Origin: an uncultured Methylococcaceae bacterium
GTDB taxonomy: Bacteria > Pseudomonadota > Gammaproteobacteria > Methylococcales > Methylomonadaceae
Length of the DNA stretch: 54,450 nucleotides
NCBI GenBank assembly: GCA_903928685.1
Contig: CAIYRS010000016.1
Coordinates: 1-54,450 of the forward strand
Direction: 5' to 3'
A program made the position numbers and the translations under genes. The notes beneath the pieces were generated by a model. It did no database searches. It was given only the letters and a program-made list of their open reading frames with translations, and was not told where the DNA came from. Below are positions 1 through 54,450 of the stretch, in pieces (the first letter of the stretch is position 1; the number at the start of each line of letters is the position of its first letter).

Positions 1-141
1 CGCACCCGAAGGCGAGTTACTTTCTTTTGCGCCGCCAAAAGCAAGTAACCAAAGAAAAGGCGGCCCGATCGCCGCTCATGTCTTGCGCTCCTCGCATTTG
101 TCGGGGGACGGCAGAATGGGCTTCCTGCCCATCTGCCGCCG
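1..141. repeat. Terminal direct repeat, left copy
   Basis: These 141 bases are identical to the last 141 bases of the window. The segment holds an imperfect inverted pair, GTTACTTTCTTTTG against CAAAAGCAAGTAAC, and a G+C-rich tail. The tail seems to continue past base 141 with a TGCGGCATCCCTGCCGCA hairpin. It looks like a dispersed intergenic repeat at which the assembly stopped, not a gene. Confidence 0.9.
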
Positions 142-239
142 TGCGGCATCCCTGCCGCACCCCTTCAGGCTGTTCCCGACAAATACTCCGGTGCTCGACG
201 CGGCAAACGGGAGAAAAGTGCGTTACTGCGTAACATCAG

Positions 240-860
240 TTATACGGCTTTTTTCTGCCTTTCCCGCCACCAATAAAACACCCTAAAAGCCAACAAAACC
301 GACAATATCCCCGCAAATAAAATCGGGTTGCTCAGGTCTTTTTTCACCAGCCACCAATAATGCACCTCCCCGCCGATAGCGATGACGTAAACCAAACGAT
401 GCAACTGTCGCCAGCGTTTACCACCGAGTTTTTTGATGAGCGCATTGTTAGACGTCACCGCCAATGGAATCATCAATAAAAACGTCGGGAAACCTACGGT
501 GATATACGGGCGTTTGATGATGTCTTTAATAATACTGTCCCAATCAAAAAACTGATCCAGCACCAAATACGTCAGCAAATGCAGGCAGGCATAAAAAAAC
601 GCTACCAAGCCTAGCATTCGGCGCATACGGGTCAACCAAAGCCAGCCGCTCAGTTTGCGTAATGGCGTAATGCTTAGGCCGAGCATGATAAACGTTAACG
701 CCCAATAGCCTGTGGAACGGGTGATTTTTTCAATCGGGTTCGCGCCCAAATCATCAGTAAAGCCGCCGATTATCAGCCTGATAAAAGGCACTAACGCCAG
801 CAGCAGTATGGCGATTTTCACCCAAGCTAAGGTTTTCTCGTTAAGTTGCTTTAATTTCAT
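240..860 (-). CDS. msrQ: MsrQ, haem-containing membrane subunit of the MsrPQ methionine sulfoxide reductase
   Basis: This 206-residue inner-membrane protein passes quinol-derived electrons through haem b to the periplasmic MsrP. It has about six hydrophobic segments, among them KIAILLLALVPFIRLIIGG near the N-terminus, YWALTFIMLGLSITPLR, and a histidine-bearing helix FFYACLHLLTYLVLD. RWRQLHRLVYV and EVHYWWLV hold further candidate haem-ligand histidines. Length and motifs fit the YedZ/MsrQ family. It starts 5 bases after msrP ends, so the two are cotranscribed. The C-terminus RERQKKAV is a basic cytoplasmic tail. Confidence 0.93.
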   Translation of the reverse strand: MKLKQLNEKTLAWVKIAILLLALVPFIRLIIGGFTDDLGANPIEKITRSTGYWALTFIMLGLSITPLRKLSGWLWLTRMRRMLGLVAFFYACLHLLTYLVLDQFFDWDSIIKDIIKRPYITVGFPTFLLMIPLAVTSNNALIKKLGGKRWRQLHRLVYVIAIGGEVHYWWLVKKDLSNPILFAGILSVLLAFRVFYWWRERQKKAV

Positions 861-865
861 GACGA

Positions 866-1795
866 TTAAAAATTAGCCTGTAAATCCATGCCCGCATACA
901 AACCTGCGACTTGCTCGGCATAGCCATTAAACGGCAAGGTCTCACGTTTGAAAAACTCACCGATGCGGCGTTCTTTGGCTTGCGACCAACGCGGATGATC
1001 GACACTAGGATTTACATTGGAATAAAAACCATATTCCCGTGGGCCAGCTTGCATCCATGAAGAAACGGGCTGTGTTTCGGTAAAACGGATTTTGACAATC
1101 GACTTGGCGCTCTTAAAACCATATTTCCACGGGATAACCACGCGCACAGGCGCGCCATTTTGGTTCGGCAATACTTCGCCGTATAAACCAAAGGTCAGCA
1201 AAGTCAACGGGTGCATCGCCTCATCCATCCGCAAACCTTCGGTATAAGGCCAAGCCAATACTTGCGAAAGCTCGCCCGGCATTTGCGCCGGATCATCCAG
1301 GGTAATAAATTCCACAAATTTGGCTTTACTGGTCGGCTCAACCTGTTTGATTAACTCAGCCAAGGGATAACCCAACCACGGAATCACCATCGACCACGCT
1401 TCCACACAGCGCAAACGGTAGACACGCTCTTCCATTGCCGCCAATTTCAACAAGGCATCAATATCAAAGGTTTTCGGTTTTTTGACTTCACCATCAACGG
1501 TGATAGTCCACGGGCGGGTTTTTAAGGTATGGGCGTTACGGGCGGGATCTTCTTTACTGGTGCCGAACTCATAAAAATTGTTATACGTAGTAACGTCTTT
1601 ATAAGGCGTGGTTTTTTCCGACAACAAATACGCTGGGTTTGCAGTTGATGGCAATTTATCCGCCGCCCATAACCCAGTCGGCAATAAACTGGCTAACGAT
1701 GCCCCCGCCGTAAGCTGCATAAACCGACGGCGATCGGCGTACAGCTCCGGCGAGGTAATTTCTGAAGACGCAATACGGGGGATTTTAGCTTTCAT
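866..1795 (-). CDS. msrP: MsrP, periplasmic molybdopterin methionine sulfoxide reductase
   Basis: This 309-residue enzyme reduces methionine sulfoxide in oxidised periplasmic proteins using a molybdopterin cofactor. Residues 22-46 form a twin-arginine signal (DRRRFMQ, a hydrophobic stretch, then LWAADK), so it is exported folded. The sulfite-oxidase-type fold is recognisable, and the molybdenum-ligand cysteine is Cys130 in [18 protein letters not shown]. The downstream motif [12 protein letters not shown] is typical of YedY. It is the first gene of the msrPQ operon; the 132 bases upstream should hold the promoter, but I see no confident boxes. Confidence 0.94.
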
Positions 1796-1927
1796 AACGG
1801 TGTTCCTTGGGGCTGTTTAACAGAAGGTGTCATGGAGTAGTCGTAAAAATCGTTAAATTCTTACAGTTAATTTCATTATCCCGTTAAAACAGCAATCACC
1901 AAGGGAAACCACAACGCTATTGCCAGA

Positions 1928-2674
1928 TTAAACCCGCAACCACCGCCACCAAAACCACGAACGTACATGTAGAAAACCGCGAATCGGGGTTTTAAGCAGT
2001 AACAGCAGCAAGCCGATGGAATACAAACACCACACCGCCGCCCATTCATTGGGATTATTGGTGCTTAAATACGCCAAAAACGGCCCTGTCACGATATGGT
2101 AGACGGTCATTTTCCACGAACCGTACACCAACGGCATAATAAACGCGGCGACAATATACATATTGAACAGCACCAAATTAGCAATTGCCGGGATTTCCCA
2201 GGCGATATGCCATTGCCCCGAAACCGAACAGATTTTTTCCCCGCAAAACGGCACATTAAACGAATCAAAATAATCGCTAAACAGCACCACCTTGGTCTTC
2301 ACCTCATAACACATCGGCGCCCAATCAAAGGGATACAAACGGATCAGCAAACACACCGTGGCAACAAAACAAATGCTATACACCGTTGGCGAGATTTTCT
2401 GACGCACCGCCTCAGGAATAAAATACATCGACACCGCATTAACAAAAAACGGCTGGAAAGCGATATGGATATATCCCAATAAAGTCGCAATTTGATTGCC
2501 CGGATTGGCGCAATCATCAATCACCGTATAGGTATACGCCTGCAACGCCTCCATTAACGAGAAAAATCCCAACGCCGCACACAAAGCAATCGGCTCTTTT
2601 TTATAGGCAAAATACACCGTACTACCCAAACCAATCGCCGCCAAAACCGTTGACGCTTCGCCACTCCAACACAT
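1928..2674 (-). CDS. Unknown polytopic membrane protein beginning MCWSGEAS
   Basis: The protein has 248 residues, roughly seven hydrophobic segments and no signal peptide. The opening MCWSGEAS and a cluster of cysteines and aromatic residues (AYTYTVIDDCANPGNQ, FCGEKICSVSGQWHIAWEIP) resemble a conserved family of uncharacterised bacterial membrane proteins. I think it is the one called DUF5765, but I cannot verify this. The ATG has a GGG-rich leader. It is a separate unit from msrPQ, 132 bases away on the same strand. I can assign no function. Confidence 0.75.
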   Translation of the reverse strand: MCWSGEASTVLAAIGLGSTVYFAYKKEPIALCAALGFFSLMEALQAYTYTVIDDCANPGNQIATLLGYIHIAFQPFFVNAVSMYFIPEAVRQKISPTVYSICFVATVCLLIRLYPFDWAPMCYEVKTKVVLFSDYFDSFNVPFCGEKICSVSGQWHIAWEIPAIANLVLFNMYIVAAFIMPLVYGSWKMTVYHIVTGPFLAYLSTNNPNEWAAVWCLYSIGLLLLLLKTPIRGFLHVRSWFWWRWLRV

Positions 2675-3042
2675 ACCCTTCCCCTTTATTATTGTTATTA
2701 TTTTTATCCTTTTTAGGGGATGGTCGCTTAGCTAGCGGGCTTATCAAATTCATTGCCCCTAGCCGCGTCAGCAATGGTATACCCTCAACCCAAGGCATAC
2801 AAATAAGCCGCCATAAAAGCCGTCGCTAATCCACAGCAAGCGTATACTCAAGCGGCTGTCATCCAAACAGCAACGCTACGCCGATCTAATCAGCCTTAGA
2901 AACTAAGGCTTTATATAACAAACACATTACCGCCCCCATTAGGCAAGCACCCAAGCACCCGCCGCCCTGTAAATCCTGTCAGCATGAAACGATTGGTCTA
3001 CCCGAACGGTTATATAACCCAACCCAGACTCAAGGATACACA
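2675..3042. other. Gene-free spacer between divergent genes
   Basis: These 368 bases separate two divergently transcribed genes and must contain both promoters. The left end is A+T-rich (TTATTATTGTTATTATTTTT) next to the MCWSGEAS gene. No convincing -10/-35 pair, repeat or RNA gene stands out. The last bases hold the leader of the gene at 3043 (AAGGAT before the ATG). Confidence 0.6.
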
Positions 3043-3567
3043 ATGATTACTGCAACCGAGAACAGCGTCATCGCCATATACGACAACCATATCACCGCCG
3101 AAGAAACCATTAGGGCACTCGACAAACTGGGCTTTGATATGAAAAAGCTATCGATAATCTGCAAAAGCGACCAAACCGAAGAACACCCCGTCGGCTTTTA
3201 TACCTACAACGACCGGATAAAACACTGGGCCGGCGTCGGCGCATTTTTTGGCGGCTTCTGGGGGCTACTCTTTGGCTCAGCGGTTTTTATAGTCCCCGGC
3301 ATCGGCCTACTGGCACTGGCAGGGCCAATCGTCTCGGTACTGGTAGCCGGCTTAGAAAACGCCCTAGTCGTCGGCGGCTTATCGGTACTCGGCGCTGCCC
3401 TGTACAACACAGGCATCGCCAAAGAAGACGTCATCAAATACGAAACCGCGCTGATGGCTAACAAATACATCGTGATTTTGCACGGCAACAGCGAAGAAAC
3501 CGAGAAAGCCCGTGAATTGCTGCACACCCTGAAAATAGCCACACCAACCGAAGCCAGCGTGGATTAA
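3043..3567 (+). CDS. Stress-type membrane-associated protein (YflT/17M-like)
   Basis: The 174-residue protein has three parts. Residues 1-60 form an alpha/beta domain starting SVIAIYDNHITAEETIRALDK, similar to the general stress protein 17M (YflT) domain. Residues 65-125 form a glycine-rich double hydrophobic hairpin (GAFFGGFWGLLFGSAVFIVP and GLLALAGPIVSVLVAGLE), which probably inserts in or oligomerises at the membrane. A C-terminal repeat of the alpha/beta type ends the protein. It has a good ribosome site (AAGGAT) and no operon partners. The role is probably stress-related, but only by family resemblance. Confidence 0.75.
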   Translation: MITATENSVIAIYDNHITAEETIRALDKLGFDMKKLSIICKSDQTEEHPVGFYTYNDRIKHWAGVGAFFGGFWGLLFGSAVFIVPGIGLLALAGPIVSVLVAGLENALVVGGLSVLGAALYNTGIAKEDVIKYETALMANKYIVILHGNSEETEKARELLHTLKIATPTEASVD

Positions 3568-3611
3568 AGGGGACATCCGCTTTTAAAAGCATCGCAAGCA
3601 ATTGCATTAAC

Positions 3612-3641
3612 AAAGGTCGGCATTAACCCCGGCCTTTTTTT
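3612..3641 (+). terminator. Rho-independent terminator after the stress-type gene
   Basis: A nine-pair stem with one G-U pair (AAAGGTCGG against CCGGCCTTT) and a short loop is followed by a run of T, 45 bases after the stop codon of the gene at 3043. Confidence 0.75.
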
Positions 3642-3655
3642 ATGGATTTGCATTA

Positions 3656-3681
3656 GGAATCCAAAACATGTTTTGGACTCC
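3656..3681. repeat. Dispersed 26-bp palindrome, copy 1
   Basis: This copy reads GGAATCCAAAACA followed by its mirror TGTTTTGGACTCC, with one mismatch to the otherwise perfect palindrome built on GGAGTCCAAAACA. Three perfect copies occur elsewhere in the window. This one lies on the left of the restriction-modification module. Confidence 0.9.
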
Positions 3682-3721
3682 GACAATAAAGCGTGGGCGT
3701 GACTATTCCGGCATTGGATGT

Positions 3722-3895
3722 TTCCTATAACACGCAACGCCGGAGCGTTGCAGAATGCGTTACCACGGAGCGTAGGAACGATAAAAATGTAGGTCGGGTT
3801 AGCGACAGCGTAACCCGACATTTTGGATACATCGTTCCCGCGCTCCGGCGTAGGAATGCCGCCGCTGACGCTCCAGCGTTGCGTTCCCAGCAAAC
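3722..3895. repeat. REP-like structured intergenic repeat
   Basis: The block has a perfect nine-pair hairpin GTCGGGTTA/TAACCCGAC at 3793-3819. Nested weaker arms surround it: AACGAT/ATCGTT, and several GAGCGT/ACGCTC-type words from AACGCCGGAGCGTT to ACGCTCCAGCGTT. The pattern is that of dispersed repeats common in gammaproteobacterial intergenic DNA. Open frames through it are chance. Confidence 0.7.
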
Positions 3896-3974
3896 AACGC
3901 TAGATAGTTAGATGATGTATCCCCACGCTGAAGCATCACAGCCATTAAGTTAAGGAATTTTCAATAGGATATTT

Positions 3975-4070
3975 ATAGGATGTGCCGACGACAGGAGGCG
4001 CATCAATCGCGCAAAAACTCGACAGATGTGCTTCATTCCTTTTATGCCCTTTGGGTACAGCACATCCTAT
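3975..4070. repeat. Inverted-repeat-bounded 96-bp element
   Basis: The ends are an exact 11-base inverted pair, ATAGGATGTGC at 3975-3985 and GCACATCCTAT at 4060-4070. The interior has a CGACGACAGGAGGCGCATC word. It looks like a small non-coding dispersed element. The rest of 3896-4240 holds nothing else I can recognise apart from the leader of the methyltransferase. Confidence 0.65.
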
Positions 4071-4240
4071 AACTTCGGCGGTGCAGGCATCGAGTACGGC
4101 TTACGCGGCGGTTTCGATTTTTCAATTAATCCAATAGCTTTCAATTTCTATTCAGTAGCTAAAAATTATATTTTTGACCATAATGAATTGCTCGCCCAAT
4201 TTTTGGGGCATATAATACCCATTATTTTTCGAGAATTTTA

Positions 4241-5194
4241 ATGCTTAAAGTCGCTTCATTTTTTGCTGGCATTGGTGGCTTTGATCTTGGTTTTGAACAA
4301 GCGGGCATGGAAGTTGTGTTCCAATGCGAAATCAACCCGTTTTGCCAGAAGGTCTTAAAAAAACATTGGCCGACTGTCGATTTATATGGCGACATCAAAA
4401 AAATATCCCCTGACAACATCCCCAAATCGGCACAAGTTTGGTGTGGCGGGTTTCCATGTCAGGATTTATCTCTTGCAAACCAAGGAAAACGGAAGGGCTT
4501 AGAAGGTGACAGAAGCGGACTTTTTTACCGATATGCTGAGCTTATCGCTTACCACAAACCCAAATGGGTCGTTATTGAAAACGTCCCAGGCTTACTCAAC
4601 AGCCACCAAGGGGAAGATTTCCGAATTCTCCTCGAAAAGCTGGATGAATTCGGGTATGGCCTTTCGTGGCGAGTATTTGATGCAAAATATTTCGGAACAC
4701 CCCAACGCCGTCGTCGAGTCTACCTTGTCGGCAGTCTTGGAAGCCTCCGCTCCGCTCAAGTACTTTTTGAGTCCGAACCATTTGCAATCACTGCTGGACA
4801 GGGCGGAATTGCGTCAGAAACCCTTGCCGGAGAATCTGCAAAAAACCTTGCAGACCCAAATCAATTTGTTTTCCAACATGCAGGCATCGGGCGTAAGCCT
4901 TCCGCTGGCCCTCAAGCCAAAGGCTGGCGCAACGACGGCGAAAGCTACACCCTCGACAGCCGGGGCAGTGCCGATGCTGTCTGTAAGACGCTTGATGCCT
5001 TCCGAGTGCGAGACTTTACAGGGCTTCCCGAAAGGTTGGACGGAAATAGATACCGCGCTGTAGGCAACGCGGTTTGTGTGCATGTGGCGAGATGGCTGGG
5101 AGAGCGGATTATTGCGGTGGATGCTGAATGGCAAGCAGATCAAAGCAAATCTTCAAATTTACCTTCAAACATGGAATTGCAAGCGGTGCCTTGA
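4241..5194 (+). CDS. DNA cytosine C5-methyltransferase with motif IX out of frame
   Basis: The 317-residue product is a type II modification methylase. Its motifs appear in order: FAGIGGFDLGFEQAG (motif I, SAM binding), GGFPCQDLS (motif IV, catalytic Cys), ENVPGLLNS (motif VI), TPQRRRRVYLVG (motif VIII) and RYRAVGNAV (motif X). Motif IX is absent in this frame: the residues there read VCKTLDAFRVRDFTGLPER. The expected VRRLMPSECETLQGFPKGW is read from the same DNA one frame over at 4983-5042. A one-base gain near 4982 and a one-base loss near 5045 would explain this. The gene may be inactive, recoded or mis-assembled. Its 3' end overlaps the convergent endonuclease by 55 bases. Confidence 0.8.
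   Translation: MLKVASFFAGIGGFDLGFEQAGMEVVFQCEINPFCQKVLKKHWPTVDLYGDIKKISPDNIPKSAQVWCGGFPCQDLSLANQGKRKGLEGDRSGLFYRYAELIAYHKPKWVVIENVPGLLNSHQGEDFRILLEKLDEFGYGLSWRVFDAKYFGTPQRRRRVYLVGSLGSLRSAQVLFESEPFAITAGQGGIASETLAGESAKNLADPNQFVFQHAGIGRKPSAGPQAKGWRNDGESYTLDSRGSADAVCKTLDAFRVRDFTGLPERLDGNRYRAVGNAVCVHVARWLGERIIAVDAEWQADQSKSSNLPSNMELQAVP
4506..5063 (+). CDS. Overlapping +1 frame carrying conserved methyltransferase-associated sequence
   Basis: This 185-codon open frame lies inside the methyltransferase gene, one base later. It is not an ordinary shadow. Residues read from about 4660 to 4850 (SEHPNAVVESTLSAVLE, then KYFLSPNHLQSLLDRAE) match, from memory, a sequence pattern seen in phage-type proteins (ESSLSxILE followed by YFLSPKACxGILRRAEKRGK). 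The same frame also carries motif IX, VRRLMPSECETLQGFPKGW, then stops at 5061-5063. There is no obvious ribosome site at the first ATG. It may be a true overlapping gene, the second part of a frameshifted protein, or a relic. Confidence 0.4.
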   Translation: MTEADFFTDMLSLSLTTNPNGSLLKTSQAYSTATKGKISEFSSKSWMNSGMAFRGEYLMQNISEHPNAVVESTLSAVLEASAPLKYFLSPNHLQSLLDRAELRQKPLPENLQKTLQTQINLFSNMQASGVSLPLALKPKAGATTAKATPSTAGAVPMLSVRRLMPSECETLQGFPKGWTEIDTAL

Positions 5195-6081
5195 TTGGTG
5201 ATGGCTTGCACGAAAAAACCGTAATTGGTAAACAGTGATTGTTCGGTATCAATTTTCAATGGAATGGAGTGCGGCGCACAATCTGGCAGTACAGCATCTT
5301 CGGATGTGTCTTCTACAAATGTCAGTAAAGCCAGCGTCCAATTGGCGTTTTTCAAATCAGGAAAAATAGTCGTTGTGGTCAGTCTTGGCATCAAATACTT
5401 ATAAATCATTGCGCCAATGCAAAACACAATACGCCCGCCAGTCAACATGGCGGCGTTGCCTTTTACTAAAAATTGTTCTTGCTGCCGCCGCCAAGCGTTA
5501 GTTACTAATGGTGCTGTTTTTGCCACGGGATTGGTCAATTCTGCCGCACCATTTTCCCAATTGGAAATGTGTTTGGTTAAATCACCTGTGCTAGTGGTTT
5601 CACCGCCACCTTGCATTTCCAACACTACCGGGCAATCTGGGTTAAAACCCGATTTCAGTTTTGGATTGCGCCGCCACATCACATAATCGGCAGAATAGTC
5701 GCTATCTTGAGTGACAGGAATCGCCACTTCCCTTTTTACCAATACGTCTGCCCTGGAAATTTCTGGCTCAAAGATTTCCTTCGCCACTTTGTGCAGCATG
5801 AGTTTCTGATGTTCGTTAAGCGCGATAGGTGATTTTGCGCTGCCTTTATGGGTCGCACACAGTCTGTTTGAGCAAACAATCCAAAGTTCTCCGCTGGCCG
5901 AATCACGAACTGAACAAACAGGCTTATCGCCGCGCTTAGCTTTGTCGCAATGGGAGTTTTTAAATGGACATTGCAAAACAGGTTTTTGCAAATTGGAGGA
6001 GTTTTTGGAAACGGAAATAGGCTGAACAGCATGGCCTTTGTCAGTTCTAACACCCAAATATTCAGCTACGATGACAGCCAT
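5140..6081 (-). CDS. NotI-family type II restriction endonuclease
   Basis: The 313-residue protein resembles NotI. It has an N-terminal AEYLGVR segment and a cysteine-rich metal-binding part (Cys38 in LQCPFKN, Cys45, Cys56 in KPVCSVRD, Cys70 and Cys75 in IVCSNRLC); NotI binds an iron atom with such cysteines. The PD-(D/E)XK-type nuclease site appears as Asp132 (SADYVMW) and Glu155-x-Gln157 (VVLEMQGG), the same E-x-Q form and spacing as NotI. The start ATG follows directly on the stop of the upstream regulator, so translation is coupled. Its 3' end runs 55 bases into the methyltransferase. The recognition site cannot be told from sequence. Confidence 0.82.
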   Translation of the reverse strand: MAVIVAEYLGVRTDKGHAVQPISVSKNSSNLQKPVLQCPFKNSHCDKAKRGDKPVCSVRDSASGELWIVCSNRLCATHKGSAKSPIALNEHQKLMLHKVAKEIFEPEISRADVLVKREVAIPVTQDSDYSADYVMWRRNPKLKSGFNPDCPVVLEMQGGGETTSTGDLTKHISNWENGAAELTNPVAKTAPLVTNAWRRQQEQFLVKGNAAMLTGGRIVFCIGAMIYKYLMPRLTTTTIFPDLKNANWTLALLTFVEDTSEDAVLPDCAPHSIPLKIDTEQSLFTNYGFFVQAITNQGTACNSMFEGKFEDLL

Positions 6082-6327
6082 TTACTTACCCTCTGAATTG
6101 GCAAACACCTCCAACAACTGATGCGGGTAAACATTCAGTGCCTTGGCAATTTTAATAATGTTGATAAGGGCTAGATTGTGTTCGCCACGCTCTATACCGC
6201 CCAGATAGCTTCTATCAATGCCAGCCCGTTCCGCCAGCTCTTCTTGTGATAGGCCAATGCTAATACGCAGATTTCTTAAACCACCGCCAAACAAAACCAA
6301 TTGTGCGTTTTTATCATGTTCGCCCAT
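6082..6327 (-). CDS. Xre-family controller (C protein) of the restriction module
   Basis: This 81-residue protein is a single helix-turn-helix domain: LRNLRISIGLSQEELAERAG, then DRSYLGGIERGEHN and the helix NIIKIAKALNVYPHQLLEVF. This is the classic layout of restriction-modification C proteins, which delay endonuclease expression until methylation is established. Its TAA is followed at once by the ATG of the endonuclease, a typical C-R operon. The likely operator lies about 50-75 bases upstream. Confidence 0.85.
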   Translation of the reverse strand: MGEHDKNAQLVLFGGGLRNLRISIGLSQEELAERAGIDRSYLGGIERGEHNLALINIIKIAKALNVYPHQLLEVFANSEGK

Positions 6328-6373
6328 AAATAAACCCTGCGTTAGACTGGACTGTGATGGTACTTTTTATGAT

Positions 6374-6401
6374 GGATATAAATCCACGGGATATAAAACC
6401 C
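6374..6401. promoter_or_regulatory. Tandem operator-like sites upstream of the C gene
   Basis: Two near-identical dyads lie 14 bases apart centre to centre: GGATATAAATCC at 6374-6385 and GGGATATAAAACCC at 6388-6401. They sit 47-75 bases upstream of the controller start. Paired dyads are how C proteins usually bind their own promoter. The assignment rests on position and symmetry only. Confidence 0.4.
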
Positions 6402-6481
6402 ATTTATCAATTTGATACTGTATAAAAAATTGTTGATGCAGGCTTGTTGTTCGATGGCTGCTGTTGATTAGTGCAGATTCA

Positions 6482-6507
6482 GGAGTCCAAAACATGTTTT
6501 GGACTCC
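6482..6507. repeat. Dispersed 26-bp palindrome, copy 2
   Basis: A perfect palindrome with half-site GGAGTCCAAAACA. With copy 1 it brackets the restriction-modification module, and it lies just outside the left att region of the tRNA-Ser island. Confidence 0.92.
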
Positions 6508-6574
6508 ATTTAGAAGCGGGATTTACCGGATCAATCTAAGCGCGTAGGGACAGATTTTTTAACCGCAACTTAAT

Positions 6575-6665
6575 TTCGCTGGACAATAAAAAACCCGCTA
6601 AGCCATAAAGCTTGCGGGTTTTTTGTACTTCTTTGCATCTGGATGGATGCTTAATTGGGAAAGAG
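6575..6665. mobile_element. Left attachment region (attL) of the tRNA-Ser island
   Basis: About 91 bases nearly repeat 19262-19354. Shared words include GGACAATAAAAAACCCGCTA, GCTTGCGGGTTTTT, TACTTCTTTGCATCT and CTTAATTGG. The copy includes a terminator hairpin (AACCCGCTAAGC...GCTTGCGGGTT) duplicated from the tRNA-Ser terminator and a decayed match to the tRNA 3' edge (GAAAGAG). The right-hand copy adjoins the tRNA gene and the integrase, so this marks the far end of the integrated element. The rest of 6328-6751 shows only the operator sites, one palindrome and the integrase-type repeats. Confidence 0.75.
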
Positions 6666-6726
6666 ACAACCAAACAACAAGTATAATGATTTGAAAAATA
6701 TACATTATTATTTTTGAATTTCAAAA

Positions 6727-6748
6727 TATACCGTCAAATATACCGTCA
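6727..6748. promoter_or_regulatory. Paired integrase arm-type repeats, left end
   Basis: TATACCGTCA occurs at 6727-6736 and again at 6739-6748. The same pair with the same 12-base spacing occurs at the right end of the island. A reverse copy (TGACGGTATA) lies at 11967-11976 and a near copy at the integrase start. This is the pattern of integrase or excisionase arm sites. Confidence 0.6.
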
Positions 6749-6751
6749 CAA

Positions 6752-8023
6752 TCATTTTATCGCCACCAATTCCCGCCAATCGGTTGTGTAATGGGGCGAC
6801 ACATTTTCCCGCTTGGTTTGCCAGCGGTTATCCAATCCGGTGGCGGCTAGGGTGATAGATTTGGGATAACGTCGGTTAATCCGGTCGATGGTTTTCATTA
6901 ATTGCAGGCTTTCGACTTTGTTGCTGTCCTGCATAAATAAATCAAATTGACAGGCTTTGCTTTCCGGTTGGAGCTTGCTTAATTGCACCCCGCATTTTTG
7001 ATAGGCGTAACCTTCCTTGAATATGCCTTTTAGCAAGCGATTGGCTGTGGTGATAATCACACGGCTGTCTTGGCTGGCGGTGGGCAATTGCATACTAGCG
7101 GCGCGTTGGTATTGCGGTTCGTTGGCGTTGAACGGGCTGGTGCGGATAAACACGCTTATATGACTGGCGACGGAATGCTGGCGGCGTAGCTTTTCGGCGG
7201 CGCGGCTGCAAAATTCCGCTAGGGCTTGTGACAGTTCGCGGTAATCGGTCAGGCGGCGGCTAAAGCTTCGTGAACAGACGATTTGCTGCTTATCCGGCGC
7301 GATTTCTTCCAGCTCCAAACAGGCCACGCCGTTTAGTTCTAGCACCGTGCGGGCAAGCACGACATTGAACTGGCTTTGGATGTAGTCGGCGGGTTGGTTT
7401 GCCAAATCCCAAACGGTATGGATGCCCAAGGTTTCTAAGCGGGCGGTGGTGCGAGAACCCACGCCCCACACTTCCTTGACGGCAACCAATTTCATCAGCT
7501 TTTCGCGCCGTATCGGGTCGGACAAATCCAACACACCGCCCGTATGAGGCCATTTTTTGGCGGCATAATTCGCCAGTTTTGCTAGCGTCTTGGTTGATGC
7601 CATGCCCACACAAACGGGAATGCCTGTGTGGCGTTGCACGGTTTTTTTAATCTGTCGGGCATAATCGTTGCTGTTGTCTTTACAAACACCCGTTAAATCC
7701 AAGAACGCTTCATCAATGGAATAAATTTCTAAGCTAGGGGCAAAGGTTTCCAATACCGTCATCACCCGTGCCGACATATCGGCATACAAGCTGTAATTGG
7801 AGGAAAACAGTTTGATGTGGTGGCGTTTGACCAAATGCCGCACCTGATACAACGGCACACCCATTTTAATACCCAAGGCTTTCACTTCGGCACTACGGGC
7901 AACAATACAGCCATCGTTATTGCTCAACACAGCCACGGGTTTGCCGACCAAATCAGGCCGGAACACGCGCTCGCAGCTCACATAAAAATTATTGCAATCG
8001 ACTAAAGCCAGTAAAGTTTCCAT
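6752..8023 (-). CDS. umuC: UmuC, Y-family translesion DNA polymerase V subunit
   Basis: The 423-residue error-prone polymerase copies past DNA lesions together with processed UmuD. The N-terminal catalytic motif ALVDCNNFYVSCERVF and the second acidic site EIYSIDEAFLDLTG are intact. The helix-hairpin-helix region (VKEVWGVGSRTTARLETLGI) and the little-finger domain follow. Length is that of full-length UmuC. It overlaps umuD by one base (TAATG), so the two form an operon. It sits at the distal end of the tRNA-Ser island, so it is probably an acquired extra copy. Confidence 0.95.
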   Translation of the reverse strand: METLLALVDCNNFYVSCERVFRPDLVGKPVAVLSNNDGCIVARSAEVKALGIKMGVPLYQVRHLVKRHHIKLFSSNYSLYADMSARVMTVLETFAPSLEIYSIDEAFLDLTGVCKDNSNDYARQIKKTVQRHTGIPVCVGMASTKTLAKLANYAAKKWPHTGGVLDLSDPIRREKLMKLVAVKEVWGVGSRTTARLETLGIHTVWDLANQPADYIQSQFNVVLARTVLELNGVACLELEEIAPDKQQIVCSRSFSRRLTDYRELSQALAEFCSRAAEKLRRQHSVASHISVFIRTSPFNANEPQYQRAASMQLPTASQDSRVIITTANRLLKGIFKEGYAYQKCGVQLSKLQPESKACQFDLFMQDSNKVESLQLMKTIDRINRRYPKSITLAATGLDNRWQTKRENVSPHYTTDWRELVAIK

Positions 8024-8607
8024 TACAAATTATGGATAACACGGGTAACAACGCCCCAAATCACCAGCTCCAAATCTTCCAACAGGGGAATATCGGGGTA
8101 GTTCGGATTTTCTGGCTTAAGCACCCATTGTTCGTTTTCACGCACCAATCGCTTTACTGTCAGCTGACCGTTTAAGGCACAAACAACAATCTTGCCCGAT
8201 ATTGGCTCAAGGGAACGGTCAACCACCAAAATGTCATTGGGGAAAATGCCCGCGTTTATCATAGATTCGCCTTCGGCACGGGCAAAAAATGTTGCCGCTG
8301 GGTTTTGCACCAGCAATTCGTTCATATCCAGTGATTTTTCGACATAATCATCGGCAGGCGACGGAAAGCCAGCCGCCACTTTGCTGGCAAACAAAGGCAA
8401 AGCTAGCTTGCTAGGGTGGTCGGTAAAGGCTAACAACGCCAAACCTTGCGGGGGTTTGCCGTGCTGTTTCAGCAAGGTTTTCAACGTAGGAATCAAACTA
8501 ACAGGCACGCGGATAGCTTGCGTGGGTTCGCCAAACGACCCGCTGCCCGCCTTACGGCCTGAGCCTTCGCGTTTGCCGCCGCGTTGTTTGTTGGGGGAAT
8601 CGGGCAT
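8023..8607 (-). CDS. umuD: UmuD, LexA-like self-cleaving subunit of polymerase V
   Basis: The 194-residue protein is an S24-type autoprotease. The cleavage bond is Ala79-Gly80 (KVAAGFPS), the nucleophile Ser115 (EGESMINAG) and the general base Lys152 (LTVKRL). It is about 55 residues longer than E. coli UmuD: the N-terminus is a basic, glycine-rich tail (KREGSGRKAGSGS) and a short segment AIRVPVSLIPTLKTLL, as seen in UmuD forms on mobile elements. It is the first gene of umuDC. I could not find a convincing LexA box in the upstream 100 bases, which is odd for an SOS operon. Confidence 0.93.
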   Translation of the reverse strand: MPDSPNKQRGGKREGSGRKAGSGSFGEPTQAIRVPVSLIPTLKTLLKQHGKPPQGLALLAFTDHPSKLALPLFASKVAAGFPSPADDYVEKSLDMNELLVQNPAATFFARAEGESMINAGIFPNDILVVDRSLEPISGKIVVCALNGQLTVKRLVRENEQWVLKPENPNYPDIPLLEDLELVIWGVVTRVIHNL

Positions 8608-8920
8608 GGGAAAGTGGTTTCATTGTTTATGATTTATGTACCTTAATCAAAAACCATGATTAGGGCAAGCGGGGGATTGGGTATTTATAAAGAAGCCGCC
8701 AAGTAAAAACCTATAAATATAATATTATCAATAGATTACAAGCCTATGGTTGAGACTATAAGACGCTAAAATCCTGAAAAGCACAGCGCCTTTGAGTCGC
8801 CCAAGGTTTTTATTGGGTTTGGTAGTACCTTTTTTATTTTCAAAAGCCTATTGCCCACAAGTTTGCCTCTGTAGCCAGTGGGTTTTCTCTATTTAATTCT
8901 CTGGAAAGATAAAAACGATT

Positions 8921-8969
8921 AGGGCAACGCAAAGGCAAGCTTAAGCCTTAGAGATTTACCCGCCCCCCG
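8921..8969. repeat. 49-bp direct repeat, copy A
   Basis: The segment begins AGGGCAACGCAAAGG and ends with GAGATTTACCCGCCCCCCG. The end is repeated exactly at 9091-9109. The shared part includes GACGCAAAGG/AACGCAAAGG, CGCCTA/GCCTTA and the C-run. Confidence 0.8.
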
Positions 8970-9060
8970 CCATTGGTAAGCAGATGAATCTTTGCTTAAG
9001 TCTTGGCCTGTCCATGTGGCTTTTTGCATTTCAAAAATCGTACTCGATAAAAATTTAGCT

Positions 9061-9109
9061 AAGGCGACGCAAAGGAAGACAAAACGCCTAGAGATTTACC
9101 CGCCCCCCG
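9061..9109. repeat. 49-bp direct repeat, copy B
   Basis: Second copy of the 8921 repeat, starting AAGGCGACGCAAAGG and ending GAGATTTACCCGCCCCCCG. Copy-to-copy distance is 140 bases. It may be a regulatory RNA or protein site of the integrated element. Confidence 0.8.
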
Positions 9110-9147
9110 TCTGGCGGTGATAACTTGGCTTTCCCTATTATTAGGCC

Positions 9148-9287
9148 GGAACTTTGGTAACTTAGGGAGCATAGAGCAATGGCGCGGCCTGTAGCCTTGG
9201 AAACTTTGGTAAGTTGGCGGAATTTAGCTTTTTAAAATTCGATAGTGAAAAGCTAAGTTACCGCCTAATGTTCCGCTAAGTTTCCGG
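9148..9287. promoter_or_regulatory. Candidate replication origin: convergent iterons
   Basis: Two forward words, GGAACTTTGGTAACTTAGGG (9148-9167) and GAAACTTTGGTAAGTTGGCG (9200-9219), face two reverse ones, GCTAAGTTACCGCC (9252-9265) and CCGCTAAGTTTCCGG (9273-9287). Between them is an A+T-rich stretch (AATTTAGCTTTTTAAAATTC). Repeats around an A+T-rich core, directly downstream of a primase/helicase operon, are what the origin of a P4-like satellite would look like. Confidence 0.5.
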
Positions 9288-9353
9288 CTGTAAGCCTTGG
9301 TATCCCTCTAACTTCCCAAATTACCTAAATTTCTTACGAAGCTAAAAAAGCGG

Positions 9354-10721
9354 TCAGATTGCCCAAAACAAGCTACTGCCACGGCCTTTCTTGCCGTCGG
9401 CTCTGGCGATCTGCTGTTGTTTAATCAAGGGCGGCGCGGCGTTTAATAAATGGTTCAGCACGGCGGTTAGTTGGTTGCTGTTTAACTTGTGCTTAAAGCC
9501 TTTGGTTATCGTGGTTCGGTTGCACTGTGGGTTTTGTTTGATAAAGGCCAGCACGTCGGCGGCATCGTCTTTCAGCTTTTCGGTTTCGGCTCTGGCGGCA
9601 AGGGTGGCGAAAATGTACTGTACTGAATCGCGCCAATAGTTCACCCATGCCAAGGCCGCTTGGATGTGTTTAGGCTCTATCACGGCGGTTTTGTCCAACA
9701 AAGCAAAAACCATTGCCAGCATCCGCGCGTAAATTTCCGAACGCACCAACAACGCCCCCGCTATGCCGTCGTGTTCGGCGGTCAAGGCCGAATATTCAGC
9801 GCACCATAGCTTTCTAGCCTCTGGCGACAATTGGACTTCCAAGACATTGCCCGCCTTCACATCCACACCAGCGGCAAAGCGCACCGCGTCGGCAACCAGC
9901 ATCGCCACGCGCTCCACGTCTTCGTCCGGCGTTCGCCTTGGCAACGGTACAAGTTTCGGGCGGACAATATGCAAAATCACAAAGCGGTTTAAAAAGCCGG
10001 ATTGTGCGTCCACGTCGGACATTTTGGCGATCAGTTCGGCGGCGGTGATATGCCCGTTTATCACAATATGCGGGTCAGTCGTAGACCATAGCGCATTTTT
10101 TACCAACGGCGATATGGCCTTGCCATCCCAACAAGTGCGGATGGTTGCGCTTAGGGTGTTTTTTTCACGGCTGGCGGCTGCCATTGCGCCTGCAAATTCG
10201 GCTTCCACCACATACAGGCGTTTATCGTCCGTGCCGCCTTCGTCTTTGGTTTTGTCGTTGTCGTCGTCTTCCACACGATCACGGATAGACCAGCCCAAAC
10301 CCTCACCCGTGGACAAACCGCCTTCGTGCCTTTTCAGGGTGGGGTAGTCATCATGCAACAATTGTTCGGCATCGTTAAAAATCCGCCGGACTGTATACTC
10401 GCTTGTACCTTTCCGCGCCTTTCCGGTTCTACCCACCAACAGGAAAAACGGGCGGCAATGGCAAACACCATCCCCAATCGGCTGGAATGCACCGCGCCCC
10501 ACCATCGCGGCAAACGTGCCGATAAAATTGGCGCACACCGCCACCCGTGAGGCTTCGGAATCGCGGGTCGAAATATCCGCCACGTCTTTTAAAATCCCAT
10601 AAAAACCGGATTCATCCAACATCGGCGGCGGGTTTAGTAAATCATCTTCGGTTTCGCTGTCGGTTGGGTCTGTGGCGGAATCGACAAGGGTTTTAATGGG
10701 CGACTTAAGCGGCTGGTTCAT
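9354..10721 (-). CDS. DUF3987-type replicative helicase-like protein
   Basis: From the ATG at 10721 (MNQPLKSPIK) the protein has 455 residues. This start makes a four-base ATGA overlap with the upstream primase gene, so I prefer it to the upstream alternative at 10751. The family is found in phage-satellite and island replication modules next to TOPRIM primases. The P-loop region reads FFLLVGRTGKARKGTSEY, a Walker A variant. Acidic LYVVEAEFAGAM is the probable Walker B region, and LDKTAVIEPKHIQAALAWVNYW is a C-terminal helical part. Role: probably unwinding at the element origin next door. Confidence 0.8.
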   Translation of the reverse strand: MNQPLKSPIKTLVDSATDPTDSETEDDLLNPPPMLDESGFYGILKDVADISTRDSEASRVAVCANFIGTFAAMVGRGAFQPIGDGVCHCRPFFLLVGRTGKARKGTSEYTVRRIFNDAEQLLHDDYPTLKRHEGGLSTGEGLGWSIRDRVEDDDNDKTKDEGGTDDKRLYVVEAEFAGAMAAASREKNTLSATIRTCWDGKAISPLVKNALWSTTDPHIVINGHITAAELIAKMSDVDAQSGFLNRFVILHIVRPKLVPLPRRTPDEDVERVAMLVADAVRFAAGVDVKAGNVLEVQLSPEARKLWCAEYSALTAEHDGIAGALLVRSEIYARMLAMVFALLDKTAVIEPKHIQAALAWVNYWRDSVQYIFATLAARAETEKLKDDAADVLAFIKQNPQCNRTTITKGFKHKLNSNQLTAVLNHLLNAAPPLIKQQQIARADGKKGRGSSLFWAI

Positions 10722-11650
10722 GGTTGCCGCCCTCGCAGGCTGACCGCCCAATCGTTAAAATCACCCGCCACGGGTGGCACGGCAAGTAAACCGCCCACCG
10801 CTTGCGCCGCTTCACTGGCTTTAGTCAGGCCAGGATTTCCGCGTGTGTTCACGTCGTTATCACCGCAAAACACCAGTTCAGCATCCGGCAACTTTTCCCG
10901 CAAAATTTGCCCGACTCTCAGCAAATTATTGGCGGTAAAGGCCACATACACCCGATAGGCGGTTGCCTCGTGCAAACTGGCGGCGGTGGCGAAACCTTCA
11001 GCTATCAGCACCTTATGGGTTTTTGTACCCAACCACCAAAACAAACCCGCCACACCGCCACCCGCCAAAAAATCCTTATCGCGGCCTAAGGTCGGGCAAT
11101 AATCGGCAAAAATGGCTTGCAGGCTGCACAGCTTGCCAGTGGCATCACACATCGGCACGAACAGCGCGTTATCAATCAGCCATTTTTCTGGCTTGCCGTG
11201 GGCATTTTTGATAAACCGTTGCCAACTGCCCACGCGTAGCCTGTGGGCTTGGATATGCTTACGGGTCAGATAAGGATGGTTGGCGGGTGCGGGTGTGGCG
11301 TTCTGCCAAATGGCCTTTGCCCGTTGCGCGGCTTGGCTCTGGCGGTGTAACAAATCCACTTGCCGCCGTTTTTGTTCATGGGTTATGCGTTCACGTTCGG
11401 CGGTGGTCATGGTTTCACCTTGCACCCGATCAACGAAAAAGGTTTGTTGTTCGCCGCTTTTATGATTCCAAACAATGCCGCCTTGCCGATCAGGAAACAG
11501 CTTTATCCGTGCATCGTTCTTGCCTTTATGGTCATTGGCTAAATCCGCACAATGAAACCTGCCATCGGTGGCGACGGCTTTATAGATCACGCCCAACTTA
11601 TCACACGCCAAACGGCAAGCGGTTTCAAGGTCGTAAGCTCTGGCAATCAT
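10718..11650 (-). CDS. TOPRIM-domain primase of the island
   Basis: This 310-residue protein has an N-terminal part with a primase-type nucleic-acid-binding layout (DGRFHCADLANDHKGKNDARIKLF), a basic helical linker (EKRRQVDLLHRQSQAAQRAK), then a DnaG/P4-like TOPRIM domain. Its acidic residues are in VLIAEGFATAASLHEA (Glu) and LVFCGDNDVNTRGN (Asp-x-Asp). It overlaps its neighbours by four bases on both sides (ATGA), so alpA, primase and helicase form one tightly coupled operon. The role is priming replication of the excised element. Confidence 0.85.
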   Translation of the reverse strand: MIARAYDLETACRLACDKLGVIYKAVATDGRFHCADLANDHKGKNDARIKLFPDRQGGIVWNHKSGEQQTFFVDRVQGETMTTAERERITHEQKRRQVDLLHRQSQAAQRAKAIWQNATPAPANHPYLTRKHIQAHRLRVGSWQRFIKNAHGKPEKWLIDNALFVPMCDATGKLCSLQAIFADYCPTLGRDKDFLAGGGVAGLFWWLGTKTHKVLIAEGFATAASLHEATAYRVYVAFTANNLLRVGQILREKLPDAELVFCGDNDVNTRGNPGLTKASEAAQAVGGLLAVPPVAGDFNDWAVSLRGRQP

Positions 11651-11877
11651 TGGCTTTGCCCCAATTGCTCAACCAGTGCGCGGATGTCTTCCACCCGCCA
11701 AGCGGTTGTCCTTTCGCCTAGCTTTACAGGTTTTGGATATTTGCCGGATTTAACGCCGTTTAAAAACGTGGTTCGGCCTATGGGGATTAAGGCGGGGGTG
11801 TTGGTTTTCGGATTGCCGACAATTTGCCAGATTCGCAGGAATCCGGTTTCGGGTAGTTGGTAAGTTGTAGTAGCCAT
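11647..11877 (-). CDS. AlpA-family helix-turn-helix regulator / excisionase
   Basis: The 76-residue protein carries a MerR-like winged helix: GFLRIWQIVGN, the phrase IPIGRTTFLNGVKSGKYPKPVKLGERTTAWRVEDI (positions 31-65) and a final helix ALVEQLG. AlpA proteins regulate P4-type integrases or act as excisionases. It begins the replication operon. A reverse copy of the integrase-type repeat (TGACGGTATA, 11967-11976) lies 90 bases upstream, fitting a site for itself or the integrase. Confidence 0.85.
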   Translation of the reverse strand: MATTTYQLPETGFLRIWQIVGNPKTNTPALIPIGRTTFLNGVKSGKYPKPVKLGERTTAWRVEDIRALVEQLGQSQ

Positions 11878-11966
11878 GTTTGCACCTTATGGGTGATTGT
11901 TGAACATGGTACGGCATTATAGGTAGATAAATTTTGGTATGAAGGCAGGGATTAGGGCGGATTTTA

Positions 11967-11976
11967 TGACGGTATA
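11967..11976. promoter_or_regulatory. Single integrase-type repeat upstream of alpA
   Basis: TGACGGTATA is the reverse complement of the TATACCGTCA repeats at both ends of the island. It lies in the 158-base spacer upstream of the AlpA-like gene, which otherwise shows only A+T-rich promoter-like DNA. Confidence 0.45.
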
Positions 11977-12035
11977 AAACAGGTATTTAATTATGTCAGC
12001 ATCAAAAATGCCCTAAATTATGCTGGCATAAATTT

Positions 12036-12854
12036 CTATGATTTTTTTGCCATTGCTTTGTTTCTCGCTGTTCCATAAATTTGTGATGCAATGGCATCCA
12101 TAATTTCAAAAGTTAAAAGCCGTTCGGCTTTAGGCTTTGTTGTTCGCCTTAGTTTATCGACAATATCTATTTTGTCTGCTTCATCTCCCCAAATTAACCA
12201 AGCCAAGGTCGCTTGTTTTATAGATTTATTCTCCACCTCTGCAAGAATTACTAAATCTAAATATGGCAATAACCTATGCTTTTTCCAATCCAAGAAATCC
12301 TTTTGTGTAAATTTTTTCTTTGTTGATTTGTAACCAATAATTTTTCTATATTCCGTTAGCCAATATTGAAAGTCTTCCATTATTTGTTCGTCTGTAGCTG
12401 TTAAATCTATAGTTACATTTACGTAACCACCTATATCATCGCCTAAATTTTTATAAAGCAATTCAACTGGTTCATAGATTAATTCAGTTTGTTCATGATT
12501 AGCATTTTGGTTAACCCATAATTGGCAATACTCCCAAACATTGCTTAATCGCTCATCATTTGCAGTTTGCCACATACTCAATGCTGGAGTACCAAACACA
12601 GAATGCCTGTTGTATTGGCGCTTTAAATCTAGTTCTAGCCAATTATTATCAGGGTCGTGATTTGGATAATCCCGAATCGGTTTCGATTTTATTTCTCCTA
12701 TTAATTCAATTAACTCCTCCGATTCTGGCTCAAAATTCATTAGTTCTAAAATGTGATAACGCCTATGGATTTCACAAGACCAGCAACACAAATCAAGGCT
12801 TCCTAAAGCATCATAATTTTTTAAATCAAACCAACTTGTTTCAAACTCATCCAT
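12036..12854 (-). CDS. Island-borne unknown protein, DUF6387-like
   Basis: The 272-residue soluble protein starts MDEFETSWFDLKNYDAL and has a tryptophan-rich N-terminal helix (CCWSCEIHRRYHIL), an acidic middle and a basic C-terminus (RNKAMAKKS). The opening resembles a family I recall as DUF6387, found in integrated satellites, but I cannot check it. It is more A+T-rich than the replication operon. It ends 158 bases downstream of the AlpA start and begins 21 bases after the ruined restriction gene. It could be a cargo gene, possibly defence-related, by position only. Confidence 0.65.
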   Translation of the reverse strand: MDEFETSWFDLKNYDALGSLDLCCWSCEIHRRYHILELMNFEPESEELIELIGEIKSKPIRDYPNHDPDNNWLELDLKRQYNRHSVFGTPALSMWQTANDERLSNVWEYCQLWVNQNANHEQTELIYEPVELLYKNLGDDIGGYVNVTIDLTATDEQIMEDFQYWLTEYRKIIGYKSTKKKFTQKDFLDWKKHRLLPYLDLVILAEVENKSIKQATLAWLIWGDEADKIDIVDKLRRTTKPKAERLLTFEIMDAIASQIYGTARNKAMAKKS

Positions 12855-12875
12855 TCGTCACCTTCAAAAAAATGC

Positions 12876-13485
12876 TTAAGCCTTAAACTCATTCAACGCT
12901 GGCAAGCCCTTTACAATCCGCACGGTTTCCACGCTAACCCGCACGATGCGTTTTAGCAGGTCGAGGATATAGCGCGGGTTGTCGCTCCAGTCGTTGGGGT
13001 CATTGCGGATGCCGCTGTCTTTGTCGGTGGTGATTTGGTAGCGTTCCATAATCCATTCCAGCGCGGGTTTGCCGTTGACTATGTAGTCGTAAGTTTCGGG
13101 CGGAATGCCGGATAGGGTGATATGGCTGTTGTAACGGATGACGGATTTGTCCACGTCTTTGCCTTGCTTGGCAAAGGCCATTTTTTGGATGCGGTAAGTG
13201 TCGTCGGCTTCCAGCAAGGGCATGGATTCGTGCAAGGGGTAAGGCTCTACGGTTTCGTAGTACAAATGCCAGTTTGCCAAGTCCCGCCCCGCTTGGATGA
13301 ACGCCCAAAAATCGCCCGCAAAGGGAATGCGCGGCAACATTTTCTTTAAATCGGCGGCAAAGCGGTGTTTGTATTCGGGCGAATGCAGGATGTCATAAAC
13401 ATAATAAAAAATATCATCTTTGCTGTTGGTGTTATCGGCGTAATGGGTCTTAAAATCCTGCCAAATGGTATCGTTGTGCTAAATG
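12876..13485 (-). pseudogene. 3' fragment of a type ISP-like restriction/helicase gene
   Basis: Residues read from 13475 down (IWQDFKTHYADNTNSKDDIF, then HRFAADLKKMLPRIPFAGDF and so on to GLPALNEFKA) match the conserved C-terminal end of very large single-chain restriction-modification helicases. No start exists: the open frame is closed upstream by a TAG near 13478. The middle of the protein, probably several hundred residues including the methylase part, is missing. The matching 5' fragment is at 16095-17910 on the same strand. Confidence 0.75.
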
Positions 13486-13546
13486 TCAGTGCTTTCCAGG
13501 TTTCTTGTGTATTACTGGCTTCACTTCCAGTATCTTAAATGGGGGG

Positions 13547-13607
13547 GGGCGAACCGTGATTCGAACACGGATCTCCATACAGGTATCCTACATTGGAAGA
13601 TTCGCCC
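13547..13607 (-). other. tRNA-like 61-mer (degenerate tRNA or attachment remnant)
   Basis: On the minus strand it has a perfect seven-pair acceptor stem (GGGCGAA/TTCGCCC) and a canonical T arm (CCGTG-TTCGAAT-CACGG). The space for D and anticodon arms is only 30 bases, which fold as one hairpin ATGTAGG-ATA-CCTGTAT. After the acceptor comes a run of C and then A, so no clean CCA. It is too short for a working tRNA. The last codons of the membrane-protein gene overlap it. Confidence 0.6.
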
Positions 13608-16014
13608 AATATTTTTTATATATCTTTATTGTTTTATCGGAAGACCATCGTTTTTGCCAATTTCCTTCTGGTTTCGCCCAATTTCTGGCACGTAAAGAAA
13701 AATCAACATACTTAGGTCCAATACGCCCATAATCTTCCGCTTTTTTTCGTAATTTCTCGAACACATCAGTTTGTTTGTATCTAAAACTTAATGCAGCAAG
13801 AAAGTCAAACAACCTTAAAGAATCGGTTTCCCTGCCAACTAGCTCAATTGCTTCTAATAATAAATCACAGGCGTTTTTAACCTCTGTTTGATGATCGCTA
13901 AGTGGTGTAGAGTCTTTCAAGAGATTCAAAACATATTGTTCTACTGCAAAAACAAACCGCTTTGACTGAAATTTTGGACTGAAAAGCTTAGCCGTACTGT
14001 AGTTATTTAAACTTTTTAATATGTTAGGGATTCTATCAGACTCAATTGATATGATATTAGAAATGTTGCTAGCATCCCGAAATACCAAGCCTTCACATTT
14101 AAAATTGACTGTATTTTTGAATTCATTTGTCCGAAGTAATTTCGGCAGATAAAATCCGTTGGGATTAATTCGGTTCTGAGCTGGACGGGAATTAAGCCCA
14201 CCTGAACGCCGCCATGCATTTAATTTATCAATGTAAAGGTTTTCTTCAGATTGGCTTTTGAATGGAACGCGATTTCTTTTATTTCTTCGCCGTATTGTGT
14301 TTTCACATTTTAATGGCGCTAAGTAGTGCAAAACCAGAGTTTTTGAGTTTTGATAAAAGCCTTGCGCTAAACTTGTATTCGATTTGTCCAAGTGTAGGCT
14401 GCTCTTAGCTCGATAGCGTGGATTCCTTTTAGAAAGGAAATAGTTTGAATCTATCTTATCCTTATAAAGTGGATACCCTAAAGCTGAAACCGAAGAAAAT
14501 ACAATCACGAAGCGAAAAAAATTCCTGCGCCCAAGTTGGATACACTCTTCTTGGTTTGTTCCAAAGTCTGGAATTTTGATGGTTGCTGCCAAGGCAAAAA
14601 TAATAAACAAAATATTGACGGAAACGATGACTGTTTCAACCCCTAGTAAAGCTCGAAACCACACTTCATTTTTAAATAAGTTGAAAATTTCAATTCCAAA
14701 GACAAGCAACTCTAGCTGTGCAATAATCAAAATTATACCAATTACACAAACAGCCCCTTCTTTGTAAACATGTGATCTTTTCCAACCCAAAGCTGCTCGG
14801 AATTCTGTAGTTCTGAGGCATGTGCCTTTATGGTTAGGAAGAGGAGCCAACCACCAATACCCACATTGAGGTGTCCCCATTAGCTCCTCGGTATTATTCT
14901 CTAAAAACGGCAGCAAGTTGTCACTAGATGGAGTGATGCCACCTTTAATTTCAAGCGAACGGCGAACGATACCGGCATAAAGGGTCAATATCGAAAATCG
15001 TGACCTTTCCCAGAACAGTATGAATCCAAAAAGTAAAAGTGACCAAATAAGTGGTAACAAGAATTTAGGAAAGGTTGCCCCTTCTGGTACTTCGACTTTA
15101 ATCTGATCGCCAACGAACTTTAAGGCTGCAAATGGGATTATTTCCGATTTAAGCAATTCTAGCTTTAAGGTCGTTGCCTCAGAATCAATTCTAGTTTTAG
15201 TTATAATGGCTTGAAATTTAATTTTTTCAAGCTGGTATATAATTGCTTGGAGTGGTTTGGTTTCAAAGTTGTCTAGTTGATAAAGTTCTTTGTTATATTT
15301 GTTGATTGATTGCTGAATTTTAATTTTTTTTTGATTCTCTTTAGGATCTTCGAGCTTGCTATTCTTTTCTCTCAGTTTTTTTATAATGGCTTCAGATTTT
15401 TTTTGGGTCTCTTTCGATTTCTCAACAAGTGCACCATCTATGTCTCGTAGATTTTTTTGGGCTTCTTTCCATTTGTCGTCTATCTCCCAAATCAATTTCT
15501 GCTTAGTTAGCATTTGTTCAATCGTTTCTACTCTTTCTAAATCTAAATTATTTACCTGTCGTTTGATAAGTTGAATTTCATCAAATATTAAATCTAGTTT
15601 TAGCTTCATAGCTTTTTGGATGATACTTCCATGTTTTGCATTTAGTGACTTGATGTCATCTTCGAAATTGCTACGGTTATAGTTAAAATCTTCTAATTCT
15701 TGATTTGGTTCCATAGCTTTTCTAGTGTCACTAATATATTTTGCATTTAGTGACTTGAGTCCATTTTTGTAACTAGTAACGCTTTTGATGAGTTTTTCTT
15801 TATCATTTGGGAGTTTTGCAATTTTCAAAATCTTTTGATGGTAAGAGAATGAACTGCAATAAATCAATAGAAGCAACATCAAAATCCCAATAGCAATTCT
15901 CTGAAAGATCAAAACTTGTGAATGAATTTTCTCTTTGTATTCTATTGCCTTAGGATCATTTGTTATTGTCCAAATGCGAGGTGGCGGTATTTCTGCATTC
16001 GTTGTTTCTACCAT
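13588..16014 (-). CDS. Unknown large coiled-coil membrane protein
   Basis: I do not recognise this family. The best start is the ATG at 16014 (MVETTNAEIPP), with a strong GGGAGGG site just upstream; a GTG at 16053 is weaker. The 808-residue product has a membrane segment at about residues 38-57 (AIGILMLLLLIYCSSFS), then roughly 250 residues of charged coiled coil rich in Lys and Glu. A second segment follows (LLPLIWSLLLFGFILFW), two more (CVIGIILIIAQLELLVFGIE and VIVSVNILFIIFALAAT), and a basic soluble C-terminal half (TIRRRNKRNRVP, GGLNSRPAQNRINPNGFY). It is A+T-rich against its neighbours and replaces the middle of a restriction gene, so it is probably imported. A defence or sensing role is only a guess. 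Confidence 0.75.
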   Translation of the reverse strand: MVETTNAEIPPPRIWTITNDPKAIEYKEKIHSQVLIFQRIAIGILMLLLLIYCSSFSYHQKILKIAKLPNDKEKLIKSVTSYKNGLKSLNAKYISDTRKAMEPNQELEDFNYNRSNFEDDIKSLNAKHGSIIQKAMKLKLDLIFDEIQLIKRQVNNLDLERVETIEQMLTKQKLIWEIDDKWKEAQKNLRDIDGALVEKSKETQKKSEAIIKKLREKNSKLEDPKENQKKIKIQQSINKYNKELYQLDNFETKPLQAIIYQLEKIKFQAIITKTRIDSEATTLKLELLKSEIIPFAALKFVGDQIKVEVPEGATFPKFLLPLIWSLLLFGFILFWERSRFSILTLYAGIVRRSLEIKGGITPSSDNLLPFLENNTEELMGTPQCGYWWLAPLPNHKGTCLRTTEFRAALGWKRSHVYKEGAVCVIGIILIIAQLELLVFGIEIFNLFKNEVWFRALLGVETVIVSVNILFIIFALAATIKIPDFGTNQEECIQLGRRNFFRFVIVFSSVSALGYPLYKDKIDSNYFLSKRNPRYRAKSSLHLDKSNTSLAQGFYQNSKTLVLHYLAPLKCENTIRRRNKRNRVPFKSQSEENLYIDKLNAWRRSGGLNSRPAQNRINPNGFYLPKLLRTNEFKNTVNFKCEGLVFRDASNISNIISIESDRIPNILKSLNNYSTAKLFSPKFQSKRFVFAVEQYVLNLLKDSTPLSDHQTEVKNACDLLLEAIELVGRETDSLRLFDFLAALSFRYKQTDVFEKLRKKAEDYGRIGPKYVDFSLRARNWAKPEGNWQKRWSSDKTIKIYKKYWANLPM

Positions 16015-16094
16015 TTGCCCTCCCTCAGGCGACTCAAAATTAATTTCTGCCACTTTTAATAAATTTAAGGTTTATTTACAAGCTATTTTTCGAT

Positions 16095-17910
16095 TCAATA
16101 AATTAAACTTAGCAAAAATCTCTTTTTTACCGTCGGCTTTCCGCATGACGCGCCCTCGGATTGCACCACGTCTAAAATGGAGTTACGCGGGTTTAAGAAC
16201 AGCACGGCATCCAAGGCAGGTTCGTCCATGCCTTCGGACAAGCAACGGGCGTTTGACAGGATGCGGCAAAGGTTGCCTTGGTCGGTGGTGTCTTCTTTTA
16301 GCCAGTCTAGGCATTTGTTACGTTGAAGGATGTTGAACATGCCGTCCACATGATCCACTTCGCAGCTTAGCAAGCTGTCGTCGTCTTCTTCGTGGTTTTG
16401 GCTGTATTGGCTGACAACTTGGGCGAACAGGTCTTTAATTTTTTTGGAATCTTTAATAGAGCCAGAAAAGGCGACGGCGCGGCGCATTGGGGCAAGGTCG
16501 TTTTCTATGTCGTTGCCGTCTAGGTCTTTTGCCATGCGTTTGGCTAGGCCGTTCCAGCATCCGGTGATTTTGACGGCATCATCCAGATTGATTTCGTTGT
16601 TGGCATCGGCAATTTGGCTTTGAAAGGTTTTGCTGACGTATTTTTCATCCACTGCCAGCACCATGACTTTGTAATCGGACAATAAGCCTTCGCTGACGGC
16701 TTGGGAAAAGCCTAGGCTGTGGAATTCTTCCCCGTAAAGGCTGGCATCGTCCATTGAACACAACACCGCGTCGTTGTCTTGCGCTTGGCTTTTCGTGCCA
16801 TCGCTAAATATGCGCGGGGTGGCGGTCATGTACAGGCGTTTTTTGGCTTTGATAAAGCCTTGGTCGTGGACTTTGACAAAATGCGATTCGTCGTTGCCTG
16901 CTAAGGTCACGCCTGTGGTGCGGTGGGCTTCGTCGCAGATTATCAGGTCAAATTCGGGCAAGCCTTGGTTTTGCGCTTGCGCCACCACTCCGATGGATTG
17001 GTAGGTGGAAAATATCACGGTAAAGGCTTTGTTGTTTTTAAAGCCTTGGATTTGTTTGACCAGTTTTTGGGTGTCGGTGGTGGCGGGAAAGGCCAAATCG
17101 TGGACGCTGATGTCTTCGTTGTCGGTTTTCTTGCCCACTTTGCTATCGGAACACACGGCAAAGCTGTGGAATGGGCGTTCGGTTTCGGCTGTCCATTCCC
17201 GCAAGGTTTGCGATAACAGGGAAATGGACGGCACTAGGAACAAGACCGTGCCTTGGTCGGGCGTGAGGTGTTCGGCGATTTTTAAGGATGTAAAGGTTTT
17301 GCCCGTACCACACGCCATAATCAATTTGCCACGGTCGGCGGTTTGGAAACCGCTTTCGACTTTTTCCAGCGCGGTTTTTTGGTGTGGCCTTAAGGCTTTT
17401 TTAGGCTTAAGTTTGATGTCTTGCGGGCGGTTTAGGCTGAATTGTGACCAGTCCACGGGGCTATCGGCTAAATCTTACACCCGTAGGCGGTTGACGGGGA
17501 TTTGCTGGTTTTCCAGTGCGGTTTCGGCGTGTTTGCTCCATTTGTCGGTGGTGGAGACAATCAGGCGGCAGGCAAAGGTTTTTTCACCTTCGCGTGTGGG
17601 GAAACTTTTACCGGATGTGGTGAAAAATGAATCTAAATCGCTTTTTTGTAACTGATGTTTGGGGTCGTATGTTGCATTGCACCGCCACATAATCGCCGCC
17701 GTGTTCTTTGACCACCAAGTCTATGCCGGTATCGGGTTGATTGCCACGGTCAGGCCATTCATTCCATAACCACACATCGCTGTATTTGTCTTGGTAAAGC
17801 GGGTCTGTGACCAAATAATTGGCAATCAAGCGTTCGAATTTGTCGCCTAAATCGCGGTTGTTATAGGCGGCTTGTTTGAATTCGTTAAGGATGCTGTGGA
17901 TGGTGGTCAT
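16095..17910 (-). pseudogene. 5' fragment of a type ISP-like restriction/helicase gene
   Basis: The fragment starts at 17910 with MTTIHSILNEFKQAAYNN and a nuclease-like domain (NEWPDRGNQPDTGIDLVV). The frame shifts near 17673 (VAVQCN, then YDPKHQLQKSDLDSFF), and a TAA stands in frame at 17475-17477 just before DLADSPVDWSQFSLNRP. After that a helicase reads on: KLIMACGTGKTFTSLKIAEH (Walker A), LIICDEAHRTTG (DEAH), LYMTATPRI. A further one-base loss near 16157 puts motif VI (GRVMRKADGKK) out of frame. Homology ends about 16125. At least three lesions plus loss of the middle show that it is dead. Confidence 0.85.
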
Positions 17911-17967
17911 TAGGCGGGGAATCAGTGGGGTGGTTTTGCTTACGTTGCGGCAATTATAGCCTATGGC

Positions 17968-19179
17968 TTAACTGGCGGTTTTATGAAGCGGGATAATATC
18001 CGCGCCTTGTTTGAGCTTATCCAAATAATCCGCCCATGATTGCATCATTTTTCGGCGTTCGGGGAGGTGTTGCGCCCGATTGTAGGCGGCTTTAACGCGG
18101 TTACGTTCGGCATGGGCAAGCTGGCGTTCGATCATGTCGGAATGGAAGCCTTGTTCATGCAATAGCGTACTGGCAGTGGTGCGGAATCCGTGGGCGGTGT
18201 GTTGGCCTTGGTAACCCATGCGCCGGATAGCCGCGCCTATGGATTCGCGGCTTATATGCTTTTCGCCGTTTTTGCCTTGGTTACTAGCAAAGACGTATTG
18301 TTGGTTTCCGGTCAATGGCTGAATTTCTCTTAGCAAGGCAATGGCTTGGGAGCTTAACGGTACGATATGCGCGTCTTTCATTTTCATTTTGTCGCCAGCT
18401 ATCCGCCATTCCGCCGCGTCTAGGTCAAATTCTTCCCATTCAGCCGCCGCGATGTTGGCAGGTCTGGCAAATATCAGCGGTTGCAATTGTAGGGCGGTTC
18501 TTACGACAAAGTTGCCTTTGTACGCGTCTATATCCCGTAATAATTGGCTTAACGGTTTTGGTTCGGTAATTGCCGGATAATGCCCTTTTACTGGTGAAGG
18601 CAAAGCCCCGCGTAAGTCGGCGGTTACGTCACGTTCCGCCCTACCTGTGGCGATCCCGTAGCGTATGGCTTGCCCGATAAATTGTTTAGTTCTGGCGGCG
18701 GTTTCAAGTGCGCCACGGTCAACAATGCGCCGTAAGGTTGCCAGCACTTCCACGGCGGTCAAGTCTTTCATTGGCCTGTTACCTAGCCACGGGAAAACGT
18801 CACGCTCGAAACATTCTTCAACATGCTTGCGGTGGCTTGCGCTCCAGTTGGGTTTTGCCGCTATGAATTCCTTAGCTATCGCGGCAAAGGTGTTTTCGGT
18901 ACTGCCCAACTTTTCAATTTTGCGGGTTAGGCTTGGGTCGATACCGTCAGCAATTTGTTTTCTGGCGGTATCTCGTTTTTCTCTAGCCTGTTTTAAGCTG
19001 GTTTCTGGATAAACGCCTAGGGCAAGGGTTTTACGTTTTCCAAAAAAGCGGTAATCCAATCGAAAATATTTGCTACCTGTGGGGTTAACCAGTAAGTACA
19101 TACCCTTTTCATCAGGGAGCTTGTAAGCCTTATCTGGCGCGGGTTTGGCGTTCTTTATGGCGGTATCTGATAGCGGCAT
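17968..19179 (-). CDS. P4-type tyrosine integrase
   Basis: The 403-residue recombinase opens with the DUF4102 arm-binding domain (LSDTAIKNAKPAPDKAYKLP, DEKGMYLLVNPTGSKYFR) typical of island integrases that use tRNA genes. The core-binding domain follows, then the catalytic domain: Arg in LIFARPANIAAAEW, HGFRTTAST (His-x-x-Arg), AHAERNRVKAAYNRA (His and nucleophile Tyr). All catalytic residues appear present. It reads away from tRNA-Ser(GGA), whose 3' edge lies 160 bases upstream, with paired arm-type repeats between. This is the integrase of the 6575-19354 island. Confidence 0.93.
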   Translation of the reverse strand: MPLSDTAIKNAKPAPDKAYKLPDEKGMYLLVNPTGSKYFRLDYRFFGKRKTLALGVYPETSLKQAREKRDTARKQIADGIDPSLTRKIEKLGSTENTFAAIAKEFIAAKPNWSASHRKHVEECFERDVFPWLGNRPMKDLTAVEVLATLRRIVDRGALETAARTKQFIGQAIRYGIATGRAERDVTADLRGALPSPVKGHYPAITEPKPLSQLLRDIDAYKGNFVVRTALQLQPLIFARPANIAAAEWEEFDLDAAEWRIAGDKMKMKDAHIVPLSSQAIALLREIQPLTGNQQYVFASNQGKNGEKHISRESIGAAIRRMGYQGQHTAHGFRTTASTLLHEQGFHSDMIERQLAHAERNRVKAAYNRAQHLPERRKMMQSWADYLDKLKQGADIIPLHKTAS

Positions 19180-19206
19180 GACGGTATCTACTCCAAAGAA
19201 TTACAA

Positions 19207-19228
19207 TATACCGTCATTTATACCGTCA
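19207..19228. promoter_or_regulatory. Paired integrase arm-type repeats, right end
   Basis: TATACCGTCA at 19207-19216 and 19219-19228 matches the pair at 6727-6748 in sequence, orientation and 12-base spacing. A nine-of-ten reverse copy overlaps the integrase start codon at 19179, suggesting self-regulation. Confidence 0.6.
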
Positions 19229-19261
19229 TAAATAACAGTATGTCAATGTATCCTGCTGCAC

Positions 19262-19354
19262 TTCGTTGGACAATAAAAAACCCGCTAAGCCTTATGGCTT
19301 GCGGGTTTTTATACTTCTTTGCATCTTGGCGGATACTTAATTGGCGGAGAAAGA
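19262..19354. mobile_element. Right attachment region (attR) at tRNA-Ser
   Basis: This is the near-repeat of 6575-6665. It runs from TTCGTTGGACAATAAAAAAC through the tRNA terminator into the 3' end of tRNA-Ser. The copy adjoins the integrase, as expected for a P4-type island. The element between the two copies is about 12.7 kb. Confidence 0.75.
19271..19309 (-). terminator. Terminator of tRNA-Ser
   Basis: The hairpin ACCCGCTAAGCC...GGCTTGCGGGT is flanked by A and T runs, so it can work in both directions. It lies just after the tRNA 3' end, and a copy of it marks the left end of the island. Confidence 0.75.
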
Positions 19355-19429
19355 GGGATTCGAACCCTCGATACGTTGCCGTATACACACTTTCCAGGCG
19401 TGCGCCTTCGACCGCTCGGCCATCTCTCC
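19342..19429 (-). tRNA. tRNA-Ser(GGA)
   Basis: The 88-base gene has acceptor GGAGAGA pairing TCTCC-type bases, a T arm GAGGGTTCGAATCCCTC, the long variable arm typical of serine tRNAs (TATACGGCAACGTATC) and an encoded CCA. The anticodon loop CTGGAAA gives anticodon GGA. It is the integration target of the adjoining island and appears intact. Confidence 0.95.
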
Positions 19430-19498
19430 TAATTTTCCGTTCCACAGAACTGCGGAAAGCCCGCAAGGATAATGTAGTTTGGGCTTTGTTGCAATCGC

Positions 19499-21409
19499 TT
19501 ATTCGCCCAAGGCTTCCAATTCATCCCAGCGTTGGTAGGCTTTTGCCAAGTCGGCTTCGGTTTTTTCCATTTCCGCGAGGGTTTTGCCGATTGCCATTGG
19601 GTCTTGCTTGTAAAAGCTGACCGCGCTGATTTGCTTGGTGAGTTGGGCTTGTTGGTTTTCCAAGGTTTCAATCAAGTTAGGCAAGGCATCAAGTTCTTGT
19701 TGGTCTTTAAAACTCAGTTTGCGTTTTTTTGCTGGGGTTTCAGCGGGTTGGTAAACCTTGCTGGCTTCTTGGCCTTTTTTGTTGTTGACCACAACTGGCT
19801 TGGCGGCGGCTTTGCGTTGGTTGTTGTAGTCTAACCAATCGCTGTAACCACCAAAAAATTCATCAACTTTGCCTGTGCCGTCTAGGGCGAAAACGGTGGT
19901 GACGACGTTATCCAGAAAGGCGCGGTCATGGCTGACCAGCAATAACGTGCCATCGTAGTTGACTAATTTTTCTTCCAGCAATTCTAAGGTTTCCAAATCC
20001 AAATCGTTGGTTGGCTCGTCCATAACGATAAGATTGGCGGGTTTGGTGAACGATCGCGCTAACAATAGCCGATTTTTTTCGCCGCCCGATAAGCTTTTTA
20101 CTGGCGATCTTGCCCGTGCTGGCGCGAATAAAAAATCGCCCAAGTACGACATGACGTGGCGTTTGTTGCCTGCGATTTCGACAAAATCATTGCCATCGGC
20201 AACGGTGTCGGCGACGGTCATTTCGGGGTCTAGCTGGTCGCGCAGTTGGTCAAAATAGGCGATTTCCAAACGTGTGCCCTGCTCTACCGCGCCACTGGTG
20301 GGTTCTAGTTGTTTCAGCAATAGTTTTAACAAGGTTGATTTGCCCGCGCCGTTCGCGCCAATCAGGCCGATTTTGTCGCCGCGTTGGATGAGTGCGGAAA
20401 AGTCTTTGATGATGACGCGGTCTTGATAGGCAAACGATATGTTATCGACTTCAATCACTTTTTTGCCAGAGGCATCGCCACGGCCCAAGGTGAGCTTGCT
20501 GGTGCCTTGCTGTTCGCGGCGTTGGCTGCGTTCGTTACGCAAGCGTTCTAAGGCGCGTACCCGGCCTTCGTTGCGGGTGCGGCGGGCTTTTACGCCTTGG
20601 CGTATCCACACTTCTTCTTCGGCGAGTTTTTTGTCGAATTCGGCGTTTTGGTTGGCTTCATCTTCTAACGCGGCGGCTTTGCGGCGCAGGTAATCGTCGT
20701 ATGTGCCTTGCCAAGAAACCAGATTGCCGCGATCCAAATCAATAATGCGGGTTGCCAATTTTTGCAGGAAGGCGCGGTCATGGGTAACAAATAGCACTGC
20801 ACCTTGGAAATTCAGGATTTGTTCTTCCAGCCAAGCGATGGATTCAAAATCCAAGTGGTTGGTTGGCTCGTCTAGCAACAGCACTTCGGGATCAATCACC
20901 AACGCCCGCGCCAAGGCGACGCGACGTTTCCAACCACCGGATAGGCCGTTGATTTTTAAATCGCCGGGCAAATCTAATCGGCTTAAGGTTGATTCCACCC
21001 GTTGCTGAAAATGCCAACCGTTATGCGCTTCTAATTTGTGCTGCAAATCGCCCAGTTCTTCCAAGGCTTTGTCGTCATCGTAAGCCATGGTTAATGACAG
21101 ATGATGGTAGCGGGTAATCCAATCGCCCAACTCACCCAAACCGCCAGCAACGGCATCGTAGATAGTCGCGTCGTCGGGTAAATCCGGCGATTGTTCCAAC
21201 CACGCCAGTTTCAGCTCCGGCTGCCGCCAGATGTCGCCGTGGTCTGCGTAAATATTGCCTGCGATGATTTTCATCAAGGTGGATTTGCCTTCACCGTTTC
21301 GCCCTAACAGGCCGACACGCTCACCCATATCAAGCTGGAAATCAGCGTTTTTTAATAAAGCGTGCGTGCCAAAGGCGATGGAGACATTGGTTAAGCGTAG
21401 TAAGGGCAT
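19499..21409 (-). CDS. uup: Uup, ABC-F family ATPase
   Basis: Starting at MPLLRLTNVSIAFG (636 residues), the protein has two ABC cassettes in one chain. These are GRNGEGKST with LSGGWKRRVALARAL and LLLDEPTNHLD, then GANGAGKST with LSGGEKNRLLLARSF and LIVMDEPTNDLD. Between them lies the arm/linker, and after them a basic-acidic C-terminal coiled coil (LIETLENQQAQLTKQ), which in Uup binds DNA. It has no membrane segments. ABC-F proteins act on ribosomes; Uup also limits precise transposon excision. The upstream extension to 21511 lacks family similarity, so I reject it. Confidence 0.92.
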   Translation of the reverse strand: MPLLRLTNVSIAFGTHALLKNADFQLDMGERVGLLGRNGEGKSTLMKIIAGNIYADHGDIWRQPELKLAWLEQSPDLPDDATIYDAVAGGLGELGDWITRYHHLSLTMAYDDDKALEELGDLQHKLEAHNGWHFQQRVESTLSRLDLPGDLKINGLSGGWKRRVALARALVIDPEVLLLDEPTNHLDFESIAWLEEQILNFQGAVLFVTHDRAFLQKLATRIIDLDRGNLVSWQGTYDDYLRRKAAALEDEANQNAEFDKKLAEEEVWIRQGVKARRTRNEGRVRALERLRNERSQRREQQGTSKLTLGRGDASGKKVIEVDNISFAYQDRVIIKDFSALIQRGDKIGLIGANGAGKSTLLKLLLKQLEPTSGAVEQGTRLEIAYFDQLRDQLDPEMTVADTVADGNDFVEIAGNKRHVMSYLGDFLFAPARARSPVKSLSGGEKNRLLLARSFTKPANLIVMDEPTNDLDLETLELLEEKLVNYDGTLLLVSHDRAFLDNVVTTVFALDGTGKVDEFFGGYSDWLDYNNQRKAAAKPVVVNNKKGQEASKVYQPAETPAKKRKLSFKDQQELDALPNLIETLENQQAQLTKQISAVSFYKQDPMAIGKTLAEMEKTEADLAKAYQRWDELEALGE

Positions 21410-21585
21410 GGGAGATAATAGCTGGAAAAATGAAGGCATTATAGCCGATAACAGGGCTAGCATTTGGATATAAAACCCTAACGCCGCAAACCTGGCAAAT
21501 GCGGGCGGCATTAACGATGAAATTGGATTTATCCCTAAAAAAGCAATAAGGTATGCCGAGCTAAACTTAAATTTGGGAACACAGA

Positions 21586-22542
21586 ATGGACGGGCATTTT
21601 TTAACTGACATTGAAATTAAACAATTCAAATGCTTTACCGATTTTAAAGCGGCGGGGTTTAAACGGGTTAATTTGATTGGCGGGAAGAATAATGTGGGTA
21701 AGACGGCTTTTATGGAGGCTTGTTATATCAATGTGCATTCTACTAGTATCAATTGCTTGGTAACGGCTATTGTTATCATTAAATTTATGCGCGAGTGCTT
21801 AAGTTTTCTCCAAAAAATAGCTGAATACAAAACATTACTGAATGCCACAAGATGTTATGCGACCAACTCAAATTTAAGAAATTGCTCGTATCTGATTCAA
21901 GAACACGATGCCTTAAAGGAATACCAATTCAGCATTGATGGGCAAGCCAAAACTATTAACGACAACGAATTAACGATTATTATCGAACGTATTAAAAATA
22001 TTGAATTCATAGACAACTTTGGATGGAATGATTATGAATTAATTGGCGCCTACCAATCCATCCAAAAAGCCGATCAAGAATCAGAACTGGACAGTTTTAT
22101 CCAAGAATTCGACAGCAGCATCGCCAACTTCAAAGTCATAGGCGACAAACCCCAATGTAAAACCAATGGCGAATACCGCGACATCAGCGAATTCGGCGAC
22201 GGCTTAAAACACTATATTTCCATCATCTGCGCGCTTTATGCTTGCGAGAACGGCTATCTGTTCATCGACGAAATCGACAACGGCATCCACTACAGCCAGC
22301 TTGACCGCCTTTGGGAAATCATCCTTACGCTTTCCAAAAAAACCAATTGCCAAGTGTTTGCCAGCACCCATTCTAAGGAAATGCTGGAATCCTTTGCGCG
22401 AGTGGCAACTAAGCTGGATGAACAAGACATTAGCCACACCACATTAGTAAAAAATCAGCAACAAGAACTCAAAGCGATTACCCGTGACTACAAAATGCTT
22501 TTGGACAGCATTGAACAAGAGCGCGAGGTGCGGGGATGGTAA
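21586..22542 (+). CDS. OLD-like AAA/ABC ATPase, pair 1
   Basis: This 318-residue ATPase of the SMC/OLD type starts with the family phrase LTDIEIKQFKCFTDFKAAGF. Motifs: Walker A GGKNNVGKTAF, signature-like FGDGLKHYISI, Walker B GYLFIDEIDNGIHYS, H-switch VFASTHSKEML. It overlaps the next gene by seven bases (ATGGTAA). Such ATPases paired with a small TOPRIM-like partner are a recurring anti-phage layout (OLD, PARIS, Gabija relatives). Two further pairs of this kind lie at 46513-48247 and 48358-49963. The defence role is inferred, not shown. Confidence 0.82.
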   Translation: MDGHFLTDIEIKQFKCFTDFKAAGFKRVNLIGGKNNVGKTAFMEACYINVHSTSINCLVTAIVIIKFMRECLSFLQKIAEYKTLLNATRCYATNSNLRNCSYLIQEHDALKEYQFSIDGQAKTINDNELTIIIERIKNIEFIDNFGWNDYELIGAYQSIQKADQESELDSFIQEFDSSIANFKVIGDKPQCKTNGEYRDISEFGDGLKHYISIICALYACENGYLFIDEIDNGIHYSQLDRLWEIILTLSKKTNCQVFASTHSKEMLESFARVATKLDEQDISHTTLVKNQQQELKAITRDYKMLLDSIEQEREVRGW

Positions 22543-23096
22543 AAGTAGCGATTGTTTGTGAGGGGAAAAATGACCGGGATTTTTTGCAAGCCCTTATCAG
22601 TCATTTAGGCTTAGCCGTTGTTAATCGGATAATTTTTTATATCTTCCGTTGCAAAAGTGAATTGCTTAATCCTGACCACGACAGATACCTCGATTTAAAG
22701 TTAGAAATCGAAGCAGGGCAAATCACCAAAACTTTATTCGTGGTTGATGCCGATAACGTTAAAAGCGATGCCATAAAAGGGGGTTATGAAAACACCCAAG
22801 AGGCGTTGGATTTTCTGATGGCGAAACTGAACATCACCACCATCAGCCAAAGCCATATCTTCTGTGACCCAGAGACAAAGTTGGGATATTTAGAATCCTT
22901 TATACTTTCTACCATTTCTGAAGCCGAAAAAAACTGCATCGAACGGTTTTTAGATTGCTCGCAATTCCATTCTAAAGAAAGCCACAAAGACATCATTAAC
23001 AAACTTTACAACATCGCTTATCCACCCCCACATTACAACTTCAGCCACCCAAATTTTGAGCCGCTAAAAGCTGTGCTTACGCAGCTTTTTACTTAA
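22536..23096 (+). CDS. TOPRIM-like partner of the ATPase, pair 1 (DUF3226-like)
   Basis: The 186-residue protein has the TOPRIM core: VKVAIVCEGKNDRDFLQAL (conserved Glu), TLFVVDADNVKSD (Asp-x-Asp) and a later KLGYLESFIL with Glu. The layout resembles DUF3226. It is likely the nuclease or effector subunit, regulated by the ATPase it overlaps by seven bases. A ribosome site (GAGG) lies within the end of the ATPase gene. No other domain is visible. Confidence 0.75.
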   Translation: MVKVAIVCEGKNDRDFLQALISHLGLAVVNRIIFYIFRCKSELLNPDHDRYLDLKLEIEAGQITKTLFVVDADNVKSDAIKGGYENTQEALDFLMAKLNITTISQSHIFCDPETKLGYLESFILSTISEAEKNCIERFLDCSQFHSKESHKDIINKLYNIAYPPPHYNFSHPNFEPLKAVLTQLFT

Positions 23097-23666
23097 GGAA
23101 CGCTGGACTAATTGATTCCATTCATGCTTCGACAAGCTCAGCACGAACGGAATCAATTAGTTACCGTTCGGCCTCGACTGCATGGACAGATGGTTGCTCC
23201 TGCACTATCTGCATTTCCCACATCCCTGTGGGTCATGCAGGAGGTAGACAGAAAACTGCTCCTGCGTTTTCTGCATTCGCCATCCTTGTGGCTTAGCAAC
23301 GCATGGAGCAGTTGTCGAGAGCTTGTCGAAAGCTTTGTTCAGCGATTCCTTAAAACCAAAGCAATCCATTCTACGAAACTTGGGGTGTGGCTTATATATC
23401 CCTTATTCCCCAAACTTCCTGCCCGCTACCGCTATGCAGTTGGTCTGTGATAACGACCATCGCGCCAATATCAAAAGCCAACAATTTTCGCTGTGCGAAA
23501 TACGTCGTCCACAATAACTACCGATTGGCATCTGCAAAGCTAAGGTGAAGAAAAAGCCTCCCCTAACGCAAATCTGCTGTTATTTTGCACAAGCCACTTG
23601 CCATAAAATCGCACTAAAATTTTTATCAATCGACAGCCTTGCTTTTTTAATGAGAATTGTTATTAT
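23097..23666. other. Gene-free 570-bp spacer with dispersed repeats
   Basis: The left part holds a widely seen intergenic word, TTCGACAAGCTCAGCACGAA (23128-23147), and its partial inverse GAGAGCTTGTCGAAAGC (23317-23333). Repeated CTGCATTTCCCACATCCCTG-like and CTGCATTCGCCATCCTTG words lie between. The right end is the bfd promoter with a Fur box. Frames through it have no family features. Confidence 0.6.
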
Positions 23667-23668
23667 TT
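23649..23668 (+). promoter_or_regulatory. Fur box upstream of bfd-bfr
   Basis: AATGAGAATTGTTATTATTT closely follows the Fur consensus (GATAATGATAATCATTATC-like hexamers) and lies 32 bases upstream of the bfd start. This places bfd, and probably bfr, under iron control. Confidence 0.7.
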
Positions 23669-23699
23669 GTATAAAGCCATCGGTACGGAGATAAAAACA

Positions 23700-23915
23700 A
23701 TGTATGTATGTGTTTGTAAAGCAGTTACAGATAAGCAAATAACCGCCGCCATCAACGATGGCGTTTGCACCCGTCGCCAATTGTTTGAGTGCTTTGGTGT
23801 CGGCAGCGACTGTGGCAAATGCAACAAACAAGTCAAAGAACTACTTGACCAACATTGCCAACACAATTCTATAATGGCAGCAGCTGTTAACCAGCCTTAC
23901 TTCAACGCCGCTTAA
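23700..23915 (+). CDS. bfd: Bacterioferritin-associated ferredoxin
   Basis: Starting at [10 protein letters not shown] with a GGAG site (71 residues), the protein has the [2Fe-2S] layout of Bfd. Cys-x-Cys is in [13 protein letters not shown], and a second pair is in [15 protein letters not shown]. It delivers electrons to ferritin-bound iron so that stored iron can be released. It is followed 17 bases later by bfr and preceded by a Fur box, so it should be induced in iron starvation. Confidence 0.93.
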
Positions 23916-23932
23916 ACCCACAAGGTATATCT

Positions 23933-24397
23933 ATGAAAGGTGATGCAAAAGTTATTGAGTTTCTCAATAAAGCTTTAACCAACGAATTGACTGCTATTAA
24001 CCAGTATTTTTTACATGCTCGCATGTACAAAAACTGGGGTTTTAAAAAACTCAACGAGAAGGAATATCACGAGTCGATTGACGAAATGAAACACGCCGAT
24101 TTACTAATCGAGCGCATCCTTTTCTTAGAAGGCTTACCCAACTTACAAAGCCTTGATAAGTTAATGATTGGCGAAAACCCAGAAGAAATGCTGGAATGTG
24201 ACCTAAAGCTGGAACAAATCGCCATCCCACTGTTGCGTGAAGCCATTGCTTATTGCGAAACCGTTAAAGATTATATTTCACGCGAAATTCTTGAACGTAT
24301 CCTCGAAAACGAAGAAGAACATGTCGATTGGCTGGAAACCCAGTTTGAATTGATTGCCAAAGTCGGCATCCAAAATTATCTGCAAGCGCAGATGTAA
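23933..24397 (+). CDS. bfr: Bacterioferritin
   Basis: The 154-residue iron-storage protein keeps the dinuclear ferroxidase ligands: Glu18 ([10 protein letters not shown]), Glu51 and His54 in IDEMKHAD, Glu94 and the [11 protein letters not shown] site near the end. Met52, the bridging haem ligand, is present, so it is a haem-binding Bfr and not a plain ferritin. Length is normal. It is cotranscribed with bfd. Confidence 0.95.
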
Positions 24398-24432
24398 GAT
24401 TAAAAATTCTCAGCCAATATCATTCGGGTACT

Positions 24433-24460
24433 GGAGTAAAAAAACCTGTTTTTTTACTCC
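24433..24460. terminator. Palindromic A/T-core element after bfr
   Basis: Arms GGAGTAAAAAAAC and GTTTTTTTACTCC flank CT. It keeps the outer GGAGT...ACTCC and A-run/T-run plan of the 26-bp dispersed palindrome but with a different middle. Placed 36 bases after bfr, it should also end transcription, and it may serve prfC from the other side. Confidence 0.7.
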
Positions 24461-24492
24461 AAACTCAATAACCCCAAATACCTATCCCGCCT

Positions 24493-26073
<1,581 letters not shown>

Positions 26074-26439
26074 GCTGGGCGATACGTGGCTTACTGGTAA
26101 AGCCGTGGATTATAACTGATTAGCTGTTGCTGTACTGGTCAAATCCCCCAAAATCCACGAATTGCCGAATGGCAATGGATTATCTCTAGCCGCTGATTAA
26201 GTTTTTCCTTCGTATTGCTGTCATTTTAGTTAGTTACTATAACGTCTGCCTTAATGGGCAAAATAAAAATCTTATAAATCATAATGATAAAACCAGCGAA
26301 TCATATGAATATTCACCCATTCATAGTTATGCCGCCTCTATTTTGATTTTTAATGTTTTTTATCAGCCAGATTAGGCAAGTTCATGACCAAAAAACGCCT
26401 TACCTTATCTCAATCTACTAACTAAAGAGAGGTTCATCG
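26074..26439. other. Gene-free spacer upstream of the nucleotidase
   Basis: These 366 bases separate divergent prfC and the secreted nucleotidase. They are A+T-rich. One TTGCTGTCATTTT word near 26216 recalls half a Pho box, but the second half is poor. The nucleotidase leader ends with AGAGAGG before the ATG. No RNA or repeat is evident. Confidence 0.55.
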
Positions 26440-28338
26440 ATGTCATTTAAAATCAAAAGTTTAGCTTTAGGCTGTGCGTTAGCCTTAGTTTCTGCAAGCG
26501 CATTTTCTGCCACCACCACTGTCCGCGTTATCGCGTTTAACGATTTCCACGGTAACTTACAATCACCTGGTACTTTCGGTATCCAACCAGGTGGTTCAGG
26601 TTCACCAACAACTCAAAAGGCATCAGGCGGTGTTGATTATTTGGCGGGTTATGTTGATTATCTTAAAACTGGCTTTGCCAACACGGTGGTTGTTTCTGCG
26701 GGCGATTTGACTGGTGCTAGCCCATTGATTTCAGGTGCATTCCATGATGAACCTGCGATTGAAACCATGAACCTTTTGGGTTTGGAATTTAATGCCGTAG
26801 GTAACCATGAATTCGATTACGGTAAAAAAGAACTGTTACGTAAACAACTCGGTGGCTGCTACCCCGGTGGCGTAATAGGTGTGGACACCTGTTTAGGAGC
26901 ATCCAGCACATCAACACCAGTATCAGTACCATATCCGTTTTCAGGTGCAAAATTCCGTTATTTGTCTGCTAACGTATCAGTAGCCACAAGACCTACATTT
27001 TTTCGACCTTATGGGATTAAAACCTTCCCTATTGGATTAAAAAAACCAAGAAATGTAAAAGTGGCTTTTATCGGCATGACTTTAAAAGACACACCAACTA
27101 TCGTTACCCCAACTGGCGTAGCAGGTTTGACTTTCAATGACGAAGTGCAAACAGTCAACGCCTTGATTCCTGAACTGAAAGCCAAAGGCGTGGAAAGCAT
27201 TGTTGTATTGATTCACCAAGGCGGCTTCCAAGGTTCAACCGGCCCTAATTACATCAATGATTGTTCATTAGCTTCTAACGGCACTGCCGATGCAAGCGCT
27301 TTAGAACCATTACGCAGTATTGTTAAAGGTTTGGATGACGCAGTAGATTTAGTGGTTTCAGGTCACACACATACAGGCTACACCTGCCAGTTGCCAAACA
27401 AAGCAGGCCGTAACATCCCTGTTACCCAAGGCGGAAACTACGGCCGTGTGGTTACTAGCATTGATTTGAGCATCGACACCACTACTCAAGATGTGGTTGG
27501 CTCAGCGATGAACAACACCGTGGTTGACCGTACTAATCCTGCTATCACCCCGAATGCAACCATTAAAAGCATTGTTGATGCATACGCAGCTAACATCTCA
27601 CCAATTGCCAACCAAGTGGTAGCAGCCATTTCCGCGCCTGTAGTCAACAACGACACTGCCAATGGCGGCAGTGGTGAAAAACCTGCTGGCGATTTGATTG
27701 CTGATGGCATGTTGGCAGCAACTTCACCTGCTAAATTTGGCGGCGCGCAAATCGCTTTCACCAATGCTGGCGGTGTCCGTGCTGATTATGCCAACAAAGC
27801 AACACCTCCGACTTATCCTTACAACTTGACTTATGGTGATGCCTTTACTGTGCAACCATTCGGCAACAACATGGTGACTATGACCATTACCGCGCAACAG
27901 TTGAAAGATGCGTTGGAAATGCAATTTCCAGGCAGCAGCTGCGTATTACCAAGTGGTACAAACAAACAAGTGCAACAACGAGTGCTACAGCCATCTAATG
28001 GCTTTAAAGTTTCTTGGAGCGCTACGGGTGCGGCCTGTAACAAAATCCAAGACGTAAGCTTAACTAGCTATGACAGCTTTGGCACTATCACCAACGTAGA
28101 CCAAATTGTCAGCGCGGGTGTAGTACTTAACCCAACCCAAACCTACCGCGTGACCGTCAACAGCTTTTTGGCAACCGGTGGCGATGCTTTCTCAGTATTC
28201 AATTTTGGCACTAGCCGCATCGGCGGCGCGCAAGATATTGATGCTACTGTCGCTTACTTGGCGCAATTTAAAACACCAAACGTTTATGATCCTGCTGCCA
28301 GCAGCTTGCATCTGCCACGCGTAGTAAAATTGCCTTAA
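26440..28338 (+). CDS. Secreted bifunctional metallophosphatase / 5'-nucleotidase
   Basis: The 632-residue protein has a Sec signal (SLALGCALALVSASAFSA-TTT). It then has a calcineurin-like phosphoesterase domain with RVIAFNDFHGNLQ, SAGDLTGASPL, VGNHEFDYG, LIHQGG and VVSGHTHTGY, the metal ligands of the UshA family. The C-terminal 5'-nucleotidase domain has EKPAGDLIADGML, NAGGVRADY and YGDAFTVQPFGNNM. It should hydrolyse extracellular nucleotides in the periplasm or outside, supplying phosphate and nucleosides. It has its own terminator. Confidence 0.92.
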   Translation: MSFKIKSLALGCALALVSASAFSATTTVRVIAFNDFHGNLQSPGTFGIQPGGSGSPTTQKASGGVDYLAGYVDYLKTGFANTVVVSAGDLTGASPLISGAFHDEPAIETMNLLGLEFNAVGNHEFDYGKKELLRKQLGGCYPGGVIGVDTCLGASSTSTPVSVPYPFSGAKFRYLSANVSVATRPTFFRPYGIKTFPIGLKKPRNVKVAFIGMTLKDTPTIVTPTGVAGLTFNDEVQTVNALIPELKAKGVESIVVLIHQGGFQGSTGPNYINDCSLASNGTADASALEPLRSIVKGLDDAVDLVVSGHTHTGYTCQLPNKAGRNIPVTQGGNYGRVVTSIDLSIDTTTQDVVGSAMNNTVVDRTNPAITPNATIKSIVDAYAANISPIANQVVAAISAPVVNNDTANGGSGEKPAGDLIADGMLAATSPAKFGGAQIAFTNAGGVRADYANKATPPTYPYNLTYGDAFTVQPFGNNMVTMTITAQQLKDALEMQFPGSSCVLPSGTNKQVQQRVLQPSNGFKVSWSATGAACNKIQDVSLTSYDSFGTITNVDQIVSAGVVLNPTQTYRVTVNSFLATGGDAFSVFNFGTSRIGGAQDIDATVAYLAQFKTPNVYDPAASSLHLPRVVKLP

Positions 28339-28366
28339 GCCTTAAACCCTTAAGCAATACCGACAG

Positions 28367-28397
28367 AAAGCCGCACCTTCGGGTGCGGCTTTTTTTA
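28367..28397 (+). terminator. Terminator after the nucleotidase
   Basis: The 11-pair stem AAAGCCGCACC/GGGTGCGGCTTT with loop TTC is followed by T's, immediately before the convergent gene ending at 28405. Confidence 0.9.
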
Positions 28398-28404
28398 TGG
28401 GTAA

Positions 28405-29829
28405 TCAATCGGCTACGACAACCGAAACTACCGCAGGTTGAAATTTTTCGTAGAGTTCTTCTATGGACGGATTTGCCGCTTTAGCTTTGCTACGTTTAAC
28501 GCGAGCCTGCGCCGATTTTGGCAACAACGACCGCAACGCCTCTACCCGCATGGCAAACGCACCTTTGCCAAGTTCGCTATCCCTATTACCAACACCTTTC
28601 AGCGGCTCTTGTCTGCCCAAAGTGATGGCGATTAATTGCCCAGATAAATCAAACACCGGACTACCGCTGCTTTCCGCACCAAAAGCCGTGCTGATTTGCA
28701 TTAAACCCGCCACCCCGACATCAGGCCTTACCACCACACTAGGCGCTATTAACGGGTAACTGGCTTCCAACGCATCGGTGACTGCATAACCAAACACAAA
28801 ACAAAATTTCACCGTTTTAGGTACTTGCAAAGCAAAGCTAGGCAAACTCCACGCCTTAGGATATGCCTGCGGCAATCGTAATAATGCCAAACCTTGTTCA
28901 GGCAAAACCTTCTCAACTTGCGCTGCCCGCAACTCCCCCAAACCATTCCGCACCCAAATAGTTTTAGGGGAATTACCGACCAGACTGGCATAAGTCACCA
29001 CCCGACGGCCTTGATCGACCACAAAACCATTCCCAGATTTGCTGTTATTGGTCGGCAACGGCAATGCCGCAAAATACGGTGCAGGCCAATTTGATGATTT
29101 AGCTGTGCTTGCTGCTACGGTTTTGGCATTAAGGTTTTCGGTCGGGATGCCATTCGGCCTACGCCCCAACCAATCGCGCAATGGCTTTGCCGCCTGTTGA
29201 TCGCCACTGGCTTCATAAGCCGCTGCGGCTTTGCTGCGCCAACTCGCCACGTCTTCAGCATTGCCAGCCACCAAGGCCGCCCGAGCCCGTAAGCGATAAA
29301 TATCGCCATGTGCTGGGTTTCTAGCTACCCAGGCATCCAGCTCGTGCAACGCTTGCGGAATCGCCTGCCGATCAATCAAGATTTCCGCATACGCCCCCAA
29401 CAACGCGGCATCATCGGGATGTTTTTTTAAGGCTTCAACAAGTTTAGGCAAAGCATGGGATGTTTGGCCTTCCCGGTCTTCCAAATACGCCAATAACGCG
29501 GCGGTATCATTAACATCAGGATGCTCGGCAGCCACCAAATTGGCGAAAGCAATCGTTTTTCTAAACTCACCCGCTTGCAAATACGCACGAACCATCCCAA
29601 TTTCCGCCTCTGCCGATTCACCAAACCCCGCCGCTTTTTCATAATACTCAGCCGCTTGTTGCGGCTTACCGCTTAGCATTGCCGCTTGGGCGCGTTCGAC
29701 CAAATCGTGGATAGCCAAATCAGCGGCACTAGGTTCGGCAAAGCTTGGCGATGCCAACAGTAAGCCTGCCAAAGCAAAAATCGGACGCGGTATTTTCAAA
29801 AAAACAGAAGCCATAAGTAGTAAATCCAT
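28405..29829 (-). CDS. TPR protein with degenerate trypsin-like protease domain
   Basis: The 474-residue exported protein has a signal peptide ending ASPSFAEPS. Four to five TPR-like helical pairs follow at about 35-225 (KPQQAAEYYEKAAGFG, ALPKLVEALKKHPDDAALLG, IPQALHELDAWVARNPAHG), then a trypsin/HtrA-type fold. GNGFVVDQGRRVVTYASLV corresponds to the usual GSGFVV...THAHVV, but the catalytic His is gone. EQGLALLRL lacks the usual Asp position, and FGAESSGSPVFDLSG keeps a Ser. So it is likely a non-proteolytic binding protein. It stands alone, divergent from tusD. Confidence 0.8.
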   Translation of the reverse strand: MDLLLMASVFLKIPRPIFALAGLLLASPSFAEPSAADLAIHDLVERAQAAMLSGKPQQAAEYYEKAAGFGESAEAEIGMVRAYLQAGEFRKTIAFANLVAAEHPDVNDTAALLAYLEDREGQTSHALPKLVEALKKHPDDAALLGAYAEILIDRQAIPQALHELDAWVARNPAHGDIYRLRARAALVAGNAEDVASWRSKAAAAYEASGDQQAAKPLRDWLGRRPNGIPTENLNAKTVAASTAKSSNWPAPYFAALPLPTNNSKSGNGFVVDQGRRVVTYASLVGNSPKTIWVRNGLGELRAAQVEKVLPEQGLALLRLPQAYPKAWSLPSFALQVPKTVKFCFVFGYAVTDALEASYPLIAPSVVVRPDVGVAGLMQISTAFGAESSGSPVFDLSGQLIAITLGRQEPLKGVGNRDSELGKGAFAMRVEALRSLLPKSAQARVKRSKAKAANPSIEELYEKFQPAVVSVVVAD

Positions 29830-30076
29830 AACGAGGTGTTGTTAACAAAGTCCCGCTTTACCATTAAAAAATCACCAAGGGTCACGATGTTTTCAGTAAA
29901 ACGTCGCTAAATTTTGGTATCGCTAAAAGTCAAAATGATGACATTGTTAATTTTTAATCCCGTTGATGATTAAAAATGCAAAATGCCGCCAACAAAAAAG
30001 TTAAAACCAATGCCGACTTGTATCTCGCCGGGCTTTGCGGATAATCGCTACTATTGCCATTAATTAAACTTTCACC

Positions 30077-30466
30077 ATGAAATTCGCCATCCAAATCAAC
30101 AGTAGCCCTTACCACGCCAACAGCGGACAGACGGCTTACCAATTTGCCTGTGCCGCACTTGCCCAAGGCCATGAAATTATCCGCATCTTTTTTTATCACG
30201 ATGGCGTTTATCACGCGTTCCGTTACGCCATGCCGCCGGATGATGAACAGCAATTTTCGCAATGCTGGACTGCCTTGGCGCGTGACCATCAAATTGATTT
30301 ACTGGTGTGCATTTCCGCAGCACAGCGACGGGGCTTGTTGGCTGCCGATGAAGCCCGCAGGCAAGGCAAAACCGATAATGACTTGGCGGAGGGTTTTCGG
30401 ATTGGCGGTTTAGGCCAATTACTGGAAGCCACTTTAGCCGCTGACCGTTTTTTGGTGTTTGGCTAA
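30077..30466 (+). CDS. tusD: TusD, sulfur relay subunit (DsrE-like)
   Basis: This 129-residue protein matches TusD throughout (MKFAIQINSSPYHANSGQTAYQ to ATLAADRFLVFG). The acceptor cysteine lies in IDLLVCISAAQRRGLL. In E. coli TusBCD passes persulfide sulfur from TusA to TusE for 2-thiouridine in tRNA wobble positions. It overlaps tusC by one base (TAATG). This links to the wobble-uridine genes at 34704-36318. Confidence 0.9.
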   Translation: MKFAIQINSSPYHANSGQTAYQFACAALAQGHEIIRIFFYHDGVYHAFRYAMPPDDEQQFSQCWTALARDHQIDLLVCISAAQRRGLLAADEARRQGKTDNDLAEGFRIGGLGQLLEATLAADRFLVFG

Positions 30467-30825
30467 TGGCGATGAAACGTTTTCTATTTTGCCTACGCAA
30501 ACCACCCCACAGCGGCGCTTATGTGCAAGAAATGCTGGATACCATCCTCATCACCGCTGCATTCGACCAAACTGTTGCGCTATTGCTGTTAGATGATGCG
30601 GTATTCCAATTAAAAAACCACCAGCAACCACCTGCGGATATGAAAGACACGGCGGCTATCTTTAAAGCCTTGGAATTGTATGACGTAACAACAGTTTATG
30701 TGGAGCAAGAATCCTTGCAGGAACGGGGATTGCTGGCGGCTGATTTGTTTCTGCCTGTGCAAGTTTGTGCACGAAAGGATATTGCCGCGTTAATGCAGCA
30801 GTTTGATGTGTTGTTTCCAGGGTAA
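30466..30825 (+). CDS. tusC: TusC, sulfur relay subunit (DsrF-like)
   Basis: The 119-residue partner of TusD carries FLFCLRKPPHSGAYVQEMLD, LLLLDDAVFQLKNHQ, FKALELYDVTTVYVEQESLQERGL and the DsrF-type C-terminus. Length is normal. No tusB follows: the next 268 bases contain no open frame of that kind. The complex may use a distant tusB or do without it. Confidence 0.9.
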   Translation: MAMKRFLFCLRKPPHSGAYVQEMLDTILITAAFDQTVALLLLDDAVFQLKNHQQPPADMKDTAAIFKALELYDVTTVYVEQESLQERGLLAADLFLPVQVCARKDIAALMQQFDVLFPG

Positions 30826-30865
30826 ACGTTAAATAAGGCACTGACATGAAAAAAGTTCGGTAATT

Positions 30866-30891
30866 GTAGGTGCGGATTCATCTGCACCTAC
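30866..30891. repeat. Short hairpin repeat after tusC
   Basis: GTAGGTGCGGA and TCTGCACCTAC form a stem of about 11 pairs around TTCA. It resembles small dispersed hairpins and lacks a T-run, so it is only a weak terminator candidate. Confidence 0.5.
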
Positions 30892-30983
30892 ACCAAACGC
30901 TCCATCAGAAATTTTGTGCTTAATCCTAAGTACTATCAAAAGTTGGTAATGTTAAAAATCAACGTGATGTTTTTTTCAAAGCT

Positions 30984-31012
30984 GGCATCAAAAAACCTGT
31001 TTTTTTAATGCC
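30984..31012. terminator. Palindromic A/T-core element after tusC
   Basis: GGCATCAAAAAAC and GTTTTTTTAATGCC form a hairpin with the same AAAAAACCTGTTTTTT core as the element at 24433 but different outer arms. It can end transcription of tusDC and, from the other side, of the large RTX gene. Confidence 0.6.
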
Positions 31013-31093
31013 TCTGCCATGCAATTACTTAAATTTTTACCACTATCCAAAACTTATGCCGCGTTGCCCACCCCCCTGTAACTCTAAAGTTCT

Positions 31094-34000
31094 TTAAACC
31101 ACCACAAAATCATCATGGGTTAAAGCCAAGCCGATACCTAGGGTGGCAATTTTTACCGCAAATCCGACGCTGCTACCAGTGGCGTCATAATACAATCCAC
31201 CAGTGGTGCTGTCGTAGAACAGGTAGTCATTGCTGTCCAAGGCTTTGCTGCCGATGACGAAGTTGTCGGCGGATAAAATCCCGGTAGTGATGAACTTAGT
31301 GAAGATGGCGTTTTCCAGTTGGATGGTGTCGTCAGCGACCAAAAAATCGTTGATTTTGTCGATGTTGGCGCTGATTGCGGTATCAAACACAAACAAATCT
31401 TGGCCTGCGCCGCCAGTCAGGTTGTCGTTGCCTAGCCCGCCTTTGAGAGTGTCGTTGCCTGCGCCGCCGTTGAGTGTATCGATACCATCACCGCCACTGA
31501 GGATGTTGTTGCCACTATTACCAGTCAGGGTATTTTTCAGGGCGTTGCCGGTACCGTTGATGGCTTTGATGCCTGTCAGAGTTAGATTTTCAATATTCGC
31601 GCCCAATGTATAGGTGACGCTGCTACTGACATTGTCGATTTCGGTGCTGAGGGTTGAGGTTTCGATTACAAGGTCGCCAATATTGTCCACCACATAACTA
31701 TCATTTCCAGCACCACCATTGAGAGTGTCGATACCTTTGCCGCCATTGAGAATATTTTTACCACTGTTGCCAGTCAAACTATTGTTAAGGGCGTTCCCAG
31801 TGCCGTTGATGTAACCGCTACCAATTAAGATAAGGTTTTCAACATTTGCACCTAAGGTGTAACTAATACTACTGCTGACGCTGTCGATTTCGGTGCTGAG
31901 AGTAGAAGTTTCAATGATGACATCGCCAACATTATCGACGGTGTAGCTATCGTTACCTAGGCCGCCAGTCATGGTGTCTGCTCCAGCCAAAGCATTGAAC
32001 TTGTCATTGTCGGAGGTACCGACCAATATGTCTTTGCCTAGGGATTCAGTGATGCCGTTTTGGGCAATATTAACCGACAGCGTTTTACTATCGCTGAACG
32101 TTCCGTCGGAGATAGTGATAGTGAAATTCTCAATCTTTGATGTTGTAAGGGCTTCTATCTTAGCGTCGTTGGCGGTAAAGCTATAAGCCCCATTGGTTTG
32201 GTTAACAGTCAGCGTACCGTAACTGCCAACCAAGCTGACCCATTCACCGTTGACGATACCGCCAACAATGCCATAACTGATCACGCCACCGTCTAAATCG
32301 CTGGCAATGAGTGAGCCAGTGACCATGGCAAAACTGTCGTCGAAGACAGTGTCGATGTATTGGATTGCAGTGGGGGCAAATAGGACGGGGGCAAAGCTAA
32401 TGCCGCTGTTGACTAGCAATTGTGCAGCCGAAGTGCTGTTGTTGATGACATTATAGATAATGCCCGCGTTGGTAACTTTTCCGGCATATTGCCAACTGCT
32501 GCGGTCTGCCAAGTTCAATAAATCACCTGCATTACCATCAATCACTAGCTGGTGGCGTTGCTCTGGGTTGATGCCGTTAGCACCGCCTGCGGCGAGGTTG
32601 TAACTGCCATCTGCCCAGCCGTTGGCGTTGTTGAAACTGTTAAAACCGGCCATGTCGATGACATCTTTAGCGGACAAAGTCAGGCTGTTGTTACCTGAAC
32701 CCGTGAGGTCGATACGTTCGATAGACTCAATCCGCGAACTGCTGCCGGGCGTAGCGCCGCCTTGGTTAGCGATGGCTGTCAAGTCGATATTGGTACCGCT
32801 GCCAGAAGCACTGATGGTATCAATGCCCGTGCCGCCATCAATCCGGGCCAATTGCCCATCAGTAATACCTGCTGTCAATTTGGCGACATTGTCGGTGTTG
32901 AGTACGAACATGTCATTACCCGCACCACCATACAGCACATCAGCGCCGCCGTTGCCGATAAGAGTATCGTTGCCTGCGCCGCCTACTAAGGTTTCCGATA
33001 TGGCAGAACCTGTTAAGGTGTTGTTACCGCTACCGCCAAGTTGGTCGACTGATGTATTGCTGAACGCGCCTGTGGTGCTACCGAAAATGACGTAGCTATG
33101 GCCAGTGGTGAGGCCTCCCAATGCTCCGATAATGAGGTCGGCGAGGCCGTCGCCGTTTATATCACCCGCTGAAACACTAAATCCTACAGAGTTTGTGTTA
33201 ATCGCGAAGCCACCGACACCCGCAGCCACTGCAGATAGATCAATCGCTGTACCTGTGGATTTGCCAAACACTAAATATCTACGGTCGACTGTTCCGCCGA
33301 TAATGAGGTCGGCAAGCCCATCACCGTTGACATCCCCTGCAGAAGCTACAATATTGCCACTGCCACTAAAAATATACGGCCCGTTGATGACGAAACCACC
33401 TATGCCGTTGGCAACGGCGGATAAATCAACAGCGCCAGTACCATGCTTGCCGAATACCACATAACTACGCCCGGCATTTTGAGAAGTGACGGAGCTGAAA
33501 GGAGCACCAACCACCAAGTCGTCAAGACCATCTCCATTGACATCGCCTGCGGCAGACACACTCAGACCACTTCGGTCATTTGCATATTCGCCGTTGATGA
33601 CGAATCCGTTATTACCATTGGCTACTGCAGATAAATCTATGGAAGTGCTTCCAGAATTACCAAACACCACATAGCTGCGCCCAGCATCGACGCCCGTAGC
33701 GGGATCGCTAAGCCATGCGCCGATTAGAAGGTCTGCGAAACCATCGCCGTTAACGTCACCAGCAGCAGACACCCTAGAACCACTCCAGTCCGATGGGTTC
33801 TGCCCATTGATAGCGAAACCGCCTATACCGCTAGCCACCGCTGACAAATCGATGTTGCCCGTACCCGAAGTTTTACCGAACACCACATAAGTTCGCCCAG
33901 CAACATTTTCAGCACCAAATGCGCCAATTAAGAGATCTGCAAGACCATCGCCATTAACATCGCCTGCTGCGGACACGCTGATGCCGGAATTGTCATATAG

Positions 34001-34492
34001 GCTCTGACCATTAATAGTAAAACCGCCTGTACCGCTAGCTACCGCAGATAAATCGACAGCTGTGCTTGTGGTCTTACCGAATACCACGTAGCTACGCCCT
34101 GCACTACTTCCGGCAGCGGGATCGCTACCAGGGGCACCGACAATAAGGTCGGCGAGCCCATCACCATTAACGTCACCTGCGGCGGATACGCTTTCACCAC
34201 TTCCATCACCCGCACTCTGACCGTTGATAACGAAACCGCCCATACCACTAGCCACAGCAGATAAGTCAATTGCCGTATTCGATGTCTTGCCGAACACCAC
34301 ATAACTGCAGCCAGCATCGACACCCGTAGCGGGATCGCTGTAAGGCGCGCCGACAATCAAGTCGGTCAAGCCATCGCCATTTACATCGCCTGCGGCGGAT
34401 ACGCTATAACCACTTCTGTCGCCGACAGTTTGTCCGTTAATAACAAAACCACCGATGCCAGCGGCGATAGATGAAAGATTAATGTCGGTCAT
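31094..34492 (-). CDS. Large FG-GAP / RTX secreted protein
   Basis: The 1132-residue protein has no signal peptide. Residues about 1-470 are seven FG-GAP (integrin-alpha-like) repeats of some 60-70 residues, each with GGFVINGQ, SVSAAGDVNGDGLADLI and SYVVFGK; DVNGDG is a calcium loop. Then come RTX nonapeptides (GGAGNDTLIGNGGADVLYGG) and a cadherin-like VCBS domain (GTLTVNQTNGAYSFTA). After that is a near-identical pair of about 80 residues (SYTVDNVGDVIIETSTLSTE / SYVVDNIGDLVIETSTLSTE), and a final RTX block with FDTAISANIDKINDFL. This suggests type I secretion, and adhesion or sensing at the surface. No transporter genes lie beside it. A good GAAGGAA site precedes the ATG. Confidence 0.87.
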   Translation of the reverse strand: MTDINLSSIAAGIGGFVINGQTVGDRSGYSVSAAGDVNGDGLTDLIVGAPYSDPATGVDAGCSYVVFGKTSNTAIDLSAVASGMGGFVINGQSAGDGSGESVSAAGDVNGDGLADLIVGAPGSDPAAGSSAGRSYVVFGKTTSTAVDLSAVASGTGGFTINGQSLYDNSGISVSAAGDVNGDGLADLLIGAFGAENVAGRTYVVFGKTSGTGNIDLSAVASGIGGFAINGQNPSDWSGSRVSAAGDVNGDGFADLLIGAWLSDPATGVDAGRSYVVFGNSGSTSIDLSAVANGNNGFVINGEYANDRSGLSVSAAGDVNGDGLDDLVVGAPFSSVTSQNAGRSYVVFGKHGTGAVDLSAVANGIGGFVINGPYIFSGSGNIVASAGDVNGDGLADLIIGGTVDRRYLVFGKSTGTAIDLSAVAAGVGGFAINTNSVGFSVSAGDINGDGLADLIIGALGGLTTGHSYVIFGSTTGAFSNTSVDQLGGSGNNTLTGSAISETLVGGAGNDTLIGNGGADVLYGGAGNDMFVLNTDNVAKLTAGITDGQLARIDGGTGIDTISASGSGTNIDLTAIANQGGATPGSSSRIESIERIDLTGSGNNSLTLSAKDVIDMAGFNSFNNANGWADGSYNLAAGGANGINPEQRHQLVIDGNAGDLLNLADRSSWQYAGKVTNAGIIYNVINNSTSAAQLLVNSGISFAPVLFAPTAIQYIDTVFDDSFAMVTGSLIASDLDGGVISYGIVGGIVNGEWVSLVGSYGTLTVNQTNGAYSFTANDAKIEALTTSKIENFTITISDGTFSDSKTLSVNIAQNGITESLGKDILVGTSDNDKFNALAGADTMTGGLGNDSYTVDNVGDVIIETSTLSTEIDSVSSSISYTLGANVENLILIGSGYINGTGNALNNSLTGNSGKNILNGGKGIDTLNGGAGNDSYVVDNIGDLVIETSTLSTEIDNVSSSVTYTLGANIENLTLTGIKAINGTGNALKNTLTGNSGNNILSGGDGIDTLNGGAGNDTLKGGLGNDNLTGGAGQDLFVFDTAISANIDKINDFLVADDTIQLENAIFTKFITTGILSADNFVIGSKALDSNDYLFYDSTTGGLYYDATGSSVGFAVKIATLGIGLALTHDDFVVV

Positions 34493-34703
34493 TGGCTGTT
34501 CCTTCGGTAAAAAATTAAATTAGTTAAAGATTAGGATTTTTGAGTGAGTCACTATAAAAGTAGTTTAGACGATAATTTTTCTTTCTGTTTTTTTATACTT
34601 AAACACGCTTTTTATGTCACCCGCGTTAAAACCTAAATTTCTTTTCAAGAGCTTTAAATTAACAAGACACTAGCCACCGCTATTTTTACAATTTTTGCCC
34701 CCC

Positions 34704-35273
34704 CTACCCCGCAATTTTTTCAATCATCAATAATCTCGGTGCGCTTGCCGATGCGGTTTGGCTGGTTATTTGGCTGAGGGTAAATTGTTCGCGGGGCAAT
34801 TGTTCTGCCCATGCTTGTACGGCGTGGGCTTCTTCGTCACCGCCGGGGTGTCCGGGATAGACGATGATGCTGAGCAGGCCGCGTATTGCTAATAATTGAC
34901 TGGCGGCAGTCAAGGCGGTTAAGGTGGATGGCGTTTGGGTGATGACGGTTTTATCGCCGCCGGGCAAGTAGCCTAAATTAAACATGCAGGCGCGGATGTT
35001 GCCGTGCTGGGCTGCGGGGATAAAGCTCGCGATGTCGGCATGGTTGGCGGCGATTAAATGCAGGTTTGGTGGTGCGCCTAGTTTGGCTTGCACAGCGGTT
35101 ATCGCGGCGGCTTGGATGTCGAAGCCGTAGACTTGGCCTGTGGCTTGTACTTGGCTGAGCAAAAACGCGGTGTCGTGACCATTGCCGACGGTGGCGTCGA
35201 TGGCGATGTCGCCTGCGGTTAAACGGGCTTTAAGTAATTGCTGGGCGTGGCTGGTTAAGGAAATGCGTGGCAT
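34704..35273 (-). CDS. MnmM/YtqB-like tRNA wobble-uridine methyltransferase
   Basis: The 189-residue SAM methyltransferase has the family phrases IAIDATVGNGHDTAFLL (SAM loop), VYGFDIQAAAITAVQ (acidic residue holding the ribose), CMFNLGYLPGGDKTVITQT and SIIVYPGHPGGDEEA. These match the YtqB group, which in Gram-positive bacteria (as MnmM) adds the methyl group of mnm5s2U34. It overlaps the preceding FAD oxidoreductase by 44 bases. Together the two would replace bifunctional MnmC. The assignment rests on family signature and context. Confidence 0.8.
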   Translation of the reverse strand: MPRISLTSHAQQLLKARLTAGDIAIDATVGNGHDTAFLLSQVQATGQVYGFDIQAAAITAVQAKLGAPPNLHLIAANHADIASFIPAAQHGNIRACMFNLGYLPGGDKTVITQTPSTLTALTAASQLLAIRGLLSIIVYPGHPGGDEEAHAVQAWAEQLPREQFTLSQITSQTASASAPRLLMIEKIAG

Positions 35274-36318
35274 AGTGGCGTTGGATGTTGGCGGGTGGTG
35301 GGGCGTTAGTGCTTAAGCTGTCGGCAAATTGCTGGCTGTACCACGGTATCTGCAAACTGCCCTTCGCGCCAAAGCCGTTAAAAATTGCCAATTGCGGCAG
35401 TTGCGGATGGCGGCCTATAAACGGTTTTTTGTCGATGGTACAGGGGCGGATATTGGCTTTATGCTGGCTGATGTGGGCTTGCGCTAACGCGGGGGCAATA
35501 TCTGCCACGGCGGTTAATAATTGCTGGGCGGCTGCAGTTGTGGTTTGGCAATCCAAGGTTTGGTGATCGAACGTAGCGCCGATGCGGCATTCTTTATCAT
35601 CCAACGGCAACAGCCAGCGCCCGTAATTTAACAAGTAATCCGGCAAGTACACGCCTTGATGGCGTAAGTTGAGGATTTCACCTTTTACCGCTTGAAACGG
35701 CAGCCAAGCAAACCACGGATTATTCATGGCTTGGTAGCCTTGGCAAAAAACCACTTGTTTCGGGGCAAGGTTTTGCCAGCTCAGTTTGGGGGTGATTTGC
35801 AGTTGTTGATAGCAAAAATCACTTTGTTGATAGCTGTTGTTGGCGATGAAAAAATCTTTTAAGCACGCCAACAAAGATTTAGTCAGCAGATACCCGGTTT
35901 GTTTTTGGACAAGATAACCGTGCGGGGTAAGCAAGCCATCCAAGTGTTTTGCGGTCGGGTAGATGTCGCCCAAATACGCGTGGTATTCTGGATTGGCTTG
36001 GCGTTGCGCGGCTTGCTGGGCTTCGGCTTGGCTGCGGAACAAGCGCACCATGGGCTTTTCCACATAAAAATCTTGCCGAAAAAATGCCGCCAATTGGGTG
36101 TAACGCTGTTTGGCGGCAGGCAGTAATACGTCACTATCGGCAGATTTCACCAGCCGCATACCCGTTACCGGGTTGATTAAGCCGGCGGCGATTTGCGAGG
36201 CGTTTTCTTGCCCGTTATCCACCACCATTACCCGAAAGCCGCGTTGCAGTAATTCCCAAGCCAGCAAACTACCCGCCAAGCCTTGACCGACAATCAGGTA
36301 ATCGACCGCTTTAGCCAT
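35230..36318 (-). CDS. DAAO-family FAD oxidoreductase, MnmC1/MnmL-like
   Basis: The 362-residue flavoprotein starts VDYLIVGQGLAGSLLAWELL (dinucleotide-binding GxGxxG). It has the DAAO-type AAGLINPVTGMRLVKS, a substrate part FQAVKGEILNLRH and C-terminal PFIGRHPQLPQLAIFNGFGA. The layout is like the oxidase half of MnmC, which removes the carboxymethyl group from cmnm5U; stand-alone relatives reported in Gram-positives are called MnmL. Its overlap with a MnmM-like methyltransferase strongly suggests the two successive steps of mnm5U formation. The start overlaps the deaminase gene by eight bases. Confidence 0.78.
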   Translation of the reverse strand: MAKAVDYLIVGQGLAGSLLAWELLQRGFRVMVVDNGQENASQIAAGLINPVTGMRLVKSADSDVLLPAAKQRYTQLAAFFRQDFYVEKPMVRLFRSQAEAQQAAQRQANPEYHAYLGDIYPTAKHLDGLLTPHGYLVQKQTGYLLTKSLLACLKDFFIANNSYQQSDFCYQQLQITPKLSWQNLAPKQVVFCQGYQAMNNPWFAWLPFQAVKGEILNLRHQGVYLPDYLLNYGRWLLPLDDKECRIGATFDHQTLDCQTTTAAAQQLLTAVADIAPALAQAHISQHKANIRPCTIDKKPFIGRHPQLPQLAIFNGFGAKGSLQIPWYSQQFADSLSTNAPPPANIQRHYATHFLNQPRPAIT

Positions 36319-37630
36319 GGCTTGCCAAACGCTGTTGCCAACTGGCGACTTTTTCCAGTAATTCGTCGCGATTGATGGTGGTCAGTTGCCGCGCTTTCAA
36401 CAAGCGTTTACCCGCCACCCAAACATCGCTGACCTGTTTGCGGTCGGTGGCGTACACCAGTTGTGAGATGGGGTTAAACAACGGCTGGCTTTCCAAATCG
36501 CTGCAATCGATGGCGATGACATCAGCCGCTTTGCCGATGGTTAATGAGCCGATTTCATTTTCTAAACCTAAGGCTTTCGCGCCATTGATGGTTGCCATGC
36601 GTAACGCGGTCATAGCTGGCACGGCGCTGGCGTTGTCGGCAACGGCTTTTGCCAATAACGCGGCGGTACGCATTTCACCCAGCATGTCTAAATCGTTATT
36701 GCTGGCAGCACCGTCTGTACCTAGGGCGACGTTGACTCCGGCGGCGATACATTGCGCTATCGGACAAAATCCGCTGGCGAGTTTTAAGTTGGATTCAGGG
36801 CAATGGACGATATGTGCGCCCGCTTCTGCCATCAAGGCAATGTCGTCGGCATCCAGTTGCGTCATGTGCACGGCAAGCAATGAGGGATTCACCAAACCCA
36901 GTTTATGCAGCCGTTGCAAAGGCCGCTGCCCTTGTTCTAGCAAGGCTTGTTCGACTTCATGGCGGGTTTCGTGGACATGGATATGCACGGGCAATTCCAA
37001 CTCATCCGCCAGTGTGCGGATTTTTTCTAAGGGCTGGTCAGAAACCGTGTACGGGGCGTGCGGCGAAAACGTTGCCGTCAACAGCGGTTGCCCACGCAGT
37101 TGGTCGTATAAGGCCAAGCCTTTTTCCAGATATTCATCGCTGTTTTGCGCCCAAACGGTGGGGAAATCAAACACCACCAAGCCAATGCTGGCGCGGATAC
37201 CCGCTTGTACGGCTTGTTTGGCGGTAATGTTGGGGAAGAAATACATATCGTTAAAACAGGTGGTGCCGCTGCGGAGCATTTCTGCGATTGCCAAATCGGT
37301 GCCATCTTTAACAAAGCTTTCGCTCACCCATTGTTGCTCCAAAGGCCAAATATGGTTTTGTAGCCAATCCATCAACGGTAAGTCATCAGCAACCCCGCGC
37401 AGCAAACTCATGGCGGCATGGGTGTGGCAGTTGATTAATCCGGGCAGCAAAATATGCTTAGGCAGATGTTCTTCGTTAGTTGCCTGATAATTTTGCTGGG
37501 CTTGTTCGGTGGGCAATATATCAATGATACGCCCGTTGTGGATGGCAAGGCTGTGGTGCGGGTAAACCACCGATTCTGGCTCAACGGGGATTATCCATCG
37601 GGCGTGGATAAGGGTGTCTACGGTTTTCAT
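36311..37630 (-). CDS. mtaD: 5-methylthioadenosine / S-adenosylhomocysteine deaminase
   Basis: The 439-residue amidohydrolase of the TRZ/ATZ group has metal ligands in LLPGLINCHTHAAMSLLRG (His-x-His), HIHVHETRHEVEQ, HMTQLDADDI and ALGTDGAASNNDLD (Asp). It deaminates by-products of SAM use to the inosine forms. The products feed SAM recycling, which fits its neighbour being a SAM-dependent methyltransferase. It is the first gene of the three-gene overlapping operon. Substrate choice within the family is uncertain. Confidence 0.88.
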   Translation of the reverse strand: MKTVDTLIHARWIIPVEPESVVYPHHSLAIHNGRIIDILPTEQAQQNYQATNEEHLPKHILLPGLINCHTHAAMSLLRGVADDLPLMDWLQNHIWPLEQQWVSESFVKDGTDLAIAEMLRSGTTCFNDMYFFPNITAKQAVQAGIRASIGLVVFDFPTVWAQNSDEYLEKGLALYDQLRGQPLLTATFSPHAPYTVSDQPLEKIRTLADELELPVHIHVHETRHEVEQALLEQGQRPLQRLHKLGLVNPSLLAVHMTQLDADDIALMAEAGAHIVHCPESNLKLASGFCPIAQCIAAGVNVALGTDGAASNNDLDMLGEMRTAALLAKAVADNASAVPAMTALRMATINGAKALGLENEIGSLTIGKAADVIAIDCSDLESQPLFNPISQLVYATDRKQVSDVWVAGKRLLKARQLTTINRDELLEKVASWQQRLASHG

Positions 37631-37683
37631 GGTGTCATCCTGGGGGTTAATGGTGTTATTTGGCTGATGGGGTGCTATTTTTT

Positions 37684-37709
37684 GGAGTCCAAAACATGTT
37701 TTGGACTCC
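37684..37709. repeat. Dispersed 26-bp palindrome, copy 3
   Basis: A perfect copy with half-site GGAGTCCAAAACA, lying between the start of mtaD and the end of the lipoprotein gene, where both genes read leftwards. Confidence 0.92.
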
Positions 37710-37760
37710 AGTTTCTACGCTATAGCGCCAGCACTACTGGGTAAAATCTTTAGGTGACCA

Positions 37761-38999
37761 TCAATCAACCGCTTCTACCCAGTTGCAACGGTTTTTAACG
37801 ATTGCGGCGGTATTGGCGTTGCCAATGCCTTTGGCGATTAAGGCAATTACGCGGTCGTCGTTATCGTAGCCGACGTGGGCGTCTAGCGGGTTGGCAAGTT
37901 TGCCTAGACCAAACGCATCAAACACGGTGGCGACATTAATGCTGATGTTGGTGACATCGGCGCACAAACGCGAATCCAAATATTTGTCGGCAAAGCTGCG
38001 CGGGATGGCGTAGCTCAATAAATCATTGGGGTCACTAAAGGCCATGATGGGGGTTTTGCTGAGCATACGCTGGTTATATTTCGCGCCGTTGGGGCGGCAA
38101 TACTCTGTGCTTTGTCCGCTGACTTCCGGCAAGCCGCGCCCCAATTGCAGCATCGGCAATTGGTTGGAGAGCATGTAAATAGGGATTTCTTTGGCTTTTA
38201 AGGCATCTTGGAAGGCGACTTCACGGGAGTTAATCAGGCCTGCGATGCGTTGCATACCGTCAATGGTGATGCGGCTGCCTAGGCTATGGGAAATGAAGGC
38301 GTATTGGTCGTTGCGTAAATTGACGGCGGCGGCTGGCTCATTAAATGAACAAGCTTGATGCGCGTCCGTCGGCAAATCTTGCCAATTGCTTTTGGTCATC
38401 CAGCAAAATGCTTGCGCGAAAGATACCAAAATATCGTTATGGCTATCTCCCAAGTAAATGATCGGGTCGGGGCCGGTGTCGTTGGAGAATTTTTTCAATA
38501 AATCATTCACTTCCGCACGGCGGAAAGCGTATTCGCCGGAATTATCGTAGGCTAGAATTTCTTTTTGTTTGGCAGTGATACTGGACCAAGTCAGTTCATA
38601 GAACAGCAATTCCCGTTGCCGATCTCTACTTAGCAAGCGGTTAATCCGCAAATTGCCAAGGTTCTTGCTGTTATCAAATGAGCTGGTCAGGCTGATGTTT
38701 TTATTAGCTGACGACATGACCGGCAAATCCAGCTGGTCTGCCAGTTTTTCTAGCAAGCGCGTGGAATAGCCGGGCAAGTGGTTGCCTACGCCATGCACCA
38801 TCAGGACTTTCATGGTTTGTTGGCGGTTACCCAAAAACGGGCTGATACCCGTAAAGGCTTTGCCCCAAATTTTGCACATGCGGGTATCATCGGCAGTCTG
38901 TTTTTCTAAAAGCGCCTCGGTAACGCCTTTGCCAAAACTGGCGCACCCCGACAGTAATGAGGTCATCAACAACAATGGTAAATACTTGCTAACCCGCAT
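37761..38999 (-). CDS. Lipoprotein with alpha/beta hydrolase fold
   Basis: The 412-residue protein has a lipoprotein signal with lipobox LLSGCAS (Cys19), so it is anchored to a membrane. The body looks like a serine hydrolase: KVLMVHGVGNH (oxyanion-type HG), FISHSLGSRITIDG (nucleophile elbow SHSLGS in place of GHSLG) and a late DAHVGYDNDDRV with the probable acid and His. It is close to no family I can name. It is single, 215 bases from the divergent manC. Possible role: lipase or esterase at the outer membrane. Confidence 0.75.
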   Translation of the reverse strand: MRVSKYLPLLLMTSLLSGCASFGKGVTEALLEKQTADDTRMCKIWGKAFTGISPFLGNRQQTMKVLMVHGVGNHLPGYSTRLLEKLADQLDLPVMSSANKNISLTSSFDNSKNLGNLRINRLLSRDRQRELLFYELTWSSITAKQKEILAYDNSGEYAFRRAEVNDLLKKFSNDTGPDPIIYLGDSHNDILVSFAQAFCWMTKSNWQDLPTDAHQACSFNEPAAAVNLRNDQYAFISHSLGSRITIDGMQRIAGLINSREVAFQDALKAKEIPIYMLSNQLPMLQLGRGLPEVSGQSTEYCRPNGAKYNQRMLSKTPIMAFSDPNDLLSYAIPRSFADKYLDSRLCADVTNISINVATVFDAFGLGKLANPLDAHVGYDNDDRVIALIAKGIGNANTAAIVKNRCNWVEAVD

Positions 39000-39214
39000 G
39001 GTTACACTCAGTCAGTTCAAATACCGACAAGTTTACCTTGAAATTCATCATGCGGAAAAACTTGCTGGCTATGATTGTAGCAGTGAGATGTTTGCCACAG
39101 ATTTTCAAAGCTAAATTAGCGAGGCCTACAGTATAATGCCCTGCTAGATTTACCAGCATATCCACAAGTTTCCACTACACTTAAGCAATCGCTTTCATCC
39201 AAGGACAATAGCAA

Positions 39215-40615
39215 ATGATCCCTGTAATTTTGTCAGGCGGCTCAGGTACGAGATTATGGCCCCTCTCTCGCGGACAACACCCCAAGCAATTTTTACCCTT
39301 GGTTTCTGCCAAAACCATGATCCAAGAAACTTTGTTGCGCTTAGATGGCATCGGCGGACTGAATGCGCCGATAGCGGTCTGCAACGAAAACCATCGCTTT
39401 ATGATGGCGGAACAATTATGGGAAATCGGCATAAAACCCGCCGCGATTATTCTTGAACCCGTCGGTAAAAATACCGCGCCAGCCGTGGCAATGGCGGCCT
39501 TATCGGCAAACTCTCCTGATGATGTCTTGCTGGTATTGCCTGCTGACCATGTGATTGCCGACATTTACGCTTTCCAAGCAGCGGCGCTGGCAGCACGGGA
39601 TTTGGCTAAGCAAGGCTTTTTAGTCACGTTTGGCATTGTCCCTGACTGCCCTGAAACCGGATACGGTTACATCAAACGCGGCGAACAACCGCATGGCGAT
39701 GCTTATAATGTTGCCGCATTCGTAGAAAAACCGGATTTAGCAACCGCAACCGCGTATTTGCAAAGCGGTGATTATTTCTGGAACAGCGGCATGTTTGCTT
39801 TTACCGCAGGCAGTTTTTTGGCGGAATTAGAAAAATTTAATCCAGAAATGCTCGCCGCCTGCCGCTTGGCGCTCACCGCCGCCAATACCGACTTGGATTT
39901 TGTGCGCTTAGATAAGGAATTATTTAGCCGCTGCCCTGCTGATTCCATCGATTACGCAGTCATGGAAAAAACTGACAAAGCCGTGGTGATTCCGCTGGAT
40001 GCAGGTTGGAGTGATGTCGGCTCGTGGTCGGCCTTATGGGATGTCGCCGAAAAAGATGCCGATGGCAATGCCATAAAAGGCGATGTGCTAACCATTGATT
40101 GCCACAATTCTTTTATCCATGCCGAACACCGTTTGGTATCGGTTATCGGTATTGATGACCTGATTGTGGTAGAAACTGGCGATGCGGTTATGATTGCACC
40201 GAAAAATCGTGGGCAAGAAGTGAAGGATATTGTTGCCCAACTGAAACAACAAAAACGCAGCGAAGCCGATGTGCATCGGAAAATGTATCGGCCTTGGGGA
40301 CATTATGATTTGGTCGATACCGGCAATCGCCATCAAACCAAACGCATTGTGGTAAAACCCGGCGCGCGATTATCGCTGCAAAAACACCATCACCGCGCCG
40401 AACATTGGGTGGTGGTCAAAGGTACGGCTTTAGTCACTAAAGGCGACGAAAAGCTGCTGTTATCTGAAAACGAATCCACTTTTATCCCGCTAGGCGTTGT
40501 CCATTGTTTGGAAAACCCAGGCGTCATCCCGCTGGAGATTGTCGAAGTACAATCGGGGAGCTATTTGGGGGAAGACGATATTATCCGCTATAACGACCAA
40601 TACGGTCGCCTGTAA
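39215..40615 (+). CDS. manC: Mannose-1-phosphate guanylyltransferase / mannose-6-phosphate isomerase
   Basis: This 466-residue bifunctional type II enzyme has an N-terminal nucleotidyltransferase with PVILSGGSGTRLWPLSR and FVEKPD, and a cupin isomerase with YRPWGHYDLVD, KPGARLSLQKHHHRAEHW and FIPLGVVHCLEN. It makes GDP-mannose for exopolysaccharide or LPS. The leader has AAGGA. It is followed 55 bases later by galU on the same strand; the two probably act in the same polysaccharide supply line. Confidence 0.95.
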   Translation: MIPVILSGGSGTRLWPLSRGQHPKQFLPLVSAKTMIQETLLRLDGIGGLNAPIAVCNENHRFMMAEQLWEIGIKPAAIILEPVGKNTAPAVAMAALSANSPDDVLLVLPADHVIADIYAFQAAALAARDLAKQGFLVTFGIVPDCPETGYGYIKRGEQPHGDAYNVAAFVEKPDLATATAYLQSGDYFWNSGMFAFTAGSFLAELEKFNPEMLAACRLALTAANTDLDFVRLDKELFSRCPADSIDYAVMEKTDKAVVIPLDAGWSDVGSWSALWDVAEKDADGNAIKGDVLTIDCHNSFIHAEHRLVSVIGIDDLIVVETGDAVMIAPKNRGQEVKDIVAQLKQQKRSEADVHRKMYRPWGHYDLVDTGNRHQTKRIVVKPGARLSLQKHHHRAEHWVVVKGTALVTKGDEKLLLSENESTFIPLGVVHCLENPGVIPLEIVEVQSGSYLGEDDIIRYNDQYGRL

Positions 40616-40670
40616 AACTGTGTTGGCATCCGCCTTGAATTTTTAAACTTAACTAGAAGGAAACCTTTAG

Positions 40671-41555
40671 ATGAATAAGAAAGTTACCAAAGCCGTTTTT
40701 CCTGTTGCTGGTTTAGGCTCACGATTTTTGCCTGCTACCAAAGCCGTGCCAAAAGAAATGTTGCCGATTGTTGATAAACCTTTGATGCAATATGCCGTAG
40801 AAGAAGCGGTTGCGGCAGGTATTGATACCATGATTTTCATCACCGGACGCACCAAAAACTCCATCACCGACCATTTCGACAAAGCTTACGAATTGGAAAC
40901 CGAATTGGAAATGCGCGGTAAAACCGAAATTTTAAAAATCCTTAAAGATACTGTGCCAGAAGGCATTTCTTGCGTGTTTATCCGCCAATCAGAAGCTTTA
41001 GGTTTGGGTCACGCGGTTTACTGCGCGCATTCCGTAGTAGGCGATGAGCCCTTCGCCGTCATCTTGCCAGATGATTTAATTGAAGACGGCAACCGTGGCT
41101 GTATGGCGCAAATGGTTGAACTTTACAATGAAAAACAATGTTCTATCTTAGGCGTTGAACCTGTAGACCCTAGCGAAACCGATAAATACGGCATCGTTAG
41201 AACCAGCGATTTCACTGGCAAATTCGGCGCGATTGAACACATTGTCGAAAAACCAAAACCCGATGTTGCGCCATCTAATTTAGCGGTAGTTGGCCGTTAT
41301 ATTTTGAATCCTGCTATTTTTGACAAAATCAAAAACACCGGACGCGGTGCAGGCGGAGAAATCCAACTGACTGACGCTATCGCGGATTTATTAAACGATG
41401 AGCAAGTATTAGCTTACCAATTTGACGGCAAACGTTACGATTGCGGCGCAAAACTCGGCTTTTTGATCGCCAACGTAGAATACGGTTTATTGCATAAAGA
41501 ATTAAAAGACGATTTCGCTACTTATTTGAAAGACTTGGTAGCAAGCAAAGCGTAA
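40671..41555 (+). CDS. galU: UTP-glucose-1-phosphate uridylyltransferase
   Basis: The 294-residue enzyme makes UDP-glucose. It shows the signature FPVAGLGSRFLPATKAVPKE, then MLPIVDKPLMQYAVEEA, VILPDDLIED, GRYIL and the late YDCGAKLGFLIANVEY. Length is typical. It has a strong GAAGGAA site and ends at a clear terminator. Confidence 0.97.
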   Translation: MNKKVTKAVFPVAGLGSRFLPATKAVPKEMLPIVDKPLMQYAVEEAVAAGIDTMIFITGRTKNSITDHFDKAYELETELEMRGKTEILKILKDTVPEGISCVFIRQSEALGLGHAVYCAHSVVGDEPFAVILPDDLIEDGNRGCMAQMVELYNEKQCSILGVEPVDPSETDKYGIVRTSDFTGKFGAIEHIVEKPKPDVAPSNLAVVGRYILNPAIFDKIKNTGRGAGGEIQLTDAIADLLNDEQVLAYQFDGKRYDCGAKLGFLIANVEYGLLHKELKDDFATYLKDLVASKA

Positions 41556-41570
41556 GCAATCGCTACAAAC

Positions 41571-41608
41571 AAAAAAGGCCCAGCAGGAAAACCTGCTGGG
41601 CCTTTTTA
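41571..41608 (+). terminator. Terminator after galU
   Basis: A perfect stem GGCCCAGCAGG/CCTGCTGGGCC with loop AAAA, flanked by A's and T's, stands 16 bases after galU. Confidence 0.93.
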
Positions 41609-41669
41609 CTTTGCGAGACAGTAAAACCAGCATCGCGCTGGCTTTAGCATCGCAAAAATTATTATTTTT

Positions 41670-41817
41670 TAACCTCAGTTCGACATAAGAAGCTGTTGTC
41701 CACGAAACACACGAAAAGGCACGAAAGCGATAAAATATGAAAGACTAAGTTATTGAAATTTATAGTTTAAATTTTTCGTGTTTTTCGTGGACATTTCTTT
41801 ATATCGCACTGAGGTTA
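41670..41817. mobile_element. MITE-like element, copy 1
   Basis: The 148-base element is bounded by imperfect inverted ends: TAACCTCAGTTCGACATAAG on the left and, inverted, TAACCTCAGTGCGATATAAA on the right. Inner arms TGTCCACGAAACACACGAAA and its partner ATTTTTCGTGTTTTTCGTGG give a long hairpin. It has no coding capacity. Copy 2 follows 36 bases away in the same direction. Confidence 0.75.
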
Positions 41818-41821
41818 CGTA

Positions 41822-41847
41822 GGAGTCCAAAACATGTTTTGGACTCC
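41822..41847. repeat. Dispersed 26-bp palindrome, copy 4
   Basis: A perfect copy (half-site GGAGTCCAAAACA) lying in the short gap between the two MITE-like elements. Confidence 0.92.
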
Positions 41848-41853
41848 TAATTA

Positions 41854-42009
41854 AACTCCAGTTCGACATAAGAAGCTATTGTCCACGAAACACACGAAAA
41901 GGCACGAAAGCTATAAAATCTGAAAACTTAAGCTATTGAAGTTTATAGTTTAATTTTTTCGTGTTTTTTGTGTTTTTCGTGGACATTTCTTTATATCGAA
42001 CTGAGGTTA
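41854..42009. mobile_element. MITE-like element, copy 2
   Basis: It repeats copy 1 over about 150 bases (CAGTTCGACATAAGAAGCTA, TTGTCCACGAAACACACGAA, GGACATTTCTTTATATCG), with a small insertion (TTTTTTGTGTTTTTCGTGG). Its right end, TGAGGTTA, supplies the TAA stop of the lipoprotein gene that reads into it. Confidence 0.75.
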
Positions 42010-42456
42010 TTTTTTAACTTCTTCTTTTGGGGCTTCTGCTGGCTTAGTCGGCTCTTTTTTATCCGATTCTTTTTCGGATTTAGAAATCACCGTGGTATAG
42101 CATTCCAACAAACTTTCTGTGTAATTGGTATGGGCTTCTGCCAAGGCTTTTGGCGAACCAAATTCCGTCCGCAATTCTTCCATGGTTTTTTTCGGGTCTT
42201 CGGCTTTCATTAAAGTCAGCATTTTTGCGTAACTGCGGTAAGCCGTCATGCGCTGTGGATCCAAGGCAAACACCCCAGGCATGTTCTGTGCGGATAAATC
42301 CACCACACAATCCGCCATGTATTCAGGGGTGATTTTATAATCTTTCAAATCCGGCTCTTTTTCCATTTGTTCCAAAACCGCTTGGTAGTATTGTTGCTTA
42401 TCCGCACACGCGGTCAATAACAAGGCGGCAAGAATTATCAGTAAGCGTTTGTTCAT
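42007..42456 (-). CDS. Small lipoprotein of unknown function
   Basis: The 149-residue protein has signal and lipobox LLLTACAD, a helical body (QQYYQAVLEQMEKEPDLKDY, RMTAYRSYAKMLTLMKAEDP), two later cysteines and a low-complexity Lys/Glu/Pro tail (KKEPTKPAEAPKEEVKK). The stop codon lies in the terminal bases of a MITE-like element, so the tail may have been trimmed or extended by the insertion. No family recognised. Confidence 0.72.
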   Translation of the reverse strand: MNKRLLIILAALLLTACADKQQYYQAVLEQMEKEPDLKDYKITPEYMADCVVDLSAQNMPGVFALDPQRMTAYRSYAKMLTLMKAEDPKKTMEELRTEFGSPKALAEAHTNYTESLLECYTTVISKSEKESDKKEPTKPAEAPKEEVKK

Positions 42457-42537
42457 GGTATTTTTTTCTTATTAGGTTGGGAAGGCTTAAGCGTAAAAGG
42501 TGTTTTAAGCTATAAATATATATGTTAATTCATAAAA

Positions 42538-43293
42538 TCATAATTCCGTCATCGCTTGTGCAATCCAAGCGGCGGCTTCGGCATTAATATCAGTGGCTTT
42601 ACGGCCTTTGGTTTCAATTACTGGGCCGATTTTTACTGTAATCGTGCCAGGATATTTTAAAAAACTATTGCGCGACCAATACTCGCCAGCATTATGGGCA
42701 ACCGGAATTACTGGATAGCCAGTTTTCTCTGCCAAAAGTGCGCCACCCGCATTGAATTTTTTTTCCTCACCTGGCGCAACCCGCGTGCCTTCAGGAAAAA
42801 CCACCACCCAAATGCCTTCATCTAAACAAGCTTTGCCTTGTTTCAGCAGAATTTTCAACGATTCCCGTTGTTTGCTGCGGTCAATGGCTATCGGTTTTAA
42901 CATCGCCAAGGCCCAACCCCAAACAGGTATCTTCAGCAAGGACTGCTTTAGCAAAGCGGTTTGTATCGGAAAAATCAACCGTAATGCAATGGTTTCAAAA
43001 GCAGATTGGTGTTTGCACAAGACGATACCGACATCAATGCCTTTAATATGCTCCAAGCCTTCAACCTTATAATCCAAACCACAACAAACTTTGGCAGTCC
43101 ATAAAATTAACGCCACCCACAGTTTAGCCATGTGATAGCGGACGGCAAACGGAAAGCCCGCGCAGACCAGCACAATTGGCCCTATGGCTAGCGCGGTGGT
43201 CATCATGGTGATAAACAACAACGCCGAGCCGAGATAAAGCCGGATTTTATTGCCTTGAAATGAGGTATTGGGTTGCGTCATAAAGCGTGTCAA
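42538..43293 (-). CDS. plsC: 1-acyl-sn-glycerol-3-phosphate acyltransferase
   Basis: The 251-residue membrane enzyme makes phosphatidic acid. Catalytic block CKHQSAFETIALR is the HX4E form seen in the paralogue next to gmhB. FPEGTRVAPGEEKKFNAGG is the phosphate-binding motif, preceded by PIAIDRSKQRESL. An N-terminal membrane helix (FITMMTTALAIGPIVLVCAG) anchors it. It overlaps gmhB by 47 bases from the first ATG; a second ATG at 43281 is an alternative. It is the last gene of the glyQS-gmhB-plsC operon. Confidence 0.92.
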   Translation of the reverse strand: MTRFMTQPNTSFQGNKIRLYLGSALLFITMMTTALAIGPIVLVCAGFPFAVRYHMAKLWVALILWTAKVCCGLDYKVEGLEHIKGIDVGIVLCKHQSAFETIALRLIFPIQTALLKQSLLKIPVWGWALAMLKPIAIDRSKQRESLKILLKQGKACLDEGIWVVVFPEGTRVAPGEEKKFNAGGALLAEKTGYPVIPVAHNAGEYWSRNSFLKYPGTITVKIGPVIETKGRKATDINAEAAAWIAQAMTEL

Positions 43294-43786
43294 AGATTAG
43301 GCAGTTAAGGTTAGGATGTTCGGTTAAAGTTTTTAGGCCATTGCCCGTTTTCACCAGCACAGGCTGTGCGCCAGCGGCAATGCCAGCTTGTAAATCGCGG
43401 TAAGAATCGCCAACCATCCACGTTGCAGATAAGTCGATTTGATGCTCGGTGGCACATTGCAGCAACAAACCTGGCTTAGGTTTGCGGCATTCACAAGTGC
43501 TGCCCGGGCCATGCGGGCAATAATAAATCGCGCTGATATTGCCGCCATGCTCAATCGCCATACGCTGCATTTTGGCATGGATTTGCGCCAAGTCGGCTTC
43601 GGTAAACATGCCCCGCGCCAAACCGGATTGGTTGGTAATGACTGCGACTTGGTAGCCGTGCTGATTGAGCAAAGCAATGGCTTCTAAACTGCCAGCAAGC
43701 GGCTGCCATTCATCCGGCGATTTGATGAAATCGTGGGATTCTTGGTTGATGACGCCGTCGCGGTCTAGGAGGATAAATTTAGACAT
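43247..43786 (-). CDS. gmhB: D-glycero-beta-D-manno-heptose 1,7-bisphosphate 7-phosphatase
   Basis: This 179-residue HAD phosphatase makes the heptose precursor of LPS core. Motif I LLDRDGVINQES, motif II VITNQSGLARG, zinc site CPHGPGSTCECRKPKPG (three Cys and a His) and MVGDSYRDLQAGIAAG are all present. Its place after glyS is conserved in gammaproteobacteria, but here a toxin-antitoxin pair separates the two. Confidence 0.95.
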   Translation of the reverse strand: MSKFILLDRDGVINQESHDFIKSPDEWQPLAGSLEAIALLNQHGYQVAVITNQSGLARGMFTEADLAQIHAKMQRMAIEHGGNISAIYYCPHGPGSTCECRKPKPGLLLQCATEHQIDLSATWMVGDSYRDLQAGIAAGAQPVLVKTGNGLKTLTEHPNLNCLIFDTLYDATQYLISRQ

Positions 43787-43802
43787 AGTTATTTTTCAAG
43801 GC

Positions 43803-44188
43803 TTACCAAATTGTAGCCACTGGATATTGGGCAATGAAATGATCTGGCGTCAGCATGGTTAATTCATGTTCAATGGCTTGGCAAACTAACATCCTATCGA
43901 ACGGATCTCGGTGATGGCTAAGTAATCGTCCCAGTTGCAATACCGCTGTGTGGTTCAGAGGCAAAATATCAATACGATGTTGCTCACATTGCTGGTTAAT
44001 AAATATCTCAGGTTGGTCAGGCAAAGCCAGTTTTCCTATGCCATGTTTAACCAACATTTCCCAAATAGATACCACACTCAGAGCGATGCTGTTATCTGCA
44101 TTTTGAAAAATGTCTTTCGCTTTTGCTGTCAATTCTGGGGCATCGGTGGTCAGCCAAATAAAAGCACAGGTATCCAATAAAACCCGCA

Positions 44189-44189
<1 letters not shown>
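43803..44189 (-). CDS. vapC: VapC-type PIN toxin
   Basis: From the ATG at 44189 the protein has 128 residues. The PIN nuclease acids are in LLDTCAFIWL (Asp), SVVSIWEMLVK (Glu) and SHHRDPFDRMLVCQA (two Asp). It is an RNase of the VapC group, neutralised by the gene before it, whose TGA overlaps the ATG by one base (a GTG three bases earlier is possible). It stands between glyS and gmhB, 16 bases before gmhB. Confidence 0.92.
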
Positions 44190-46485
<2,296 letters not shown>

Positions 46486-46512
46486 AGGGCGACCTTTTTT
46501 AATTAATTGTTG

Positions 46513-47061
46513 CTACAGGTTTTGTAACGTGGTTTTGTCGGCGTTATATGGGTTTGCTTTCAGATGCTCAATCCATTTGGCTAATAGATTGATACCGCTA
46601 GCATTATGTGATTTCAAATCCCGAAATAATTTTTTGAATCGAGGGTCATTTTTACTAATTTCTCCCTTCATGTTGACAAGCTCTTCTAGCGTTGTCGGTA
46701 AGTCATAAGTATCTAAAGAAATATTCACTTGTTGAGCTTCATTAAGAATCCATTTTTCAATCGGTTCGTGGAAAATTAAATAGTGGTTTCTATTGGGGCG
46801 AATATGGAGTTCTAAATTATTTTTGGATACCAACAATTCATAATCATTGGTATGTTCCAGTTTCCGTTTATCCCTATCCACAATGCCAACAGCGAAATTG
46901 TCGTTCAATCGCGTCCTGATTAATTTAACAACATCATTGCAATTGTGCTGGTGATTGTACCCTTGAGAACCTTTAAACTTTTGTGGTGGAACAATCGTTT
47001 CAACCAAATTGGTATCTAAGTAACACTCTGGGATGATGTGGTAATTAATATTCTTAATCAT
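46513..47061 (-). CDS. Small TOPRIM-like partner, pair 2
   Basis: The 182-residue protein has a TOPRIM-like core: YHIIPECYLDTNLVETIVPP (Glu) and NFAVGIVDRDKRKLEH (Asp-x-Asp). A predicted helix KLIRTRLNDN lies between, then HEPIEKWILNEAQQ. It overlaps the ATPase at 47054 by eight bases. It ends 27 bases before glyS. It is A+T-richer than glyS. I take it as the effector or nuclease subunit of the pair, by analogy only. Confidence 0.68.
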   Translation of the reverse strand: MIKNINYHIIPECYLDTNLVETIVPPQKFKGSQGYNHQHNCNDVVKLIRTRLNDNFAVGIVDRDKRKLEHTNDYELLVSKNNLELHIRPNRNHYLIFHEPIEKWILNEAQQVNISLDTYDLPTTLEELVNMKGEISKNDPRFKKLFRDLKSHNASGINLLAKWIEHLKANPYNADKTTLQNL

Positions 47062-48247
47062 CCGTAAATAATTCGTGGTTGAAAAATAAATCTATACCGT
47101 ATTGGTAAACATCGTTTACCTCTTCGTCAGTCAACCGTCTAATCACAGTTTCGCCATTTTTAAAATTGGCGATGAAAATAGCTACGTCATTGCGCTCATA
47201 TTCCAAGAAATCATTTAATACATAAGGACTGTGAGTGGCGATGAAAAATTGATTGGTTTCAGAGTCGATAATATCCTGGGTGATTTGCCGTATGTAAGGC
47301 GGGAAACAGTGGGCTTCGGGTTCTTCGAAAAGCAGAATAGAGTTTTTATTAGAGCCGATTGCTGTTTTGAAAAATATTATCCTTTGTAACGTATCGGCTA
47401 TAGAGCTGTAAGGAAAAGACAACATTGAGTTACCATCTTTCAATGTTTTCATTATTCTCAGTGTATTGCTTGTTTTATCAAGCAGAAGATTTAAACCGTA
47501 TGCTGAAAATAATTTTGCTAAATCTTTTTCAATTTTATTTTCTTGAATTGCATCAAGTAAATTGATTCCACTAGGCGGTATTAGATAAAAACGTTCGATT
47601 ATTTTATTGTTGATTTGTAATTCATGGGGGAACTTATAAATCTTAACTTTCGGATTTGGGTAATATTCCTTCACAATGTCATTACGTAAGGCCATTAATT
47701 CACTTAGCTGTCGATCTATGGATTCAAGAGCGCGTTTATCTGCAGAGTCATGATCTAAACCGGTAATCCTGTTTTTTACGCCTTCACCTTTCTCATTGAA
47801 ATAGATTTCGGCAAATTCCTTATCTTCCGGCAAATATGAATTGTCTGACTTTAAATTAAGCTGATTATCTAATTTAATGGATATTTCATTATTATCTGCA
47901 TTCAAATCTGTCCTAATTTTAAAACGAACAAACGGCGATTGACCCGGCTCATCATAAAACCTAGCAGTGCATTCATCGTTATCAGTTTCAATGCAAATTT
48001 GGTCATTTTGGAAATTACTGTCAAAAAACAGCTCAACAAAAGATTCCACTCTGACAAAATGAGTTAATTTTTTGTCAGGGTTATATTTGAAATAAGGCAA
48101 ACTAAACAACCCAATCGCCTCCAAAATATTAGACTTCCCCACATTCGGCTTACCAATCAGCAAATTAATACGCTTGCAATCGCTTAAGGTCACATCCTTA
48201 AGTGATTTGAAATTAGTAATCCGAACCGAATTGAAGAAATTTGCCAT
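47054..48247 (-). CDS. OLD-like AAA/ABC ATPase, pair 2
   Basis: The 397-residue protein begins FFNSVRITNFKSLKDVTLSD. Walker A is LLIGKPNVGKSNILEA, the signature region FPYSSIADTLQRIIFF, Walker B SILLFEEPEAHCFPPY and the H-switch FFIATHSPYVLNDF. The insert between the motifs has a DUF-like helical domain. It is coupled to the TOPRIM-like gene downstream. It lies between glyQ and glyS with pair 3, in the same direction, so it may be carried by the glyQS promoter; 110 bases separate it from pair 3. Confidence 0.85.
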   Translation of the reverse strand: MANFFNSVRITNFKSLKDVTLSDCKRINLLIGKPNVGKSNILEAIGLFSLPYFKYNPDKKLTHFVRVESFVELFFDSNFQNDQICIETDNDECTARFYDEPGQSPFVRFKIRTDLNADNNEISIKLDNQLNLKSDNSYLPEDKEFAEIYFNEKGEGVKNRITGLDHDSADKRALESIDRQLSELMALRNDIVKEYYPNPKVKIYKFPHELQINNKIIERFYLIPPSGINLLDAIQENKIEKDLAKLFSAYGLNLLLDKTSNTLRIMKTLKDGNSMLSFPYSSIADTLQRIIFFKTAIGSNKNSILLFEEPEAHCFPPYIRQITQDIIDSETNQFFIATHSPYVLNDFLEYERNDVAIFIANFKNGETVIRRLTDEEVNDVYQYGIDLFFNHELFTDD

Positions 48248-48357
48248 GTTATTTTGCTACCGATTCGCTAAGCGCAGAAAACCAGCAGCTTTGAATAAAG
48301 TTGCTGTAGTGATGGGTTTGATGGCAAGTTACTGATGGTGTTATCGACATAATCACG

Positions 48358-48879
48358 TTAGTTATTCAGGCGTTTCAATTCGTTGCAAGCATGATGCAAG
48401 GAAGAAGGAGCATTGTCAGGCAAGCTGTAAATGCAGACTTTTCTTTTTAAATCTTTTGCAAACTTCGAAGGTTCTGCTTGCTGATATAGCCTTTTATAGT
48501 CTTGTGTTTCATCAATGGCATTTCCATCTATAAAATGAAACCAAGATTCAATGTTTCTTGAGGGTGAAAACAACAAGATTTTTTCGGTAGTATTCGGAGA
48601 ATAGGTTTTTCTTAAACTAGCCAGATGATTTTTTGTGTCATCATCAATCATTACGACCAAAATGTAACTTAATCTGTTTTTACTATGAAAAGCTTTTAGC
48701 TCTTTTTCGTAGTTTTCTTTTACAAATACTGCACCAGAACCTGTACTTCTGCCTTTAGGGTTATGTCTAGGAATAATATTTCGGGAATTGAATCCCATTA
48801 ATTCCAAATACTTTCTAGCAAAATGAAAGTGAGTAGTGTCTTCGCACAATATGCAAACTTGCGCGTTTCTATTGCTCAT
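48358..48879 (-). CDS. Small TOPRIM-like partner, pair 3
   Basis: From the ATG at 48879 (MSNRNAQVCILCED; AGAGG site) it has 173 residues; an earlier ATG at 48927 is less likely. Core features are CILCEDTTHFHFARKYLELMG (Glu), LVVMIDDDTKNH (Asp-rich strand end) and SPSRNIESWFHFIDG. It overlaps the ATPase by 11 bases. The layout resembles DUF4276 or RloB-type partners of AAA ATPases. It shares no obvious sequence with the partners of pairs 1 and 2. Confidence 0.7.
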   Translation of the reverse strand: MSNRNAQVCILCEDTTHFHFARKYLELMGFNSRNIIPRHNPKGRSTGSGAVFVKENYEKELKAFHSKNRLSYILVVMIDDDTKNHLASLRKTYSPNTTEKILLFSPSRNIESWFHFIDGNAIDETQDYKRLYQQAEPSKFAKDLKRKVCIYSLPDNAPSSLHHACNELKRLNN

Positions 48880-49963
48880 AAATCCAGCCTCTTTCCACCA
48901 AATCCGCAATTGAAAGGCCAGTTTCATTTTCGGGGCTAATTTTTTGAAGTCTTGTTAGGTTATTTTCTTTGCTGAACCAATAGCCTGAATCATTAGCTAA
49001 CATATTAATGATTTGGGGATGGTGAGAAATCAATATGGCTTGCAAGTTACGCTCTACACATTGGTCGTAAAGCACATTAAACCAAGGTTGGATTTCTGGT
49101 AAAGCTAAAAAATTTTCCGGTTCGTCAATGCAAATGATCGAGTTTTCTGGCGCACAATAAATCAAAGCATAAAGGGCGATTAATATTTTTTGACCATCTG
49201 AAAGTTCATCAAAGTAATAAGTAACAATTTTTTTCTTGTCATTTGAATCTTCAAAATCTACTTGTAAAACTTTAACTTGCCCTGCTTGTTCAATATTAAA
49301 AATGTCAAATCTGGGCAAAATATCACGCATTGCCTTTTCAAAAACTGACACTTCTCTTCTGTATTTTTCGTTCAGATGAGCAAACCATTCCGCAAAATTT
49401 GAAAAGTCTGTTTGAACTTCTGAATTGGCTTTGTGGATGGTGGATTGCATTTCATAGGTTCTAATTCGAGCTATGAAAACAGAACGTAAATATTGTAAAA
49501 AAACTAAATTAGGAAAAAAACGGGTTATGCTTGATCGTGAATTATCAAGCTCATATTCATGTCCTTTTATTAAATCGAGAGTCTTTCCATCTTTTGACTG
49601 GAAAGCTGGCTCGTTTTTATAGCCTAAGAATTCTTCTTTTAAGCTAAATTCATGAGTTAGATTATCTAGTTCAATAATTAATCTATATTTAAAAACGGTA
49701 TCTTTTATTTCAGCATCAAATTCAAACCGAACTTCGGTTTTCTCTAGTGGATTAGGCGTTAACCAACGAGGTATATCTTTGTAGTCAAAAACATTGTCTA
49801 TTTTTTCCTCTCCAACAATGACTCGCTTTAACTTCGCCAAAACCTCAAAAACCGTAGATTTCCCCGAGCCATTCGCGCCCAAAAAAAGACTAATATCCTG
49901 ATCAAAGTTAATTTCAAAATTAACCAAGCATTTGTAATTATGGACATACAGTCTTTTTAACAT
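48869..49963 (-). CDS. ABC-type ATPase (AAA_21-like), pair 3
   Basis: This 364-residue protein has the classic ATP site: LFLGANGSGKSTVFEVL, signature ELSDGQKILIALYAL, Walker B SIICIDEPENFLALPE and H-loop AILISHHPQIINML. It starts MLKRLYVHNYKCLVNFEINF. The start codon is only 12 bases past the end of glyQ, which is a near-seamless insertion. The signature is more canonical than in pairs 1 and 2, so the three pairs are likely independent acquisitions. Confidence 0.87.
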   Translation of the reverse strand: MLKRLYVHNYKCLVNFEINFDQDISLFLGANGSGKSTVFEVLAKLKRVIVGEEKIDNVFDYKDIPRWLTPNPLEKTEVRFEFDAEIKDTVFKYRLIIELDNLTHEFSLKEEFLGYKNEPAFQSKDGKTLDLIKGHEYELDNSRSSITRFFPNLVFLQYLRSVFIARIRTYEMQSTIHKANSEVQTDFSNFAEWFAHLNEKYRREVSVFEKAMRDILPRFDIFNIEQAGQVKVLQVDFEDSNDKKKIVTYYFDELSDGQKILIALYALIYCAPENSIICIDEPENFLALPEIQPWFNVLYDQCVERNLQAILISHHPQIINMLANDSGYWFSKENNLTRLQKISPENETGLSIADLVERGWIYEQ

Positions 49964-49975
49964 GGCAGATAACCC

Positions 49976-50884
49976 TTAGCTGGTTTGGCACATCGGAAAA
50001 CCCAAAGACTCACGCCGCACATAATAAGCTTCAGCAACCGAACGAGACAAAGTCCGCACCCGCAAGATATAACGTTGGCGTTCGGTGACGGAAATGGCGT
50101 GGCGGGCATCGAGCAGGTTGAAGGTGTGCGAGGCTTTTAAGACCATTTCGTAGGCGGGCAGCGGCAGACCTAACTCAATCAGCTTGACGCATTCTTGCTC
50201 GTAAGTGTCGAAACATTGGAACAAAAACGGCACGTTGGCGTGGTCGAAGTTGAACGATGACATTTCCACTTCGTTTTGGTGGAACACGTCGCCGTAGGTA
50301 ACAATGCCATGTGGCGTGCGTGTCCAGACCAAGTCGTACACGCTTTTTACACCTTGCAAATACATCGCCAAGCGTTCCAAACCGTAGGTGATTTCACCGG
50401 TGACTGGACGGCATTCCAAGCCGCCGACTTGTTGGAAGTAAGTAAATTGCGTAACTTCCATGCCGTTCAGCCAGACTTCCCAGCCTAAGCCCCATGCGCC
50501 TAGCGTGGGCGATTCCCAGTTGTCTTCGACGAAACGGATGTCGTGTTCCAGTAAATCAAAACCCAGCGCGGTCAACGAACCTAAATATAGTTCTTGGATG
50601 TTATCAGGCGACGGTTTGAGCATGACTTGGTATTGGTAGTAATGCTGCAAACGGTTGGGGTTTTCGCCAAAACGCCCGTCGGTAGGGCGGCGCGATGGCT
50701 GTACGTAGGCGGCGTTCCAAGGCTCAGGGCCGATGGCGCGTAAGAAGGTGGCAGGATGGAAAGTACCTGCGCCGACTTCTTGATCTAAGGGTTGCAATAA
50801 GATGCAGCCTTGGTTTGACCAATAGGCTTGCAGCGCAAGGATAAGTCCTTGAAAGGTAGATAAATCGTTGTTTAGACTCGACAC
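49976..50884 (-). CDS. glyQ: Glycyl-tRNA synthetase alpha subunit
   Basis: The 302-residue catalytic subunit contains [78 protein letters not shown] and the class II motif [13 protein letters not shown]. Start is GTG. It is the first gene of the operon. Its natural neighbour glyS is now 3.5 kb away behind two ATPase pairs. Confidence 0.97.
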
Positions 50885-50992
50885 GGTGGGCTTTGTTGGG
50901 TTGAGTTATAAAGGGCGAGATTATACCGTAAAACCCTAGGCTTGGCGGGCGGCTGCGGTATTTTCAGGCATAGGGTTTAAATCAGTAGCGCT

Positions 50993-51457
50993 TTAATGTC
51001 CTGAATGCTTCTTACTGGGTTCAGTCATTTCGCTTCTACGCAGGTTATAGGCTTCCGCGTTTTTTCCGGTGAAGAAGTTGCTGTGTTCATCCAATTGAGT
51101 AAGGGCATTTTCACCGACAAAATAATGGCGGATGGTGGCCTCTTTTTTAGCAATTAAATCAATGGTATTGGTTTTTTCGCCCCAATTAAATTTACCTTTT
51201 TCAACAAACTCGCGTTCGGATTTACCGACGAATTGGGTCATCAAGATATAGCTACCGTTACTGTTTAACGCCAACGAGGTTTTAATGCCTTTACAATCGG
51301 CGCAGGGTGTAAAACCGTAATAAACCCCAGGCCAATCGATGCTATTTTCGGCATGATGGGCATCGTGGCTTTCGGGGGCTTCGGCAAAAACCGCCGTGTT
51401 AATTGCAAATAAAGCCAGAACTGCAAGCCGTGTTAGTGATTTTTTTAATATTGGCAT
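50993..51457 (-). CDS. NlpE-like N-terminal domain protein, exported
   Basis: From the ATG at 51457 (AGGTGA site) it has 154 residues with a Sec signal ending NTAVFAEAPE. The core is YYGFTPCADCKGIKTSLAL, the CxxC signature of the copper-resistance lipoprotein NlpE, then YILMTQFVGKSEREFVEKGKF. It has no lipobox, so it should be soluble in the periplasm. His-rich ends (SHDAHHAEN, SKKHSGH) suggest metal binding. The role in envelope or copper stress is by family. Confidence 0.82.
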   Translation of the reverse strand: MPILKKSLTRLAVLALFAINTAVFAEAPESHDAHHAENSIDWPGVYYGFTPCADCKGIKTSLALNSNGSYILMTQFVGKSEREFVEKGKFNWGEKTNTIDLIAKKEATIRHYFVGENALTQLDEHSNFFTGKNAEAYNLRRSEMTEPSKKHSGH

Positions 51458-51529
51458 AGTGTTCACCTGGAGAGGGTTTGTTGGATGAATAAACGATGGG
51501 CTTCCTTGCGTTCAGCCCATCCTACCGCG

Positions 51530-52732
51530 CTATCTATTCTGGGTAATCTTAATAGTTGGATTCATTTTAGGCTGTTGTCCACCTGTTTCTTCTTCTTTTT
51601 CCTCTTCTTTACTGATTGCTTGTAAAGTCAAGCCACCTGCTTCTGTGGGATTTTCAGGGGCGATTGAGCCTAGGCCTTCGCTCAGGTTGATTTTTAATTT
51701 CAAGTTATTGGGCGAATCGGAGTTATGCAAGGCTTCTTCTAAGGTGATTGTGCCTTCTTTAAACAGCCTTAACAGATGGCTATCAAAGGTTTGCATACCG
51801 ATATTTTCAGACTTTTCCATGGCTTCTTTGATGCTGTGCATCTCGCCTTTCAAGATTAAATCCCGAATAAGCTGGGAAGTCAGCAAAATCTCGAACGCCG
51901 CGGCGCGTTTGCCTGTTACCGTCGGCACTAATCGCTGCGAGATGAAGGCTTTCATATTCAAAGATAAATCCAGCAACAACTGGTGACGACGTTCTTCGGG
52001 GAAAAAATTGATGATGCGGTCTAAGGCTTGGTTGGAGTTGTTGGCGTGCAGGGTGGAAATGCACAAATGCCCAGTTTCGGCAAACGCTAAGGCGTGTTCC
52101 ATGGTTTCGCGGGTGCGTATTTCGCCAATTAAGATAACGTCCGGGGCTTGCCGCAAGGTGTTTTTTAGCGCGTCTTCGTAACTTAAGGTATCAACGCCCA
52201 CTTCCCGTTGGTTAACGATGGATTTTTTGTGGGAATGGACATATTCAATCGGGTCTTCAATGGTGATGATATGCCCAGATGAATTGGTATTGCGGTAATC
52301 AATCAAAGCCGCCAGCGAGGTGGATTTACCCGAACCCGTACCGCCAACAAACAAGACCAAGCCGCGCTTTTCCATGACGATGTTTTTTAGGATGATAGGC
52401 AAGCCCAATTTATCGGCATCAGGAATATCCACCTTAATATTCCGTATAACCAAGGCATGGGAGTTGCGCTGCTTAAATATATTTACCCGAAATCGTCCAA
52501 TACCGGGCTCAGAAATAGCCAGATTCATTTCAGGCAAATGCTCAAAGGCCTTGCGCTGGTCTTCATCCATCACTTCATCAGCGATGGCTTTTAACCGCTC
52601 TTTGGTTAAGCGGATGTTTTCAATGGGTTTGAGTACGCCTTGGAATTTTGCGGCAGGTGGCGCATCAGTGGTTAGATAAAGGTCAGAGCCGTCATTGGTG
52701 ACAAGGATTTTTAAGTAATCTTTTAATTCCAT
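51530..52732 (-). CDS. pilU: PilU-type twitching motility ATPase
   Basis: The 400-residue AAA+ secretion ATPase has Walker A FVGGTGSGKSTSLAAL, Asp box IITIEDPIEYVHSHKK, Walker B VILIGEIRTRETMEHAL and His box HLCISTLHANNSNQALDR. NSDSPNNLKLKINLSEG at the end is the PilU-type tail. It assists PilT in retracting type IV pili. The last 40 residues (Glu-rich EEEKEEETGGQQ) are an extra tail. No other pil gene is in the window. Confidence 0.92.
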   Translation of the reverse strand: MELKDYLKILVTNDGSDLYLTTDAPPAAKFQGVLKPIENIRLTKERLKAIADEVMDEDQRKAFEHLPEMNLAISEPGIGRFRVNIFKQRNSHALVIRNIKVDIPDADKLGLPIILKNIVMEKRGLVLFVGGTGSGKSTSLAALIDYRNTNSSGHIITIEDPIEYVHSHKKSIVNQREVGVDTLSYEDALKNTLRQAPDVILIGEIRTRETMEHALAFAETGHLCISTLHANNSNQALDRIINFFPEERRHQLLLDLSLNMKAFISQRLVPTVTGKRAAAFEILLTSQLIRDLILKGEMHSIKEAMEKSENIGMQTFDSHLLRLFKEGTITLEEALHNSDSPNNLKLKINLSEGLGSIAPENPTEAGGLTLQAISKEEEKEEETGGQQPKMNPTIKITQNR

Positions 52733-52768
52733 AGTGAAGCCCGCTTAAAGTAGTGTGAAATTAGTGTC

Positions 52769-54169
52769 CTATTGGCTGGCAGCCGTTTCATAGCGGTCAA
52801 TCAGCTGTTGTAATTGCTCTCTTGGCAACTGCTGGTTATCGACTTTTAAATACATGACCGCTTCTTCAAAATGCAACTGGCATTCGGCAACGCCAGTCAT
52901 TTGGCGGATTTCTTCTGCCATTTGCGTGGCTTGGGCGGTTGTTATATTGGCGACCGAAACCAGTAAATTCGCCAAGTATCGCGGTTGTTTCATCGACAAG
53001 GACAAGACCAACCAACTGAATAACGCTGCCGCACAAAACAGAAAAACTGCGGTATTGCCATATTCGCCTTTAAACCAGCCGCCCACCAAGCCGCCGATAA
53101 ACAAGCCCATAAATTGGCTGCTGGAATAAGCGCCCATCGCCGTACCTTTTAAATCGGCTGGGGCGGTTTTTGATATTAATGACGGCAAAGTGGCTTCCAG
53201 CAAATTAAAGCCGCAAAAAAACAGCCCTAAGAAAGCGATGATGCCGACTAAATTATTGGCAAACTGTGACAAACCCAAAGTAGCGACCACCAACACCGCA
53301 ATCGCGCCAATAAAAACCGCTTTCATGCGGCGTTTTTTCTCGGCAATGATGATAAAAGGCACGGCAATGCCCATAGAAATAACAAACACGGGCAAATACA
53401 CCAACCACTGTTGCTCTCTAGGCAATCCGGCATCACGCATCAACACAGGTACAACCACAAAAATCGCCATCAAAATTAAATGCAGGACAAAAATGCCATA
53501 ATCCAAACGCAATAATTCTGGGTTTTTTAAGGCCGTGAACATTTGTGCAGGGACGAATTCAGCATCGCGGTGCAATTTTGATTGCACCGGATTGGGGACG
53601 ATACGGATCAGCACAAAAATAGCCAATAAAGTCAGCACTGCCGTTAACCAAAACAAGCCATGAATACCGCCAAATTGCGAAACCACCGGGCCTGCAACTA
53701 TGCCAATACCAAAGCTCATGCCAATACTGGTACCAATTGCCGCCATGGCTTTGGTGCGATGCACTTCCTGGGTTAAATCAGCAACCAAAGCCATAATGGC
53801 GGAGGAAATCGCCCCTGCCCCTTGCAATGCCCTGCCGACCAAAATGCCATAGATACTGGTTGATACCGCAGCGACCACACTGCCAGAAAAAAACAGCAGC
53901 AAGCCAATGATAATGATTTTTTTGCGCCCGAAGCGATCAGACATCAAGCCAAACGGGATTTGCAGCAACACTTGCGGCAAGCCGTAAATGCTCATTGCTA
54001 AACCGATTAATGCTGGCGTCGCGCCATCCAGTTGCTCGGCAAACAATGACAACACGGGCAGAATCATAAATAAACCCAGCATCCGCAATGCGTAAATGCT
54101 CGCCAAGGAAAACGTCGCCCGACGCTCCGAAGCCGTCATTGCACTGGAAATATCTTGTATGCTGTTCAA
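52769..54169 (-). CDS. YajR-like MFS transporter with C-terminal YAM domain
   Basis: The 466-residue carrier has twelve membrane segments and the MFS motif A GLMSDRFGRKKIIIIG. It opens SERRATFSLASIYALRMLGL, like E. coli YajR. The C-terminal ~70 residues (VANITTAQATQMAEEIRQ, GVAECQLHFEEAVMYLKVDN) look like the ferredoxin-like YAM domain of YajR. Substrate unknown, probably drug or proton-coupled export. The longest frame starts with TTG at 54169 (AGGAG nearby); an ATG at 54139 is possible. Confidence 0.88.
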   Translation of the reverse strand: MNSIQDISSAMTASERRATFSLASIYALRMLGLFMILPVLSLFAEQLDGATPALIGLAMSIYGLPQVLLQIPFGLMSDRFGRKKIIIIGLLLFFSGSVVAAVSTSIYGILVGRALQGAGAISSAIMALVADLTQEVHRTKAMAAIGTSIGMSFGIGIVAGPVVSQFGGIHGLFWLTAVLTLLAIFVLIRIVPNPVQSKLHRDAEFVPAQMFTALKNPELLRLDYGIFVLHLILMAIFVVVPVLMRDAGLPREQQWLVYLPVFVISMGIAVPFIIIAEKKRRMKAVFIGAIAVLVVATLGLSQFANNLVGIIAFLGLFFCGFNLLEATLPSLISKTAPADLKGTAMGAYSSSQFMGLFIGGLVGGWFKGEYGNTAVFLFCAAALFSWLVLSLSMKQPRYLANLLVSVANITTAQATQMAEEIRQMTGVAECQLHFEEAVMYLKVDNQQLPREQLQQLIDRYETAASQ

Positions 54170-54309
54170 AACAGATTGCTCCTAAAAATGGGTATCATCA
54201 CAGTAGAACGATTAATCGGCGGCATTATAACAAGTTCTGGTTTTAGGCCTGTAGTTGGCGGTTGTTGTATATAATGAATCGCTATCGCGATGTTTTTAAA
54301 TCGGGTTCT

Positions 54310-54450
54310 CGCACCCGAAGGCGAGTTACTTTCTTTTGCGCCGCCAAAAGCAAGTAACCAAAGAAAAGGCGGCCCGATCGCCGCTCATGTCTTGCGCTCC
54401 TCGCATTTGTCGGGGGACGGCAGAATGGGCTTCCTGCCCATCTGCCGCCG
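54310..54450. repeat. Terminal direct repeat, right copy
   Basis: Identical to bases 1-141. The bases just before it (CGGGTTCTCGCACCCG) make a small hairpin leading into it. The rest of 54170-54309 is the upstream region of the MFS gene, with no other feature seen. Confidence 0.9.

Follow-up and report, generated by a model that had tools for sequence, protein, structure and literature searches.

Gene organisation of the glyQ-glyS interval

The window (the whole stretch of 54,450 nucleotides that was analysed) belongs to a methanotrophic relative of Methylovulum. Between its positions 46513 and 49963, on the minus strand, four genes of the same direction separate glyQ from glyS and are arranged as two overlapping pairs, A and B, each made of an ATPase and a smaller partner. 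In the order of transcription the region reads as follows:

49976–50884, minus strand: glyQ, glycyl-tRNA synthetase alpha subunit, upstream flank (PF02091, 3.7e-149)
48869–49963, minus strand: ATPase A, 364 aa (AAA_21, 2e-21; AAA_15, 2.2e-14)
48358–48879, minus strand: partner A, 173 aa with its start ATG at 48879, putative metal-dependent nuclease (alignment of 13 homologues)
48248–48357, minus strand: 110-base spacer between pairs A and B, no significant RNA fold
47054–48247, minus strand: ATPase B, 397 aa (AAA_15, 1.3e-15)
46513–47061, minus strand: partner B, 182 aa, putative TOPRIM-like nuclease (alignment of 60 homologues)
44416–46485, minus strand: glyS, glycyl-tRNA synthetase beta subunit, downstream flank (PF02092, 5.7e-203)

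Coordinates and Pfam matches agree with the two-pair insert described in the first-pass annotation, and its junction sizes, 12 bases between glyQ and ATPase A and 27 bases between partner B and glyS, were reproduced from the gene coordinates. The two genes of a pair overlap by 11 bases in pair A and by 8 bases in pair B. The reading frames of both pairs are conserved in many genomes and are therefore not chance ORFs. The spacer gave a z value of -0.67 in the RNA fold test. Neither a mobility gene, in line with the insertion without a mobile-gene scar first proposed, nor a reverse transcriptase gene is found within the interval. Between positions 43500 and 51600, on both strands, promoter-like sites are rarer than in shuffled sequences (10 vs 16.2), as are terminator-like sites (6 vs 10.9); a strong promoter at each pair, which had been named as evidence against the first reading of the locus, thus has no counterpart in a promoter excess over the shuffles. 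Further on, after glyS, the window holds a PIN-domain gene with a small gene upstream of it.

The ATPases

Both ATPases match the Pfam families AAA_15/AAA_21. ATPase A carries the sequences GANGSGKST and ICIDEPE, which we take to be the Walker A and Walker B motifs, and the P-loop is conserved in the alignments of both proteins. Conservation of ATPase A is lower in its middle part (residues about 41–180). ATPase B is hypervariable at residues about 81–200, with a mean pairwise identity of 0.14–0.28 per block when gaps are set aside and of 0.02–0.26 if gaps count as differences, and residues 1–80 and 221–397 reach 0.48–0.94; the dip persists once gaps are set aside, and this hypervariable middle looks like the product of sensor diversification.

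A profile search of the PDB with ATPase B placed the retron Eco8 OLD nuclease on top (1.6e-8, over the N-terminal 112 positions) and RecF second (7.9e-7), and the NCBIfam model retron_eff_Eco8 was matched at 8e-17 with 61 bits, below its cut-off of 250. Among the PADLOC models matched were HEC-01A (1.1e-24 for ATPase A and 6.4e-16 for ATPase B), AriA (4.3e-23 and 4.1e-17, respectively), AbiLi and, for ATPase B, GajA (8e-17) and Old (1.2e-14). The model of MAD3 gave 46.6 and 41.7 bits, with a curated cut-off of 420. The matches to the Eco8 nuclease and to HEC-01A, AriA, AbiLi and GajA bear out the defence-like kinship first suggested for the pairs.

The partner proteins

In the alignment of 13 homologues of partner A, residues E15, D81 and D83 and the motif RNIESWF are invariant, and E12, C13, D62 and D64 are invariant among the 60 homologues of partner B. 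The two partners are weakly alike near the DxD and an ExW (hhalign E 0.0007, probability 26%). Searches with family models gave no family match for the sequence of partner B itself; weak matches of its kin to MAD4 (6/60, best 0.001), HEC-01B (2/60, best 0.005), AbiLii (1/60, 0.0065) and DUF4276 (2/60) are intermixed with unrelated families of similar E-value, many of them at chance level. For partner A, weak matches were obtained with DUF3226 (2/13 kin, best 0.007), DUF4276 (1/13, 0.022) and HEC-01B (0.015). DUF4435 is absent from the Pfam families shown for either partner, which are 25 of 29 families for the 60 sequences of partner B (E≤0.1) and all 13 families for the 13 sequences of partner A (E≤0.5).

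Sequence profiles of the PDB returned nothing for either partner up to an E-value of 10. The predicted model of partner B is confident (pLDDT 94.7) and its order of strands and helices partly fits TOPRIM; Foldseek found nothing at E≤0.001 for it in the PDB or BFVD. The model of partner A, obtained with three sequences as input, is poor (pLDDT 62), and the fold search covers partner B only. Profile comparisons with the DUF4435 and OLD TOPRIM sets, run alongside unrelated controls, gave nothing significant: the E and DxD of partner A line up with those of OLD TOPRIM at P 0.09 (controls 0.21–0.76), and partner B reaches P 0.27 (controls 0.12–0.93), being outscored by two unrelated control sets (P 0.12 and 0.13). 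The TOPRIM fold first proposed for the partners is not confirmed by Foldseek (for partner B) or by the profile comparisons. Partner A is probably a metal-dependent nuclease, and a putative TOPRIM-like nuclease is plausible for partner B because of the invariant E...DxD together with the few matches of its kin to partners of such kind.

A recurrent cassette slot

Across 113 same-contig glyQ-glyS pairs among the matches listed, from 201 genomes of the order and with the window's own genome excluded, the gap between the Pfam matches is at most 250 bases for 59 of the 75 pairs from the window's family and for all 38 from other families; the two genes are normally adjacent. Gaps above 700 bases occur in 15/75 and 0/38 pairs, respectively, and in one pair of the window's family the two genes lie far apart. 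Pair A or pair B was found in 38 of 201 family genomes and neither in the other 163 sampled, a patchy presence rather than the occurrence in all close relatives that would have spoken against the first reading. Every one of the 15 copies of pair A (15/201 genomes) is located at glyQ and/or glyS, in one case with a BRO-N gene intervening. Pair B (28/201 genomes) lies there in 27 of 28 copies, with glyQ upstream in 25, other cargo intervening in some. Methylovulum miyakonense HT12 carries pair B, and M. psychrotolerans Sph1 carries both pairs. A search with ATPase A over 369 genomes of the class (E≤1e-25) recovered the window's genome alone.

The order within the slot is glyQ, BRO-N gene, pair A, pair B, UPF0149 gene and glyS, with the complete set present in no locus, and in one genome (G015) a third, different ATPase pair occupies it. 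A strictly random insertion site was rejected, as the slot takes five different kinds of cargo. The glyQ-glyS interval is a recurrent cassette slot of Methylomonadaceae. The 28th copy of pair B (G216) is placed in the his operon, after murA-hisG-hisD, and next to it comes a frame that contains roughly the first 46 glyS codons; this fragment reads as the footprint of a move that took flanking DNA along.

Exchange and descent of the pairs

Two comparisons of pair B loci gave opposite patterns. Genomes G106 and G115 are alike at 98% in glyS, 85% in the ATPase core and 52% in the partner; for G118 and G129 the values are 88%, 77% and 98%. Judged from these alleles, partners are swapped between ATPase B variants. 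Similarity of host and cargo is correlated (Mantel r 0.54, 0/2000 permutations as high), so much of the descent of the pair is vertical.

Downstream of ATPase B a partner gene is present at 76 of 80 loci (two of the four misses are contig ends), and in these, as in the window, the two genes are separate. In a quick tree, in which 34 of the 95 inner branches stayed open, the 27 glyQS copies of pair B fall into a single clade (SH-aLRT 100) next to Bacteroidota, and by this placement pair B groups within Bacteroidota diversity. Kin of pair B were located between nuoF and nuoG in 15 of the 63 non-methanotroph loci, between phoH and purC in 5 (no partner gene was found in two, L102 and L105) and between parE and parC in 3 close and 2 loose cases; these counts, taken over the best 80 of at least 330 relatives, are not frequencies. 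A Bacteroidota sample unselected by score held kin in 9/395 genomes, the centre included, at varied sites that are not for the most part within operons.

The his operon offers a further site. The window's genome carries another ATPase/DUF3226 pair (C43) between hisG and hisD, a distant ATPase pair lies in this interval in 3 of 4 genomes with such a pair, and PIN and BrnT-like ORFs, named by eye, occur there as well. The survey of the interval covered 30 of 85 matched genomes and up to 1500 bases upstream; among the 29 informative ones hisG lies at ≤70 bases in 16, at 249–549 bases in 3 and not within 1500 bases in 10. Longer stretches revealed it in 6 of these ten and not in G048 (contig end), G146, G168 and G184, where rearrangement may account for its absence. 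As a within-genome control, eight other AAA_21 places of the window's genome were inspected: C43 is the hisG-hisD pair, C90 a further pair with no such nesting, and the other six, named by eye, are RecF, SMC, SbcC-like, ABC-F and two other AAA proteins. These places are no plain negative control. A pair at 21586 of the window is likewise without operon nesting.

Scans of IMG/VR virus contigs gave no kin of ATPases A and B. On plasmids and phages ATPase B has one partial plasmid match and one archaeal virus match; ATPase A has four plasmid matches (22–27% identity) and two records of one phage (29%). These matches are few for defence genes and count against a role in defence.

Relation to known systems

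PARIS (AriA/AriB, class 4 OLD) shares with the pairs a separate AAA_15/AAA_21 ATPase gene followed by the gene of a small acidic partner. The PARIS partner is a Toprim of DUF4435 type, and PARIS sits in P2/P4 hotspots; the partners described here have no DUF4435 match, the profile comparison with DUF4435 is not significant, and the pairs lie in housekeeping operons. Membership in PARIS was rejected. In PARIS, a phage trigger sets off tRNA cleavage. Defence by split ATPase and Toprim genes is established for PARIS (PMC12409363, PMC10568477); the latter paper describes this split layout, which the pairs would share with putative Toprim partners.

ATPase B is related to the OLD nucleases and the retron Eco8 effector, its top PDB profile match lying in the N-terminal part; in OLD classes 1–3, unlike here, ATPase and TOPRIM form one chain, and the glyQ-glyS interval, unlike retron Eco8, has no reverse transcriptase gene. 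Both ATPases also match the models of MAD3 (MADS MAD3/MAD4), HEC-01A (PADLOC HEC-01A/HEC-01B) and AbiLi (AbiLi/AbiLii), but the MAD3 scores fall far under the 420-bit cut-off, and partner matches to MAD4, HEC-01B and AbiLii are weak and lie among unrelated families with E-values much like theirs. Membership in MADS was rejected. Defence hotspots flanked by core genes share with the slot a variable cargo amid conserved genes, but the slot lies within a two-gene essential operon, is co-directional, has a 12-base and a 27-base junction and lacks a mobility gene.

Discussion

Taken from sequence, the most probable reading (about 0.6) is that the pairs are split OLD/PARIS-like abortive-infection modules, putatively defensive, which are housed in operons and exchanged through their conserved flanks. 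The ABC-type ATPase, with its fast-changing middle, would be the likely sensor, and the small acidic partner a likely metal-dependent nuclease restrained by it. Showing no standout promoter of their own, the pairs would be transcribed within the glyQ-glyS message. Sensing of a phage product would release the partner to cut nucleic acid and stop growth, and the cassettes would be gained, swapped and lost without a recombinase, by recombination in the conserved flanking genes.

The overlap of the two genes in each unit and the other toxin-antitoxin-like genes at the same or neighbouring sites (PIN after glyS; PIN and BrnT-like at hisG-hisD) would also suit selfish modules of toxin-antitoxin type, in which the ATPase keeps its toxic partner under restraint and the unit is retained by addiction and by a site where deletion is harmful. 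We regard this as unlikely, given the frequent loss that presence in 38/201 genomes would imply and ATPase middles whose hypervariability resembles sensor diversification; it is compatible with defence rather than exclusive of it. A tie to glycyl-tRNA synthetase itself, with the partner cutting or sensing tRNA-Gly or the ATPase monitoring the alpha-beta enzyme, appears improbable. The location of 15/15 pair A and 27/28 pair B copies at glyQ and/or glyS speaks for it, as does the cutting of tRNAs by the PARIS effector AriB reported in an excerpt of PMC12409363. Members of the pair B family nevertheless also occupy the nuo, phoH-purC and par operons, the hisG-hisD interval holds other pairs and toxin-antitoxin-like genes, and these searches turned up neither pair in 163/201 sampled family genomes. 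A tRNA-Gly-specific role was rejected as the leading reading on account of the nuo, phoH-purC and par kin, and these, with the similar pairs of the his operon, also take the weight from the linkage to a tRNA enzyme that the first-pass annotation had found suggestive. Least credible is a housekeeping or regulatory role, for instance in assembling enzymes of several subunits (GlyRS, complex I, topoisomerase IV): glyQ and glyS, nuoF and nuoG, and parE and parC each encode subunits of one enzyme, but phoH and purC, or hisG and hisD, do not, the genes are missing from most sampled genomes with glyQ and glyS, and they change rapidly and swap partners.

Beyond the split defence modules proposed for glyQ-glyS, we put forward more tentatively, at somewhat under even odds, a general operon-dwelling lifestyle, whereby different families of split ATPase/nuclease pairs would have settled repeatedly between glyQ and glyS, nuoF and nuoG, parE and parC, phoH and purC, and hisG and hisD, using the host message for expression and conserved sequence as homology arms, with partner B as a new small-effector family whose model has no significant match in solved or viral structures. 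Searches of open-licence full texts, partly by strict phrases, returned no description of operon-housed defence pairs, which speaks weakly for a true absence. The usual places to look for defence genes are islands, prophages and other mobile regions; if the proposal is true, single pairs within essential operons would be missed by island-based searches, would be expressed along with the operon and could move from strain to strain by ordinary recombination, and interrupted essential operons would become a new hunting ground for immune genes. Several candidate families would then be to hand, in one of which the presumed sensor is hypervariable and partners are swapped. The presence of such pairs in several essential operons suggests a little-noticed way to house and swap bacterial immune genes.

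Organization of the glyQ-glyS interval

The first-pass annotation had described two overlapping ATPase/TOPRIM-like pairs, taken as putative defence genes, between glyQ and glyS. Inspection of the window confirmed the gene arrangement, with junctions of 12 bases at glyQ and 27 bases at glyS, and the following order of genes.

49976-50884, minus strand: glyQ
48869-49963, minus strand: ATPase A, 364 aa
48358-48879, minus strand: partner A, 173 aa, start ATG at 48879, 11-base overlap with ATPase A
47054-48247, minus strand: ATPase B, 397 aa
46513-47061, minus strand: partner B, 182 aa, 8-base overlap with ATPase B
44416-46485, minus strand: glyS

Both ATPases belong to the AAA_15/AAA_21 family of Pfam, and neither partner attains the Pfam cut-off. 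A separate strong promoter at each pair, which the annotation would have counted against its reading, was not apparent: promoter-like and terminator-like matches were fewer than the shuffle expectation in consensus scans, a weak kind of evidence, and there is therefore no sequence argument for separate transcription of the pairs. The genome is 3.38 Mb in size and its closest named relative in the species collection, among the matches listed, is Methylovulum.

A PIN-domain toxin-like gene with a small upstream antitoxin-like gene (43803-44404, minus strand) lies between glyS and a HAD phosphatase gene, unlike in several fetched relatives, where the HAD gene directly follows glyS. On the plus strand, 21586-23096 encodes a further ATPase (318 aa) and its DUF3226-type partner of 186 aa (3.3e-07), their genes sharing 7 bases; this pair is not nested like those of glyQS, since the preceding gene is on the opposite strand.

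Cassette slots in the family

The positions of glyQ and glyS were examined in 201 genomes of the order, from which 113 same-contig pairs were parsed among the matches listed. Gaps of more than 700 bases were found in 15 of the 75 pairs within the family and in none of the 38 outside it, and all 15 wide-gap loci were fetched for inspection.

Content of the wide glyQ-glyS gaps, by genome
Pair A alone: G051, G150, G074
Pair B alone: G028, G116, G117, G106, G130, G115, G118
A then B, as in the window: G078, G108
BRO-N gene then pair B: G188
UPF0149/SEC-C gene: G184
Different ATPase with a 263-aa partner: G015

The loci seen follow the order glyQ-[BRO-N]-[A]-[B]-[UPF0149]-glyS, with no single locus having all elements. 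Among 201 family genomes, the ATPase A query matched 17 and the ATPase B query 28 (E<=1e-20). Once G256 and G130, which hold only a distant relative, were removed, all 15 pair A copies were at glyQ and/or glyS, that of G278 with a BRO-N gene intervening and a contig that stops within the ATPase. The same location was found for 27 of the 28 pair B copies, with glyQ upstream in 25, at times with other cargo intervening; the locus halves of G281 are on two contigs, and the contig start in G214 is too near to judge glyQ. Rather than all close relatives carrying the four genes, an outcome that the annotation had set against its proposal, 38 of the 201 family genomes have pair A or B. The window's genome was the sole match to ATPase A (E<=1e-25) among 369 genomes of the class, so that pair A looks narrow in range. 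In another genome (G162; L056 and L057) glyQ and glyS are about 0.6 Mb apart, and two 114-aa frames near glyQ, with identical visible start and end, may be transposase pieces.

Distant ATPase A relatives (about 29% identity) with a partner are located between hisG and hisD in G256 and G278, as is one carrying a stop, also with its partner, in G180; that of G130 is located elsewhere. In the genome of the window itself the top-ranking AAA_21 match, a 378-aa ATPase with a 232-aa DUF3226 protein (2.5e-48), occupies the same gap (L214:3917-5751, contig C43), and a relative of this pair is found there in G015, with one additional gene after hisG. Other hisG-hisD gaps in the family contain small genes recognized by eye as PIN, HigA-like and BrnT-like (G032, G028, G140, G211; L252, L253, L259, L261), and hisG and hisD are adjacent in 16 of 29 informative genomes. 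Thus glyQS and his are two housekeeping operons serving as cassette slots in the family. The L252 gap also holds a 453-aa AAA-like frame, and a further pair, made up of a 350-aa ATPase and a 214-aa DUF3226 partner (8e-18), lies on contig C90 of the window's genome (L215:125-1796).

Origin and movement of pair B

A scan with ATPase B, one genome per species, gave 330 relatives, of which the best 80 were kept: 17 from Methylococcales, each of them at glyQ and/or glyS, and 63 more that their record titles assign almost entirely to Bacteroidota. Downstream of the ATPase, partner B was found in 76 of these 80 loci; two of the remaining four are at contig ends and two (L102, L105) are real absences. 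ATPase B was matched (E<=1e-30) in 9 of 395 sampled Bacteroidota genomes, including the centre of the sample. A tree of 98 sequences gathers the 27 glyQS copies in a single clade (SH-aLRT 100), adjoined by a Cytophagales copy (support 86) and with Bacteroidota around. A plain reading would be a single capture from Bacteroidota, then spread and loss in Methylomonadaceae, its direction being an inference since the tree is unrooted.

Sites of ATPase B in the 63 non-methanotroph loci (from the best 80 of 330 relatives)
nuoF/nuoG: 15 loci, ATPase B between (only nuoG seen in L119, only nuoF in L161)
phoH/purC: 5 loci, ATPase B between, two without partner
parE/parC: 3 close cases (L133 with an extra gene) and 2 loose Hymenobacter cases
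metG: 3 loci, pair B ATPase divergent
purB: 2 loci, pair B ATPase downstream

About half of the 63 loci are without such a recurrent site, and in three Chryseobacterium nuo copies about 0.9 kb separates nuoF from the pair. On the tree, glyQS and phoH-purC each require one change of site, as does nuo, whose branch has a support of only 79; par requires three, a count that takes in L148, where parE alone was seen. Varied pair B sites in eight non-centre genomes of the 395-genome sample, which was not chosen by score, argue against a universal operon-nesting rule; some are merely downstream of metH-, glyA- or miaB-like genes (named by eye). A Saprospiraceae MAG has a tandem of two pair B units (L149:5383-8465), and a Phycisphaerales-titled record with pair B in its nuo operon (L120) is placed with Bacteroidota in the tree, possibly through misbinning.

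In G216 (L074) pair B follows murA-hisG-hisD, in the his operon, and precedes a 70-codon frame that starts with about 46 glyS codons; its ATPase B contains a stop, and this copy may therefore be dead. In G196 glyS is downstream of pair B and glyQ is absent from the 3.8 kb upstream. Both loci fit a cassette taking flank pieces along on moving, and the G216 trace would equally be left by another kind of glyS-start duplication.

Variation of the ATPases and exchange of the partners

ATPase B was profiled over 26 Methylomonadaceae sequences in 20-residue blocks, gaps set aside. Mean pairwise identity per block falls to 0.14-0.28 at residues 81-200 (0.02-0.26 with gaps counted), is 0.35 at 201-220, and reaches 0.48-0.94 at 1-80 and 221-397. 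Occupancy in the middle goes down to 0.24 because most copies are shorter than that of the window. ATPase A shows a smaller dip at residues 41-180 (0.29-0.48, 12 sequences).

Cargo and host similarity differ between copies: G106 and G115 share 98% in glyS, 85% in the ATPase B core and 52% in partner B; G118 and G129 share 88%, 77% and 98%, respectively; the window and G078 share 94% in glyS, 66% in ATPase A and 41% in partner A. For 24 host pairs with glyS of at least 90%, the mean is 65% for ATPase B (range 0.52-0.85), and partner B spans 0.45-0.91. These comparisons indicate that partners are exchanged between alleles. The host-cargo similarity correlation (r 0.54; 0 of 2000 permutations as high) indicates largely vertical descent with such exchanges. 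Such a pattern would be expected if a sensor were under pressure to diversify and its effectors could be swapped; possibly, the ATPase B middle is instead an unconstrained linker in fast drift.

Nature of the partners and meaning of the location

The only invariant residues of partner B are E12, C13, D62 and D64 (60 diverse sequences); partner A keeps E, DxD and RNIESWF (13 sequences), and the two families resemble each other weakly around DxD and ExW. A few partner B kin match MAD4, HEC-01B, DUF4276 or AbiLii, and a few partner A kin DUF3226 or DUF4276, in both cases weakly and at a strength similar to that of unrelated families. The TOPRIM-like character proposed earlier is plausible: the E...DxD layout, the ATPase-then-partner order and the weak kin matches point to TOPRIM-like nucleases. 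The predicted partner B model (pLDDT 94.7, pTM 0.91) runs from a short strand before E12 through two helices, the DxD strand and an extra strand pair to the next strand and helix. It has no significant Foldseek match, and profile comparison of the partners was negative, some unrelated controls scoring higher for partner B, which is therefore termed a probable nuclease with an acidic site, its fold being uncertain.

PARIS is a split ATPase/Toprim defence system (PMC10568477, PMC12409363). Its AriA ATPase hexamer holds AriB until a phage protein sets it free, after which AriB acts as a dimer that cuts host tRNAs (PMC12409363). The window pairs are alike in gene order and ATPase type, from which we infer that the same logic applies: the ATPase would hold its partner until a phage trigger, and the freed partner would cut nucleic acid. 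No description of operon-nested ATPase/nuclease pairs was found in open-licence texts. Linkage to a tRNA enzyme, earlier considered suggestive, loses its weight since the same pair family occupies operons unrelated to tRNA, and a cassette slot is the best reading of the glyQS location.
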